52,858 nucleotides of DNA, from NCBI GenBank assembly GCA_039794565.1, contig JAUQVX010000007.1, positions 59,613-112,470 on the forward strand, in the 5' to 3' direction. A program made the translations under genes and the position numbers. The stretch's first letter is position 1. Each line of letters opens with the position of its first letter. This document shows positions 1 to 52,858 of this stretch, piece by piece. The DNA comes from Gloeomargarita sp. SRBZ-1_bins_9 (GTDB lineage: Bacteria > Cyanobacteriota > Cyanobacteriia > Gloeomargaritales > Gloeomargaritaceae). The notes below the pieces were generated by a model that was given only the letters and a program-made list of their open reading frames with translations, did not search any database and was not told the origin of the DNA.

Positions 1-665
1 TTTCCATGATCGGCTATGAGGTGGTGACGGCGGCCGATGGGGAGGAAGCCCTCACCGTTTTTCGGCGGGAGCACCCACACCTGGTGGTTTTGGACGTCAT
101 GATGCCCAAGTTGGACGGCTATGGGGTCTGTCAAGAGTTGCGCAAGGAGTCGGATGTCCCCATCATCATGCTGACGGCCCTGGGGGATGTGGCGGACCGC
201 ATCACCGGTTTGGAGCTAGGGGCGGATGATTACGTGGTCAAGCCCTTCTCCCCCAAGGAGTTGGAAGCCCGCATCCGTTCGGTCCTGCGCCGGGTGGAGA
301 AAAACGGCAGCTCCAACAGTATCCCCAGCTCGGGCGTGATCGTGATCAACAACCTCAAAATTGACCTGAATAAACGCCAGGTCTACAAAAACAACGAGCG
401 TATCCGGCTGACAGGGATGGAGTTCAGCCTGTTGGAGTTGTTGGTGAGCCGCTCTGGGGAACCTTTCTCCCGCACGGACATCCTCCAGGAGGTCTGGGGC
501 TACACGCCGGAGCGCCACGTGGATACCCGGGTGGTGGACGTACATATCTCCCGCCTGCGGGCCAAGTTGGAGGACGACCCCAGCAACCCGGATCTGATCC
601 TGACGGCCCGGGGCACGGGGTACCTATTCCAGCGCATCACCGACCAGAACAAGGTGTCCGAGTAA
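1..665 (+). CDS. rpaB: Response regulator RpaB (OmpR family), 5' end outside window
   Basis: DNA-binding response regulator that couples light and redox signals to photosynthesis and high-light genes, acting with the histidine kinase NblS in cyanobacteria (family knowledge). The frame is open from the window edge, and the codon before the first visible Met (base 6) reads Ser, as in full-length RpaB, so about 25 N-terminal residues are missing. From that Met the receiver domain covers roughly residues 1-95, with the phospho-acceptor Asp in VVLDVMMPK (about residue 30), the switch Thr in MLTALGD and Lys in VVKPFSP. A winged-helix effector domain follows (about 110-215, with GTGYLFQ near the end). 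The linker IPSSGVI and the near-canonical effector domain point to RpaB rather than RpaA. The stop lies only 2 bp from the stop of convergent atpG (gamma). Confidence 0.93.
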   Translation, partial: SMIGYEVVTAADGEEALTVFRREHPHLVVLDVMMPKLDGYGVCQELRKESDVPIIMLTALGDVADRITGLELGADDYVVKPFSPKELEARIRSVLRRVEKNGSSNSIPSSGVIVINNLKIDLNKRQVYKNNERIRLTGMEFSLLELLVSRSGEPFSRTDILQEVWGYTPERHVDTRVVDVHISRLRAKLEDDPSNPDLILTARGTGYLFQRITDQNKVSE

Positions 666-667
666 CT

Positions 668-1621
668 CTAATCCTTCAGGGCGTTGGCCCCGGACACCAC
701 CTCCATAATCTGTTGGGTGATGGCCGCCTGTCGGGCCTTATTGTAGGAGATGGTCAGGTTTTTGATCAGGGTCTTGGCGTTATCGCTGGCGTTACTCATG
801 GCGGTCATCCGGGCAGCCAGTTCGCTGGCGGCAGCCTCTTGCAACGCCCGCAACACTTGGTTGTTTAGGTAAAGGGGCAAGAGGGCGCTAAAAATTTGCA
901 CTGGGTCCTGCTCGAAGAGCATTTCCTGGGGAAACACCAGACCCGGTGGTTGCGCTTGGGGACGCCGTTCCACCGCAAATCGTCCCTCCCGGGTGGTCAA
1001 TCGGAAAATTTCGTCATCCTGGGGTTCCAGACCCTGGAGGGACATGGGCAGGATGGTCTGCACCACCGGTCGGGAGCTGATCAGGGAGACAAAGCGGGTA
1101 TAGATCAGTTCCACCCGGTCCACATCCTCCGACAGAAACAGACTGAGCATCTCCTGGCTGATCCGGCGGGCCTCGGCGGCGGTGGGAATTTGCTCTAGGC
1201 CGGTAAAGGAGCGGTTAATCGGGTGTTGCCGGCGGCTGAAATACTGGGTGGCCTTGCGCCCCACCGGCACTAGGGTGTAGTCCAATCCCAACTCCCTTAG
1301 CTCCTGAATCCGCTGGTCGGCCCGGCGAATGACATTGGCGTTGTAGGCCCCGCACAACCCCCGGTCCCCCGACAGGATCACCAGGGCCACCCGCCGCACC
1401 AGTCGCTGCTGCAACAAAGGCACATCCAGATTCTCCAACTGCAACCGCGACTGTAGGCCGTACAATACCTGGGCTAGCCGGTCAGCAAAAGGACGGGTGG
1501 CCAGCACTTGCTCCTGCGCCCGCCGTACCTTGGCCGCTGCCACCAACCGCATGGCTTCCGTAATCTTACGGGTGTTCTTGACCGAATTGATCCGGTCCCG
1601 AATCGCTTTTAAACTCGGCAT
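668..1621 (-). CDS. atpG: ATP synthase F1 subunit gamma
   Basis: Central rotor shaft of the thylakoid F1Fo ATP synthase (317 aa; called atpC in cyanobacterial naming). The N-terminus [17 protein letters not shown] and the C-terminal helix with [14 protein letters not shown] are diagnostic and form the coiled coil inside the alpha/beta ring. The length and the extra stretch around residues 190-230 match the cyanobacterial/plastid type, which carries an insertion absent from most bacteria. No Cys pair typical of the light-regulated plant enzyme is visible there. It is the last gene of the minus-strand operon, 13 bp after atpA. The beta and epsilon genes are not in the window; cyanobacteria keep them at a separate locus. 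Confidence 0.96.
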
Positions 1622-1634
1622 CGCTCCATCCCCC

Positions 1635-3146
1635 CTAGGCCGTAAAGCTGGCTTTGTATTCGCTGATGGCTTCCTTGAGCAGGGTTTCCGCCTCCGGCGT
1701 CAGTTGTTTCTTGGTGCGGATGATTTCCCCAAACTGGGGTTTGTTGGTGCGCAGGTATTCCCGCAGCCCCGTTAGGAAGGGTTGCACTTGGGCCAGGGCC
1801 AAATCGTCTACATAGCCGTTGGTACAGGTGTAGATCATGGCCACCTGCTCCTCCACTGGAATTGGCGAAAACTGGGGCTGCTTGAGCATTTCCCGGATCC
1901 GTTGCCCCCGCGCCAGTTGCTCCTGGGTGGCCTTGTCCAAATCGGAGGCAAATTGGGCGAAGGCCTCCAGCTCGGCAAACTGGGCCAGCTCCAGCTTTAA
2001 CTTGCCCGCCACCTGCTTCATGGCCTTGATCTGAGCCGCCGACCCCACCCGGGACACGGAAATCCCCACGTTGATCGCCGGCCGCACCCCCGCATTGAAC
2101 AGGTCCGCCGACAGGAAAATCTGCCCGTCGGTAATGGAAATCACATTGGTGGGAATGTAGGCCGCCACGTCCCCCGCCTGGGTTTCCACAATGGGCAGGG
2201 CCGTCATACTCCCCCCGCCCAGGGCGTCATTTAGCTTGGCCGCCCGCTCCAACAACCGGGAGTGCAGGTAAAACACATCCCCCGGATAAGCCTCCCGCCC
2301 CGGCGGCCGCCGCAGCAACAGGGACATCTGCCGGTAGGCCTGGGCCTGCTTCGATAGGTCGTCGTAGATCACCAGGGTCGCCTTGCCCTTGTACATGAAA
2401 TACTCCGCCATGGAGGCGCCGCTGTAGGGAGCCAGGTACTGCAACGTGGCCGGGTCATCGGCGTTGGCCGCCACCACAATGGTGTACTTCATGGCGCCCC
2501 GTTCTTCGAGCACCCCCACCACCTGAGCCACCGAGGAGGCCTTCTGCCCAATCGCCACGTACACACAGATTACGTCCTGGTCAGCTTGATTCAGGATGGT
2601 ATCCAGGGCAATGGCCGTCTTCCCCGTTTGCCGGTCGCCAATGATCAACTCCCGCTGTCCCCGCCCGATGGGAATCATGGCGTCAATGGCCGTAATCCCC
2701 GTCTGCAAGGGTTCGTACACCGACCGACGGGCCACAATCCCCGGCGCCGGCGACTCGATCAATCGGCTCTCGGTGGTCTCAATCGGGCCTTTGCCATCCA
2801 GGGGTTGCCCCAGGGGATTGACCACCCGCCCAATGAGAGCTTCCCCCACCGGCACCTGGGCGATTTTCCCCGTGGCCTTTACCGTGCTCCCTTCAGAAAT
2901 GTTGCGCCCGTCCCCCATCAGCACCGCCCCCACATTGTCCTGCTCCAGATTGAGGGCAATGCCGATGGTGCCGTCTTCAAACTCCAGCAACTCCGAGGCC
3001 ATCACCTGATCCAGGCCGTAAATCCGGGCAATGCCATCCCCCACCTGCAGCACCGTACCGATATTGGTGGTCTCCACAACTTGGTCGTACTGCTCGATCT
3101 GCTGGCGGATAATCTGGCTGATTTCATCAGGGCGAATGCTAATCAT
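1635..3146 (-). CDS. atpA: ATP synthase F1 subunit alpha
   Basis: Non-catalytic nucleotide-binding subunit of the F1 hexamer (503 aa, the normal length). The beta-barrel N-domain covers about residues 25-95. The P-loop [10 protein letters not shown] lies at about 171-180. The alpha-family segment [17 protein letters not shown] is followed by [21 protein letters not shown]. The C-terminal helical bundle begins near 380. It starts with ATG 23 bp after the stop of the delta gene, preceded by GGAAGG as ribosome site. It is part of the continuous atpB-E-F2-F-H-A-G row and should be co-transcribed. Confidence 0.97.
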
Positions 3147-3169
3147 AACCTTCCTTCCTTACCTGGGGA

Positions 3170-3724
3170 CTAGACAACACTTTGACTCAATCGTAGAGCC
3201 AGCCGCTGCAACTGACTCCGCAAACTGGTGTCTAAAAATTGGGAACCCAACTGCACCGTAAACCCCCCCAGCAGCGAGGGGTCCACCTGCACCTCCAATT
3301 CCACCTGGCGAGCGCCGCTGAGCTGGGCCAACCGCCGGCTGAGTCGTTCCGCTTGGTCGGGGGTCAAGGGCACCGCTGCCCGTACCCGCGCCAACCGGGT
3401 TCCCCGCACCTGCCTGGCCCGCTCCTGAAACACCTGAATGATGCGCTCCAGCAGGACAATACGTCCCCGGTCAATCAACAGCAACAGAAAATTCAAAACC
3501 ACCGGCTGCATCCGCCCACCGAAAATTTGCCGTAGGAGGGCTTTTTTCCGCTCCGCCAGCACCGTAGGCCGCCGCAGGAGGTTCGCCAATTCCGGTACCT
3601 GCCGGAGTAGTTGCTTCAGGCCCACCAGCTCCTGTTCGATGGTCTCCACCTGGTTACGGGCTTGGGCCAGGTCGATCAAGGCCTCGGCGTAGGGTTCTGC
3701 TAAACGGGCTACGGCCACCGTCAT
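3170..3724 (-). CDS. atpH: ATP synthase F1 subunit delta
   Basis: Delta subunit (184 aa; atpD in cyanobacterial naming), which links the top of the alpha3beta3 head to the peripheral b/b' stalk. The N-terminal helical domain (about 1-110) and the C-terminal segment with DPSLLGGFTVQLGSQFLD are typical: the G-G-hydrophobic motif near the end is the family signature. Its ATG overlaps the stop of atpF by 4 bp (ATGA), so translation is probably coupled. Length is normal for the family. Confidence 0.94.
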   Translation of the reverse strand: MTVAVARLAEPYAEALIDLAQARNQVETIEQELVGLKQLLRQVPELANLLRRPTVLAERKKALLRQIFGGRMQPVVLNFLLLLIDRGRIVLLERIIQVFQERARQVRGTRLARVRAAVPLTPDQAERLSRRLAQLSGARQVELEVQVDPSLLGGFTVQLGSQFLDTSLRSQLQRLALRLSQSVV

Positions 3725-4248
3725 AGGTCACCTCCCAACCGGGCAATCCCCGCATCGATCAACCGGGCCTGTTGTTCCGGGGTCAACCGCTGTTGCAGTT
3801 GGGCCGTGACGTAGGCCAAGGTCAGTTCGGTCAAGCGCTGGCGAACGGCCGCAATCGCTTGGGCCTGTTCCACCTCGATGCGGCGTTGCGCTTGTAAACC
3901 AATCCGTTCTGCCTCTTGAGCCGCTTGGGCCAGAATCGCCTCCCGCATCTGTTCCGCTTTGGCCCGTCCCTCTTGCCGGATCTGTTCTGCCCGGGCTTGG
4001 GCTTGGGCCAAATTCTGCTGGGCCGTCACGAAGGCCTGGTGCGCCTCCCGTTGAGCCGTTTCCGCCTGGGCGATGGCCTGGGCAATGCTCTGTTGCCGCT
4101 CCTGCAATAACCGCCCCAGAAAACCCCGCCCGTAATACACCAGCAGGCCCAGCACCACCAGAATGTTCAGGGTATTGCTCCCCAGGAGGTCGGGGTTGAA
4201 TTGCACCCCTGTTGCCTCCGCTGTCGTGGCCAAAAGTAGGGCATCCAT
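3721..4248 (-). CDS. atpF: ATP synthase Fo subunit b
   Basis: Peripheral-stalk subunit b (175 aa). One N-terminal membrane helix (about residues 27-45, LNILVVLGLLVYYG) is followed by a long charged, Ala/Gln/Glu-rich helix (about 50-150) that dimerises with b'. The sequence before the helix (VQFNPDLLGSNTLN) resembles cyanobacterial b subunits. It lies between atpF2 (3 bp gap) and the delta gene (4 bp overlap), so the stoichiometric stalk genes are tightly packed. Confidence 0.94.
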   Translation of the reverse strand: MDALLLATTAEATGVQFNPDLLGSNTLNILVVLGLLVYYGRGFLGRLLQERQQSIAQAIAQAETAQREAHQAFVTAQQNLAQAQARAEQIRQEGRAKAEQMREAILAQAAQEAERIGLQAQRRIEVEQAQAIAAVRQRLTELTLAYVTAQLQQRLTPEQQARLIDAGIARLGGDL

Positions 4249-4251
4249 AGC

Positions 4252-4707
4252 TCAACCCAACAATTTCGCCAAAATTGCCTCGCCCAGGCTCTGCACTTGG
4301 GGTTCCAGTTGGGCCAGAGCCTTTTCCTGCTGGACGGCCAATTCCGCCCGGGCCTGGGTCAACTGGGCTTGGGCCTCCTGCTGGGCCACCCGAATTTGGG
4401 CCTGGGCCTCCTGTTTAGCCTGCGCCTGGGCGGTGTTCACCATCTGTTGCGCTTCCCGTCGCGCCAGGGCCAGTTCCTGGTCATACTGCCGGGTGAGTTC
4501 TGCCGCCTTCGCCTGCAACTCCTTGGCCTGGGCCCGGTTCGACCGGATGTACTCCTCCCGCTCATCCACCACCCGCAACAGGGGCCGGTAGAACACCTGA
4601 TTCAAAATGGCCACCAGCACCAGAAACTGCACCGCCATGACGGGCAGGGTGGCGTCTAGGTCAAACAAACCCCCGGCTTCAGCCAGCAAACCCGGCAATA
4701 CGGTCAT
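4252..4707 (-). CDS. atpF2: ATP synthase Fo subunit b' (second b-type stalk subunit)
   Basis: Subunit b' (151 aa), found in photosynthetic bacteria and plastids, where the stalk is a b/b' heterodimer. The start is placed at [10 protein letters not shown] (4707) because an upstream in-frame ATG at 4746 would run into the c-subunit gene; the chosen start is 16 bp past the c stop and has GGGGAGG upstream. One membrane helix (about 21-42, [16 protein letters not shown]) is followed by a heptad-like helix rich in Ala, Gln and Glu (RREAQQ, KQEAQAQ). Named atpG in cyanobacterial nomenclature. Confidence 0.93.
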
Positions 4708-4723
4708 GCCCCTTGAACCTCCC

Positions 4724-5062
<339 letters not shown>

Positions 5063-5821
5063 TTAGGCCATTTCCCCTTCGGTTTCCTCGTGGTGCTCGT
5101 GGTCCTCTAGGGCTTCGGCGATATAGGTGGCTGCCAGAGTGGCGAAAATCACCGCCTGAATCCCGCTCAGGAACAACCCCAGCACCATCAACGGCACGGG
5201 CACCAGCACCGGCACCAACAACACCAGCACCCCCACCACCAATTCGTCCGCCAGGATATTCCCAAAAAGACGGAAGCTCAGGGACAAGGGTTTAGTGAAA
5301 TCCTCAATCACCTTAAACGGCAGCATGATGGGGGACGGGTACAAATACCCCTTGAAATACCCCAGCAACCCCTTGCGACTAAACCCGGCATAAAAATAGG
5401 CCAAGGAGGTCAGCAGCGCCAGGGCCGCCGTGGTATTGATGTCATTGGTGCTGGCCGCCAGTTCCCCCGCCGGTAGCTCAATCAACCGCCAGGGCACAAG
5501 AATCCCCGTCCAGTTACAGGTAAAAATAAACAAAAACAACGTCCCCACAAACGGTAACCAAGCCCGGTACTCCTTCTCCCCCAACTGGTTACGGGCCAGA
5601 TTGCGCACAAAGTCCAGGACATACTCCATAAAGTTTTGCCAGCCGTGGGGCACCCGTTGGGCGTTACGGGTCGCCAGCAGCGCCGCGCCAATCAACAAGG
5701 CCATCACCACCCAGGAGGTAATTAACACCTGACCGTGGACTTTTAAGTTCCCCAAGCGCCAGTACAGATGTTCCCCCACCTCCAAACTTGCCAAAAGCGG
5801 GTACAGACCCCCATTCACCAT
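5063..5821 (-). CDS. atpB: ATP synthase Fo subunit a
   Basis: Proton-channel stator subunit (252 aa; atpI in cyanobacterial naming). Five to six membrane helices are visible. The essential Arg lies in [15 protein letters not shown], followed by the segment [15 protein letters not shown]. The His/Glu-rich C-terminal tail ([11 protein letters not shown]) is typical of cyanobacterial and plastid subunit a. It is the first atp gene of this row. The gene directly upstream is fabH, not the assembly-related atp1 usually found here. The 67-bp gap to fabH could hold a promoter, but none is obvious. Confidence 0.96.
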
Positions 5822-5888
5822 GACCCTATCTCTTGAATGACAGACATCAGACCCAGTCTAAAGCGCACCACCTACTAAAGGCAACGGT

Positions 5889-6872
5889 TTAACCCCAGCG
5901 GCAGACCAGCGCCCCCAGGGTCAACCCGGCCCCGAAGCCCGCCAGCACCAGGGTCTGACCGACGCGAATACGCCCTGCGCGCACCGCCTCATCCAGCACG
6001 ATGGGAATCGAAGCCGCCGACGTATTGCCATACCGGTCCAGATTGCTCAGCATCCGCGCCGCCGGCACCCCCAGCCTGGCTGCCACCGCATCCAAAATCC
6101 GTTGATTCGCTTGATGCAATACAAAGTGATCAATCTGGTCACTGGTCAAACCGGCCCGGAACAGCGCCTTTTCAATCACCTCCGGCACCCGTTTGACAGC
6201 AAACTTATAGACCTCCTGACCGTTCATGGCAATGGACCGGTAGGCGCCGCAGGTGACCGTCAAACCGTCAAGCAGGGGTTGGGGTTTGCCCCCATAGGCC
6301 AGGGTGAGACAGGCGTGCTGGCTGCCGTCGTTTTGCAACTCAAACCCCAGCAGACCGTCCGGGGTATCTGCCGCCAAGGCCACTGCACCGGCCCCATCCC
6401 CAAACAAAATACACGTCCGCCGGTCCTGCCAATCCACCCAGCGCGACAGCACATCCGCCCCAATCACCACCGCCCGCCGATAGGCCCCCGTCTTCAAAAA
6501 TTGGGCCGCCGTCACCACCCCGTACACAAACCCAGAGCAGGCCGCCGTCAGGTCAAAGGCCACCGCCCGTTTTGCCCCTAACCGGTCTTGCACTAGGCTG
6601 GCCGAACCAAACAAATCATCGGGTGTGGAGGTGGCCAGAATGATCAACTCGATGTCCAGGGGATGCCAACCTGCTGCTGTCAGGGCCTGTTGCGCCGCCT
6701 GGACCGCCAAATCCGTCACTCCCTGGTCGGGGTGGACCAAGCGCCGCGTGCGAATCCCGGTGCGGGTGACGATCCATTCATCGCTGGTGTCCACCAACCG
6801 GCTCAACTGGTGATTATCCAGTACGCCGGCTCCCTCAGCCCGACCCGTTCCCAGCCAACGCACGCCCAGCAC
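5889..6872 (-). CDS. fabH: 3-oxoacyl-ACP synthase III
   Basis: Condenses acetyl-CoA with malonyl-ACP to start fatty acid synthesis (327 aa). The thiolase-fold catalytic triad is visible: Cys112 in DLTAACSGFVYG, His253 in VLHQANQRI and Asn283 in DRYGNTSAAS. The N-terminal ETSDEWI-like motif (here DTSDEWIVTRTGIRTRR) is characteristic. The start is GTG: its G is the last base of the plsX stop (TAGTG), a 1-bp overlap implying coupled translation. plsX-fabH is a common lipid-synthesis pair. Confidence 0.96.
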   Translation of the reverse strand: MLGVRWLGTGRAEGAGVLDNHQLSRLVDTSDEWIVTRTGIRTRRLVHPDQGVTDLAVQAAQQALTAAGWHPLDIELIILATSTPDDLFGSASLVQDRLGAKRAVAFDLTAACSGFVYGVVTAAQFLKTGAYRRAVVIGADVLSRWVDWQDRRTCILFGDGAGAVALAADTPDGLLGFELQNDGSQHACLTLAYGGKPQPLLDGLTVTCGAYRSIAMNGQEVYKFAVKRVPEVIEKALFRAGLTSDQIDHFVLHQANQRILDAVAARLGVPAARMLSNLDRYGNTSAASIPIVLDEAVRAGRIRVGQTLVLAGFGAGLTLGALVCRWG

Positions 6873-7924
6873 TAGCGACCATCCCGCCGGGTCAAGGCAC
6901 CCACTTTTTCCTCCAGCCGCTGCACCACCCGCTGCTCCACGGCTTCAGCAGCCAGCCGGATGGCATTGAAAACCGAGGGTGCGTGGGAACTGCCGTGGCC
7001 AATCACACACACCCCCGGCACCCCCAGCAGCAAAGCACCACCCCGTTCCGCGTCGTCCAACCGTTGCTTCACCCGCCGCAGGTTATCCCGCAGCAGGGGC
7101 ACCCCCACCATTCCCCGCCAGCCCCGCGGCAGTTCATCCCGCAGCAGTTGCACAATCACCCGCCCCACCCCCTCAGCAAATTTCAGTAAGATGTTGCCCA
7201 CGAAGCCATCACACACCACCACATCATAGGCCCCGGAAATCACATCCCGGCCCTCAGCATTGCCGACAAAATCAATTTCGGGATTCTGGGCCAGGAGTTG
7301 ATAGGCTCGCACCGCCACGTCATTGCCCTTGCAGGGTTCTTCCCCGATATTCAGCAAACCCACCTTCGGCCGGGGCACCCCCAGTACGCATTGGCTGTAA
7401 ATGGAACCCATCAGGGCAAACTGGTTGAGAAATTTGGGCCGGCAATCCACATTAGCCCCCACATCCAGCAACAACACCGATTTATCGGGGATTAACGTCG
7501 GCAGGGTGACCCCAATCGCCGGTCGGTCAATTCCCGGTAACCGCCCCAGGTGCAACAACGCCGCCGCCATCACCGCCCCCGTATGACCCGCCGAATAAAC
7601 CGCATCCGCCTGCCCCTCCCGCACCAGGTTCATGGCCACCGTGATCGAAGCCTCCGGCTTTTGGCGTAGGGCCGTCAGGGGTTCCTCATGCATGGCAATG
7701 GCCTGCTGAGCCGGAATAATCGTCAGTCGGTGCTGGTGCTGGGCCAACAGAGGTTGCAGGCGCTCCGACTGGCCGACCAACAAAATCTCCACATCCAATT
7801 CGGCTTGTGCGCGCAGGGCACCGGTGACGATTTCCTCAGGCGCATAGTCCCCTCCCATCGCATCTACCGCAATCCGGGGCCGGTTGCACACCATGCCGTT
7901 CTCGCACGCACGTCGGTTAAGCAT
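6872..7924 (-). CDS. plsX: Phosphate acyltransferase PlsX
   Basis: Makes acyl-phosphate from acyl-ACP for phospholipid synthesis (350 aa as called). The family hallmark IAVDAMGGDYAPEEIV is near the N-terminus; GHTGAVMAAALL, LLDVGANVDC and CDGFVGNILLKF follow. The ATG at 7924 is chosen because longer versions overlap rpiA and because GAGGGAG lies upstream; an internal ATG ten codons further in is possible. It is 16 bp downstream of rpiA and overlaps fabH by 1 bp. Confidence 0.95.
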   Translation of the reverse strand: MLNRRACENGMVCNRPRIAVDAMGGDYAPEEIVTGALRAQAELDVEILLVGQSERLQPLLAQHQHRLTIIPAQQAIAMHEEPLTALRQKPEASITVAMNLVREGQADAVYSAGHTGAVMAAALLHLGRLPGIDRPAIGVTLPTLIPDKSVLLLDVGANVDCRPKFLNQFALMGSIYSQCVLGVPRPKVGLLNIGEEPCKGNDVAVRAYQLLAQNPEIDFVGNAEGRDVISGAYDVVVCDGFVGNILLKFAEGVGRVIVQLLRDELPRGWRGMVGVPLLRDNLRRVKQRLDDAERGGALLLGVPGVCVIGHGSSHAPSVFNAIRLAAEAVEQRVVQRLEEKVGALTRRDGR

Positions 7925-7940
7925 TGTATCAGAATCTCCC

Positions 7941-8651
7941 TCACCACACCCGCACCTGGGTTTGGCCCTCCACCACCTGGCCAATCAGCACCCGCCCTGC
8001 TAGACCGACAAATAGTCCATTCTCCACCACGCCCGGGATATTGTTGATCCGCATTTCCAGATCCGCCGGGTTGGGAATCGCCGGGAACCTCACATCTATC
8101 ACCATATTGCCCTGGTCGGTGATCACCGGGCCGTCCTTTTTCACCGCCATGCGCAACTCCGGCTGCCCCCCCAATCTGGCCAAGGCCCGCATCACCGGCG
8201 TTACCGCCATGGGGATTACCTCCACCGGCACCGGGAAGGTACTGCCCAGGCGCTCCACCAGCTTGGACTCGTCCACCACCACCACGAACTCCTGGGCCAG
8301 GCTATCCACCACCTTTTCCCGGGTGTGGGCCGCCCCTCCCCCCTTGATCAAATTCTTGTGGGGGTCCACCTCATCGGCGCCGTCAATGGCCAGGTCAATC
8401 GTCTCCACCTCATCCAGGGTTGTCAGGGGAATCCCCGCCTGCCGGGCCAGAACAGCCGCTTGAAAGGAGGTGGGCACACCCCGCACCCCTTGAATTTCAC
8501 CCCGCCGGAGCCGTTCCCCCAGCGCCTGGATCATGAAGGCCGCTGTTGAACCCGTCCCCAACCCCACCACCATGCCGGAGGCCACCAACTGGGCCGCCTG
8601 TTGCCCGACCGCCTGCTTGGCCAGCTTGATGAGTTCAGGGGATGCCGTCAT
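7941..8651 (-). CDS. rpiA: Ribose-5-phosphate isomerase A
   Basis: Interconverts ribose-5-phosphate and ribulose-5-phosphate in the Calvin and pentose-phosphate cycles (236 aa). Diagnostic segments are [16 protein letters not shown] near the N-terminus, [17 protein letters not shown] in the active-site region and [11 protein letters not shown]. The start MTASPEL (8651) is chosen over a longer frame because GGAGG sits 7 bp upstream and the family starts here. It heads the minus-strand row that continues through plsX, fabH and the atp genes. Confidence 0.95.
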
Positions 8652-8804
8652 GCCTATTCCTCCACCACCGTTTTTCAGGCTAGCGCAAAACGGCACCCCC
8701 ATAAACACGGCAAGGGTCTGGCTGTTAGTCGAGCCAAACCCTCCAAGCATCTTCATCAAGCGACTTTTAGGTTAGGTATTTTAGGTAAACGAAGTAAACG
8801 AGGT

Positions 8805-9029
8805 TGACGGATAACGGACCCAACTTCTCACTGCGGGGCTGACGGTGGCCTGGGTCGATCCAGACCCAACTACAGAGTCGTTACCCACACGAGACTCTCT
8901 ATCTATGCCACCTGACTCAGCACTAATGGGTTCAACCAACACGACTGCGCAATCGCTTGTGTTTACACCCTCCCTGCCGGGAAGTGGGTAGGATCGCGAC
9001 CGGGGCACCTACGTCTCGATCCCTTTTTT
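8805..9029 (+). ncRNA. Candidate structured non-coding RNA, family not recognised
   Basis: Read on the plus strand, this stretch folds into nested stems that I paired by eye. GACCCA 8817-8822 pairs with 8927-8932 (one G-U); GCTGA 8838-8842 with TCAGC 8917-8921; GGTGGC 8844-8849 with GCCACC 8907-8912. These enclose two hairpins: TGGGTC/GACCCA (8851-8868) and AGAGTC/GACTCT (8874-8898). A third hairpin, AACAC..GCG/CGC..GTGTT (8938-8963), follows, then an intrinsic terminator with six T's. So many perfect stems plus a terminator in DNA without a protein gene argue for a functional RNA. It does not match the parts I know of RNase P RNA, tmRNA, SRP RNA or the cobalamin riboswitch. The 5' end is a guess. 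Confidence 0.5.
8991..9029 (+). terminator. Intrinsic terminator of the candidate RNA
   Basis: GGATCG (8991-8996) pairs perfectly with CGATCC (9017-9022). The stem extends through GAC/GTC (8998-9000 with 9013-9015) across one mismatch, and TTTTTT follows at 9024-9029. The orientation requires a plus-strand transcript ending here, although no protein-coding gene on that strand lies upstream within 8 kb. Confidence 0.7.
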
Positions 9030-9204
9030 GCTGCCTTCTAGGTGCCTAATATCACTATAGAAAATTCCCCTGGACTGGCGGTCGTTTATTACATATTTGT
9101 GATAACTCTTTGCTGACTTTGACATGGGTAAATACTTGTTTAAGAGGGGGGGAGGTAAGATTTTTGGTAGGCTAGTCAAAAAAAATTAAGGAGGGGCGAG
9201 TCTG

Positions 9205-9627
9205 GTGTTGCGGTTACTGGTCGCTTGGCTGACGGTGGTGGTGATCTGGGGAGGGCTGACCACGCCGGTCCTGGCTCTGACGGAAGTCCGCTTGTTCAAC
9301 CTACAGGTGAGTGATTGCCCGGCGGAACTGGCGGAAGGTGCGGTCACCAGTGGGGGTCATACCCTGCCGGCGCGGTGCTACTGGGTAACCGGTCAGGCGG
9401 AAAATCCCACCAACCGCACGGTGTATGACGCGGATGTGTTTGGTCGGGTTTATGACGCTAACGGGGAACCAGCGATTCCTAAGCGTGGGCGCCTCGGCAC
9501 CATCGAAGAAATCCCGCCGGGGATCAGCGAGTTTCATCTGCCCCTGATGGTTCCGGCGGATCAACCACCCCCGTTGCAGTTGAGTCAATTTAAGGCCATG
9601 GGCTTTAGCGCCAAGGTCCGCCGGTAG
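9205..9627 (+). CDS. Small secreted or membrane-anchored protein of unknown function
   Basis: 140 residues. GTG start with an excellent ribosome site (AAGGAGGGG, 8-bp spacing). An N-terminal hydrophobic segment (residues about 3-24) ending in TTPVLALT looks like a Sec signal peptide, so the mature part (about 115 aa) is probably in the periplasm or thylakoid lumen. Two Cys (in SDCPAE and ARCYWV) could form a disulfide. The rest (VTGQAENPTNRTVYDADVFG, then EIPPGISEF) has the look of a small beta-sandwich domain of the kind that follows changes in protein context (FxLYD-like). That reading is weak. No specific function can be assigned. Monocistronic, downstream of an intrinsic terminator. Confidence 0.8.
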   Translation: MLRLLVAWLTVVVIWGGLTTPVLALTEVRLFNLQVSDCPAELAEGAVTSGGHTLPARCYWVTGQAENPTNRTVYDADVFGRVYDANGEPAIPKRGRLGTIEEIPPGISEFHLPLMVPADQPPPLQLSQFKAMGFSAKVRR

Positions 9628-9767
9628 AGCCGGGTCTGCGTCACCTGGAGGACCAGTCCCTGCATCGGCGGAGGGGAGGTGGCCCGCTTTCCTATAACCC
9701 TAACTTAAAGCCGTCTTAACAATGATCGGTCTAGGGTTGCGCTAGCTTGGTAAAAGGGGGGTGATTG

Positions 9768-9779
9768 AGCCAATTGGCT
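9768..9779. repeat. 12-bp perfect palindrome upstream of the small membrane-protein gene
   Basis: AGCCAATTGGCT is a perfect dyad 45 bp upstream of the start at 9824. Position and symmetry suit an operator or a short RNA hairpin. No regulator can be named from the sequence. Confidence 0.35.
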
Positions 9780-9823
9780 GTTGGAGAGCTGACTTGTAGG
9801 TTTTCATCTGTTGCAAGGTAACA

Positions 9824-10099
9824 ATGACTAACCAAGCTGAAGACCCTTTGAGTATTCCGTTACGCCCATTGATTCCCCTGTTAGTTGGGTTCATGGATGA
9901 TGCCCTTGTCGTTGGCTTGTCCCGTTTGGGTTGTACGCTGCCGGTTCTGAAGGTTTTGTCGCCCCTGATCATAGGCTGTACAGTGGGGTATGTCATCATT
10001 CAACTTTGTCACCAGGGGATGCCCCTGTTGAAACGACGCTGGAAAGCCTGCCCCGTAGCTGCCCTCAAGGGGCTTGGTCCAGGGGTTCCTGTAGAATGA
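9824..10099 (+). CDS. Small hypothetical membrane protein
   Basis: 91 residues, not recognised. ATG with AAGGT upstream. A mildly hydrophobic stretch (about 13-25) and a clear hydrophobic segment (about 42-62, with LSPLIIGCTVGYVIIQ) suggest one or two membrane helices, followed by a basic tail (LKRRWKA). The last 35 bp overlap the convergent gene at 10065-10427, so the final 11 residues may be poorly constrained. Supported mainly by its amino-acid make-up and ribosome site; it could be a chance frame. Confidence 0.5.
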   Translation: MTNQAEDPLSIPLRPLIPLLVGFMDDALVVGLSRLGCTLPVLKVLSPLIIGCTVGYVIIQLCHQGMPLLKRRWKACPVAALKGLGPGVPVE

Positions 10100-10427
10100 C
10101 CGCTGTATGCCCGCCGGGAGCAGTCAGCAGATAGGGACGAAGGGCCTGTTGCTGTCGGGGGGTCAGAGCAGTCCAAAATTGTTTGGCTTCAGGCACGTCC
10201 AATTCCTGTAACAGTTGAGCCTGTTGCGGAGGGGGCAGTTGCTGAAAAACGGTCATCGCCCGGTCATCGGGCAAGAGTAGCAACACCAGGGCCTGGCGAT
10301 GTAGGGGCAGTTCCGGCAGCTGGGTCACTAGCATCGAGTCGCTCAAACGCTGCAACTGATAGGCCATGACCTCTGGGCGGGTCAGGTGGTCAAACAAATG
10401 ATTCAGCACGTTGTCCGTCATGCTCAT
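10065..10427 (-). CDS. MgtE_N-like helical-repeat protein
   Basis: 120 residues. The middle (about 40-100) has repeated short helices with Leu-Pro turns (LLPDDRAMTVFQQLPPPQQ, LTPRQQQALRPYL) like the N-terminal superhelical domain of MgtE magnesium transporters, also found alone in soluble scaffold proteins. There is no membrane segment and no CBS domain, so it is not a transporter. The start could be 10427 or the Met two codons on. The function is not known. Confidence 0.65.
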   Translation of the reverse strand: MSMTDNVLNHLFDHLTRPEVMAYQLQRLSDSMLVTQLPELPLHRQALVLLLLPDDRAMTVFQQLPPPQQAQLLQELDVPEAKQFWTALTPRQQQALRPYLLTAPGGHTAVILQEPLDQAP

Positions 10428-10429
10428 CT

Positions 10430-10600
10430 CTAGGTAGCAACTAACAGGACCTGTTGCTGGGAAGATGGAGGGTTGACCAGAACCCGGGGAACCAGCACGG
10501 CATCTAGGATCACCCGGTTGGCCAGGGGAAGGTCAGGCCACAAGCACTTCCCCCAGCCATTCCCAGGCGCCCTGTCCTGTAGGTTCTGGAGCCAGGGCAA
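10430..10600 (-). other. Possible small frame or frameshifted remnant
   Basis: A 56-codon frame starts with TTG 2 bp after the DUF7219 stop and ends just before the 10427 start. Its C-terminal half (LANRVILDAVLVPRVLVNPP) looks protein-like. A neighbouring frame over the first half (GAWEWLGEVLVA then stop) looks better than this one, which suggests one ancestral small gene broken by an indel. No family recognised; weak. Confidence 0.2.
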
Positions 10601-10602
10601 GG

Positions 10603-10872
10603 CTAATCGGCTTCCAGAGGTCTGAAGTCTGCCGCCGTCTCCAGGGGTTGGTGCTCGACCACCAGGGACAGGTAAGGGCGCAATTCGTTCCAGCAGCTCA
10701 ATAGCTGTCGGTAGGTCTCATCTGTCGAGAGCTTACCGCCCGTGTGCAAACTGGCCAGAAAGGTCACCCGCTGGGCAAATAGTTGCAAATGCCGGTTGAA
10801 CTCGGCGCTGTAGCCGTCCATCGCTCCCCGGTAACGGGCCACCGGGTATAGGAACTGTTGCAGTTGACCCAT
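10603..10872 (-). CDS. DUF7219 family protein
   Basis: 89 residues. The pattern FLYPVARYRG, then FNRHLQLFAQRV, then LHTGGKLSTDETY and a Trp-containing helix (CWNELRP) matches a small all-helical protein family widespread in cyanobacteria (DUF7219). Its function is unknown. The start at 10872 is fixed by a ribosome site that is a near-perfect match to the 16S tail (AAAGGAGGTGAT, 4 bp before the ATG), so high translation is expected. A longer upstream frame in the same phase lacks such a site. Confidence 0.85.
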   Translation of the reverse strand: MGQLQQFLYPVARYRGAMDGYSAEFNRHLQLFAQRVTFLASLHTGGKLSTDETYRQLLSCWNELRPYLSLVVEHQPLETAADFRPLEAD

Positions 10873-10987
10873 GGTTATCACCTCCTTTGCCAAAGAAATC
10901 ATCCAGTTTGAGCCGGTCAAGCCTTGGGTCGCCGGGCGGGAACGGGGCTTCATCCAGGGATCTAGCACCCGACCGAAACAGCCGCAT
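10733..10987 (-). other. Overlapping 84-codon frame with strong ribosome site, doubtful gene
   Basis: ATG at 10987 is preceded by AAGGAGG with 8-bp spacing. The first 38 residues (from MRLFRSGARSLDEAPF to about DDFFGKGGDN) read like a protein, but from there it overlaps the DUF7219 gene out of frame for about 140 bp. It could be a short leader whose translation opens the DUF7219 ribosome site, or a broken gene. Confidence 0.25.
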
Positions 10988-11486
10988 GGCCCCCGCCTCC
11001 TTTTTGTCCGCCGGTCTGGACGTAAAAAATGCCAAAACTAATCCTCAAGGCCAGGATTTGCCCTGTCCTGCTTTGAAGCCAATAGGGGTTCTCTGGATTA
11101 CCTCAACGGGTCACCGCCGGTACCATGCCCGCAAGATGGCAAGGCCACTAAACCTACGAACGTCAACGTCTTCGTTTGACTAAGACACCAATAGCTAGGA
11201 GGTTCTCACCAGAGGACATCCACCATCGCCAGGATATGGCTCTATACCGACCCATAGCCCACCTCCTTTGAGCTTGCCGTTGACGTTCCCACCGTGCCCA
11301 GTAGTTAGTCAGGAGATGAGCTGCCCAGACCGCTAATTCAGCACCCCTACACGACCAGACCTGTCCCCTGCCCCTGGGCTAACGCGGAACTTCTCCCTGC
11401 TGATTGCAGCGCTCAGGCTACAACCACCAAAGGGTTCCGTAGTGGATGACTCCAGAAAAAAGAGGGTAATGTGTCTTCTGATTAGC
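10988..11486. other. Intergenic region between dnaG and the DUF7219 gene
   Basis: About 500 bp with no gene of normal length. On the minus strand, a 30-codon frame (11163-11255) has the ribosome site AAAGGAGGT 5 bp before its ATG. The dnaG stop codon lies inside an inverted repeat, CTGATT..AATCAG (about 11477-11502), with six T's about 17 bp further on; this is a weak candidate terminator. Nothing else was recognised. Confidence 0.5.
11163..11255 (-). CDS. Possible 30-residue microprotein
   Basis: The frame starts MGRYRAISWRWW, continues through a short apolar stretch (NLLAIGVLV) and ends KRRR. The ribosome site AAAGGAGGT is excellent, with 5-bp spacing to the ATG, and the neighbouring DUF7219 gene has the same type of site. 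Very basic and Trp-rich; no family recognised. The strong ribosome site is the only real support. Confidence 0.25.
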   Translation of the reverse strand: MGRYRAISWRWWMSSGENLLAIGVLVKRRR

Positions 11487-13478
11487 TTAGCTCGACCAAT
11501 CAGCGGTGTCAATCTCAATGGAGGGCTGCCCGGGGTCGGTTGCCGCCAGGCTCGGACGGGCAGGTTGCCAGCAGCGTTGCCGGTCCAGGTGTTCCAAATA
11601 GCTTTTCTCCGCCTGGATGGAGTCCTGTAGGCGTTGCAGTTCGGCCAAAAGGGCCTGGCGCTCCTGTAGGTCCTGGGTTTGACTGAGCAATTGGCTGCGC
11701 TCCTGCCACAGAGAAAGCAGCTGCTGGCAGTTCTTTTCGCAGATCACGCGGGCGATGGTGGCCACAGCCGATTGGATGACCAAAGGGGGCTGGCGCAGTT
11801 CTAACGCCGTCACTTCGTTGAGCTGGAACAATCCCTGGACCTGGCGCATTTCTTCGGGGTAATCCTGGTGGAGCCGTTGCAGGGCCTGAATCAGGTCCAG
11901 GGTGTAGGGCACGCCACCGCTTTGGGCAACCCGTTGCTCCAGCGCCCGAATTTGCTGCCATAGCCAGCGGTGATGGGGCGTACCAAAGGCCAAATCCCAC
12001 TCCTCCAGGGCATCCACCACCGCTTGGCGATAGGGGGGCAAGTGTAGGTAGATCCGCAGGAGTTGGGCCTCGGCCGCCTCTAGTAAATTGGCGCTGGTCA
12101 CCGGTGGTACAAACCGCTGTGGGGCAACATCACACCGGCGCAGGAGCCGACGCAGGTAGGCCTCCAGTTGCAATACCAACCGGGCGTTTCCCTGGCTCAG
12201 GTCGTTGACCGCTGTACTGAGGTAGCGCAGGCGCAGGGCCGGATTGGGAATTTGACGCAGCAGGTCGGCTAACTCCCGCAGAATGGCCATTAACTGGTCG
12301 GGTCGGCGGTTGTCCCGTTGCAGCAAAATCCGGTTGATCTGCCAGTCCAACCACAGGGGGGCCGCCCGCACCAGGGCCTGGTAGTCTTCGGCGGTGTGTT
12401 CTTGCAGGTAGTCGGCGGCGTCCTTGCCAGCAGGTAGATACAACACGTGCAACGCCACTTCCCCCCGGTAGGCCATGGTCTGCACCTCGGCGATCACCCG
12501 ATCCACCGCTTTTTGGCCGGCCGCGTCCGCATCAAAGTTCAGAATCACCCGCTTGGATTCCGTATAGCGCAGGAGCAATCGCACCTGGTCCGCGTTCAAG
12601 GCAGTTCCTAATACGGCCACGGTGTGGGTCAGGCCGGCCTGGTGCAGGGCTATGGCGTCGAAATAACCCTCCACCACCAGCACCTCATCAGCGCGGGCAA
12701 TGGCCTCCTTGGCCTTATCCAGGGCAAACAGGACCTGGCTTTTGTTGAACAGGGGTGTTTCCGGCGAGTTGAGATACTTGGGTTCTTCGCCATCGAGACT
12801 GCGGCCCCCAAACCCAATCACCCGCCCCTGGGCATCCCGAATGGGAATCATCAAGCGGTTGCGGAACCGGTCGTAGTAGCCACCGCTGGAGCGCGGCACA
12901 ATCAACCCCGCCTCGGCCACCAGGGGGGCTGGAAATCCCTTGTGTTCCACCAGATAGCTGTAGAGGGTCTGCCAGCCGTGGGGCGCATAACCCAGTTGAA
13001 ACGCCTGGATGGTCTCCGGGGTCAACCGCCGTTTTTGGGTGAGGTAATCCATCACCATTTGATTGTTCTTCTGAGCCAGGGCGTAGGCGTAAAAGTGGGC
13101 GGCCACGGCCAGGATTTCGTAGAGTTGTTGCCGGCGGGCAAGTTGCTGTTGCAGTTGTTTTTGTTGTTCCGGCTCCAGGGTACGAATGGGAACTTGATAG
13201 CGATGGGCCAGGTCCAGGATCACCTCTTGAAATGAGGTTTTCCCTAGCTCCATCAGGAACTTGATGGCATCCCCCCCGGCGCCACAACTGAAGCAGTGAT
13301 AGAGCTGCTTTTGGGGATTGACATGAAAACTGGGGTTTTTATCGTCGTGGAAGGGACATAGGCCCACCAAATCCTTCCCCTGGCGCCGCAGCACCACCCG
13401 GGTGGAAACGATGTCCACAATGTCTAACTTTCGCCGCACCTGTTCGATGGTTTCCGGGTGCAGCCGGGGCGTGTCCAT
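11487..13478 (-). CDS. dnaG: DNA primase
   Basis: Synthesises RNA primers at the replication fork (663 aa, normal). The N-terminal CHC2 zinc-binding domain is seen in GLCPFHDDKNPSF and YHCFSCGAGGDA (about residues 35-70). The primase core follows, with GFGGRSLDGEEPKYLNSPET (about 218-237). The TOPRIM domain has VVEGYFDAIALHQ (about 262-274) and the metal-binding aspartates in LNFDADAAG. The C-terminal region after 430 is the DnaB-interacting helical part and is less conserved. No rpoD neighbour is present, unlike the classical macromolecular synthesis operon. Confidence 0.96.
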   Translation of the reverse strand: MDTPRLHPETIEQVRRKLDIVDIVSTRVVLRRQGKDLVGLCPFHDDKNPSFHVNPQKQLYHCFSCGAGGDAIKFLMELGKTSFQEVILDLAHRYQVPIRTLEPEQQKQLQQQLARRQQLYEILAVAAHFYAYALAQKNNQMVMDYLTQKRRLTPETIQAFQLGYAPHGWQTLYSYLVEHKGFPAPLVAEAGLIVPRSSGGYYDRFRNRLMIPIRDAQGRVIGFGGRSLDGEEPKYLNSPETPLFNKSQVLFALDKAKEAIARADEVLVVEGYFDAIALHQAGLTHTVAVLGTALNADQVRLLLRYTESKRVILNFDADAAGQKAVDRVIAEVQTMAYRGEVALHVLYLPAGKDAADYLQEHTAEDYQALVRAAPLWLDWQINRILLQRDNRRPDQLMAILRELADLLRQIPNPALRLRYLSTAVNDLSQGNARLVLQLEAYLRRLLRRCDVAPQRFVPPVTSANLLEAAEAQLLRIYLHLPPYRQAVVDALEEWDLAFGTPHHRWLWQQIRALEQRVAQSGGVPYTLDLIQALQRLHQDYPEEMRQVQGLFQLNEVTALELRQPPLVIQSAVATIARVICEKNCQQLLSLWQERSQLLSQTQDLQERQALLAELQRLQDSIQAEKSYLEHLDRQRCWQPARPSLAATDPGQPSIEIDTADWSS

Positions 13479-13523
13479 TGGTTGGGGAAAGACGGGATGG
13501 CTCTATTGTATCCCCTAATCCCC

Positions 13524-13796
13524 CTAGGACACGCTGCGCCGCCCCAAGGCATAAACCCCCGCCCCGATGGCCGCCAGCAGAGCACAGCTGACCCCCCAGC
13601 TTTTGCCCAGGGACCCGTCCAAAACCCATTCCCAGGCCGTACCCACCCCAAGGAGAGGCAAAATGGCCACCACGGAAGCCAGCGCCGAGGGCAAGCGTCG
13701 CTCTAGGCGTTCATAGATCCAATCGTTGAGGTCCATAAACCCCCAGTACAGGGCAATCGCCCACAGACAGGCTCCTGCCACCATCCCTGCCGTCAT
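13524..13796 (-). CDS. Hypothetical small membrane protein
   Basis: 90 residues with three hydrophobic stretches (about 5-20, 38-58 and 66-84) and a polar loop DLNDWIYERLERRLPS. It is not recognised. It starts 3 bp after the TM2-domain gene, so the two are probably co-transcribed and may act together in the membrane; that is inferred from position only. The weak ribosome-site match (TAGG) fits coupled translation from the upstream gene. Confidence 0.7.
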   Translation of the reverse strand: MTAGMVAGACLWAIALYWGFMDLNDWIYERLERRLPSALASVVAILPLLGVGTAWEWVLDGSLGKSWGVSCALLAAIGAGVYALGRRSVS

Positions 13797-13799
13797 CGC

Positions 13800-14075
13800 C
13801 TATAGCCAACCCTTTTTGTTGAAGATGTAGGTATGGGCAAATTCCTCGTCACTTTTGGTGAGGTAGATAATCCCTTCGATCAGGCCGACAATTCCCATCG
13901 CCGCCGAGGCTAAACCACAGGTGATGATGCCGCCGACCAGGGTCACCAGCAGCATGATCAATCCCTCGGTGGTGTAGCCCAGAACAAACTTATGCACCCC
14001 CAGGGCACCCAGCACAATCGCCAGGACACCGGCCAGTATCTTTTTATTGGTCATGTCGGGTGGATTGGTGGTCAT
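13800..14075 (-). CDS. TM2 domain-containing membrane protein
   Basis: 91 residues. The core KILAGVLAIVLGALGVHKFVLG, then TEGLIMLLVTLVGGIITCGLAS with a G-x-x-E segment (GLIEGIIYL), is the TM2 two-helix hairpin joined by a short tight turn. The family occurs in bacteria and animals without a firm bacterial function. The start is the ATG at 14075 with GAGGAG 8 bp upstream; a GTG three codons earlier sits on top of that site and is unlikely. The C-terminus is polar (SDEEFAHTYIFNKKGW). Confidence 0.88.
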   Translation of the reverse strand: MTTNPPDMTNKKILAGVLAIVLGALGVHKFVLGYTTEGLIMLLVTLVGGIITCGLASAAMGIVGLIEGIIYLTKSDEEFAHTYIFNKKGWL

Positions 14076-14115
14076 CACGTTCACTCCTCACGATGTTTCT
14101 TCTAAACCGGCAACC

Positions 14116-14571
14116 TTATGACGATTGTAGCCCCAAGCGGTCAGCCGCGCGTTGGCCCCCCGCCAGGGCGGCGATTTCGTCGTCAAAGCGGTCGGCCATT
14201 TCCATAATCGAACGGGCGGAAGTTTCCAGCTCCTTGGGGTCACACGTTGAACCCACTATCGTGTGCTCAAGCAAAATATCCCCGTCCTCGTCAATGCCGA
14301 AGGCCCCGAAGGGAATTTCCGTGTTTTTGCGCAACAGGTACTGCAACAGTTCCGGTTTGAGTTCTGCGCCCTTGACCACGTAGGACCAGGTACAAATGAG
14401 GGCATCGTTCTCGGTCCAGGGCAATACTTCTACCGCAGCATAAGCCGACCCCCGGGGGATGATAAAAATGGGTAAATCATCCCGCACTTCCAACTGGTCG
14501 CCGAATAGCTCTTGCATCCAAGGACGGATTTTTTCGTAGCAGGCCCGTTGCGGCTTGCTGGCAAAGTGCAT
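14116..14571 (-). CDS. YbjN-domain protein
   Basis: 151 residues, soluble and acidic. The arrangement DLPIFIIPRGSAYAAVEVLPW, then DALICTWSYVVKGAEL, then LLQYLLRKNTEIPFGAFGIDEDGDILLEHTI is the YbjN/type III secretion chaperone-like alpha-beta fold common in cyanobacterial genomes. Such proteins are thought to assist or regulate other proteins; the partner is unknown. Transcribed toward the TM2 gene (40-bp gap), so possibly in one unit. The promoter must lie in the 164-bp gap shared with the divergent cyclase gene. Confidence 0.8.
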   Translation of the reverse strand: MHFASKPQRACYEKIRPWMQELFGDQLEVRDDLPIFIIPRGSAYAAVEVLPWTENDALICTWSYVVKGAELKPELLQYLLRKNTEIPFGAFGIDEDGDILLEHTIVGSTCDPKELETSARSIMEMADRFDDEIAALAGGQRAADRLGLQSS

Positions 14572-14735
14572 GGTGGCTTCCTCGTGTACATCTGCCCTTT
14601 AGTTTACCGGCAAACGGGGAATCCCCAGGTTAAGTTCCGGTAATGAACGGCCCCAAACCTAAAAACCTCCCGCACAAATGGGTTCGGGTCCCAGGTCTTG
14701 CCTTAGGATACGGGTAGCCCTGCAATCAGACCCCT

Positions 14736-15848
14736 ATGGAAACAGCGGCCAGTCCTCTAGCGGAGATGGCCATCTTGGTTGTGGACGATTCTCCCAGTCA
14801 GCGGTTGTCCTTACTGGCCATCCTAAAGGCGGCGGGTTTCCAACGGCTGTACGCCTGCGATAGCGCCCAGGAGGCCTTCGCTCTCCTGCATCGGCAGCCT
14901 GTGGATTTAATCCTCATGGACGTGAGCATGCCCAAAATCAACGGCATCGAAGCCTGCCGCCACCTGAAAAGCCAACCCGCATTCCACGATATTCCCGTCA
15001 TTATGGTCACCGCCAGTGTGGAGGTGTCCGACCTGGAATCGGCGTTTGAAGCGGGGGCAACGGATTACATCGTCAAACCACCCCACCAAATCGAACTCCT
15101 GGCCCGGGTGCGTTCCTGTTTGCGGCTCAAGCACGAAACGGACCAGCGCAAAGCCAAGGAAGCCCAATTGCGCCAGGCCCTGCAATCTTTGGATGAACAG
15201 CACCGTTTGCTGCGCTTAGAGCAGGAAAAGTCCGAGCGTTTACTGCTCAACATCCTGCCCAAACCGGTAGCGGAACGGCTCAAGCAGGGCCAGCAGGTGA
15301 TTGCCGACCATTTCCCGGCGGTAACGGTGCTGTTTGCCGATATTGTGGATTTCACCTCGTTAGCCGCCCGCATGCCCGCCCAGGAGGTGGTGGCCCTCCT
15401 CAATGGGGTGTTCTCCCAGTTTGATCACCTGGCGGAACGCCATGGCTTGGAGAAGATCAAAACCATCGGCGATGCCTATATGGTGGTGGGGGGATTGCCC
15501 ATGTCCCGTCCTGACCACGCTCAAGCGGTGGCAGCTTTTGCCCTGGACGTGCTGGCTACCTTACAGGCGGATGAAAACACCCAACGACTGTTGCGGGTAC
15601 GGATCGGTATGCACAGCGGACCAGTAGTGGCGGGGGTCATCGGCACCAAAAAGTTCATCTACGACCTGTGGGGGGATACGGTGAACACCGCCAGCCGCAT
15701 GCAAATGGTGGGCCACCCCAACACCATTCAGGTCTCGGAAGCCACCTATCATCTGCTCAAGGCGGAATTTGTCCTCCAGGAACGGGGGGTCATTCCGGTC
15801 AAGGGCAAGGGCGAAATGCGGGTGTACTACCTACTGGGCCGCCGTTAG
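14736..15848 (+). CDS. Response regulator fused to class III adenylate cyclase
   Basis: 370 residues. The receiver domain (about 10-128) has acidic pair Asp17/Asp18, phospho-Asp62 in LILMDVSMP and Lys114 in YIVKPP. A coiled coil (about 130-180) leads to a class III cyclase domain (about 194-368). All catalytic residues are visible: metal-binding Asp202 (VLFADIVDF) and Asp246 (KTIGDAYM), adenine-selecting Lys242 and Asp310 (FIYDLWGDT), and Asn317 with Arg321 (VNTASRM). The Lys/Asp pair predicts cAMP rather than cGMP production. Phosphorylation by an unknown histidine kinase probably controls dimer activity. Standing alone, with no kinase gene beside it. No clear ribosome site before the ATG. 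Confidence 0.93.
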   Translation: METAASPLAEMAILVVDDSPSQRLSLLAILKAAGFQRLYACDSAQEAFALLHRQPVDLILMDVSMPKINGIEACRHLKSQPAFHDIPVIMVTASVEVSDLESAFEAGATDYIVKPPHQIELLARVRSCLRLKHETDQRKAKEAQLRQALQSLDEQHRLLRLEQEKSERLLLNILPKPVAERLKQGQQVIADHFPAVTVLFADIVDFTSLAARMPAQEVVALLNGVFSQFDHLAERHGLEKIKTIGDAYMVVGGLPMSRPDHAQAVAAFALDVLATLQADENTQRLLRVRIGMHSGPVVAGVIGTKKFIYDLWGDTVNTASRMQMVGHPNTIQVSEATYHLLKAEFVLQERGVIPVKGKGEMRVYYLLGRR

Positions 15849-15856
15849 AGCCGTTG

Positions 15857-16221
15857 CTACTGCTTTTGCAATTCCTCCAGGACCGCTGCTGGGGGCATGG
15901 GCAGCCGCTGCACCGGGAATCCCTTGGCTCCAGGGTCCGGCGGGCACTGGGCCAGGTTGATCACCGGACGAAACCCCTGTTGCACAAATACCTTGTAGTT
16001 ATTGACCAACTCCTAGGAACCCTGGAAATGCAACTCTAATTGCAGGCCCGGCTGTTGTTGCTCAAAGTGGGGTTGCCAAGCTTCCAGCACCTGCCGCAGT
16101 TCCGTTCCTACCACCACCACTTGCGGGATACCCCCGGCAGCGGCGCCCAGGTCAACACTACCCCTGCCACCAATATCCCCAGGGATAGAAGGGTTCGGCG
16201 CCGCAGATGCTTTGGTTTCAC
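15857..16221 (-). pseudogene. Decayed substrate-binding-type (VWA-associated) lipoprotein or secreted protein gene
   Basis: Three separate lesions are visible. A GTG-initiated frame (16221) encodes a signal-anchor (LRRRTLLSLGILVAGVVL, then TWAPLPG). A shift of frame then leads into VVVVGTELRQVLEAWQPHF and LQLELHFQGS, typical of cyanobacterial extracellular binding proteins with QGS-x-ELVNNY. An in-frame TAG follows at the position of the next residue, then ELVNNYK runs directly into VFVQQGFRPV, which looks like the C-terminal end of such a protein. A normal member would be several hundred residues longer, so the middle has been deleted. The family name is inference; the gene death is seen directly. 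Confidence 0.75.
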
Positions 16222-16253
16222 CGCAGGAGGGGGTATAGCCGGTCACCGTTTCC

Positions 16254-17432
16254 CTACCCCCAGTGTAGTGAGCGTTTGGGCCAGGGAATGACCTCGTCCC
16301 GGTCCACCTCCCGCGCCACCCGCACCAGCAGACCCGCCAGGAGAAAACTGGCCAACAGGGAGTTCCCCCCGTAGCTAAAAAACGGCAAGGGTAACCCCGT
16401 AGTGGGCAACACCCCCGTCGCCACGCCGATATTCAACAACGACTGCCCCACCAGCAAGACCGTTGCCCCCAGGGCCACCAAACGCAGGGCCGGTTGCGTT
16501 TCTGTCGCCAGGGCCACTCGCAGCCCCCACCCCCCGTACACCAGCAAAAACGCCAAAAACAGCAACCCCCCAATCAACCCGAATTCCTCAGCAAAGACTG
16601 CGAAGATAAAATCCGTGTGCTGGATGGGCAAGAAAAACCATTTCTGTTGGGACAGGCCCAGCCCCGTGCCCCACAGGCCCCCCGACCCCACCGCCAGTAA
16701 ACTCTGCACCAGTTGATATCCATGCCCCAGGGGGTCGGCCCAGGGATTGAGAAAAGATACCACCCGTTGCCGTTGGTAGTCTTTAAGCATCAGGCTGATC
16801 CCGGCCAGGAGCACGCCCGTGACCGCCGTAGTTCCCAGATAAAACCAGGGCAACCCCGCCACCAGCGCCAGCACCCACAGGGTCATCCCCGTCAGCCCCG
16901 CCATGCTCAGGTTCGGTTGCAGCAAAATCATGCCCACCACCAGGGCAAACACCCCCAGCCAACACAACCGTGCCATCGGGGAAACGTGGAACCAATTGCC
17001 AAAGAGCCGACTGCTTTGCAGGATGAGAAAGGGTTTCACCAGTTCCGACGGCTGCACCAGCAACGGCCCCAGCGCCAGCCAGCGACTCGCTTCGTTCACC
17101 TCCGTGCCATGGGATAGCGTCAACCCCATCAGCACCGTACACACCAACAACCCCGGTCCGGCCATCCGCCACCACCATTTCAGCGGCAGCCGCAACACCG
17201 CACTGTAGCCCAAGACCCCCAATATTGCCCAGGCCAACTGCCGCTTGATGTAATAAAATCCATCCCCGTGGTCGGCCAAACTCATAGGCAAGGATGCCGA
17301 AAATAGCACCACCAAGCCCACCCCCAGCCACAGAAACGTTAGTCGTTGCAACCAGCGGGCCGCCGCCGACCAGGACAATACCTCTGGGTCCGCAAAGGGC
17401 AACAACCAGCGCCGGAGACTATTGATTACCAT
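16254..17432 (-). CDS. ftsW: Cell division protein FtsW (SEDS peptidoglycan polymerase)
   Basis: SEDS-family glycosyltransferase that polymerises septal peptidoglycan from lipid II (392 aa as called). About ten membrane helices. Key motifs are FYYIKRQLAW, the QPSELVKPFLIL segment, LLQPNLSMAG with the expected loop, GWGTGLGLSQQKWFFLPIQHTDFIFAVFAEEFG-type sequence (about 270-300) and the C-terminal LPLPFFSYGGNSLLA. The last segment and general layout favour FtsW over RodA, but the two are close. The start is set at the internal Met MVINSLRRWL; a Met 11 codons earlier is possible but overlaps a TATATT that resembles a -10 box. Confidence 0.9.
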   Translation of the reverse strand: MVINSLRRWLLPFADPEVLSWSAAARWLQRLTFLWLGVGLVVLFSASLPMSLADHGDGFYYIKRQLAWAILGVLGYSAVLRLPLKWWWRMAGPGLLVCTVLMGLTLSHGTEVNEASRWLALGPLLVQPSELVKPFLILQSSRLFGNWFHVSPMARLCWLGVFALVVGMILLQPNLSMAGLTGMTLWVLALVAGLPWFYLGTTAVTGVLLAGISLMLKDYQRQRVVSFLNPWADPLGHGYQLVQSLLAVGSGGLWGTGLGLSQQKWFFLPIQHTDFIFAVFAEEFGLIGGLLFLAFLLVYGGWGLRVALATETQPALRLVALGATVLLVGQSLLNIGVATGVLPTTGLPLPFFSYGGNSLLASFLLAGLLVRVAREVDRDEVIPWPKRSLHWG

Positions 17433-17565
17433 GAGCTTGACTGGAACTACAAAATCAATATACATTACGATAGATGGGTACTCAGATGGCCAAGCGCTAG
17501 GGCTGTCAGCTAAAACTCAGCGTTTCTCAAGATTGCCGCTCCTTTGAATTTGCAGTAGGTAACTC

Positions 17566-20500
17566 ATGGGTTTAACCGATTGTCATTTGCGTTTGCGGGT
17601 GTTGTTTTTTGGGGGTGGTTTGCTATGGTCTGTCGGTGTCCATCCCGTCTGGGCGCAGCCAATTCAGCCCCATGGGTTTGTGAAGTACCACAGTGAGGAA
17701 CGGGGACAGGACGGCCATACCAGTCTAGGGGTACGTATTCCCTTGACTCGGGAAACGGCCTCCTTTTTCTTCCTGGAACCCCACCTGAAAATCTTCGACA
17801 ATGGCAGCCTCGGTTCATCGGTCATTGTGGGTTGGCGTACCCTTAGGCGCAAAGACCTCTTCGGCACCTTTATCGGCTACGACAACCGTGATGTCCTAGG
17901 CCGCGTCTTCCACCAACTCAGCGTCGGCGCCGAGTACAAACGGGAGCGCTTTGGGGCCTATGTCACCGGCTTTTTACCCATCGGGCGGCGGCAGGCAGAT
18001 GCTGGCTTAGGCACAGTACTCGATGCCAACTTCTTCGATGGCCCTTTTTACGTGTTTGAGCGCCGGGAACGTCGTTTTAATAGCACGATGGCCGGTTGGG
18101 AAATCGCCGTAGATACCACCATTCCCGTAGGGCCAGATTATATGCGTCCACGCCTAGGGGTGTACTACTTGGAGTCCCCCTACACCAGTACAGTTGGGGT
18201 CAAGGGGGAAATACGCTACGACCATGCCTGGTTCAACCTCGGTTTGGGGGTGCAGCATGATAGGGTGTTTGATACGCGGGTATCGTTCCAAGTGGGGATC
18301 AACTTACCGGGTCATCCGCGCCAACCCCAGGCACCCACGCTTGCCCAGCGGCTATATGAGCCTGTGGAAAAACCTAGCACCATCATTGTGCAAAATGTCG
18401 CGGAGGGGATTACCGACATTTTGGCAATCAATCCCGACACCAACCAGCCGTATCAGTTTTACATCGTGACGGATAATCCGGCAGGTTTGCGGGGGACACC
18501 GATGGTATTCCCAGGGACACCAGCAGGTCTAACAGCTGCCTTGAGCAGTGCCGCCGGTGCTAGTGGGAATGGGGTGACCTATATTTATCAAAAAAATAGT
18601 GCTTTGGCGCCTTTAGTGGGTAGTTTTTCCGTCGGGGATGGGGTGAAGTTAGTATCGAGTTCGGCACCGGTGGCCAATTTCTTCAACCGAAGCTTGCCGT
18701 TTATTGCCCAGCGGGGAGTGGGTGGGCCGCCGGTGGATTTTGACAGTTTCTTGACGGTCAATGACGGTCAACCCTTACCCCAGATTCAGGGAAACATTCA
18801 ACTGGTTGCGGGTGGGAATCGCCAGGCTGTTGTGGGCTTGGCAATTAACCCTAACAGCGCCAGCGCCGGGATAAGCGGTACCAACAACAGTAACCCGGTA
18901 ATCCTTTCCAACAAGATTACCGACGCCCAGGATACGGGAATCGCATTAAAGAACGCCAGCAGCTCAATCGGCAGTTTCACCTTGTCTATCAAAAATCAGC
19001 TTGTCAAAGCCGGAGATATATTTGTTGTCAATAATCAGGTTGAAAAGACCACCAGTTCGCAGGATGCCAGGGGTATTTTGGTTACGGTTAAAAGCGGAAG
19101 CGTTACGGTTGCAGACAGTAGGATCAGTGATACAATCGCCCCAGATGCCCGGGGAATTCGCGTAGAAGCTATAGGTAATACAAACAGTATATCTATCCTG
19201 AATTCCCACGTACAGGGAACCACGGGTCAAACCAAAGCAGTTGGGATAGATGTGACAACTCAGGGTGGCGATGTTGCTACAGTTACCATCGGTGGCACGA
19301 ATACGGTTAATGATACCAAAGCTACAGCAGGTGGCGCTCTCGGTGATGGGGCATCAGGGGTGGCCATTTCCACACAGGATACGATCCAGGTGGTGAATAT
19401 TACCGGTAGCAATACTATCCAAAACACCCAAGCTGATTTTGATAAAGCTACAGCCCTGGGCTTGGCAGTAACGACTATCGCACCAGGTTCCACGATTGGT
19501 CAAGTCAATGTCAGCGCCAACAATACCATTAGCAATACAACTACTCTGGCTACTGTGGATGCAACTGCCGGTGGAATTGGTATTTTTACAACGGCAGATA
19601 ATTCAACAATCGGCGTAGTAAATATCACGGGAAATAATACCATTTCTCAAACCAAGTCCGGCGACCAAGCAGGGGGGATTGGTGTCACAACTAATGGCGC
19701 TAATTCATCTATTGGTAGCGTGAGTATTACCGGTAATAATGTCATTACTGACACCCAAACTAGTGGATTTAGAGCTATTGGATTGGTTGTCGGTACAACA
19801 GGAGCAAATTCTAAGATTGCCAATGGTGGCGTTATCAATATCACTGGCAGCCATCAGATCGTCAATACAGAGGCGAATCCCCTCGGTAATTCGGTGGCCT
19901 TTGGCGCGGCAATTCTAACAAACTTTAATGCCAATAATGCCACCATTGCTCAGAACGGTACTATCAACATTGAAAATCTGGATATTCAAAATACTTCAGC
20001 CTTTAATGGGGCAGCGGGTTTAGGGATTGTGGCCAGCGCTACCGCCTCTAGTATTGCTAGCAGTGGGGTGATTAATGTTGGCAATATCAAAGTGAATAAT
20101 GTCACTGCTGTGGTTGATAGTTCCGGTATTAGCATAGCCACGGGATTTCCAGGTTTCCTATTTACAAATCAGACTATTGGGGATATTCGTATTACGGGTC
20201 AGAACACAATTAGCAATATCCTGGCAACGGCCACTGCTGCCGGAATTAGTGTTCGAGTTCCCCCCAGCGCCCTCAACAGTACAGTGGGCAATATCACCAT
20301 CGGCTCGGCCAACCCAACGGAAAGAACAAGTGTTCAGGATGTGCGGGCAACTGGCGTCCAGGGTAGAGCCTATGGGATTGAGGTACAGACGGGTATCGGT
20401 TCAACTTTTGGTGATGTGACTATACGGAATTCAGATGTCAGTACTAGTGGTCAGGTCAAGGGCACCCTGGCTGCTAGGGGTATTGTTGTGCAAGCCGGAA

Positions 20501-21411
20501 TTACGCAATCTGGGCCAACGCCAGGCAATATGGGCAATGTGTCAATTACTGGTAATCAGGTGGGTAGTCCCATTTCTCCTGTCGAGGTAACGGCTACATC
20601 ATTCCGTGATGCCATTGGTATATTGGTGCGTGCGGTCAACAATAACACAATTGGTGACTTAACTATACAGGGTAATACTGTCAATGGCGTTATCGCTAAT
20701 GCGGGTTCACGGGCCCAGGGAATCGTTGCGAATGCTGTGGTCTCTAATTTGCCAGGTGGCAGTCCGCGCATTGGTACGGTTACCCCCGGTGCTCCAAGTG
20801 TTATTATTCGTGACAACAGCGTGACGGCCGGCAATGCTACTACGTTAACTACTGATGGCATTTTGCTGGGGACGGAATTGCTCTTTCCACAAGCGGGGCA
20901 AAATCCTGAGATTGGTCGGGCTTTGGTTGCCAACAATACGATCAACGTGCAGTCAGCCAATTTAGTAGGCCAAGCGGGAGCTACCGGTATCCGCATTTAT
21001 AACGATAACCTGGCCATACCCAACCCCAATCACGTCAATGTGGATATTCTCAATAACACGATCAACTTTAGCGGCGGCAATTTTGCACCGACAGGTTCAC
21101 CGAACGATGGTTCTTCTTCTGGTGTTTTTGTCCAGGCTAATACAGGTACAGCTACCCGGCCAGTTTGTGTACGGATTGCAGGTAATGCGTCAACCACTCC
21201 TAACGCCCTCAATACCCACTTCCGCTTTTTGCATGTGGCCGGCGGTGTCGCTCTCTTCAATGCCACGCCTAATCCGATTACCACTAACGCCCAGTTGGGG
21301 ACGTTTCTAACTACAGGGGCTGGTAATACAGTGACTGGGGGTGCCAGTGCGGCCTTCAGCCATAACCCGACAATCCCGGCCATCAACTCGACGATTTGCC
21401 CTAACTACTGA
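17566..21411 (+). CDS. Predicted inverse autotransporter with long beta-helix-like passenger
   Basis: 1281 residues. A signal peptide (1-30, ending HPVWA) is followed by an outer-membrane barrel domain (about 36-250) resembling the intimin/invasin inverse-autotransporter barrel: LFGTFIGYDNRD, LSVGAEYKRERFGAYVTGFLP, AGWEIAVDTTIPVGPDYMRPRLGVYYL, ending VSFQVGINLPG. A linker region (about 265-420) leads to a passenger (about 420-1230) made of repeated turns with Asn/Thr ladders such as ITGNNTIS, ITGSNTIQNT and STIGVVNITG, spaced about 40 residues, as in right-handed parallel beta-helix surface proteins. Two Cys near the C-terminus (RPVCVRI, STICPNY) may form a disulfide cap. The passenger DNA is visibly richer in A+T than flanking genes. 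No LysM domain. Function (adhesion, cell contact) is inferred from architecture. Confidence 0.8.
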   Translation: MGLTDCHLRLRVLFFGGGLLWSVGVHPVWAQPIQPHGFVKYHSEERGQDGHTSLGVRIPLTRETASFFFLEPHLKIFDNGSLGSSVIVGWRTLRRKDLFGTFIGYDNRDVLGRVFHQLSVGAEYKRERFGAYVTGFLPIGRRQADAGLGTVLDANFFDGPFYVFERRERRFNSTMAGWEIAVDTTIPVGPDYMRPRLGVYYLESPYTSTVGVKGEIRYDHAWFNLGLGVQHDRVFDTRVSFQVGINLPGHPRQPQAPTLAQRLYEPVEKPSTIIVQNVAEGITDILAINPDTNQPYQFYIVTDNPAGLRGTPMVFPGTPAGLTAALSSAAGASGNGVTYIYQKNSALAPLVGSFSVGDGVKLVSSSAPVANFFNRSLPFIAQRGVGGPPVDFDSFLTVNDGQPLPQIQGNIQLVAGGNRQAVVGLAINPNSASAGISGTNNSNPVILSNKITDAQDTGIALKNASSSIGSFTLSIKNQLVKAGDIFVVNNQVEKTTSSQDARGILVTVKSGSVTVADSRISDTIAPDARGIRVEAIGNTNSISILNSHVQGTTGQTKAVGIDVTTQGGDVATVTIGGTNTVNDTKATAGGALGDGASGVAISTQDTIQVVNITGSNTIQNTQADFDKATALGLAVTTIAPGSTIGQVNVSANNTISNTTTLATVDATAGGIGIFTTADNSTIGVVNITGNNTISQTKSGDQAGGIGVTTNGANSSIGSVSITGNNVITDTQTSGFRAIGLVVGTTGANSKIANGGVINITGSHQIVNTEANPLGNSVAFGAAILTNFNANNATIAQNGTINIENLDIQNTSAFNGAAGLGIVASATASSIASSGVINVGNIKVNNVTAVVDSSGISIATGFPGFLFTNQTIGDIRITGQNTISNILATATAAGISVRVPPSALNSTVGNITIGSANPTERTSVQDVRATGVQGRAYGIEVQTGIGSTFGDVTIRNSDVSTSGQVKGTLAARGIVVQAGITQSGPTPGNMGNVSITGNQVGSPISPVEVTATSFRDAIGILVRAVNNNTIGDLTIQGNTVNGVIANAGSRAQGIVANAVVSNLPGGSPRIGTVTPGAPSVIIRDNSVTAGNATTLTTDGILLGTELLFPQAGQNPEIGRALVANNTINVQSANLVGQAGATGIRIYNDNLAIPNPNHVNVDILNNTINFSGGNFAPTGSPNDGSSSGVFVQANTGTATRPVCVRIAGNASTTPNALNTHFRFLHVAGGVALFNATPNPITTNAQLGTFLTTGAGNTVTGGASAAFSHNPTIPAINSTICPNY

Positions 21412-21445
21412 CCCAAGCCGTACTGGAAATGACTTTGCCTTGAGT

Positions 21446-21451
21446 TATAAT
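21446..21451 (+). promoter_or_regulatory. Perfect -10 box upstream of the Fur-family gene
   Basis: TATAAT lies about 52 bp upstream of the regulator start; the -35 region at normal spacing is poor (CTGGAA-like). The leader between them contains TTAAC repeated (in TTAACCAAGATTTAAC, 21469-21484), a possible site for autoregulation. The promoter is inference from sequence only. Confidence 0.45.
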
Positions 21452-21502
21452 GGGGGCATGGGGGTATATTAACCAAGATTTAACAAACGTAGGGGTAGGG
21501 TG

Positions 21503-21979
21503 ATGGCCGGTAAAGGTACGGGCGTGCGGTCGTTGGCGGAGGCGATCCAGCGGTGTCAAGCGCTGGGGATGCGCTTAAGTCAGCAGCGGCGGGCAATTTT
21601 GGAGTTGTTGTGGCAAACGGGGGAGCATTTGTCGGCGCGGGAGATTTACCACCGGTTGAATGCCCAGGGCCAGGACATCGGCCACACGTCGGTGTATCAG
21701 AATCTGGATGCCCTGGCGTCCCAAGGGGTAATCGAGTGTATCGAGCGGGCAGATGGGCGTCTCTATGGCCGGATCAGCGAACCCCATAGCCATGTGCATT
21801 GCTTAGATACGCAGCGGATTCAGGATGTGTGGGTGGAGCTGCCGCCGGAGTTGATTGCTCAGGTGGAGCGGCAGACGGGCACGAAAATTACCCATTACCG
21901 GATTGACTTTTTTGGTTACCAGCACCCTAGTCCACCGGGCGAATCGGCCCCTGTAGCTCACCGCGCAGAAACTGGGTGA
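21503..21979 (+). CDS. Fur-family regulator, PerR/FurC-like, without CxxC zinc motifs
   Basis: 158 residues. The winged-helix DNA-binding domain (about 10-90) has LSQQRRAILELLW, the recognition-helix segment DIGHTSVYQNLDALASQG and wing ADGRLYGR. The metal-sensing/dimerisation part has HSHVHCLDTQRIQDV instead of the usual C-x-x-C after the His cluster, and the second C-x-x-C is absent, so the structural zinc site of typical Fur/Zur is missing. This pattern fits the cyanobacterial PerR/FurC-like subgroup, which controls oxidative-stress genes (family knowledge). ATG chosen over the GTG one codon upstream. Its 3' end overlaps the convergent ABC gene by 53 bp. Confidence 0.86.
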   Translation: MAGKGTGVRSLAEAIQRCQALGMRLSQQRRAILELLWQTGEHLSAREIYHRLNAQGQDIGHTSVYQNLDALASQGVIECIERADGRLYGRISEPHSHVHCLDTQRIQDVWVELPPELIAQVERQTGTKITHYRIDFFGYQHPSPPGESAPVAHRAETG

Positions 21980-22709
21980 GATAGGGGTTGTCGCTGGTGT
22001 CCAGGTCGGCGGGGGTGCCTTCCCAGCGAATTTGACCGTCGTAGAGCAGTAAGATGCGGTCGGCGGCCCGGCGAATGGTGCTTTCTTGGTGGGTGACGAC
22101 GACGTAGGTGGCGGCGTGCTGGACGGACTTTTGCAAATGGCGCATTAGGTCTTCGATGCGATGGGCGGCGATGGGGTCTAGGCCGGCGGTGGGTTCGTCA
22201 TAAAGCAAAATGTCTAGATTGTCGTCGGGGGTGTCGGGGTCTGCGATGATCGCCCGAGCTAGGGCCACCCGCCGGCGCATGCCCCCCGAAAGTTCCGCCG
22301 GATAGCGGTCGCCGATGCCTTTGAGTCCAACGCGCTCTAAACTTTGCTCCACCAGTTCCTGGATGCGTTCTGGCGGTAGGCGACTGTGTTCGGTCAGCAA
22401 AAAACCTACGTTTTCGGCTACGGTGAGGGAGTCAAACAGGGCCGCTTCCTGAAATACCATGCCGATGCGGGCTGGGCTTTTTTCCCCTTCGGTGACCAGG
22501 ACTTGGGGGTGGCCTTTGACCCAAACTTCTCCCGCATCGGGCACCATCAGTCCCGCCATGAGTCGTAGAGTTGTGGATTTGCCGGCCCCCGATGGTCCAA
22601 TAATGGCCACCGCTTCCCCAGGATACACCGCCAAACTCACGCCGTTGAGGACAGGCCGGCTACCTAGGGTTTTGTGAACGTGGCGAAATTCGATGATGGG
22701 CTGGGCCAT
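21927..22709 (-). CDS. ABC transporter ATP-binding protein, MlaF-like (lipid transport type)
   Basis: 260 residues. Walker A GPSGAGKST (about 38-46), Q-loop VFQEAALFDSLTVAENV, signature LSGGMRRRVALARAI, Walker B ILLYDEPTAGLDP and switch His VVTHQ are all present. The Q-loop sequence with ALFDSL and the C-terminal layout resemble MlaF and the plastid/cyanobacterial ATPase (TGD3-type) that drives phospholipid exchange between membranes. The start is placed at MAQPIIEFRHV; the longer frame upstream is Pro/Arg-rich non-coding sequence. No permease or MCE-domain partner gene is in the window. No good ribosome site. Confidence 0.88.
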   Translation of the reverse strand: MAQPIIEFRHVHKTLGSRPVLNGVSLAVYPGEAVAIIGPSGAGKSTTLRLMAGLMVPDAGEVWVKGHPQVLVTEGEKSPARIGMVFQEAALFDSLTVAENVGFLLTEHSRLPPERIQELVEQSLERVGLKGIGDRYPAELSGGMRRRVALARAIIADPDTPDDNLDILLYDEPTAGLDPIAAHRIEDLMRHLQKSVQHAATYVVVTHQESTIRRAADRILLLYDGQIRWEGTPADLDTSDNPYLTQFLRGELQGPIRPVD

Positions 22710-22846
22710 AGGGACGGAGGTCGCCTGTTTATCACTATATCTGCTGCCACGCCATGGGGGAGTCCTTCCCCGGCAAGGTTGCTGGGCTGGGAGATGGGTC
22801 ACTACCCCTGGAAATCCCGCAACGAGCTGTTTGCCAGTTGGGGGCC

Positions 22847-23271
22847 ATGGCGCAACTGACCTCCGGGTAGTACCATGCGCTGATTCGGCAGGGGCAGTTG
22901 GCACCCCAGGAACGCATAGAGTTGATTGCCGGCCTATTACACCCGATGTTCCCTAAAGGCGCCCTATTGCAGCTTTTGCCGTCCTTGACTCCAATGCCAG
23001 GACTGGATTACACAGTGAGCCGGAGTAGGACATGGTCATTGTCGAAGACGGGGTTGATCTGGAGTGCCACCCCAGCCCGCCGGCGATTCTCCTGGTGATC
23101 AAATGTATGCCCAGGCGGGGATTCCCACCCGTTGGCTGGTGAACTTACTGGACAACTAAGGTTGACAGCGAGCCGAAAACAGGGGGTTATCAGAAGCAGA
23201 CGGTTTACACCCGTGACCAGACGGTGCCGTTTTTCGGTGCGGCTATCCCCTGTGGGGCATTCCTGCTGTAG
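22847..23271 (+). pseudogene. Uma2-family (DUF820) endonuclease-like gene, broken
   Basis: Fragments of the family can be followed through several frames on the plus strand. ATG at 22847 leads to an in-frame TAG, then YHALIRQGQLAPQERIELIAG and LLHPMFPKG. A deletion follows, then MVIVEDGVDLECHPSPPAIL and LLVIK in another frame, YAQAGIPTRWLVNLLDN in a third, and finally YQKQTVYTRDQTVPFFG to the TAG at 23271. The order and sequence match the PD-(D/E)XK-like Uma2 proteins that are abundant in cyanobacteria. Multiple frameshifts and a stop show it is dead. Confidence 0.8.
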
Positions 23272-23318
23272 CCCCTTTGGACCTATCCTAGAGAATTACT
23301 GGCTTTTTTTAACTCCCC

Positions 23319-24275
23319 ATGGCTCTTGTCACCCGCATCGGTTCCCGCCAGAGTCAACTGGCCCTGATTCAGACCCACTGGGTGCGCGACGAATTGCAAA
23401 AGCATTACCCGGACCGGGAGTTTCCCATCATCACCATGACCACCCAGGGGGACAAAATTTTGGATGTGGCCCTGGCCAAGATTGGGGACAAGGGACTGTT
23501 CACCAAAGAGCTGGAGCAGGCGCTGCTGCGACAGGAAGTGGATTTGGCGGTGCATTCGCTGAAGGATTTGCCGACGCGTATGCCGGAGGGTCTGGTGTTG
23601 GGGGCTATTACCCAACGGGAAGAACCCCGGGATGCCCTGGTGCTCCATCCCCGCTGGCAGAGGGCACGGCTGGCGGACTTACCGGCGGGTACGGTTATCG
23701 GCACGTCGTCCCTGCGGCGGTTGGCCCAGTTGCGCCACCGGTTTCCCCATCTTACCTTCCGGGACATTCGCGGCAATTTGAATACGCGCCTGCAAAAGCT
23801 GGACCGGGGGGACTACGATGGGCTGATTCTGGCGGTGGCGGGTTTGCGGCGGCTGGGGTGGGCCGACCGGATTAGCGAGGTGTTGGAGCCGGAGATTTCC
23901 CTGTATGCCGTCGGGCAGGGGGCGTTGGGGGTGCAATGCCGGGCGGCAGATGAATCGGTGCGGGAGCTTTTGCAGGTGGTGCATCACCAGGAGACGGCGC
24001 TGCGCTGTTGGGCGGAACGGGCCTTTTTGCGCCAGTTGGAGGGAGGTTGCCAGGTGCCGATTGGGGTGCATTCACAACTCGAGGGGGAGATGTTGACCCT
24101 GAGCGGTGTGGTGCTCAGTTTGGACGGGCAACAGCGGGTGGCGGGTACGCAAACGGCGCGGGTGACCAACGAAACGGAGGCAGCAGTCCTAGGGGAGGCC
24201 CTGGCCCAATCCCTGCGACAACAGGGGGCGGAGGCCATTCTCCAGGCTATTTTTGCGACGGTAGGGCGGGGCTGA
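23319..24275 (+). CDS. hemC: Porphobilinogen deaminase (hydroxymethylbilane synthase)
   Basis: Joins four porphobilinogens into hydroxymethylbilane for heme, chlorophyll and bilins (318 aa). The cofactor-binding Cys244 is in [11 protein letters not shown]. The catalytic Asp83 is in VHSLKDLPT. Arg residues of the substrate site are in [12 protein letters not shown] and [12 protein letters not shown]. The start ATG at 23319 gives [15 protein letters not shown], the usual N-terminus. Downstream genes glmU and rsmI are on the same strand, but a 75-bp gap separates glmU. Confidence 0.96.
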
Positions 24276-24350
24276 GGCTTGCCAGGGGGGCCACCGGGTC
24301 GCTAGAGTCATCAGGGGGGGGGGTGACGTAGGACGCAAGGAGCAGCAGCG

Positions 24351-25724
24351 ATGGTGGCAGTGGCAGTATTGGCGGCGGGCAAAGGGACGCGGATGAAGTC
24401 GAGCATTCCCAAGGTGCTGCACCCGCTGGCGGGGAAACCGATGGTGGAGCGGGTACTCCAGAGCACCCAGGCGCTGCCGGTGGAGCGGTTACTGGTGGTG
24501 GTGGGCCATGGCGCGGACCGGGTGCGTCAGGTCTTGGCCCATTGGCCCCGGGTGGAATTCGTGGAGCAATCGCCGCTGCTGGGAACGGGGCATGCGGTGC
24601 AGCAGTTGGTGCCTTACCTGGAGAACTACACCGGTGATTTGTTGGTGCTCAACGGCGATGTGCCCCTGATTCGCCCGGAAACGCTCCTGCAGTTGTGGGA
24701 AACCCATCGCCAGGGACAGTACGCGGTGACGTTGCTGACGGCCCTGTTGATGGACCCCACGGGCTACGGGCGGGTGATTTGCGATGGGCAGATGCACGTG
24801 AGCGCTATCATTGAGGACCGGGATTGTACACCGGCGCAACGGCAAAACCAGCGCGTCAATGCGGGCATTTACTGTTTCCGCTGGCCCCAGTTGCGGGAAG
24901 TCCTGCCCCGTTTGACCCCCAACAATCAACAGCAGGAGTACTACCTGACCGACACCATTCAGTGGCTCAAACCGGCGCGGGCGGTGGACATTCCTGACAG
25001 CACGGAAATCCTGGGCATCAACGACCGGCAGCAACTGGCGACGGCCACCCAACTGTTCTACGCCCGCCTGCGGGAGTCTTGGCTGCACCGGGGGGTGACC
25101 ATGATTGACCCGGATAGCGTCACGATTGAGGATGAGGTGGAACTGGCGCCGGATGTGGTGATCGAACCCCAAACCCATCTGCGGGGGCGTACGGTCATCG
25201 GTACGGGCAGTCACATCGGCCCCGGCTGCTGGCTGGAAAACAGCACCATCGGGGAAAACGTGCGCATTCTCTACTCGGTGGTGGCCAATAGCGTTATTGG
25301 CGCGGGGTGCCAGGTGGGACCCTTTGCCCATGTGCGCGACCAGACCCAGGTGGCGGAAAACTGCCGGGTGGGCAATTTTGTGGAGATGAAAAAAACCCAG
25401 ATGGGGCCGGGTAGTCGGGCGGCTCACCTGAGTTATTTGGGGGATGCCCAAATCGGTGCCCGGGTGAATGTGGGGGCCGGCGCCATCACTGCCAATTTCG
25501 ATGGGCGGGACAAGCACCCCACGGTGATCCAGGACAACTGCAAGCTGGGGGCCAACTGTGTGCTGGTGGCGCCGGTGACGTTGGGTGAAGGAGTAACGGT
25601 GGCGGCAGGGTCGGTGGTGACGGAGGATGTACCCCCCGATGCCTTGGTCATTGCCCGGGCGCGCCAGGTGGTCAAACCCGGTTGGCGACCCCCCTACCTG
25701 CGCAACCATGACGCCACTTCCTGA
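24351..25724 (+). CDS. glmU: Bifunctional UDP-GlcNAc pyrophosphorylase / glucosamine-1-phosphate acetyltransferase
   Basis: Makes UDP-N-acetylglucosamine for peptidoglycan and lipopolysaccharide (457 aa). The N-terminal uridyltransferase domain has VLAAGKGTRMKSSIPKVLHPLAG (about residues 6-28) and LLVLNGDVPLI. The C-terminal left-handed beta-helix (from about 250) carries hexapeptide repeats, with KKTQMGPGSRAAHLSYLGDAQIG and VNVGAGAITANFDG. The ribosome site AAGGAG precedes the ATG. The last 17 bp overlap rsmI in another frame. Confidence 0.97.
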   Translation: MVAVAVLAAGKGTRMKSSIPKVLHPLAGKPMVERVLQSTQALPVERLLVVVGHGADRVRQVLAHWPRVEFVEQSPLLGTGHAVQQLVPYLENYTGDLLVLNGDVPLIRPETLLQLWETHRQGQYAVTLLTALLMDPTGYGRVICDGQMHVSAIIEDRDCTPAQRQNQRVNAGIYCFRWPQLREVLPRLTPNNQQQEYYLTDTIQWLKPARAVDIPDSTEILGINDRQQLATATQLFYARLRESWLHRGVTMIDPDSVTIEDEVELAPDVVIEPQTHLRGRTVIGTGSHIGPGCWLENSTIGENVRILYSVVANSVIGAGCQVGPFAHVRDQTQVAENCRVGNFVEMKKTQMGPGSRAAHLSYLGDAQIGARVNVGAGAITANFDGRDKHPTVIQDNCKLGANCVLVAPVTLGEGVTVAAGSVVTEDVPPDALVIARARQVVKPGWRPPYLRNHDATS

Positions 25725-26556
25725 GGGACGGCTGTATCTGGTGGCTACCCCCATCGGCCATTTGGAGGACATCACCCTACGGGCGCTGCGGGTGCTGAAA
25801 GAAGTGCACCTGATCGCCGCCGAGGACACCCGCCACACAGGGAAATTGCTCCATCACTATGGCATCACGACGCCCCAGGTGAGCTATCACCAGCACAATT
25901 GGCGCCAGCGTCTGGGGGAACTGCTCCAGCGGTTGCAGGCCGGGGAACAGATTGCCCTGGTGAGTGATGCGGGGACGCCGGGCATCAGTGACCCGGGCCA
26001 AGAACTGGTCCAAGCCTGCCTTGCCCAAGGGATTCCCGTAACGCCCGTTCCCGGGTGTAATGCCGCCATCACCGCCCTGGTGGCCAGTGGCTTGCCCACC
26101 ACTCCCTTTCTGTTTCTGGGGTTTTTGCCCCCTAGGGAGACGGCGCGGCGCCAGGTGCTCCAGCGGGTCAAGGTGGTGGCAGCCACGCTCATTTGCTATG
26201 AGGCACCCCATCGGCTGGTCGCCAGTCTAACTACCATGACGGAGGTGCTGGGGGACCGGCGGTGTGTGGTGGCCCGGGAGTTGACCAAAGTCCACGAAGA
26301 ATTTTGGCGAGGAACCTTGTCGGCAGCGGCGCGGCACTATGTCGAACATCCCCCCAAGGGGGAAATCACCCTGGTGGTAGCGGGCGCCGAACCAAACCCG
26401 GACATTCCCCTGGCCCAGGTGCAGTCGGAGGTGGAGCGGTTGGTGGCCCAGGGGTTAGGTTGTCGGGAAATTGCCCAGCAGTTGGCCGCCCAGACCGGTT
26501 GGCCCCGCCGGACCTTGTACCAATTGGCGCTGCAGTGCCACCGGCAGGGGAGTTGA
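25708..26556 (+). CDS. rsmI: 16S rRNA (cytidine1402-2'-O)-methyltransferase
   Basis: SAM-dependent tetrapyrrole-methylase-fold enzyme that methylates the decoding centre (282 aa). Motifs: LYLVATPIGHLEDITLRAL, EDTRHTGKLLHHYGI, SDAGTPGISDPG, VPGCNAAITALVASGLPT and CYEAPHRL. The start at 25708 gives the standard N-terminus and lies inside the last codons of glmU (17-bp overlap); an earlier in-frame ATG at 25627 would add 27 unrelated residues. Confidence 0.95.
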   Translation: MTPLPEGRLYLVATPIGHLEDITLRALRVLKEVHLIAAEDTRHTGKLLHHYGITTPQVSYHQHNWRQRLGELLQRLQAGEQIALVSDAGTPGISDPGQELVQACLAQGIPVTPVPGCNAAITALVASGLPTTPFLFLGFLPPRETARRQVLQRVKVVAATLICYEAPHRLVASLTTMTEVLGDRRCVVARELTKVHEEFWRGTLSAAARHYVEHPPKGEITLVVAGAEPNPDIPLAQVQSEVERLVAQGLGCREIAQQLAAQTGWPRRTLYQLALQCHRQGS

Positions 26557-26608
26557 CGCCAGGGGTCGTTCCTGCTATCTATGAAGCACGGCGCCGCTAC
26601 CCCCGCCC

Positions 26609-27361
26609 ATGTTAATCGTCAAAGCCTGGTATTTGGACTACCCCCTACTGCCGGAGGATGTGGAACAGCGCCCCCCAACGTTGCGGTTGAGCAAAAAAAG
26701 TTTACTGAAACGGGCCTTTCGGGGTTTTTTTGTGGATGATGCCCAGGAAGTGCAACAGGCAGCGTGGTTTCGCAGTTTCCTGGCCGGGGAAAAGGTGGAG
26801 TTTTACCTGGAGGGCAGCGGCACCTACACCCTGGCGAATATGGACCTGGTCAGCCGCGAGGTATACCTAGAGCGTTCCGAGCTGCCGCCGGCCTTTCCCC
26901 CCCTAATTTTCTTTTGCGACCAAACGGACCTACCCGATAGCAGCGCCCAAATTGGCCACGCCCTACACCAGACCATCCACAAGTTGCAAACCCAGCACAT
27001 CCTACGGGGAAAAATCCGCCTTGAACGCCCGGCCCGCCTACCCGATGGCACCGTGCGTCTGGATACGGATGTGCGGCGGTTGATTCGCCAGTCCCTGGTG
27101 GTGATTGCTGATACAACCCCGATTATCACCGTCAACGGCAAGGGGTTTCCCAGTCCCGAGGTGTGCCTGGGGGTAGGCTATGCCCTGATGACCAAAAAGC
27201 CTTACCAAATCAAGCTGGTGCAATGGCCGTCCCCGGAACCGGTCCGCTTTCCCTTTAGCATCAGCGATGAACTCCGCCTACTGCCCCGCAACGCCGCGGA
27301 ATTGGCCCGGCAACTGGAACAGGCATTGACCGAGGTGTGCAAACGCTTTCGCCTGCTGTGA
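26609..27361 (+). CDS. Conserved protein of unknown function with deoxyribosyltransferase/TIR-like motif
   Basis: 250 residues; no named family recognised. The N-terminal half starts MLIVKAWYLDYPLLPED, includes a basic segment KKSLLKRAFRG and ends near LIFFCDQTDLPDSSAQIGHA. The C-terminal half has VVIADTTPIITVNGKG, then SPEVCLGVGYALMTKKPYQI, which resembles the S/N-P-N-V-x-x-E-x-G-Y-A motif of nucleoside-2-deoxyribosyltransferase-like and TIR-like nucleotide hydrolases, although the usual Glu is Gly here. An enzymatic role is therefore uncertain. Soluble, no signal peptide. Followed 12 bp later by manC on the same strand. Confidence 0.75.
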   Translation: MLIVKAWYLDYPLLPEDVEQRPPTLRLSKKSLLKRAFRGFFVDDAQEVQQAAWFRSFLAGEKVEFYLEGSGTYTLANMDLVSREVYLERSELPPAFPPLIFFCDQTDLPDSSAQIGHALHQTIHKLQTQHILRGKIRLERPARLPDGTVRLDTDVRRLIRQSLVVIADTTPIITVNGKGFPSPEVCLGVGYALMTKKPYQIKLVQWPSPEPVRFPFSISDELRLLPRNAAELARQLEQALTEVCKRFRLL

Positions 27362-27373
27362 GGAGGGATGGGA

Positions 27374-28393
27374 ATGACTGTGCGCTTTGTGCCGGTGGTG
27401 CTGGCGGGGGGTAAAGGGGAACGGTTCTGGCCCCTGAGTCGCTTCAACCGACCCAAACAGTTTCTTTCCTTAGATGGCAGTGGCCGCACCCTGCTCCAAA
27501 ACACCGTGGCCCGCTTGCCCGCCGGGGAGGTCTGGGTGGTGACCCGCGCCGACTTGGTTCCCCTAGTGCACGAACAACTCCCCGAGCTACCCCGCGACCG
27601 AATTTTAGGGGAGCCAGAACCCCGAGATACAGCGCCGGCGGTGGCCTGGGTCACATGGGAATTGCAGCGGCGCTATGGCCCGGAAACCGTGGTGGGCATT
27701 TTCCCGGCGGACCACTGGATTCCCGACACCCAGGCGTTTCAGCACACCTTGGCCCAGGCGATTGCTGTGGCTACCCAAACCCAGAGCATCGTGACCTTGG
27801 GGATCACTCCCACCCATCCGGCCACCGGCTATGGCTATATCCAGCGAGGGGAACCCGTGGCCGAAGGAGCTTACCGAGTGGTGCGCTTTACGGAAAAACC
27901 GGATGTAGCCCAGGCTGTGCAGTTTCTGGCCACCGGCGAATACCACTGGAACGGGGGCATGTTTATTTTTCCGGCGGGGGTGATGTGGCAGGAGCTGGAG
28001 CAGCACACGCCCCAAATTGCCGTACCCTTACAGGACCAGGGCCTAGCCGCCTACCCCACCTTGCCCAAAATCAGCATTGACTACGCCGTCATGGAGCACA
28101 CCCAAAGGGCCGTCGTGGTGCCAGTGACCTTTGCCTGGGATGACCTGGGGGATTGGCGCAGTTTGGAACGATTACCCCAGCGTCCCCTACCGGTGCAACA
28201 CGTGGATTGGCAGAGCCAAGGCGTCCAGGTCTACAGCACCGACCCCCAGGAACTGGTTGCCACCTTGGGCCTCCAGGACGTGGTGATCGTACGCCACGGC
28301 TCCGTCACCCTGGTGGTGGCCGCCGACCGCACCCAAGAGATCAAAAAACTGCTGACCCATCTGCAGGCCCAGGGCTACAGCGCCTACCTGTAA
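27374..28393 (+). CDS. manC: Mannose-1-phosphate guanylyltransferase
   Basis: Makes GDP-mannose, precursor of GDP-fucose and of mannose in polysaccharide and glycoproteins (339 aa). The nucleotidyltransferase signature VVLAGGKGERFWPLSRFNRPKQ is at about 8-30. PADHWIPD, GYGYIQRGEP, FTEKPDVAQAV, WNGGMFIF and ISIDYAVMEHT follow in the expected order. The isomerase domain of bifunctional ManC/AlgA enzymes is lacking, so it is the short type. The ATG at 27374 is chosen for its spacing from GGAGG; an ATG two codons earlier sits on the ribosome site. Convergent with psbT, 3 bp apart. Confidence 0.92.
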   Translation: MTVRFVPVVLAGGKGERFWPLSRFNRPKQFLSLDGSGRTLLQNTVARLPAGEVWVVTRADLVPLVHEQLPELPRDRILGEPEPRDTAPAVAWVTWELQRRYGPETVVGIFPADHWIPDTQAFQHTLAQAIAVATQTQSIVTLGITPTHPATGYGYIQRGEPVAEGAYRVVRFTEKPDVAQAVQFLATGEYHWNGGMFIFPAGVMWQELEQHTPQIAVPLQDQGLAAYPTLPKISIDYAVMEHTQRAVVVPVTFAWDDLGDWRSLERLPQRPLPVQHVDWQSQGVQVYSTDPQELVATLGLQDVVIVRHGSVTLVVAADRTQEIKKLLTHLQAQGYSAYL

Positions 28394-28396
28394 GAC

Positions 28397-28513
28397 CTAT
28401 TTGTTTTCCCGGCGCACGCTGGGGTCAATGCGGGGGGGTTCCCGGAAAAAGATGGCAAAAAAGATCACCCCCAGGGCACCCACCAGCAACACGGTGTAGG
28501 TCAATGCCTCCAT
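28397..28513 (-). CDS. psbT: Photosystem II subunit PsbT, with C-terminal extension
   Basis: 38 residues. The single membrane helix and the end [13 protein letters not shown] match PsbT (family consensus FFAIAFREPPRI), which sits at the photosystem II dimer interface and helps repair of the reaction centre. The start [10 protein letters not shown] is typical. Typical PsbT ends about here; this one continues with a polar tail (DPSVRRENK). The ribosome site CAGGAGG lies 6 bp before the ATG. It follows tyrA by 28 bp on the same strand and not psbB, its usual neighbour. Confidence 0.9.
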
Positions 28514-28541
28514 AGCCACCTCCTGAGCTGCTGCTTCTATT

Positions 28542-29387
28542 CTAGGGGGGTGTGGTCATCTGTTGACGTACCCACCGCGTCTGCTGAAGGTAGGCAGTCA
28601 GCGCCGGCACGTCTTGACTTTCCACCAGGTGAATCACCGCTTGCAACTGGGCCTGGTACTGCCGGAGACCTTGGAGCAGGGCTTCCCGGTTGAATTGGGC
28701 CAGGCAGGCTCCCAGCTCCGGATTGCCTCCCCCGACCCGCGTGGTATCCCGCCAACCGGAACTGGCCAACCGTTGCGCCAGATGGGCCACCTGGGGGTCC
28801 GTTTCCTGGGCATAGGCCGCCAGCAGCGCTGCACTTACCCAGAGGGGCAGATGGGAAATCCAGGCCACCGCCCGGTCATGCAGGGTCGGGTCGCAGACCA
28901 GGACCTGGGCACCCAATTCCCTAACGAGGTCCTGCAACTGTTGCAACTGGTGGGCGTCGGTCCGGGGCGTGGGCGTAAGCACATAGGGGCGCTGGCGAAA
29001 CAAACCCACCTGGGCCGCTGCCATGCCCTGATCGGCGGTTCCGGCCATGGGATGCCCACCGATGAATCCTGGCCATAGGGATGTCAGGGCTTGCACCAGG
29101 GGCGCTTTGACTGACCCCACATCGGTCAAAATGGTTTCAGGGTGCAGGTAGGACCGTAGGGCTTGGGTTACCGGCAGCATCTGGGACAGGGGCACGCACA
29201 GCACTACTACCTGACATCCCCGCACCAGGGATAAATCCGTAGCTCCTTGGTCAATCGCCCCCCGCTCCAAGGCCAGGGCCACCGTTTCGTCCTGTCGGCT
29301 GACCCCGATCACCTGATGGCCGGCCCGTCGCCAGTCCAAGGCCAAGGACCCACCGATGAGACCCAACCCGACAATGCCGATGCGCAT
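28542..29387 (-). CDS. tyrA: Prephenate/arogenate dehydrogenase
   Basis: Oxidative decarboxylation in tyrosine synthesis (281 aa). The N-terminal NAD(P)-binding site is [21 protein letters not shown] (residues 3-23). The catalytic-domain motifs are [24 protein letters not shown] and the substrate-binding [11 protein letters not shown]. In cyanobacteria such enzymes normally use arogenate with NADP (family knowledge); the substrate cannot be read from the sequence. It is 28 bp upstream of psbT and probably shares its transcript. Tyrosine feeds tocopherol and plastoquinone synthesis. Confidence 0.93.
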
Positions 29388-29404
29388 GCCTTGGTCGCAG
29401 TAGG

Positions 29405-30871
29405 ATGAACATAAATCACTCTAGCCCAATGTTGGAAGTCGAAGTCCACCGACGGTTGCGTTCCCTGTTGCAGACCCAATCGCTCCCTGCCTGGCCCCAC
29501 CATTTGACCCTGGCCCGGTTGGTCACCCGTGCCTTACGCCTGGGTCCCAGTACAGTGCTGGAGGTAGGAGGATTGGCCGGGGTGCAGGGTTACTATCGCC
29601 TGGGCTATCTGGCTGCAGCTTTGTTGTGGCCGGGGACGGTGGTGGTGGTGGCCCCTTCCCCTATCCAACAGCGTTGTTTACAGGTGGACTTACCCCGGTT
29701 GCGCACCTGGTTAGGGACGGATAAACCCCTGTATCGTTACCCGGAAGTGCCAGAGGCAATAGACGGTGCCCTGGTGTTGGTCACGCCGGATCACTGGTTA
29801 AAGTTATTGCTGGCCCAAAGTTCCCCCTGGCCGGACTGGCCGACGATTGTGGACGGCTTAGACGATCTCGAAAGCTGGGCGGAGGCGGTGTTCACCCATC
29901 ATTTGCCCCCTGACGGCTGGGATGCGTTGGTGTGGGCGCAACCCCACCAGGCGGAAGCCATCCGGGAAACCCAACTGGCCCTGACCCAATCCCTGCTGAG
30001 CCATCCCCCCAACCCCTACGAGCAGTGGTTACTCAACGAGACCGAACGCGGCTGGCTAGAGGCGGTCTGGCCCTGTAACCACTGGGACTGGGTGCGTTGG
30101 GTGACCCTGGAGCGGTCCTTGGAGCGGTTCACCTGCCACTGTTCACCCCTGTGGCCGCTGCGGGAGTTGTTGCCCTACTGGCCCCGCCGACCGTGGGTGG
30201 GTTTGGGAATGGCCTTGAGCAGCATCACCCTACCCCCGGTGACCCGCTGCCGGTTTGCGCCCCATCCCCGGGATGAAGTCCTACACCTGTACGCGCCAGG
30301 ACACTTGCCGCCCCCCAACCATCCCCAGTTCTACAGCGCCCTGCGGCAAGAGTTGTATCGTCTCCTGCCCCATGTCAGCGGTCTGGTGGTGATTGTCGTG
30401 GACGAGCAACCCCTGCAAACCCAACTGGCTGTGACCCTGGCGGCCGAATTTGGCTCCCGGGTGCAACGGGAACGCACGGCCTTGGAGGAAAACGGCCTTC
30501 TTATCAGCGGCTGGCAGTTTTGGCAAACCCACCAGGAGCGCCTGCCCACCCCCAGCCTGCTGGTTATTCCCTTACTGCCCATTCCCTCGCGGGAGCAACC
30601 CCTGGTGGCAGCTCGGTTAGAGGCCCTGCGGCGCCAAGGACGGGATTGGTTTCGGGAATATTTGCTGCCCCAGACGCTGGATCGTCTCCAACGGGCGGTG
30701 GCCCCAGTGCGGGGGGGACGGGTGGCCCTGCTGGACAGTCGCGTGTGCCATCGCAGCTACGGCGCCCACATCCTACAAGCCCTGGAACCCGTCATTCGCC
30801 ACTCGCGCTTGGCTCCCTTTTTGGGGATCGACCAGGGCGGCAACAGCCAAGTTGACTGGAGCAACCCCTAA
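29405..30871 (+). CDS. DinG/XPD-like helicase homolog lacking a recognisable Walker A
   Basis: 488 residues. Its layout resembles a cyanobacterial family annotated as ATP-dependent DNA helicases: an N-terminal RALRLG segment, then YYRLGYLAAALLWPGTVVVVAPSPIQQR where helicase motifs I/Ia should be, PDWPTIVDGLDDLESWAE (a possible motif II remnant), and at the C-terminus LDSRVCHRSYGAHILQALEP in place of motif VI. No G-x-x-x-x-G-K-T/S is visible (EVGGLAGVQGYY at the expected place), so ATP hydrolysis is doubtful. Starts at 29405 with AGTAGG before the ATG; a Met eight codons later is possible. Divergent from tyrA with a 17-bp gap, so both promoters must lie within or very close to coding DNA. Confidence 0.65.
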   Translation: MNINHSSPMLEVEVHRRLRSLLQTQSLPAWPHHLTLARLVTRALRLGPSTVLEVGGLAGVQGYYRLGYLAAALLWPGTVVVVAPSPIQQRCLQVDLPRLRTWLGTDKPLYRYPEVPEAIDGALVLVTPDHWLKLLLAQSSPWPDWPTIVDGLDDLESWAEAVFTHHLPPDGWDALVWAQPHQAEAIRETQLALTQSLLSHPPNPYEQWLLNETERGWLEAVWPCNHWDWVRWVTLERSLERFTCHCSPLWPLRELLPYWPRRPWVGLGMALSSITLPPVTRCRFAPHPRDEVLHLYAPGHLPPPNHPQFYSALRQELYRLLPHVSGLVVIVVDEQPLQTQLAVTLAAEFGSRVQRERTALEENGLLISGWQFWQTHQERLPTPSLLVIPLLPIPSREQPLVAARLEALRRQGRDWFREYLLPQTLDRLQRAVAPVRGGRVALLDSRVCHRSYGAHILQALEPVIRHSRLAPFLGIDQGGNSQVDWSNP

Positions 30872-31006
30872 CCCGGCCATGCTGCAAATCTTTGCCTAAC
30901 CCATAACAAAAGTTAAAAACACCTACATTTTCTAACGAAATAGTTGGCCAGTTGCCCGGGCGCTCTAAGCTGAAGCCTATCGGCGTGTGCGGTGGGAGAA
31001 CAGGGC

Positions 31007-32533
31007 ATGAAATTAGCCTATTGGATGTATGCCGGACCGGCCCATATCGGCACCTTGCGGATTGCCAGCTCCTTTCAGCGGGTCCATGCCGTTATGCATG
31101 CGCCCTTGGGGGATGACTATTTCAATGTCATGCGTTCCATGCTCGAGCGCGAACGCCACTTTACGCCCGTGACGGCCAGTATTGTGGACCGCCATGTTTT
31201 AGCCCAGGGATCCCAGGAAAAAGTGGTGGAAAATATCCTTCGCAAAGATAGCCAAGACCATCCCGATTTAATCATCCTTACCCCCACGTGCACCTCCAGC
31301 ATTTTGCAGGAAGATTTGCAGAACTTTGTGGAGCGGGCCAGGGAACAAACCCACTGTGACGTCCTGCTGGCCGATGTCAACCACTACCGGGTCAATGAAT
31401 TGCAGGCGGCGGACATCACCCTGGCTCAGGTGGTGCGTTTTTATATCGAAAAAGCCAGGCGACAGGGCTGTTTACCAACGGAAAAAACCCCTCATCCATC
31501 GGTCAATATCATTGGTTTAACGACCTTGGGGTTCCATCACCAGCACGACCGGCGCGAACTGATGAAACTGTTGCAGGATTTGGGCATCCAGGTCAATCTG
31601 ATCCTGCCGTTGGGAGCTACGGTTCACGATATAGCGCGACTGCCCCAGGCCTGGTTCAACCTAGTGCCCTATCGGGAAGTGGGTTTACGCACGGCCCAGT
31701 ACCTACAGGAGCAATTCGGCCTGCCCATGGTCACGACGACACCGATGGGGGTGCTAGGAACGGCCCAATGTATCCGCGATATGCAACGGGTCTTGAATGC
31801 CCAAGGATACCCCGCTGATTACGAAGCTTTTATAGACGAGCAAACCCGTTGGCAATCCCAGGCGGCCTGGTTTGCCCGTTCCATTGATTGCCAGAATTTA
31901 ACGGGCAAAAAAGCGGTGGTTTTTGGCGATAATACCCACGCGGCGGCCATGACCCGCATCCTGGCCAAAGAAATGGGAATTCACGTCGTCTGGGCCGGAA
32001 CCTACTGCACCGATGACGCGGATTGGTTTCGGGAACAAGTCACCGGTTGTTGCGATGGGGTGTTGGTCACCGAAGACCATACCCAGGTGGCGGATGCCAT
32101 TGCCCAGGCGGAACCGGCGGCCATTTTTGGCACCCAGATGGAACGCCATATCGGCAAACGCTTGAACATTCCCTGTGGGGTGATTTCTGCGCCAGTGCAT
32201 ATCCAAAACTTCCCCTTGGGCTACCGCCCCTTTTTGGGCTATGAGGGAACCAATCAAATTGCCGATTTGGTCTATCACTCTTTCACATTGGGCATGGAGG
32301 ACCATCTGCTGGAAATTTTCGGCGGCCACGATACCAAGGAAGTCATCACCAAAACCCTATCGGCCCCCACGGATTTGCACTGGAGCGAAGCCGCCCAAAA
32401 GGAACTGCAAAAAGTACCGGGTTTTGTGCGGGGGCGGGTCAAACGCAACACCGAGAAATTCGCCCGGGAACAGGGGATCAGCACGATTACCCTGGAAGTC
32501 CTGTACGCAGCCAAGGAGGCCCTGGGGGCTTAG
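31007..32533 (+). CDS. chlB: Light-independent protochlorophyllide reductase subunit B
   Basis: Part of the dark-operative enzyme (ChlL2 with ChlN/ChlB) that reduces protochlorophyllide in chlorophyll synthesis (508 aa, normal). Start [15 protein letters not shown], cluster-ligand region [14 protein letters not shown], and the middle [20 protein letters not shown] are diagnostic. The C-terminal part (about 455-508) is the PCP_red light-independent reductase domain with [13 protein letters not shown]. The ATG at 31007 is chosen to match the family; GGAGAA precedes it. chlL and chlN are not in the window. The stop overlaps the convergent fur-type gene by 4 bp. Confidence 0.97.
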
Positions 32534-32928
32534 GAGGCCAAGGTTTGGGTCTGGCAGCGGGGGCAAACGCCAAAAAATTCCAAGGTGTGGTAATAGACCT
32601 GGAAATGGTAGGTCTTTTGCAAAAACGCTTCCAGGTCCTCCAGGGGGCAGTCCCCTAGGGCGATGGAACTGTGACAGTGCAGACAGGTTAGGTGATGGCG
32701 GTCGTGGAGCCGGGCGCTATAGACGGCTTCGCCATTGGGGAGCAACCGCATCTGCACCGCCCCCCTTTTTTTGAGCACCTCCAACGCCCGATAAACCGTG
32801 GCCAACCCCACCCCCTGGCGCAGTTGTTTGAGTCGGAGATAAATCCCCTGGGCCGATAGGGCTTGCCCTTCCGTTTGCAACAGGGCCAGGATGCGTTGCT
32901 GACTAGGGGTCAGGGGAGCGGTGGTCAT
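32530..32928 (-). CDS. Fur-family regulator with intact zinc sites (Fur/Zur-type)
   Basis: 132 residues. The winged helix has [13 protein letters not shown] and the recognition segment [18 protein letters not shown] (about 40-57). The metal-binding part has [11 protein letters not shown] with a third Cys in LGDCPL, then FFGVCPRCQ at the C-terminus, i.e. the structural Cys4 zinc site of Fur and Zur. Which metal it senses cannot be told, though the sequence is more Zur-like than the regulator at 21.5 kb. It converges on chlB with a 4-bp overlap. Confidence 0.88.
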
Positions 32929-32940
32929 CGAACCAGCGTC

Positions 32941-33147
32941 CTAGCAGAGTTTGAGAGCGGTTACCGGCACCTCTTCCCAGGAGTGCACCGCTCGCAACCG
33001 CGCTTGCCACCCCTTCGCTCGTTGGTCCGGCGTCAGATTTTGCTGGAAATTGACATGGCACTGCCAGGCGACCGTCTCATCACAGGTGGCCAAACAGGCA
33101 TGGATCAAACCGCCCGGGTCCACTTGCTCATTCACCCAAATCACCAT
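32941..33147 (-). CDS. Small conserved protein of unknown function, Cys-containing
   Basis: 68 residues starting MVIWVNEQVDPGGLIHACLAT. Four Cys (in HACLATC, WQCHV and the C-terminal KLC) and two His could bind a metal. The middle NFQQNLTPDQRAKGWQARL looks helical. The start at 33147 is supported by GGAGG about 10 bp upstream; a longer frame upstream has no such site. It lies between the trpG gene and the fur-type gene on the same strand (37-bp gap to trpG, 12 bp to the fur gene), so it may share a transcript with either. No family recognised. Confidence 0.7.
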   Translation of the reverse strand: MVIWVNEQVDPGGLIHACLATCDETVAWQCHVNFQQNLTPDQRAKGWQARLRAVHSWEEVPVTALKLC

Positions 33148-33184
33148 CGACCGGTCCTCCCTCGCGCCTACCCCCATTTTACCC

Positions 33185-33793
33185 CTAGGCCACGTCCCGC
33201 AAAAAGTTCGCCAGCAGCGCATGGCCCGCCGTCGTCAGGATACTTTCCGGGTGAAACTGTACCCCCTGCAAGGTGGGATAGGCCCGGTGGCGCACCCCCA
33301 TAATGGTGCCATCATCCGTCCAGGCGGTAATTTCCAACACCTCCGGGCAGGACTCCCGCTCAATCACCAGGCTGTGGTAGCGGGTGGCGGTAAAGGGCTG
33401 GGGCAATCCCTGGAAAACCCCCACCCCTTGGTGATAGATCTCCGAAGTTTTGCCATGCATGAGGGTTGGCGCCCCCACAATCCGCCCCCCAAACACCTGC
33501 CCAATGCTCTGGTGCCCCAGACACACCCCCAGGATGGGCAAAGTAGGGGCCAATTCCCGGATCAAGGCCATGGAAATCCCCGCCTCTTCCGGACGCCCCG
33601 GACCCGGTGAAATCACCACCCCCTGGGGGCGCAGTTGGTCAACCTGCTCCAGCGTAATTTGGTCATTGCGGAACACTTGCACCTCCGCCCCCAGTTCCGC
33701 CAGGTACTGCACCAGGTTGTAGGTAAAACTGTCGTAGTTGTCAATGACCAAAATTCGTGGTCCAACCACCGCGTGAAAGCAGGATACATCCAT
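33185..33793 (-). CDS. trpG: Anthranilate synthase component II (glutamine amidotransferase)
   Basis: Class I glutamine amidotransferase that supplies ammonia to TrpE (202 aa); the same subunit can serve aminodeoxychorismate synthase. Motifs: [17 protein letters not shown] at the N-terminus, oxyanion loop [11 protein letters not shown], nucleophile Cys91 in [11 protein letters not shown] and the His/Glu of the triad in [11 protein letters not shown]. The first ten residues are not typical, so translation may start a few codons later; no strong ribosome site decides this. The trpE partner is not in the window. Confidence 0.92.
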
Positions 33794-33857
33794 CTATTGC
33801 TGTTTATTGTATGCCATCTCGAGGCCGGCGGGACAGGCCATGCCGATGCGTCTCCCC

Positions 33858-34098
33858 TTAAAACCCACTGCAACCGCCGGCCACAGCCCCGGGAAAACGT
33901 CGCTTTCCAAGTGCTCTAGCTATGCGGCCTGAAACGGCGATCCGGCGTCCGTCAACTAGGTATTCTCGTACCCCCTTGGGGCCTATGCTTGTTTCGTTAC
34001 CGTGCGGGGTCAATAGCTCCACCGCCGGCGGCAATTTCCACCACTGAGACATCATCGGCGTCCAGGATGGCCTGGCTGGAGTGGCGGTAGCGCAGCAA
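33858..34098 (-). pseudogene. Possible coding remnant upstream of trpG
   Basis: Within the 326-bp gap between ackA and trpG, two minus-strand frames read like pieces of one protein: AILDADDVSVVEIAAGGG (from a TTG after AGGAG) and, one frame over, VELLTPHGNETSIGPKGVRE followed by YLVDGRRIAVSGRIARALGK. A single indel near 34020 would join them. The family is not recognised. The rest of the gap (33794-33857) shows nothing. Confidence 0.35.
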
Positions 34099-34119
34099 TT
34101 TCTCCTATAGACCCCCATT

Positions 34120-35355
34120 CTAGCTCCCCCTTTGCCGGTGCCACCAGTGCCAACAGGCCTGGGCAATGGCCCAATCTTCCTCCGCTGCAATTACCAAAAT
34201 CCGCACCGGTGAATCAGGGGTGGCAATATCCCGGTCGCCCTCCGAAAGTTGATTTTTTTCCGGGTCGCAGTACACCCCCCAGTGGGCCAGTTTTTGACAG
34301 AGTTCCGCCCGCACCGGCGCCGCATTTTCCCCCACTCCACCGGTAAAAATTAGGGCGTCGCACCCCTCCAAATTCGCCCACATCGCCCCTACCGCCTGAG
34401 CCAGCCGGTGCAGGTACACCTCAAACGCCAGGGTCGCTCCCGGATGGCCCTGCGCCCGGGCCGCCAAAATCTGCCGCATATCCCCCGCCAGTTGGGAAAC
34501 CCCCTTCAACCCGGATTCTTGATGGAGCAGGTGATCGATTTGGTCAGCGGTCAGCCCCTCCCGGCGTAACCAGTGCAACAGAATCCCCGGGTCAATCGAG
34601 CCGGAGCGCGTCCCCATCATCAGACCCTCCAGGGGCGTAAATCCCATCGTCGTATCCACACTTTGACCGCCGCGAATCGCACACAAGGAGGCCCCATTCC
34701 CCAGGTGACAACAAATCAGCCGGAGTTCAGCCAGGGGCCGGTGCAGCAACTGAGCAGCCCGCTGGGCGCAGTACTGGTGATTAATCCCATGAAACCCGTA
34801 GCGCCGGATGCCCTTTTCGTACCAGGCGTAGGGAATGGGATACACCTGGGCCGCCAGGGGCAAGCTCTGGTGAAACGCCGTGTCGAAAACGGCAATCTGC
34901 GGAGCGTGGGGCAACAGGGTTGCTAACACCTCAATCCCCTCTAGGTGGGCGGGATGGTGACCGGGCGCCAGGGGAATCAAATCCTGAATATCCTGCTTGA
35001 CCGTCGGGGTAATCAGGGTCGGCACGGCGTACTTGGACCCCCCATGCACAATCCGGTGCCCCGCCAGAGTGACTTGTTGAAAATTTTCTAAAATTTGCCC
35101 GGGGGCAGACACCAGGGTATGCAGTACTTTGTGCATCACCTCTAGGCGGGAGGTCAGGGGAATTTCTTGGGTTAGAACCCGATTTGGCAACTTAATTTTA
35201 ATGGCGGCTTGACCGGGGATTTTATGCCAATCCACATGGGCTTGCCAGCGGGGCGCGGGAGGCTGTTCGGGTAAGGTTGATAGCGGCAGTTGATATAGGC
35301 AACTTTTTTGACTGCTGGAACCGGCGTTTAAGACGAGGATAAACAGGTCATCCAT
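34120..35355 (-). CDS. ackA: Acetate kinase
   Basis: Interconverts acetyl-phosphate + ADP and acetate + ATP (411 aa). ASKHA-fold signatures: FILVLNAGSSSQKSCLYQL at the N-terminus, GHRIVHGGSKY, FDTAFHQSLP, YGFHGINHQY, MGTRSGSIDPG and FTGGVGENAAPVR. The start at 35355 is set by homology, with an AGGGGG ribosome site upstream; a much longer frame extends 73 codons further but overlaps the promoter region of the divergent gene. The phosphotransacetylase gene is not adjacent. Confidence 0.94.
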   Translation of the reverse strand: MDDLFILVLNAGSSSQKSCLYQLPLSTLPEQPPAPRWQAHVDWHKIPGQAAIKIKLPNRVLTQEIPLTSRLEVMHKVLHTLVSAPGQILENFQQVTLAGHRIVHGGSKYAVPTLITPTVKQDIQDLIPLAPGHHPAHLEGIEVLATLLPHAPQIAVFDTAFHQSLPLAAQVYPIPYAWYEKGIRRYGFHGINHQYCAQRAAQLLHRPLAELRLICCHLGNGASLCAIRGGQSVDTTMGFTPLEGLMMGTRSGSIDPGILLHWLRREGLTADQIDHLLHQESGLKGVSQLAGDMRQILAARAQGHPGATLAFEVYLHRLAQAVGAMWANLEGCDALIFTGGVGENAAPVRAELCQKLAHWGVYCDPEKNQLSEGDRDIATPDSPVRILVIAAEEDWAIAQACWHWWHRQRGS

Positions 35356-35467
35356 TGATTTAGCCCCCTCACGCCTGCGTCTTGCCCCCAGTCTAACAGG
35401 GGATGTCAAGGGGTTGGCCGGGACAGGGTTTGCTTTTACAATCAAGGCGTCTGTCCCCAAAAACGCC

Positions 35468-37315
35468 ATGAAATCGCTCCTTACCATCATCGCCTGGACG
35501 GCAATGCTGCTGGTAACCTCCCCTGTCCGTGCCCAGGAGGGGGGATTACCCCTGGACACCCACGACCCTAGCAACTTTGTCCTGCCGGCGCGGCCGCTCC
35601 CCCGCCATCTTAGCCCGTTTCAACTGCGCACCATGAAGGGGCAATTGGGGGAACTGGTGGAGCGGGTACGCGCTTTGGTCATCACCGCCCAGATGCACAA
35701 TCAGAAAACCCAGGTAGCGGGGGCTATCCAAGCCCTACAGTTTGCCGAAGCGGTGCTGGGTCAATTAGAGGGATGGATGGCCCAAGGTAATACGGAACTA
35801 GCTCGCCAGCAGTGGCTCCAGGCCCAGGACCTGCTCTGGCAGAACTATCCGGCGTTGGTGTCCCCGGCTAAACCGGAGGTGCGGGCCATGTGGCTGGACC
35901 GGGGAGCGATCGTGCAAGCAGGGTCGGCAGCGGGCCTGGCGCGGCTGTTTGACCGGATGCGGGCCGCCGGGGTTAATTTGGTGTTTTTGGAAACGGTGAA
36001 CGCTGGGTATCCCATTTATCCCAGTCGGGTGGCCCCCCAGCAAAATCCCTTGACCCGGGGGTGGGACCCGCTGGCGGCAGCCGTGAGCCTGGCCAAAGAG
36101 CGGCAGATGGAGTTGCACGCCTGGGTCTGGGTGTTGGCCGTGGGCAATCAACGCCACAACCAGCTGGTGGGTCAACCCTGGAACTACTTGGGGCCGGTGC
36201 TGAGTGTTTATCCCGAGTGGGCGAATTTGGACAACCGGGGCCAACCCATTCCCCCCCGGCAGGACAAACCATTTCTCGACCCGGCCCATCCCCAGGCGCG
36301 GGAGTACCTGTTCCGGCTGTTCGAGGAAATCGTCACCCGTTATGACGTGGACGGGTTGCACCTGGACTACATCCGCTATCCGCTTCAAAGTGGCGGGGTG
36401 CATTACGGCTACGGTCTGGCCTCGCAGCGAGCTTACCAGGAGCGTACCGGCATAGACCCCGTGACCCTATCGCCCGGCCATCCCCAGTGGCAGGACTGGA
36501 CGAATTGGCGCACCCAGCAGGTCACGGACTTGGTCACCACCTTAAATCAACGGCTGAAGCAAAAGCGTCCGGATTTGTTGCTGTCGGCGGCAGTGTTTGC
36601 CTATAGCCGGCCCTCCCGGTTGTACCGCTTGCAGCAGGACTGGGAGACCTGGGCCGTGACCGGGGCGGTGGACATGGTGGTGTTGATGTCCTACGCCGAA
36701 GATAGCCGGGGGTTACAAGACCTGCTTAAACCGGCCCGGCCCCTTACAGCACCTGTGCTGTTCTTGCCAGGAATTTCCCTGATGCGGACGACCCCGACGG
36801 CTGTACTCGACCAGGTGCAAACGGCCCGGCACAGCGGTTTGGGACCCGGTTATGCCCTGTTTGCCATGTCCCATTTCCGCGAGTCGCTGCAACCCCTAAT
36901 CCAGCAGCCCATGGTCCCGGTGCCCCACCGCCAACCCTTCCAAACCCTGCTCCAGCGCTATCAGGCCCAACGGGAAGAGTGGTTATTTCTGGTGCAGCAG
37001 GGGCAACTGCAAATTCCCGACTGGCGGGTTTTGCAGGAGGTGGCCACGGCCCTAACCCAATTGGCCCAGCAGCCGACGGCATCCCACTGGCAGGTCGCCC
37101 AGGCAGCCCTTCAGGCCTTGGACCGGGATTTCGATCACTGGCGGGGGGTGCAACCCTGGCAAATCCAAACCTGGCGGGCGCGGTTGAAAAGCCTGACGAA
37201 TTTACTGTTGTACGGGGCGCGGGTACAGTTGGGGCAACCGGCCAGCGCCCTCAGCCAACCCTTGCCGCCGTTGGGACGACCCACCCCTTGGATCCGGATT
37301 TCTGAACAGCCATGA
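35468..37315 (+). CDS. Secreted glycoside hydrolase-like protein (GHL10/YngK family)
   Basis: 615 residues. A signal peptide (1-23, with IIAWTAMLLVTSPVRA) is followed by a helical region (about 40-130) and a TIM-barrel GHL10/DUF187-type domain (about 135-480): VRAMWLDRGAIVQ, the segment GVNLVFLETVNAGYPIYPS, ELHAWVWVLAVGN, FLDPAHPQAREYLFRLFEEI and the catalytic-type strand GLHLDYIRYPLQ. These enzymes cleave glycans such as peptidoglycan-associated polymers or exopolysaccharide; substrate unknown. A C-terminal helical part (about 500-600) is extra. The start at 35468 gives a clean signal peptide. The stop overlaps the peroxiredoxin start by 4 bp. Confidence 0.88.
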   Translation: MKSLLTIIAWTAMLLVTSPVRAQEGGLPLDTHDPSNFVLPARPLPRHLSPFQLRTMKGQLGELVERVRALVITAQMHNQKTQVAGAIQALQFAEAVLGQLEGWMAQGNTELARQQWLQAQDLLWQNYPALVSPAKPEVRAMWLDRGAIVQAGSAAGLARLFDRMRAAGVNLVFLETVNAGYPIYPSRVAPQQNPLTRGWDPLAAAVSLAKERQMELHAWVWVLAVGNQRHNQLVGQPWNYLGPVLSVYPEWANLDNRGQPIPPRQDKPFLDPAHPQAREYLFRLFEEIVTRYDVDGLHLDYIRYPLQSGGVHYGYGLASQRAYQERTGIDPVTLSPGHPQWQDWTNWRTQQVTDLVTTLNQRLKQKRPDLLLSAAVFAYSRPSRLYRLQQDWETWAVTGAVDMVVLMSYAEDSRGLQDLLKPARPLTAPVLFLPGISLMRTTPTAVLDQVQTARHSGLGPGYALFAMSHFRESLQPLIQQPMVPVPHRQPFQTLLQRYQAQREEWLFLVQQGQLQIPDWRVLQEVATALTQLAQQPTASHWQVAQAALQALDRDFDHWRGVQPWQIQTWRARLKSLTNLLLYGARVQLGQPASALSQPLPPLGRPTPWIRISEQP

Positions 37316-37800
37316 GTGCTTTAACCGTCGGTCAGCCAGCTCCTGATTTTTGCCTAGTCAGCGGCGACGGTCAGACAGTGACGCTGGCGCAATTTCGCGG
37401 CCAGTGGGTGGTGCTGTACTTTTACCCGCGCGACCACACCCCCGGTTGCACCAAAGAAGCCTGTGGGTTTCGGGACCGGTATCCGGCCCTGCAGCAGGCC
37501 CAAGCAGTGGTCATCGGCATCAGCACCGACCCACCGGAAAGCCACGCCAAATTCAGTCGGAAATACAACCTACCGTTTTTATTGCTTTCTGACCCGGATG
37601 GGCAAGTCGCGCGCGCCTATGGCAGTTACGGTTCCAAAAAATTCATGGGCCGGACCTACGAGGGTGTGCTGCGGCATACCTTTCTCATTGATCCCCAGGG
37701 GCAAATTGCCCACATCTACCGGCAGGTAAAACCGGAAACCCACGCCCAGCAGGTCTTGCAGGACCTCGCGCGTTTACAACATCCCGAGACCGGCAACTAA
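37312..37800 (+). CDS. Peroxiredoxin, PrxQ/Bcp type
   Basis: Thiol peroxidase that reduces hydrogen peroxide and organic peroxides (162 aa). Peroxidatic Cys46 and resolving Cys51 are spaced by four residues in TPGCTKEACGF, the PrxQ/BCP hallmark; Arg and Thr of the active site are in FYPRDHTPGC and LRHTFLID. The electron donor is thioredoxin in this family. ATG overlaps the upstream glycosidase stop (ATGA), so translation is likely coupled despite unrelated functions. No signal peptide, hence cytoplasmic. Confidence 0.95.
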   Translation: MSALTVGQPAPDFCLVSGDGQTVTLAQFRGQWVVLYFYPRDHTPGCTKEACGFRDRYPALQQAQAVVIGISTDPPESHAKFSRKYNLPFLLLSDPDGQVARAYGSYGSKKFMGRTYEGVLRHTFLIDPQGQIAHIYRQVKPETHAQQVLQDLARLQHPETGN

Positions 37801-37880
37801 AAACTTTCCCAGCCGACGCCGGGAGATGTTAAAAATAATGTGAAGACTTTTGGCGTAATTGGCCAGTTTAGGAGGAGACT

Positions 37881-38960
37881 ATGGCACTGGTTCCCATGCG
37901 TTTGTTGCTCGACCACGCTGCGGAGCACGATTACGGAATTCCGGCATTTAACGTCAACAACATGGAGCAGATTCAGGCCATTATGCAGGCGGCCCACGAA
38001 ACCGACAGCCCAGTGATCTTGCAGGCTTCGCGGGGGGCGCGCAAGTACGCCGGGGAAAATTTCCTGCGGCACCTGGTCCTGGCGGCGGTGGAAACCTATC
38101 CCCACATTCCGGTGGCCATGCATCAGGACCATGGCAACAGCCCAGCAACCTGTTATTCGGCGATTCGCCTGGGCTTTACCAGCGTGATGATGGACGGCTC
38201 GCTACTGGAGGATGCCAAGACCCCGGCCAGCTATGAATACAACGTGGCGGTGACGGCGGAAGTGGTGAAGGTAGCCCATGCGGTCGGCGTGAGCGTGGAA
38301 GGGGAGCTGGGGTGCCTAGGTTCCCTGGAGACCGGCATGGGGGACAAGGAGGATGGCCACGGGGCCGAAGGGGTGCTCTCCCACGACCAACTGCTCACCG
38401 ACCCGGACCAGGCGGTGGATTTTGTGGAAAAGACCGACGTGGATGCGCTGGCGGTGGCCATTGGCACCAGTCACGGGGCCTACAAATTTAGCCGCAAGCC
38501 GGAAGGGGAAATCCTGCGCATGGACCGGATCGAAGAGTTGCACCGGCGTTTGCCCAACACTCACCTGGTGATGCACGGGTCCTCCTCGGTGCCCAAGGAC
38601 CTGATTGACCTGATCAATGCCTACGGTGGGGCCATCCCGGAAACCTACGGCGTGCCGGTGGAAGAAATCCAGCGGGGCATCAAAAACGGGGTACGCAAAG
38701 TCAACATTGATACCGATAACCGCTTGGCGATTACGGCGGCGGTGCGGGAAGCCTTGGCCAAGGCCCCCAAAGAGTTCGACCCGCGCCACTTCCTGAAGCC
38801 CTCGATTGCCTACATGAAGCGGGTGTGCGCCGAGCGCTATCAACAGTTCTGGACGGCGGGTAACGCCAGCAAGATCAAGCAAATGTCCTGCGAGGAATAC
38901 GCCGCCAAGTACGCCAAGGGTGAGTTGAAGGCCGCCACCCGCAAGCTGGTCACGGTGTAG
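37881..38960 (+). CDS. fbaA: Fructose-1,6-bisphosphate aldolase, class II
   Basis: Zinc-dependent aldolase of the Calvin cycle and glycolysis, in cyanobacteria also acting on sedoheptulose-1,7-bisphosphate (359 aa; also called cbbA). Metal ligands are in [10 protein letters not shown], the loop [39 protein letters not shown] and VMHGSSSVP; the C-terminal [10 protein letters not shown]-type segment (VNIDTDNRL) binds phosphate. Strong ribosome site AGGAGGAG 6 bp before the ATG. A good intrinsic terminator follows, so it is probably transcribed alone or with prxQ. Confidence 0.96.
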
Positions 38961-38987
38961 CACCTGGCATAGGTGCCCAGTACCTGG

Positions 38988-39017
38988 CCCCTTTCCCCTG
39001 TGGAGAGGGGTCTTTTT
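38988..39017 (+). terminator. Intrinsic terminator after fbaA
   Basis: CCCCTTTCC (38988-38996) pairs with GGAGAGGGG (39002-39010) through a 9-bp stem with one G-T pair and a 5-base loop, followed by TCTTTTT (39011-39017). It ends the fbaA transcript. A further small inverted repeat, GCACCT/AGGTGC (38960-38976), lies between the stop codon and the terminator. Confidence 0.85.
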
Positions 39018-39139
39018 CGGGGGTGATGGGTGACAAAGATTGTTACAAACCCGTTCCTGCCGGTGGGACGGGAGTGAGGGGCTAGGGCTGTCAGGTTTTC
39101 ATTCAGGGCGCTGCATGAAGTGGAGGTGGGTTGGCAGAA

Positions 39140-39812
39140 ATGACCATGGTGGAAGAGCAACTCGGCCAAATGGTGCAGACCGCGTTGTAGGAAGCTTTTC
39201 GGGAACGGGGATACCTGCTGCATATTCTGATGGCGGGTCGCACCCTGATCAACGCCACTTTTCAGGGGAATTTGGCAAAGACCAGCCAGGGATGACTGGT
39301 GACCCGGCACACCCGCGAAATCAACAAGCCTGATATTCCCCTGTCCATTGCGATCTGCGCGGCTTGGAAATGGCTGACTACCAGCAGACGCTCTAGCAGT
39401 TGCAAGGCTTGATCCGAGAGCGACGGCAGCGCTGGGACCCCAGGGGACACACTGCGCTTGGGTGTGCACCACCGAAGACAGTCGCCGTGTCGAACCGCCT
39501 GAGGAGCAGTTGGCGGCCCTACTGGCGCGGGAGCACATTCGGGTGATCGTGGTGATTACCACGGGCGGACCAGGGTTTTCGGGCTACAGGAGCTGCTGCC
39601 CCAGGCGGTTAACCTGTCCGGGTGCGGGCTAGGCGCGAAGGACTGGACGAAGGGATGGTGTTGCCTCGCGGGAGCTGGTGGAACTCACCATGCAGGTGGT
39701 GCCCCGGGGATGTCAACGGGCATTGGCGGCAGGCCAGCAGGTAGACCTGGAGCTGAAAAAAGCCAGTCCCATAGCATTGTCCGGGCGGCAGCCAGTAGTG
39801 CAGCAACAGTAG
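39140..39812 (+). pseudogene. Decayed gene of unknown family
   Basis: Protein-like stretches alternate between the three plus-strand frames, interrupted by stops: MTMVEEQLGQMVQTAL, stop, EAFRERGYLLHILMAGRTL and INATFQG; then CDLRGLEMADYQQTL, stop, QLQGLIRERRQRWDPRG; then VEPPEEQLAALLAREHIRVI followed by VVITTGG; then VFGLQELLPQAVNLSG; then ELVELTMQVVPRGCQRALAA followed by GQQVDLELKKASPIAL. The successive pieces suggest one gene of about 220 codons with at least two stops and three frameshifts. I do not recognise the family. The flanking DNA from 38961 and up to 40021 holds only the fbaA terminator and short fragments. Confidence 0.6.
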
Positions 39813-40021
39813 AGGCAAACCCTTTGCCGTTGTCGGATGCCTAATCGTGCCAAGCCGGTAGCGACGTTTGGGTTGCCCATGGAGCGGGGCTAGTGGGCAG
39901 TTTGGCGACCAAAGCAGGAGCACACTGGAAACAGCCTTCTGCAATTGATTCCGGGACTCGGTGGGGGTATCCATGCCGCGCCAGCAGCCACTCTCTTACA
40001 TTGCGGCTCTGGAGCTGCTGT
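39813..40021. other. Continuation of the decayed region, no gene seen
   Basis: About 210 bp between the pseudogene and the DUF2779 gene. A few residues look protein-like on the plus strand (MPRQQPLSYIAALELLFSQY, starting at 39973), running into the 3' end of the convergent gene, but nothing of gene length is present. It may be part of the same or a neighbouring dead gene. Confidence 0.35.
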
Positions 40022-41518
40022 TTAGCCAGTATCAGAGAGAGCCACACCAACAGCCTTGGTCGGTGTAGCCACCAGGTCCACCAGATGCCGGTGCAGGGCC
40101 ACCATCGCCAACGTATCATGTCGGCAGTAGTCCCGTAGCTCTTGCCAGGTTTGGGCTTGCAGGACAGGGTCGTCGCTGAGAATGGCCGCCTCCCAACGAT
40201 ACTTGGCGATGTCCCCCTGTTGGATAGCCAAGTCCTGGTAACTCAGTTCCGGCACCAGCACAGGTAGGATTTTTTTCAGGGAAGTAGAGCCGCCAAAGGC
40301 CGGGTGATGGTAGTGGTCCCGAAAAATCACCATCTGGTCCCACAGGCGGGCCACCATGCTGGTGAGTTGGGGAGCCAACTCCGGCAGCAGTTCGGCCAAT
40401 TCCTGGAGCACGGATTTTTCGTAACCCTGGTTGTAAACAATGATGGAGCCGGTATCGCCAATGGCCTGCACCAGGGCGCGAGCTAGAGCGGGGCGGGGGT
40501 CATCGCGGTCGGTGTGCAAATAGTCGCAGTGGGTCAGGACGCCCTCGGCTGTCAAAATGTGGCAACTGAATTGAAAGGGCACGCGCTGGTAGGGCCGGGT
40601 GCGGGGGTAACGGGGAATGGCTGGATTGGTGGCCTCAAAGTCAAAAAAGCACAGGGGATAACGTAATTGGTTTAATAACTCCCGAATGCCGTCGTGGTTA
40701 ATCCTAGGTTGTCCCCGCAAATACTGCTGCACAAAAGCCTGCTGAGACTCAGAAAGGGTACTCAGAATCTCCTCCGGCAATTGTTCAATCTGAAAAATGC
40801 CTTTGCTAATTAGGTCTAGGCGTTTTTGTCTATCCAGGCGGGGGATATCAAAAATGGACACTTTGGGCACATCGCGCCAGCAATAGGTTTTGAAACTGCA
40901 GGTGTAGGGCTGGTCGCAGTGGTCGCCAATCGGGTGGTCGGGTTCATTCTCTTGCTGCACAAGGGCCTGGAACTGGGCCAGCCGTTCAGGAATTTGTTGC
41001 ACAAGAGCCTGCACCTCGGCTGTGACATCAACCTGGACAAATAAATTGCTCAAGTCGGGATAAAAACAGTCCTGACTGTTGAGGTGCATCACATATACTC
41101 GCTGTAGGGGAAGGCCATTTTGCTGGACTACATACCACTGGATGGCCAGGTCCTCCACATGCTCATTTTTGACTTTGGTGCTGGATTTGACCTCGATTAT
41201 TTCCCAACCCCCCAGAGCGGTTTGTTGCAGCACATCGCATTTGACGACGATGTTCTCCCAGGCGAAGGTCGCTTCAAACAGACAGGTCACCCTTTGGGCG
41301 AGCAAGTGCTGGGTTTTTTGCTGGCATTGGGTGTTGCCAAAACCCGTGACTAACACACCCCCAGGGAAATACTGACGGGCCATGGCACCCACATCGGTTC
41401 CCTGTTGCCATTGCAGTTTTTGGCTATCGGAAATGGCAGCCTTTTCGGGGGCATGAACATCCAACCAGAGACATTTGGGGCACTGCAAACCCTTGATGTA
41501 GCGGGACTTGGTCAGCAT
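40022..41518 (-). CDS. DUF2779 protein: Cas4-like PD-(D/E)XK nuclease joined to DEDD-type exonuclease
   Basis: 498 residues with two predicted nuclease modules. N-terminal module: Cys13/Cys16 (LQCPKCLWLD), Asp95 (KCDVL), Glu109 and Lys111 (WEIIEVKSST), then Cys201, Cys207 and Cys213 (HCDQPYTCSFKTYC). This is the layout of Cas4/AddB-like nucleases in which four Cys hold a 4Fe-4S cluster. C-terminal DUF2779 module (about 280-490): Asp293/Glu295 in CFFDFEATNPA, VYNQGYEKS (about 361-369), a central Asp394 and Asp468 in DYCRHDTLAMV, as in DEDD exonucleases. Function is not established; the architecture suggests DNA processing. Unlinked to CRISPR here. Divergent from cobQ, 37-bp gap. Confidence 0.85.
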   Translation of the reverse strand: MLTKSRYIKGLQCPKCLWLDVHAPEKAAISDSQKLQWQQGTDVGAMARQYFPGGVLVTGFGNTQCQQKTQHLLAQRVTCLFEATFAWENIVVKCDVLQQTALGGWEIIEVKSSTKVKNEHVEDLAIQWYVVQQNGLPLQRVYVMHLNSQDCFYPDLSNLFVQVDVTAEVQALVQQIPERLAQFQALVQQENEPDHPIGDHCDQPYTCSFKTYCWRDVPKVSIFDIPRLDRQKRLDLISKGIFQIEQLPEEILSTLSESQQAFVQQYLRGQPRINHDGIRELLNQLRYPLCFFDFEATNPAIPRYPRTRPYQRVPFQFSCHILTAEGVLTHCDYLHTDRDDPRPALARALVQAIGDTGSIIVYNQGYEKSVLQELAELLPELAPQLTSMVARLWDQMVIFRDHYHHPAFGGSTSLKKILPVLVPELSYQDLAIQQGDIAKYRWEAAILSDDPVLQAQTWQELRDYCRHDTLAMVALHRHLVDLVATPTKAVGVALSDTG

Positions 41519-41555
41519 GATGGTTAAAGGTCACCGGTAGAAATTCTTCCCTATT

Positions 41556-43019
41556 ATGCCTGCCCTGATGGTGGTCGGTTGCACCTCCAACGCCGGCAAA
41601 TCCCTGCTGGTAACGGCCTTGTGCGGATGGTTGGCTCAACAGGGTTATCGGGTGGCTCCCTTCAAGGGACAGAACATGGCTCTCAACGCCTACGTCACGG
41701 CCGATGGGGGAGAAATCGGCTACGCCCAAGCGGTGCAGGCCTGGGCCGCCGGCATTGAACCCACCACCGCCATGAACCCCATCCTGCTGAAGCCCCAGGG
41801 GGGGATGACCTCCCAGGTGATTATCCGGGGACAGGTGGCCGGTGTGACACGGGCGCAGGATTACTACCGGGATTACTTCCACCGGGGATGGCAGGCCATT
41901 ACGGAGGCGTTGGCGCAGCTGCAGGCCCAGTACGACTACATCGTCTGTGAGGGGGCGGGGTCGCCGGCGGAAATCAACCTGAAGCACCGCGATTTGACCA
42001 ATATGCGGGTGGCCCAGTATCTCCAAGCGAAAACCATCCTGGTGGGGGATATTCACCTGGGTGGTGTGTTTGCCCACTTAGTTGGCACCCTGGCGCTGCT
42101 GGCACCCCAGGAACGGGCGCTCATCAAGGGCCTGGTGATTAACAAGTTCCGGGGGGAGTTATCGCTGCTGGAGCCGGGGCTGGCCTGGCTAGAGCAAACG
42201 ACGGGGATTCCGGTGCTGGGGGTGCTGCCCTGGTTGGATACTCTGTTGCCGGCGGAGGATTCCCTGAGCCTTTTTGCCCCCTGCCAACCCCAGGCGGAAT
42301 TGACCATTGGCATCATTCGGTTGCCCCGCCTGAGCAATTTCACCGACTTTGACCCGCTACTACTGGAGCCAACGGTGCAGGTGAAGTACATCCATAAGCC
42401 CCAGGAGCTAGCCGGGTTGGATGCTGTCATCTTGCCGGGGAGCAAAACCACCCTTGCCGATGGGCAGTGGTTACACCAAACGGGCCTGGCCGAGCAACTC
42501 AAGGACTATCACCGGCAAGGGGGCTGGATATTGGGCATCTGTGGCGGGATGCAAATGCTGGGGCAAAGGGTGGAGGACCCCCTGGGGTTAGAAGGGCCGG
42601 CTTCTGTTTGTCTAGGGTTGAACTTGCTTCCTATCGTCACGGTGATGACCCCCCACAAAATCACCCGCCAACGCCAGGTCCAAGCGCAATATCCGGTGGC
42701 CGGTCTCCCGGTGCGGGGCTATGAGATCCATCAGGGGGTTACGCAGGTGCAGGGGGAGGTGCAGCCCCTGTTGAGCGACCCTGACCTGGGCTACGTGGAT
42801 GCAACGGGCCGGGTGTGGGGTACTTATCTGCATGGGGTTTTGGACAACGGGGCCTGGCGGCGCACCTGGCTGAACCAATTGCGACAACAGCGGGGGTTAG
42901 CGCCCTTGCCCACTGCCGTCCCGGACTTTGCCCACCAGCGCGCTCAGCTGCTGCACACTCTGACCGAAACCGTGGCCGCCCATATCCCCTGGGGGCAATT
43001 GTTAAAGGATTCTGTATGA
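41556..43019 (+). CDS. cobQ: Cobyric acid synthase (glutamine-hydrolysing)
   Basis: Amidates four side chains of adenosyl-cobyrinic acid diamide in cobalamin (in cyanobacteria pseudocobalamin) synthesis (487 aa). The N-terminal P-loop-like dethiobiotin-synthetase fold has MVVGCTSNAGKSLLVTALC and PFKGQNMALNAYVTADGGEIG. The C-terminal amidotransferase domain (from about 250) has the nucleophile in GICGGMQMLGQ and the His in GTYLHGVLDN. No other cobalamin genes are adjacent. Confidence 0.96.
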   Translation: MPALMVVGCTSNAGKSLLVTALCGWLAQQGYRVAPFKGQNMALNAYVTADGGEIGYAQAVQAWAAGIEPTTAMNPILLKPQGGMTSQVIIRGQVAGVTRAQDYYRDYFHRGWQAITEALAQLQAQYDYIVCEGAGSPAEINLKHRDLTNMRVAQYLQAKTILVGDIHLGGVFAHLVGTLALLAPQERALIKGLVINKFRGELSLLEPGLAWLEQTTGIPVLGVLPWLDTLLPAEDSLSLFAPCQPQAELTIGIIRLPRLSNFTDFDPLLLEPTVQVKYIHKPQELAGLDAVILPGSKTTLADGQWLHQTGLAEQLKDYHRQGGWILGICGGMQMLGQRVEDPLGLEGPASVCLGLNLLPIVTVMTPHKITRQRQVQAQYPVAGLPVRGYEIHQGVTQVQGEVQPLLSDPDLGYVDATGRVWGTYLHGVLDNGAWRRTWLNQLRQQRGLAPLPTAVPDFAHQRAQLLHTLTETVAAHIPWGQLLKDSV

Positions 43020-43130
43020 GGGCAGGGCCGATGTGGCTGTGTATGCCAGCAGAGATGACCGTTTGGGTCGCTGCGGCGGTATCCCTGGATCTGTGGCAAA
43101 ATGTTAACGGTTTTGTCCCCGTGGATTTCT

Positions 43131-45110
43131 ATGGAACAAGCGCTCTACCAGTATGCGTGGCTGATTCCGGTGCTGCCTTTGCTGGGGGCAACGGTGGTCG
43201 GTACGGGCTTGATCACCTTTGGGGAGTGGACCAGTCGGCTCAAACGGGTCAATGCGGCTTTTGTGCTTACCCTGATGGGGGTGGCCCTGGCCCATTCGGC
43301 GGCGTTGTTGTGGAGTCAAGCGCAAGGGCACGACCCCTACATCTGGCGTTTCACCTGGGCGGTGGCGGGGCCGTTTCACCTGGATATGGGGCTAGTGGTT
43401 GACCGGCTCAGCAGTCTGATGCTGGTGATTGTCACCACCGTCTCCCTGCTGGTGATGCTCTACAGCGATGGCTACATGGCCCACGACAAGGGATATTCCC
43501 GCTTTTTTGCCTACCTGAGTTTGTTTGGGGCTTCCATGCTGGGGTTGGTCCTGAGTCCCAACCTGGTGCAAATTTACGTGTTCTGGGAGCTGGTGGGGAT
43601 GTGCTCCTACCTGCTGATCGGGTTCTGGTACGAGCGCATTGCGGCACGGGAGGCGGCCCAAAAGGCGTTTATCGTCAACCGGGTGGGGGATTTCGGCCTG
43701 CTGCTGGGGATTCTCGGGTTCTATTGGACGACGGGGGCGCTGGAGTTTGATGACCTGGCGGTGCGGGTTGGGGAGTTGCTCAAGGATGGATCACTCCCCC
43801 TGTGGGCGGCAACAGGTCTGGGAATTCTGGTGTTTCTAGGACCGGTGGCCAAGTCGGCTCAGGCGCCGCTGCATGTGTGGTTGCCGGATGCCATGGAGGG
43901 GCCTACGCCCATTTCCGCCCTGATTCACGCGGCAACGATGGTGGCGGCGGGGGTGTTCCTGCTGGCGCGCATGATGCCGGTGTATGTGTATTTGCCGGGG
44001 ACGTTGCAGGTGGTGGCCTGGACGGGGGCGTTTACGGCTTTTTTGGGGGCTACGATTGCCCTGGTGCAAACGGATATCAAAAAGGGGTTGGCCTATTCCA
44101 CCATTTCCCAGTTGGGCTATATGGTGATGGCGATGGGGGTGGCGGCACCGGTGGCGGGGATGTTCCACCTGATGACCCACGCCTATTTTAAGGCGATGTT
44201 GTTTTTGGGGTCGGGGTCGGTGATCCATGCCATGGAGGCGGTGGTGGGCCATGACCCGGAAAAGGCCCAGGATATGCGTTATATGGGGGGCTTGCGGAAA
44301 TACATGCCCATTACGGCGGCCACGTTTTTGATTGGTACGTTGGCTATTTGTGGGATTCCGCCGTTTTCTGGGTTCTGGTCAAAAGATGAGATTTTGCAGG
44401 TGGTGTTTGCCGCTCACCCGGGGCTGTGGTTGGTGGGCTGGCTGACGGCGGGCATGACGGCGTTTTACATGTTTCGCATTTACCTGCTGACATTTGGGGG
44501 GGAGTTTCGCGGTTTGGCGTTTGGGCCGGGGGCGATGCAGGTGGCGGAGCTGACCCACGCGCAAACCCATGCCCCGGAACCCCACGAGTCTCCCTGGACG
44601 ATGACCTTGCCGTTGGTGCTGCTGGCGATGCCGTCGGTGGCCGTTGGCTGGGTGGGCCTGCCCTTTGCCAATCACTTTGCCCGTTTCCTAGAAGGCGGCC
44701 ATGGACTGGAGGAGGCCTTCGATTGGAGGGCGTTTTTGACGGTGGCGGGTTCGTCGGTGGGGGTGAGTTTGCTGGGCATAGCCCTAGCGGTGGCCACCTA
44801 TGGCGGTAAGTACACGGGGGTGGAACCCCTGGCGGAGCGCTTCCCGAAACTGTATGAGTTTCTGGTGCACAAGTGGTACTGGGATGACCTGTACGAGCGG
44901 TATGTGGCGTTGCCGTTGCGTCGGCTGGCCCGCCAGGCCCTGGAGACGGATTACCGCATTATTGACGGGCTGGTGAACCTGACGGGGCTGGTGACGTTGG
45001 TGACGGGGGAGGTGCTCAAGTACGTCAATAACGGGCGGGTGCAGACCTATGCGCTGGTGATCCTGCTGGCGGTGTTGGGGCTGGCGGTGGTGTCGGGCTG
45101 GTTTTCCTAA
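43131..45110 (+). CDS. ndhF: NAD(P)H-quinone oxidoreductase chain 5 (NdhF1-type)
   Basis: Antiporter-like membrane subunit of the NDH-1 complex used for respiration and cyclic electron flow around photosystem I (659 aa). Start MEQALYQYAWLIPVLPLLGA matches NdhF1; an ATG ten codons earlier is unlikely. Key features are the helix with LVGMCSYLLIGFW, Lys and Glu residues of the proton channel (FLGPVAKSAQAPLHVWLPDAMEGPTPISALIHAATMVAAG region, about 230-270) and the typical lateral helix near the C-terminus. It is followed 9 bp later by ndhD, the usual ndhF1-ndhD1 pair. Confidence 0.96.
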   Translation: MEQALYQYAWLIPVLPLLGATVVGTGLITFGEWTSRLKRVNAAFVLTLMGVALAHSAALLWSQAQGHDPYIWRFTWAVAGPFHLDMGLVVDRLSSLMLVIVTTVSLLVMLYSDGYMAHDKGYSRFFAYLSLFGASMLGLVLSPNLVQIYVFWELVGMCSYLLIGFWYERIAAREAAQKAFIVNRVGDFGLLLGILGFYWTTGALEFDDLAVRVGELLKDGSLPLWAATGLGILVFLGPVAKSAQAPLHVWLPDAMEGPTPISALIHAATMVAAGVFLLARMMPVYVYLPGTLQVVAWTGAFTAFLGATIALVQTDIKKGLAYSTISQLGYMVMAMGVAAPVAGMFHLMTHAYFKAMLFLGSGSVIHAMEAVVGHDPEKAQDMRYMGGLRKYMPITAATFLIGTLAICGIPPFSGFWSKDEILQVVFAAHPGLWLVGWLTAGMTAFYMFRIYLLTFGGEFRGLAFGPGAMQVAELTHAQTHAPEPHESPWTMTLPLVLLAMPSVAVGWVGLPFANHFARFLEGGHGLEEAFDWRAFLTVAGSSVGVSLLGIALAVATYGGKYTGVEPLAERFPKLYEFLVHKWYWDDLYERYVALPLRRLARQALETDYRIIDGLVNLTGLVTLVTGEVLKYVNNGRVQTYALVILLAVLGLAVVSGWFS

Positions 45111-45119
45111 GGGGGGTGT

Positions 45120-46688
45120 ATGGTGACGGCTGGTTTTCCCTGGTTGACCACGATCATTCTCCTGCCGGTGGTGGCGGCCCTGGCGATCCCTTTTTTGCCG
45201 GATAAGGAAGGGCGAACGGTGCGCTGGTATGCCCTAGGGGTGGGGCTGTTGGATTTTGCTCTGATTAGTTATAGCTTTTGGCGGGGCTACGACCTGAATT
45301 CGCCGGATTTGCAACTGGTGGAGCGCTACCCCTGGCTGCCGCAAATCGGCCTGAACTGGTCGGTGGGGGTGGATGGGCTGTCCATGCCCTTGATTTTGCT
45401 CACTGGGTTTATTACCACCCTGGCGATCCTGGCGGCCTGGCCGGTGACGCTGAAGCCCCGGCTGTTTTATTTCCTGATGCTGGCGATGTACGGGGGGCAG
45501 ATTGCCGTGTTCGCCGTGCAGGATATGCTGCTATTTTTCCTGGTCTGGGAGCTGGAGCTGATCCCCGTTTATTTGCTGCTGGCGATTTGGGGGGGGCACA
45601 AGCGGCAGTACGCGGCCAATAAGTTTATTGTCTATACGGCGGGGGGGTCCCTGTTTATTTTGGTGGCGGGGCTGGCGATGGCTTTTTACGGGGACCCCAT
45701 TAGTTTTGAGATGCGGGATTTGGCCTTGAAGTCCTACCCCCTGGCGCTGCAGCTTTGGTGCTATGGGGCGTTTTTGATTGCCTATGCGGTGAAGTTGCCC
45801 ATTTTTCCCCTGCATACCTGGTTGCCGGATGCCCACGGGGAGGCGACGGCGCCGGTGCACATGTTGCTGGCGGGCATTTTGTTGAAGATGGGGGGGTACG
45901 CCCTGATCCGCATGAATATGGGGATGCTGCCGGAGGCCCATGCCCTGTTTGCGCCGGTGCTGGCGATTTTGGGGGTGGTGAATATCATCTATGCGGCGTT
46001 GACGTCCTTTGCCCAGCGCAACCTGAAGCGGAAAATTGCCTACTCGTCTATTTCCCACATGGGGTTTGTGTTGATCGGGATTGCGTCCTATACGACGACG
46101 GGCCTGAGCGGGGCAGTTTTGCAGATGATTTCCCATGGGTTAATTGGGGCGAGTTTGTTTTTCCTAGTGGGGGCGACCTACGACCGTACCCACACCCTGA
46201 TCCTGGAGGAAATGGGCGGGGTGGGCCAAAAGATGCCTAAGATTTTCGCCATGTTTACGGCCTGTTCTTTGGCGTCGCTGGCCCTGCCGGGGATGAGTGG
46301 GTTTGTGGCGGAGTTGATGGTGTTTATTGGTTTTGCTACCAGTGATGCCTACAGCGTGCCGTTTAAGGTGCTGGTGTTGCTGTTGGCGGCGGTAGGGGTG
46401 ATTCTGACGCCGATTTACCTGCTGTCTATGCTGCGCCAGATTTTCTATGGGCCAGAGAACGAGGAATTGGTGGCCCACGAAAAATTGATTGATGCGGAGC
46501 CGCGGGAGGTGTTTATTATTGCGTCGTTGCTGGTACCGGTAATTGGCATTGGGCTGTATCCCCGTTTGGTGACCAGCATGTACGATGCGACCACGACCCA
46601 GGTGACGGCCCTGGTGCGCCAGGCGATGCCCAAGTTGCAACCTACGGCCAGCTCCTTGGCTACCCCGCAACGGTACCCTACCCTGTGA
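45120..46688 (+). CDS. ndhD: NAD(P)H-quinone oxidoreductase chain 4 (NdhD1-type)
   Basis: Second antiporter-like subunit of NDH-1 (522 aa, about 14 membrane helices). Motifs: [39 protein letters not shown] with the essential Glu of the channel, and [24 protein letters not shown]-type sequence (about 222-245), with Lys and His. The C-terminus ends [12 protein letters not shown]. The pairing with ndhF and the full length favour the NdhD1 form found in the respiratory/cyclic NDH-1 rather than the carbon-uptake NdhD3/D4. GGGGGGTGT precedes the ATG. Confidence 0.96.
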
Positions 46689-46745
46689 ACCCCCGCCGAT
46701 TTGGCGTAGAATCAGGGTAATTGGGGTGGTGAGGAGTTGAGAGAA

Positions 46746-48047
46746 ATGCCTGCGCAGGTGGAGGAGCGAACGGGGTCCAATGCTGTCTTGCGGATTCGTG
46801 GGGGGTTGTCCCTAGGGGGAGCGGTCAGCATTAGTGGGGCAAAAAATTCGGCGCTGGCGCTGATGGCGGGGGCGTTGCTGTGTTCCCGGGATTGCCGGAT
46901 TCGCAATGTACCGGATCTGGTGGATGTCCACCGCATGGGGCAGGTGCTGACGGCCTTGGGGGTGGAGGTCCACTATGACCGGGGGATGCTGGAGATTGAC
47001 GCGACCCATTTGCATCGTTCCCTGGCCCCTTACGAAATCGTCAGTCAACTGCGGGCTAGTTTTTTTGTGATTGGACCGTTGTTGGCGCGGTTGGGGGTGG
47101 CGCGGGTGCCCATGCCGGGGGGCTGTGCCATTGGAGCGCGACCGGTGGAGTTGCATGTGCGAGGGTTACAGGCCCTGGGGGCAACGGTGCAGATTGAACA
47201 TGGTATGGTCCACGCCTACGCCCGCAAATTACGGGGTGCCCATATTTACCTGGACTACCCTAGCGTGGGGGCCACCGAGACCCTGATGATGGCGGCGACC
47301 TTGGCGGAGGGGGAAACGGTGATCGAAAATGCGGCCCAGGAGCCGGAGGTGGTGGATTTGGCCAATTTCTGCCGCAGTATGGGGGCAAAAATTCGGGGGG
47401 CCGGCACGAAAACGATTACGGTGGTGGGGGTGCCCCGCTTGCACAGCACAGACTACACGATCATCCCGGACCGGATCGAAGCGGGGACGTTCATGGTGGC
47501 GGCAGCCATTACCCGCTCGGAGTTGCTGCTGAGTCCGGTGATCCCTGAGCACCTGACGCCGGTGACGGCCAAGTTGACGGAAATTGGCTGCCGGGTCACG
47601 TTGGAGTCGCCCAACACGCTGCGGGTGCAACCGGGGGATGACCCTTACCGGGGCACGGATATTGAAACGTTGCCGTTTCCGGGGTTTCCCACGGATATGC
47701 AGGCCCAGTTCATGGCCCTGTTGACCCTGAGCGAAGGCACCAGCGTGGTCACGGAAACGGTGTTTGAAAATCGCCTGCGCCATGTGGCGGAGTTGCAGCG
47801 CATGGGGGCGAATATTCGGGTGAAGGGGAACCATGCCCTTATCCAGGGGGTGCCCTTTTTGACGGGTGCGCCGGTGACGGCCACGGATTTGCGGGCATCG
47901 GCGGCCTTGGTGCTGGCGGGTCTGGCGGCCCGGGGGGAGACCATCATCAGCGGCTTGCACCACCTGGACCGGGGCTACGAGCGGTTAGAGGAAAAGTTGC
48001 GGGCCATCGGGGCGGACATCGAGCGGCTGTCCAGCACTCTCACCTGA
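46746..48047 (+). CDS. murA: UDP-N-acetylglucosamine 1-carboxyvinyltransferase
   Basis: First committed step of peptidoglycan synthesis (433 aa). The enolpyruvyl-transferase fold has [17 protein letters not shown] near the N-terminus, the catalytic Cys in [19 protein letters not shown] (fosfomycin target), and [13 protein letters not shown] and [17 protein letters not shown] later. The ATG at 46746 is preferred over a TTG three codons earlier because GAGGAG is 9 bp before it. Transcribed with ndhF-ndhD on the same strand but separated by 57 bp, and followed 57 bp later by the binding-protein gene. Confidence 0.96.
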
Positions 48048-48104
48048 TACGATACACAGGATAGGGTCATCTTACGTTGGCAGGTCTGTGCAGGAGGTGC
48101 GCGG

Positions 48105-49325
48105 GTGAAGCGGTGGTGTTGGCTGTTGCTGGTGGGCTTAGCGGCGTGCCAGCCGGGGGGCGGGGCTTTGAAAATCGGTACGTTGTTGCCCATCAGTGGT
48201 GACCTGGCCCAGTTCGGTCCGGGTATGCAGGATGCGGCTAGTTTGTTGGTGCAAACGGTAAATGCCTGCGGCGGCGTCAACGGCCAACCGGTGCAGCTCA
48301 TTTCTGAAGATGACCAAACCCAACCGACGGCAGGTGCGGCAGCTATGACCAAGCTGGTGCAGGTGGACCGGGTGGCGGGTGTGGTGGGAGCGGCCAGTAG
48401 TGCAGTGTCAGGGGCAGCGGTGGACATTGCTGTGCGGGGTCAGGTGGTGATGATCTCCCCGGCCAGTACCAGTCCGGTGTTTACCGAGCGGGCCAAAAGG
48501 GGGGAGTTGCAGGGGTTTTGGTTTCGCACCGCGCCGCCGGATTCATTTCAGGGGCAGGCCCTGGCCGAACTGATGCAAAAACGGGGTTGGCAGCGCATCG
48601 GTATTTTGGCCATCAACAATGACTACGGGCGGGGACTGGCCCAGGCGACTCAGCAAGCGATGCAGCAGCGGGGTGGACAGGTGGTGGTCACCCAGTTCTA
48701 CGAAGCGCAGGCGGCCAGTTTTGACTCGGAAGTGCGGGCGGTCTTTGGGCGCAATCCCCAGGCGGTGGTGCTGGTGGGTTATCCGGAAACGGGCACCATC
48801 GTGATTCGCTCGGCCTTTCAACAGGGGTTTATCCCGCGTATTCCCCTGGTGCTGACCGACGGCATGAAGGAGGCCCGATTGGCCGAACTGGTGGGCAAGA
48901 CACCCCAGGGGCAGTGGATTATTGCCGGTGTGGTGGGGACGGCGCCGGCGGCGGGGGGACCTGGTTTGGCCGATTTCCGGCAGCGCTATCGCCAGGCGTT
49001 TAACCGCGAACCCAACGTGTTTGCCCCCAACACCTGGGATGCGGCGGCGGTGTTGGTATTGGCGGCCCAGGCGGCTCGTTCCAATCAGGGGGTGCAGATT
49101 CGCGACAACATTCGGGCAGTGGCCAATCCCCCCGGTGTGGAGGTGACGGATGTGTGCGAAGGGCTGCGCCTGTTGCGGGAAGGACAAGAGATTAATTTTC
49201 AGGGCGCCAGCAGTGTACTGGATTTTGATGAGCAGGGGGACGTGTTGGGGGCCTACGAGGTCTGGCAGGTGCAACCGGATGGCACAATAAAGGTGTTGGA
49301 AACCATCACCGTCCAGGGGTCCTGA
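48105..49325 (+). CDS. Branched-chain-amino-acid-type ABC substrate-binding lipoprotein
   Basis: 406 residues. An N-terminal hydrophobic segment ends in the lipobox LAAC (LVGLAACQPG), so it should be a lipoprotein. The mature part is a type I periplasmic-binding fold: ALKIGTLLPISGDLAQFGPGMQDAA, VAGVVGAASSAVSGAA, and YPETGTIVIRSAFQQGF. It belongs to the Leu/Ile/Val-binding (LivJ/Peripla_BP_6) group that includes urea and amino-acid binding proteins; the ligand is unknown. GTG start with GGAGG upstream. No permease or ATPase gene is adjacent. Its stop overlaps the next start by 1 bp. Confidence 0.93.
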   Translation: MKRWCWLLLVGLAACQPGGGALKIGTLLPISGDLAQFGPGMQDAASLLVQTVNACGGVNGQPVQLISEDDQTQPTAGAAAMTKLVQVDRVAGVVGAASSAVSGAAVDIAVRGQVVMISPASTSPVFTERAKRGELQGFWFRTAPPDSFQGQALAELMQKRGWQRIGILAINNDYGRGLAQATQQAMQQRGGQVVVTQFYEAQAASFDSEVRAVFGRNPQAVVLVGYPETGTIVIRSAFQQGFIPRIPLVLTDGMKEARLAELVGKTPQGQWIIAGVVGTAPAAGGPGLADFRQRYRQAFNREPNVFAPNTWDAAAVLVLAAQAARSNQGVQIRDNIRAVANPPGVEVTDVCEGLRLLREGQEINFQGASSVLDFDEQGDVLGAYEVWQVQPDGTIKVLETITVQGS

Positions 49326-49945
49326 TGGATGCGTTTGACCGAGATACGGAAATCGCGCGGCTGATGGACTTATTGCCGGCAAGCAGCCGGATGCGGGTGC
49401 GGATTTTGTCCCGTCCTCAACAGTCCCAGGTCATTGCTGCCCCTTTTCCCTGGCCCTGGCGCTGGGAGTTGCCCATCCATATTAACTTTGAGCTGTGGCA
49501 GCAGTTAACCCGTCCCCAGCGTGACCTGCTGTTTTTGCGGATGGACCGCTGGCTACGGGGCATGGCCTGGTTGCGGCCCGGTTGGTCCCAGGGGTTGGCG
49601 CTGGTGGGTGGGGTGGCAGTATTGGCCGAAGCGCTCCAGGGGGATGCGGTGGGCACAGTGGTAGGGGCGGGACTGACGGCTCTGGCGGTGCGGCAACTGT
49701 GGCGTTACTACCGCTCCCCGGCCTACGAACTGCAAGCGGATGAGGCGGCTCTCACCTGGGCCCAGCGTCGGGATTACAGCGAAACGGAGGCAGCTCGCGC
49801 TCTTCTGGAGGCCACCGAACGCCAAGCCCAACTGGAGCGACGGGGTCTGAACTTCACCGAACTGGTGCGCGCGCAAAACCTGCGGGTGCTGACGGGTCTT
49901 TCCGATGTGGCAGTGCCCAGCAGCTATCGCACGCTCGATCAGTAA
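49325..49945 (+). CDS. DUF3318 family protein
   Basis: 206 residues. A cyanobacterial family without known function. The N-terminal half ([15 protein letters not shown], then [17 protein letters not shown] and [12 protein letters not shown]) is followed by two hydrophobic segments (about 95-112 and 114-128, [13 protein letters not shown] and [13 protein letters not shown]) that are probably membrane-embedded, and a charged helical C-terminus ([16 protein letters not shown]). Start at ATG 49325 overlaps the previous stop (TGATG), so it is translationally coupled to the binding protein, which hints at a shared process. Overlaps prfC by 7 bp at the 3' end. Confidence 0.85.
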
Positions 49946-51549
49946 TCCAGGGGTGACACGGGGCTGAGTTGGAGATTGGGGTGGTCCTCCTGCACCTGCT
50001 GGAGATTCCAGGCATTTTTGAACAGCAAAACCGGTCGTTCCTGGGCATCCTTGACCACCACCGTATTGAACAGGCGTCCGGCTTGGGTCAGGGCCGGCCA
50101 TCCCCCTACCACCCAACGGGCCAAGGTGTAGGGCAAGGGTTCTAGAATGGTCTCCACCCCGTACTCGCTCTGCAACCGAAACTGCACCACGTCAAATTGC
50201 AATTGGCCCACGGCAGCAATGATGGGGTCCCGTTTGCTGTCATCGGTTGAGTACAGAATTTGCACCGCCCCCTCTTCGGCTAACTGTGCCACCCCCTTAT
50301 GAAACGATTTCGCCTTGGCCGGGTTGGGATTCTTCAGGTAGGCAAACAGCTCCGGCGAGAAGCTGGGAATCCCCGGAAAGTGAAATTGGCTCCCTGTGCA
50401 AATGGTGTCACCGATGGCAAACACCCCCGGATTGTTGAGACCAATCACATCCCCCGCATAGGCCACCTCCAGGGACTCCCGCTCCTGGGCAAAGAGTTTT
50501 TGAGGCCGGCTCAGACGAATCGTTTTGCCCGTACGGGGATGCTGTACCGTCATATCTTTGACAAACTTACCCGAGCACACCCGCACAAAGGCCACCCGGT
50601 CCCGGTGTTTCGGGTCCATATTTGCCTGCAACTTAAACACAAAACCGCTAAATTCCGGGTAATCTGGGGGAATCCAGCCCTGGGTACTGTTGCGTCCCCC
50701 CGGCGGTGCGGCCAACTCCAGAAACTGGCGCAGAAACAACTCCACCCCAAAGTTGTTCATCGCGCTGCCGAAAAACACCGGCGTCATCTGCCCCTGGTGC
50801 ACCGCCTGCAGGTCCAAATCCGGCGTCAACCCCTCCAGTAATTCCAGGTCATCCTTCAGTTGGTAGTACAAGGGGTTAGGCACACAGGTTTCGATGCGGG
50901 GGTCTCCCTGGGGAATCACCGTTTCCGTCGCCGTTTGACCCCGTTCACCCCGTTGAAACAGGTGGAAGCAGCGCCCCCGTCGGTCATACACCCCTTGAAA
51001 CTGGTCCCCCATCCCAAGCGGCCAATTCATCGCATAGGGCGTCAACCCCAACTCCCGTTCGATTTCATCCAACAGTTCCAGCGGCAGTCGCCCCGGCCGG
51101 TCCAACTTATTTACAAACGTAAAAATTGGCAACTGACGCAGGCGACACACCTCAAAAAGCTTGCGGGTCTGGGGTTCGATGCCCTTAGCCGCATCAATCA
51201 GCATCACCGCATTGTCCGCCGCCGCCAACGTCCGGTAGGTATCCTCACTAAAGTCCTGGTGTCCTGGCGTATCTAGCAGGTTAATCGTAAAGCCCTTATA
51301 CGCAAACTGCAAAACAGTAGACGTAATCGAAATCCCCCGCTGCCTTTCCAACTCCATCCAGTCCGAGGTGGCATGACGCTGGTTACGCCGCGCCCGGACC
51401 GCCCCTGCCTCCTGAATCGCGCCCCCATAAAGCAAGAGCTTTTCCGTCAGCGTCGTCTTGCCCGCATCCGGGTGGGAAATGATGGCAAAATTCCGCCGCC
51501 ATTGCACTGCCTGGCGAATTTCCGCCACCAGCGCTTCCGTTTCCCTCAT
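49939..51549 (-). CDS. prfC: Peptide chain release factor 3
   Basis: GTPase that recycles RF1/RF2 from the ribosome after termination (536 aa, normal). G1 motif [20 protein letters not shown], switch region [13 protein letters not shown]3 [17 protein letters not shown]4 NKLDRPGR. The acidic/basic insert and the C-terminal domains ([14 protein letters not shown]) are typical for RF3 rather than EF-G. Its ATG overlaps the stop of the small membrane-protein gene upstream by 4 bp. Convergent with the DUF3318 gene. Confidence 0.96.
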
Positions 51550-51830
51550 GGGTTAGACCGCCGGTTCATGCGCAGCATCGGCAACGAACTGGCGCTCGAT
51601 TCACTGGTGAGATAGTGGCGGGGACGTTCCGTTGCCGGTGGTGGTGCCGTGCGTCGGGACACTAGCCAGCGCCAGGTCAGCGTTCCCGTGGTTGCCAAAA
51701 ATCCCAGCCAGAACAGGGACCAAGCCGATTTCGTCCCCCCTAGCACCATATCAATCAACCCCGCCGTGACCACCATACTGACCACCGGGTAACGGCTGTA
51801 ATAAGAGCGAATCCGTCGCGCAAGAGACAT
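51546..51830 (-). CDS. Small hypothetical membrane protein
   Basis: 94 residues, not recognised. Two hydrophobic stretches (about 14-30, [17 protein letters not shown], and 34-52, [18 protein letters not shown]) suggest a hairpin in the membrane; the tail is Arg/Pro/Ser-rich and probably disordered. It begins with basic residues ([12 protein letters not shown]). It overlaps prfC by 4 bp (ATGA), so the two are co-translated, but no functional link is known. Confidence 0.7.
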
Positions 51831-51866
51831 TACGGACCACGTAGTTACTGGCTTTTCAATTTTAAC

Positions 51867-52043
51867 CTAGCGGATCAAGCCCAACCAGGTTAGTACCCCC
51901 TTACCCGTAATCAGTTCAATCAGGATAGCTAGGACAAAGCCCACCATGGCTGCCCGGCCATTAAGCCGCTCACTGTAGGTATTGAAGCCGAACTTAGGTT
52001 CATCGAACTGGGGCGTTTGCCTGGGTTGGGGAACGTCACTCAT
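51867..52043 (-). CDS. High-light-inducible protein (single-helix chlorophyll-binding)
   Basis: 58 residues. The chlorophyll-binding helix carries the Lhc-type motif ERLNGRAAMVGFVLAILIE (about 25-43), with the Glu-Arg pair and Asn as ligands, preceded by FGFNTYS and followed by TGKGVLTWLGL. Such Hlips bind chlorophyll and carotenoid and protect photosystem II assembly intermediates and chlorophyll synthesis in excess light. A plausible promoter lies upstream (52068-52095). In cyanobacteria hli genes are normally controlled by RpaB, the response regulator at the start of this window. No clear ribosome site before the ATG. Confidence 0.93.
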   Translation of the reverse strand: MSDVPQPRQTPQFDEPKFGFNTYSERLNGRAAMVGFVLAILIELITGKGVLTWLGLIR

Positions 52044-52067
52044 CACAGCATTTGCACTGCGTCTTTA

Positions 52068-52095
52068 TCTTTAGGGTACCTTGGAAACCAGTCAA
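52068..52095 (-). promoter_or_regulatory. Candidate promoter of the hli gene
   Basis: On the minus strand, TTGACT (52095-52090) and TAAAGA (52073-52068) are spaced by 16 bp, 25 bp upstream of the start codon. It is a reasonable sigma-70-like promoter. No complete pair of RpaB-binding HLR1 direct repeats was found by eye. Confidence 0.4.
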
Positions 52096-52187
52096 CCGTC
52101 CAGCCCCATTGACAATCCCCACCCACGGTGCTAAAAAAAGTAGGTTTTGCCTTCAGGGACAACGGCCGAAGCTAGTCAAGGCATTCT

Positions 52188-52858
52188 ATGAACATCTTTA
52201 TCCTGACCTCTGAGCTTTATCCGCTAGCGGGTGGCATTGCTAACTACGTCAAAAACTTCTCGGAAGCCTTGGTAAGGGCAGGCCATCAGGTTGTGGTATT
52301 TGGCTTCACCGAAGATGCCAATCATCACCGTGAGACCACCATCAATGGTGTCCGCATTGTTCGGCTAGAAAAGAATCTTTTGAGTTTCCCTTACACCCAC
52401 ATGTCGGAGGGCATCGGTCAGAGCTACCAGATGGCCGAAGCAGTGATTGAGTACATCCAAAAACAGGGCAAACCAGACGTTATTGAATCCCAAGAGTGTT
52501 TAGCACTGAGCTACTTTTTATTGCAGCGGAAGCTACAGGGGGAGCCTGCTCTGGAAAATGTACCTATTGTCCTGGTTCTTCACACCGCCCAGTATCAGGC
52601 ACGACGGGTTAATGGCTTTCCCGAGTACCGGTTGCCGGTCTGGTGGGTGGGCTGTCTGGAGAAGTGGTGCATCTTGGCTGCCGACGGCATTGTTGCCCCT
52701 AGCCAATTTATCCTCGAAAAGACCCAGACGGAGCTGAAAACCGCCCTAAACCAAGCAGCAGTTATACCTTACCCCTTAACCCTGGACCTCCAACAATTGA
52801 TACCGATACCTACTCCTGGGGACGTTGTCTACTTTGGGCGTTATGAAGTGCGCAAGGG
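52188..52858 (+). CDS. Glycosyltransferase family 4 (GT-B), 3' end outside window
   Basis: 223 visible codons with no stop. The start MNIFILTSELYPLAGGIANYV and the HQVVVFG and PDVIESQECLALSYFLL segments form the N-terminal Rossmann-like domain of GT4 enzymes. The visible part ends at VVYFGRYEVRKG, i.e. the beginning of the donor-binding domain, where GT4 proteins usually read vGRlxxxKG. It probably transfers a sugar in cell-surface polysaccharide synthesis; donor and acceptor cannot be told. It is divergent from the hli gene with a 144-bp gap. Confidence 0.85.
   Translation, partial: MNIFILTSELYPLAGGIANYVKNFSEALVRAGHQVVVFGFTEDANHHRETTINGVRIVRLEKNLLSFPYTHMSEGIGQSYQMAEAVIEYIQKQGKPDVIESQECLALSYFLLQRKLQGEPALENVPIVLVLHTAQYQARRVNGFPEYRLPVWWVGCLEKWCILAADGIVAPSQFILEKTQTELKTALNQAAVIPYPLTLDLQQLIPIPTPGDVVYFGRYEVRK

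Follow-up and report, generated by a model that had tools for sequence, protein, structure and literature searches.

The nearest published parallel found for the RNA element described here is the HRC-28-1 motif of Polynucleobacter, a candidate structured RNA with six stems that adjoins rpiA and was derived from comparative genomics (PMC8632094). In Polynucleobacter, rpiA is the downstream neighbour of the motif and faces the other way, and the motif, whose end looks like an intrinsic terminator, is interpreted as an element of a 3' UTR (PMC8632094). The likeness lies in a structured RNA beside rpiA, and the two are set apart by description only: the element of Gloeomargarita is cyanobacterial, most likely precedes rpiA and points the same way as the gene, and does not show the convergent, terminator-ended arrangement of HRC-28-1. 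Riboswitches and other structured 5' leaders resemble it in being long conserved leaders before a metabolic gene, with alternative stems at the 5' end and a later hairpin, but the element matches no Rfam family (E up to 10, one chance match). 6S RNA, tmRNA and RNase P RNA are likewise structured, of similar or larger size and present in the same genomes, but they are encoded at other loci.

The element lies within a 553-bp divergent intergenic region, between rpiA on the minus strand and a gene starting at 9205 on the plus strand, in a 52,858-nt stretch of the Gloeomargarita sp. SRBZ-1_bins_9 genome (the window, whose first letter is position 1). Rfam 15 gave no match at the gathering threshold in the window; at E ≤ 10 the only match was asR3 (20.7 bits versus a threshold of 46), a chance match, and ARAGORN found neither tRNA nor tmRNA in the window. 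In the same genome, 6S RNA, tmRNA and RNase P RNA each score above the Rfam cut-off at another locus, and literature searches found no description of the element. These results bear out the sequence-only reading in its claim of a structured RNA without a known family that is neither tmRNA nor RNase P RNA; the element is a real, undescribed and genus-restricted structured RNA. An exact motif scan of GTDB 220 contigs returned three loci, all of them the orthologous Gloeomargarita site, and a covariance search of 390 cyanobacteria (plus a laxer one of 39) recovered only the seven Gloeomargarita genomes, the remaining matches (E 0.004-0.5, 43-129 nt) fitting chance for so many genomes. In relative G007, which belongs to another genus of the same family, no element is found upstream of rpiA, other places give no convincing match (E 0.11, 43 nt), and neither plsX nor the divergent gene adjoins rpiA.

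In all seven Gloeomargarita genomes the element occupies one site, with rpiA(-)-plsX-fabH on one side and the divergent gene, which encodes a secreted-like protein of 140 amino acids, on the other. It is thus upstream of rpiA in 7/7 congeners with synteny kept, in relative G005 across a contig break. Gene order and element co-occur within the genus, and the rpiA loci of other cyanobacteria are without such an arrangement. Among the loci examined, the order rpiA-plsX-fabH (5889-8651) is retained in Gloeomargarita, plsX beside rpiA was not found in other cyanobacteria, and the 140-aa gene stands beside rpiA only in Gloeomargarita. The 140-aa protein has a sub-threshold match to the NCBIfam FxLYD domain (E 0.0013, 18.5 of 23 bits). 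The features of the locus are as follows, with the element given on the strand favoured below.

7941..8651, minus strand: rpiA, ribose-5-phosphate isomerase A (Pfam PF06026, E 1.3e-70), followed by plsX and fabH
8712..8743, minus strand: leader hairpin (AGGGUUUGGCU/AGCCAGACCCU), single copy per genome, 98.8% of cells paired
8819..8827, minus strand: P1, 3' strand, partner of 8980-8988
8838..8842, minus strand: P2, 3' strand, partner of 8917-8921
8844..8849, minus strand: P3, 3' strand, partner of 8907-8912
8851..8868, minus strand: P5 hairpin (8863-8868/8851-8856), 100% paired, one two-sided change and three wobbles
8874..8898, minus strand: P4 hairpin (8894-8898/8874-8878), two pairs with two-sided changes, longer in clade 2
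8907..8912, minus strand: P3, 5' strand, two G-C to A-U changes in relative G004
8917..8921, minus strand: P2, 5' strand, G-C to U-A between clades, 100% paired
8928..8970, minus strand: P6 arm (8967-8970/8928-8931, 8958-8960/8936-8938), 79-89% of cells paired, four pairs with two-sided changes
8980..8988, minus strand: P1, 5' strand, closing the multibranch domain, 97.9% of cells paired, wobble changes at four pairs
8991..9000, minus strand: helix B, 3' strand (GUCGCGAUCC; GUCGAGAUCC in relatives)
9004..9010, minus strand: helix A, 3' strand (AGGUGCC)
9013..9022, minus strand: helix B, 5' strand (GGAUCGAGAC), which is the 3' arm of the plus-strand "terminator" of the sequence-only reading
9040..9046, minus strand: helix A, 5' strand (GGCACCU), pairing with 9004-9010 in all six aligned sequences
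9054..9059, minus strand: -10 box of the putative minus promoter (TATAGT; TATCTT or TATATT in relatives), seven homologues
9205-9627, plus strand: gene of the 140-aa protein, with a signal-like N-terminus

A conserved RNA structure at this site is well supported by comparison of the homologous sequences. The homologous intergenic region occurs in all six congeners, which were linked by blastn via the "terminator" motif, the homology then being extended by alignment; relative G005, in which a contig boundary falls inside the element, was read in two parts outside the six-sequence alignment. On its own, the reported stretch folds better on the plus strand than its shuffles do (-82.4 kcal/mol, z -3.1), a single one of 200 shuffles doing equally well. 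The consensus fold of the six aligned sequences reaches a z of -8.2 on one strand and -8.1 on the other, matched by none of 200 column shuffles. A 52-pair structure pairs 97.1% of cells in the six complete sequences and shows two-sided changes at 12 of its pairs, a level reached by none of 500 shuffles, although it was derived from the same sequences, so that the cell counts lean towards it, and cells within one clade are non-independent. When partners are slid by 1-3 columns, pairing falls to 30-50% of cells. It is this combination of pairing, two-sided changes, failing slid controls and a consensus energy beyond that of column shuffles on which the conclusion rests: helices are kept by changes on both sides, as is asked of structured RNAs in general, and the paired changes that the sequence-only reading had proposed to look for upstream of rpiA in relatives do maintain the stems. 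On neither strand does the core hold a conserved reading frame that starts with ATG.

Helix A carries two paired changes in relative G004 (C-G to U-A and U-A to G-U). Helix B has eight invariant pairs within a hairpin that is near-invariant in all seven genomes, and its internal loop (CGAG/CGAG, tandem G.A) is varied in relatives G000 and G004. By eye, lineage-specific extensions of P1 pair too, and P3 reads GGTAGC/GCTACC in relative G005; the P6 arm is the variable and weakest part of the model. The leader hairpin at 8712-8743 shows covariation no greater than in shuffles. Four of the stems drawn from sequence alone (GCTGA/TCAGC, GGTGGC/GCCACC, TGGGTC/GACCCA and AGAGT/ACTCT) covary, but the closing stem GGACCCA/TGGGTTC of the supposed 8817-8932 domain is lost in the second clade, and the conserved closing helix is P1 (8819-8827/8980-8988), which abuts the "terminator" hairpin. 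Two further pairings were discarded. One would lengthen helix A at its 5' end (columns 1-5 with 61-65); it overlaps the -10 box, and its pairs show hardly any variation. The other would join P4 or P3 to the leader hairpin or the ribosome-binding site, and by eye it is not retained across all lineages.

Transcription of the element from the minus strand, towards rpiA, is very probable. This rests on an asymmetry of G.U pairs, the make-up of unpaired bases, the tandem G.A of helix B and a conserved -10 sequence on that strand. To treat both strands alike, the structure was folded without G.U pairs, which yields an identical set of 41 pairs on either strand. Of 14 A.C/G.U departures from this strand-blind structure, 12 are G.U on the minus strand only and two are the opposite (p 0.024 against the 57% expected by composition alone), a small test in that it draws on seven closely related genomes and 14 departure cells. 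Helices derived from the minus strand, without P6, give a count of 15 to 1 for minus, from a helix set that is biased in this direction, and by eye relative G005 adds two more minus-only wobbles (U.G in P2 and U.G in P1). The wobbles of the leader hairpin (U.G, also U-A and C-G) likewise pair only on the minus strand. Unpaired positions in structured RNAs are usually A-rich and C-poor; unpaired columns here consist of A 0.30, G 0.28, U 0.26 and C 0.15 on the minus strand, and would be U- and C-rich and G-poor on the plus strand. The internal loop of helix B forms a tandem G.A (CGAG/CGAG) on the minus strand only, and U.C mismatches on the plus strand. Single-sequence z-scores do not settle the strand. 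Consensus energy was dropped as strand evidence because composition explains the difference: the minus-plus value of -5.1 lies within the range of column shuffles (-7.2, sd 5.5).

Among the seven homologues, the hexamer at 9059-9054 is the best conserved minus-strand -10-like sequence, with a mean score of 5.4 where the runner-up has 3.2, and it stands 7 nt ahead of helix A. The strand and this promoter are thus supported by the sequence comparison, and transcription would start near 9047, just past the -10. A conserved -35 matching TTGACA was not found for this promoter, and a consensus promoter scan found no promoter. On the other side of the intergenic region, downstream of the element, lies a conserved promoter-like block (9110-9145) that belongs to the 140-aa gene itself and includes TTTAAT-like and GATATT-like sequences at 9130-9145. 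Since the gene has this block, it would need no leader from the element, and the suggested role of the element as an attenuator for this plus-strand gene (start at 9205) is not favoured. Between the putative minus promoter and the plus-strand gene lies a conserved imperfect palindrome (9086-9105, TTATTACATNATTGTGATAA), which is diverged in relative G005 and looks like an operator for divergent control.

On balance, the element is best explained as a structured 5' leader of about 395 nt for rpiA(-plsX-fabH), running on the minus strand from about 9047 to 8652 and acting in cis, an explanation to which we give somewhat better than even chances. The element lies upstream of rpiA in conserved synteny and on the gene's strand, insofar as the minus strand is favoured and not proven. 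Read-through into rpiA would be expected, because there is no T-run on the minus strand after P1 or the leader hairpin (just 2-4 T in 8 nt after the latter). Also in favour is the conservation of 0.79-0.83 from the leader hairpin to the start of rpiA. The strand and promoter evidence is shared by a stand-alone small RNA of the minus strand (about 240-340 nt), which would act in trans and would end or be processed at P1 or at 8712-8743, with rpiA expressed separately. In favour of this RNA are the compactness of the domain closed by P1, a complex fold of a size unusual in ordinary leaders, and the lower conservation of the spacer at 8754-8818 (0.71), which would suit an RNA end at that place. 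However, the missing T-run after P1 and the few T after the hairpin speak against such an end, and the hairpin, the downstream stretch and the ribosome-binding region of rpiA are conserved likewise, which leaves the stand-alone RNA rather unlikely.

Improbable is the model that the sequence-only reading had preferred, in which a small RNA of about 225 nt is made from the plus strand, with its start near 8805 and its end at an intrinsic terminator (8991-9029). It agrees with the plus-strand fold of this genome (the z of -3.1 above), with the one terminator-like site found in a scan and with a tail in which 5/7 homologues keep 5 T or more among the first 8 nt, and the loop lengths of an A/B pseudoknot on the plus strand would be those of a classical H-type. 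However, the G.U asymmetry stands at 2:12 for this strand, its unpaired bases would be U/C-rich and G-poor, and the ten best -10-like hexamers include none of the plus strand in 8745-8815, so that wobbles, the make-up of unpaired bases and the one conserved -10 in a suitable place all indicate the minus strand. The terminator, too, is probably a misreading: the hairpin 8991-9022 is near-invariant and its T-tail is variable, with 6, 5, 6, 5, 3, 4 and 5 T in the first 8 nt of the seven homologues (longest run 3-6, and down to 3-4 T in two relatives), and a single site is at the level of shuffles (0.8 ± 1.0). An RNA end near 9029 is improbable as well, for the 12-nt loop of this hairpin pairs with 9040-9046, past the supposed end, to form helix A, which covaries, and conservation continues beyond. 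DNA-level regulation of the divergent promoter region, with incidental folding, would account for the promoter and operator sequence among the top conserved blocks (9054-9123) and for the palindrome at 9086-9105, but compensatory changes over 170 bp in matched register, with slid structures only 30-50% paired, are unexpected of operators and make it very improbable.

As a leader of rpiA, the RNA would first make helix A (GGCACCU/AGGUGCC) or helix B (GGAUCGAGAC/GUCGAGAUCC), either in competition or as a pseudoknot, followed by the P1-closed multibranch domain (8819-8988), the variable spacer, the second hairpin at 8712-8743 and the ribosome-binding site of rpiA. Helices A and B share 8991-9046, the full A having seven pairs and the full B eight pairs plus the tandem G.A. 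Full A and full B are hard to combine on the minus strand because the loop crossing A has only 3 nt (CCG); opening of the inner three B pairs would lengthen this loop to 8 nt and permit a pseudoknot. Both full helices together would fit the plus strand better, and on the minus strand they would have to alternate unless the inner pairs of B open. By nearest-neighbour energy, most sequences favour B, and for the isolated 5' domain relative G002 favours A. A single transcript into rpiA, the switching itself and its function are proposed here as follows: a choice between A and B, made at the 5' end and in concert with the P1 domain, would set read-through into rpiA or its translation, in response to a ligand, a protein or another cue. 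By eye, no conserved helix is seen that masks the ribosome-binding site of rpiA. In clade 2 (L005, L006, L007, L004) the A-B loop contains ACCUCC or ACCACC, complementary to the rpiA ribosome-binding region GUGGUGGAGG; this anti-SD-like sequence was rejected as a general feature, being by eye absent from clade 1.

Gloeomargarita is regarded as the cyanobacterial genus closest to plastids among known relatives, and the element adds to this plastid-related genus a well-supported structured RNA that is absent from Rfam. The corrected strand and ends make it directly testable, and tests built on the plus-strand model would examine the wrong RNA. If it is the leader of rpiA, RNA control would act on an enzyme central to sugar-phosphate metabolism and perhaps also on the lipid genes that follow rpiA. 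More tentatively, and at present doubtful, the element may represent a riboswitch-like or protein-sensing class of leaders restricted to Gloeomargarita, in which the A/B switch couples rpiA to plsX and fabH; if this were true, pentose-phosphate/Calvin-cycle metabolism (rpiA) would be tied to fatty-acid and phospholipid synthesis (plsX, fabH).
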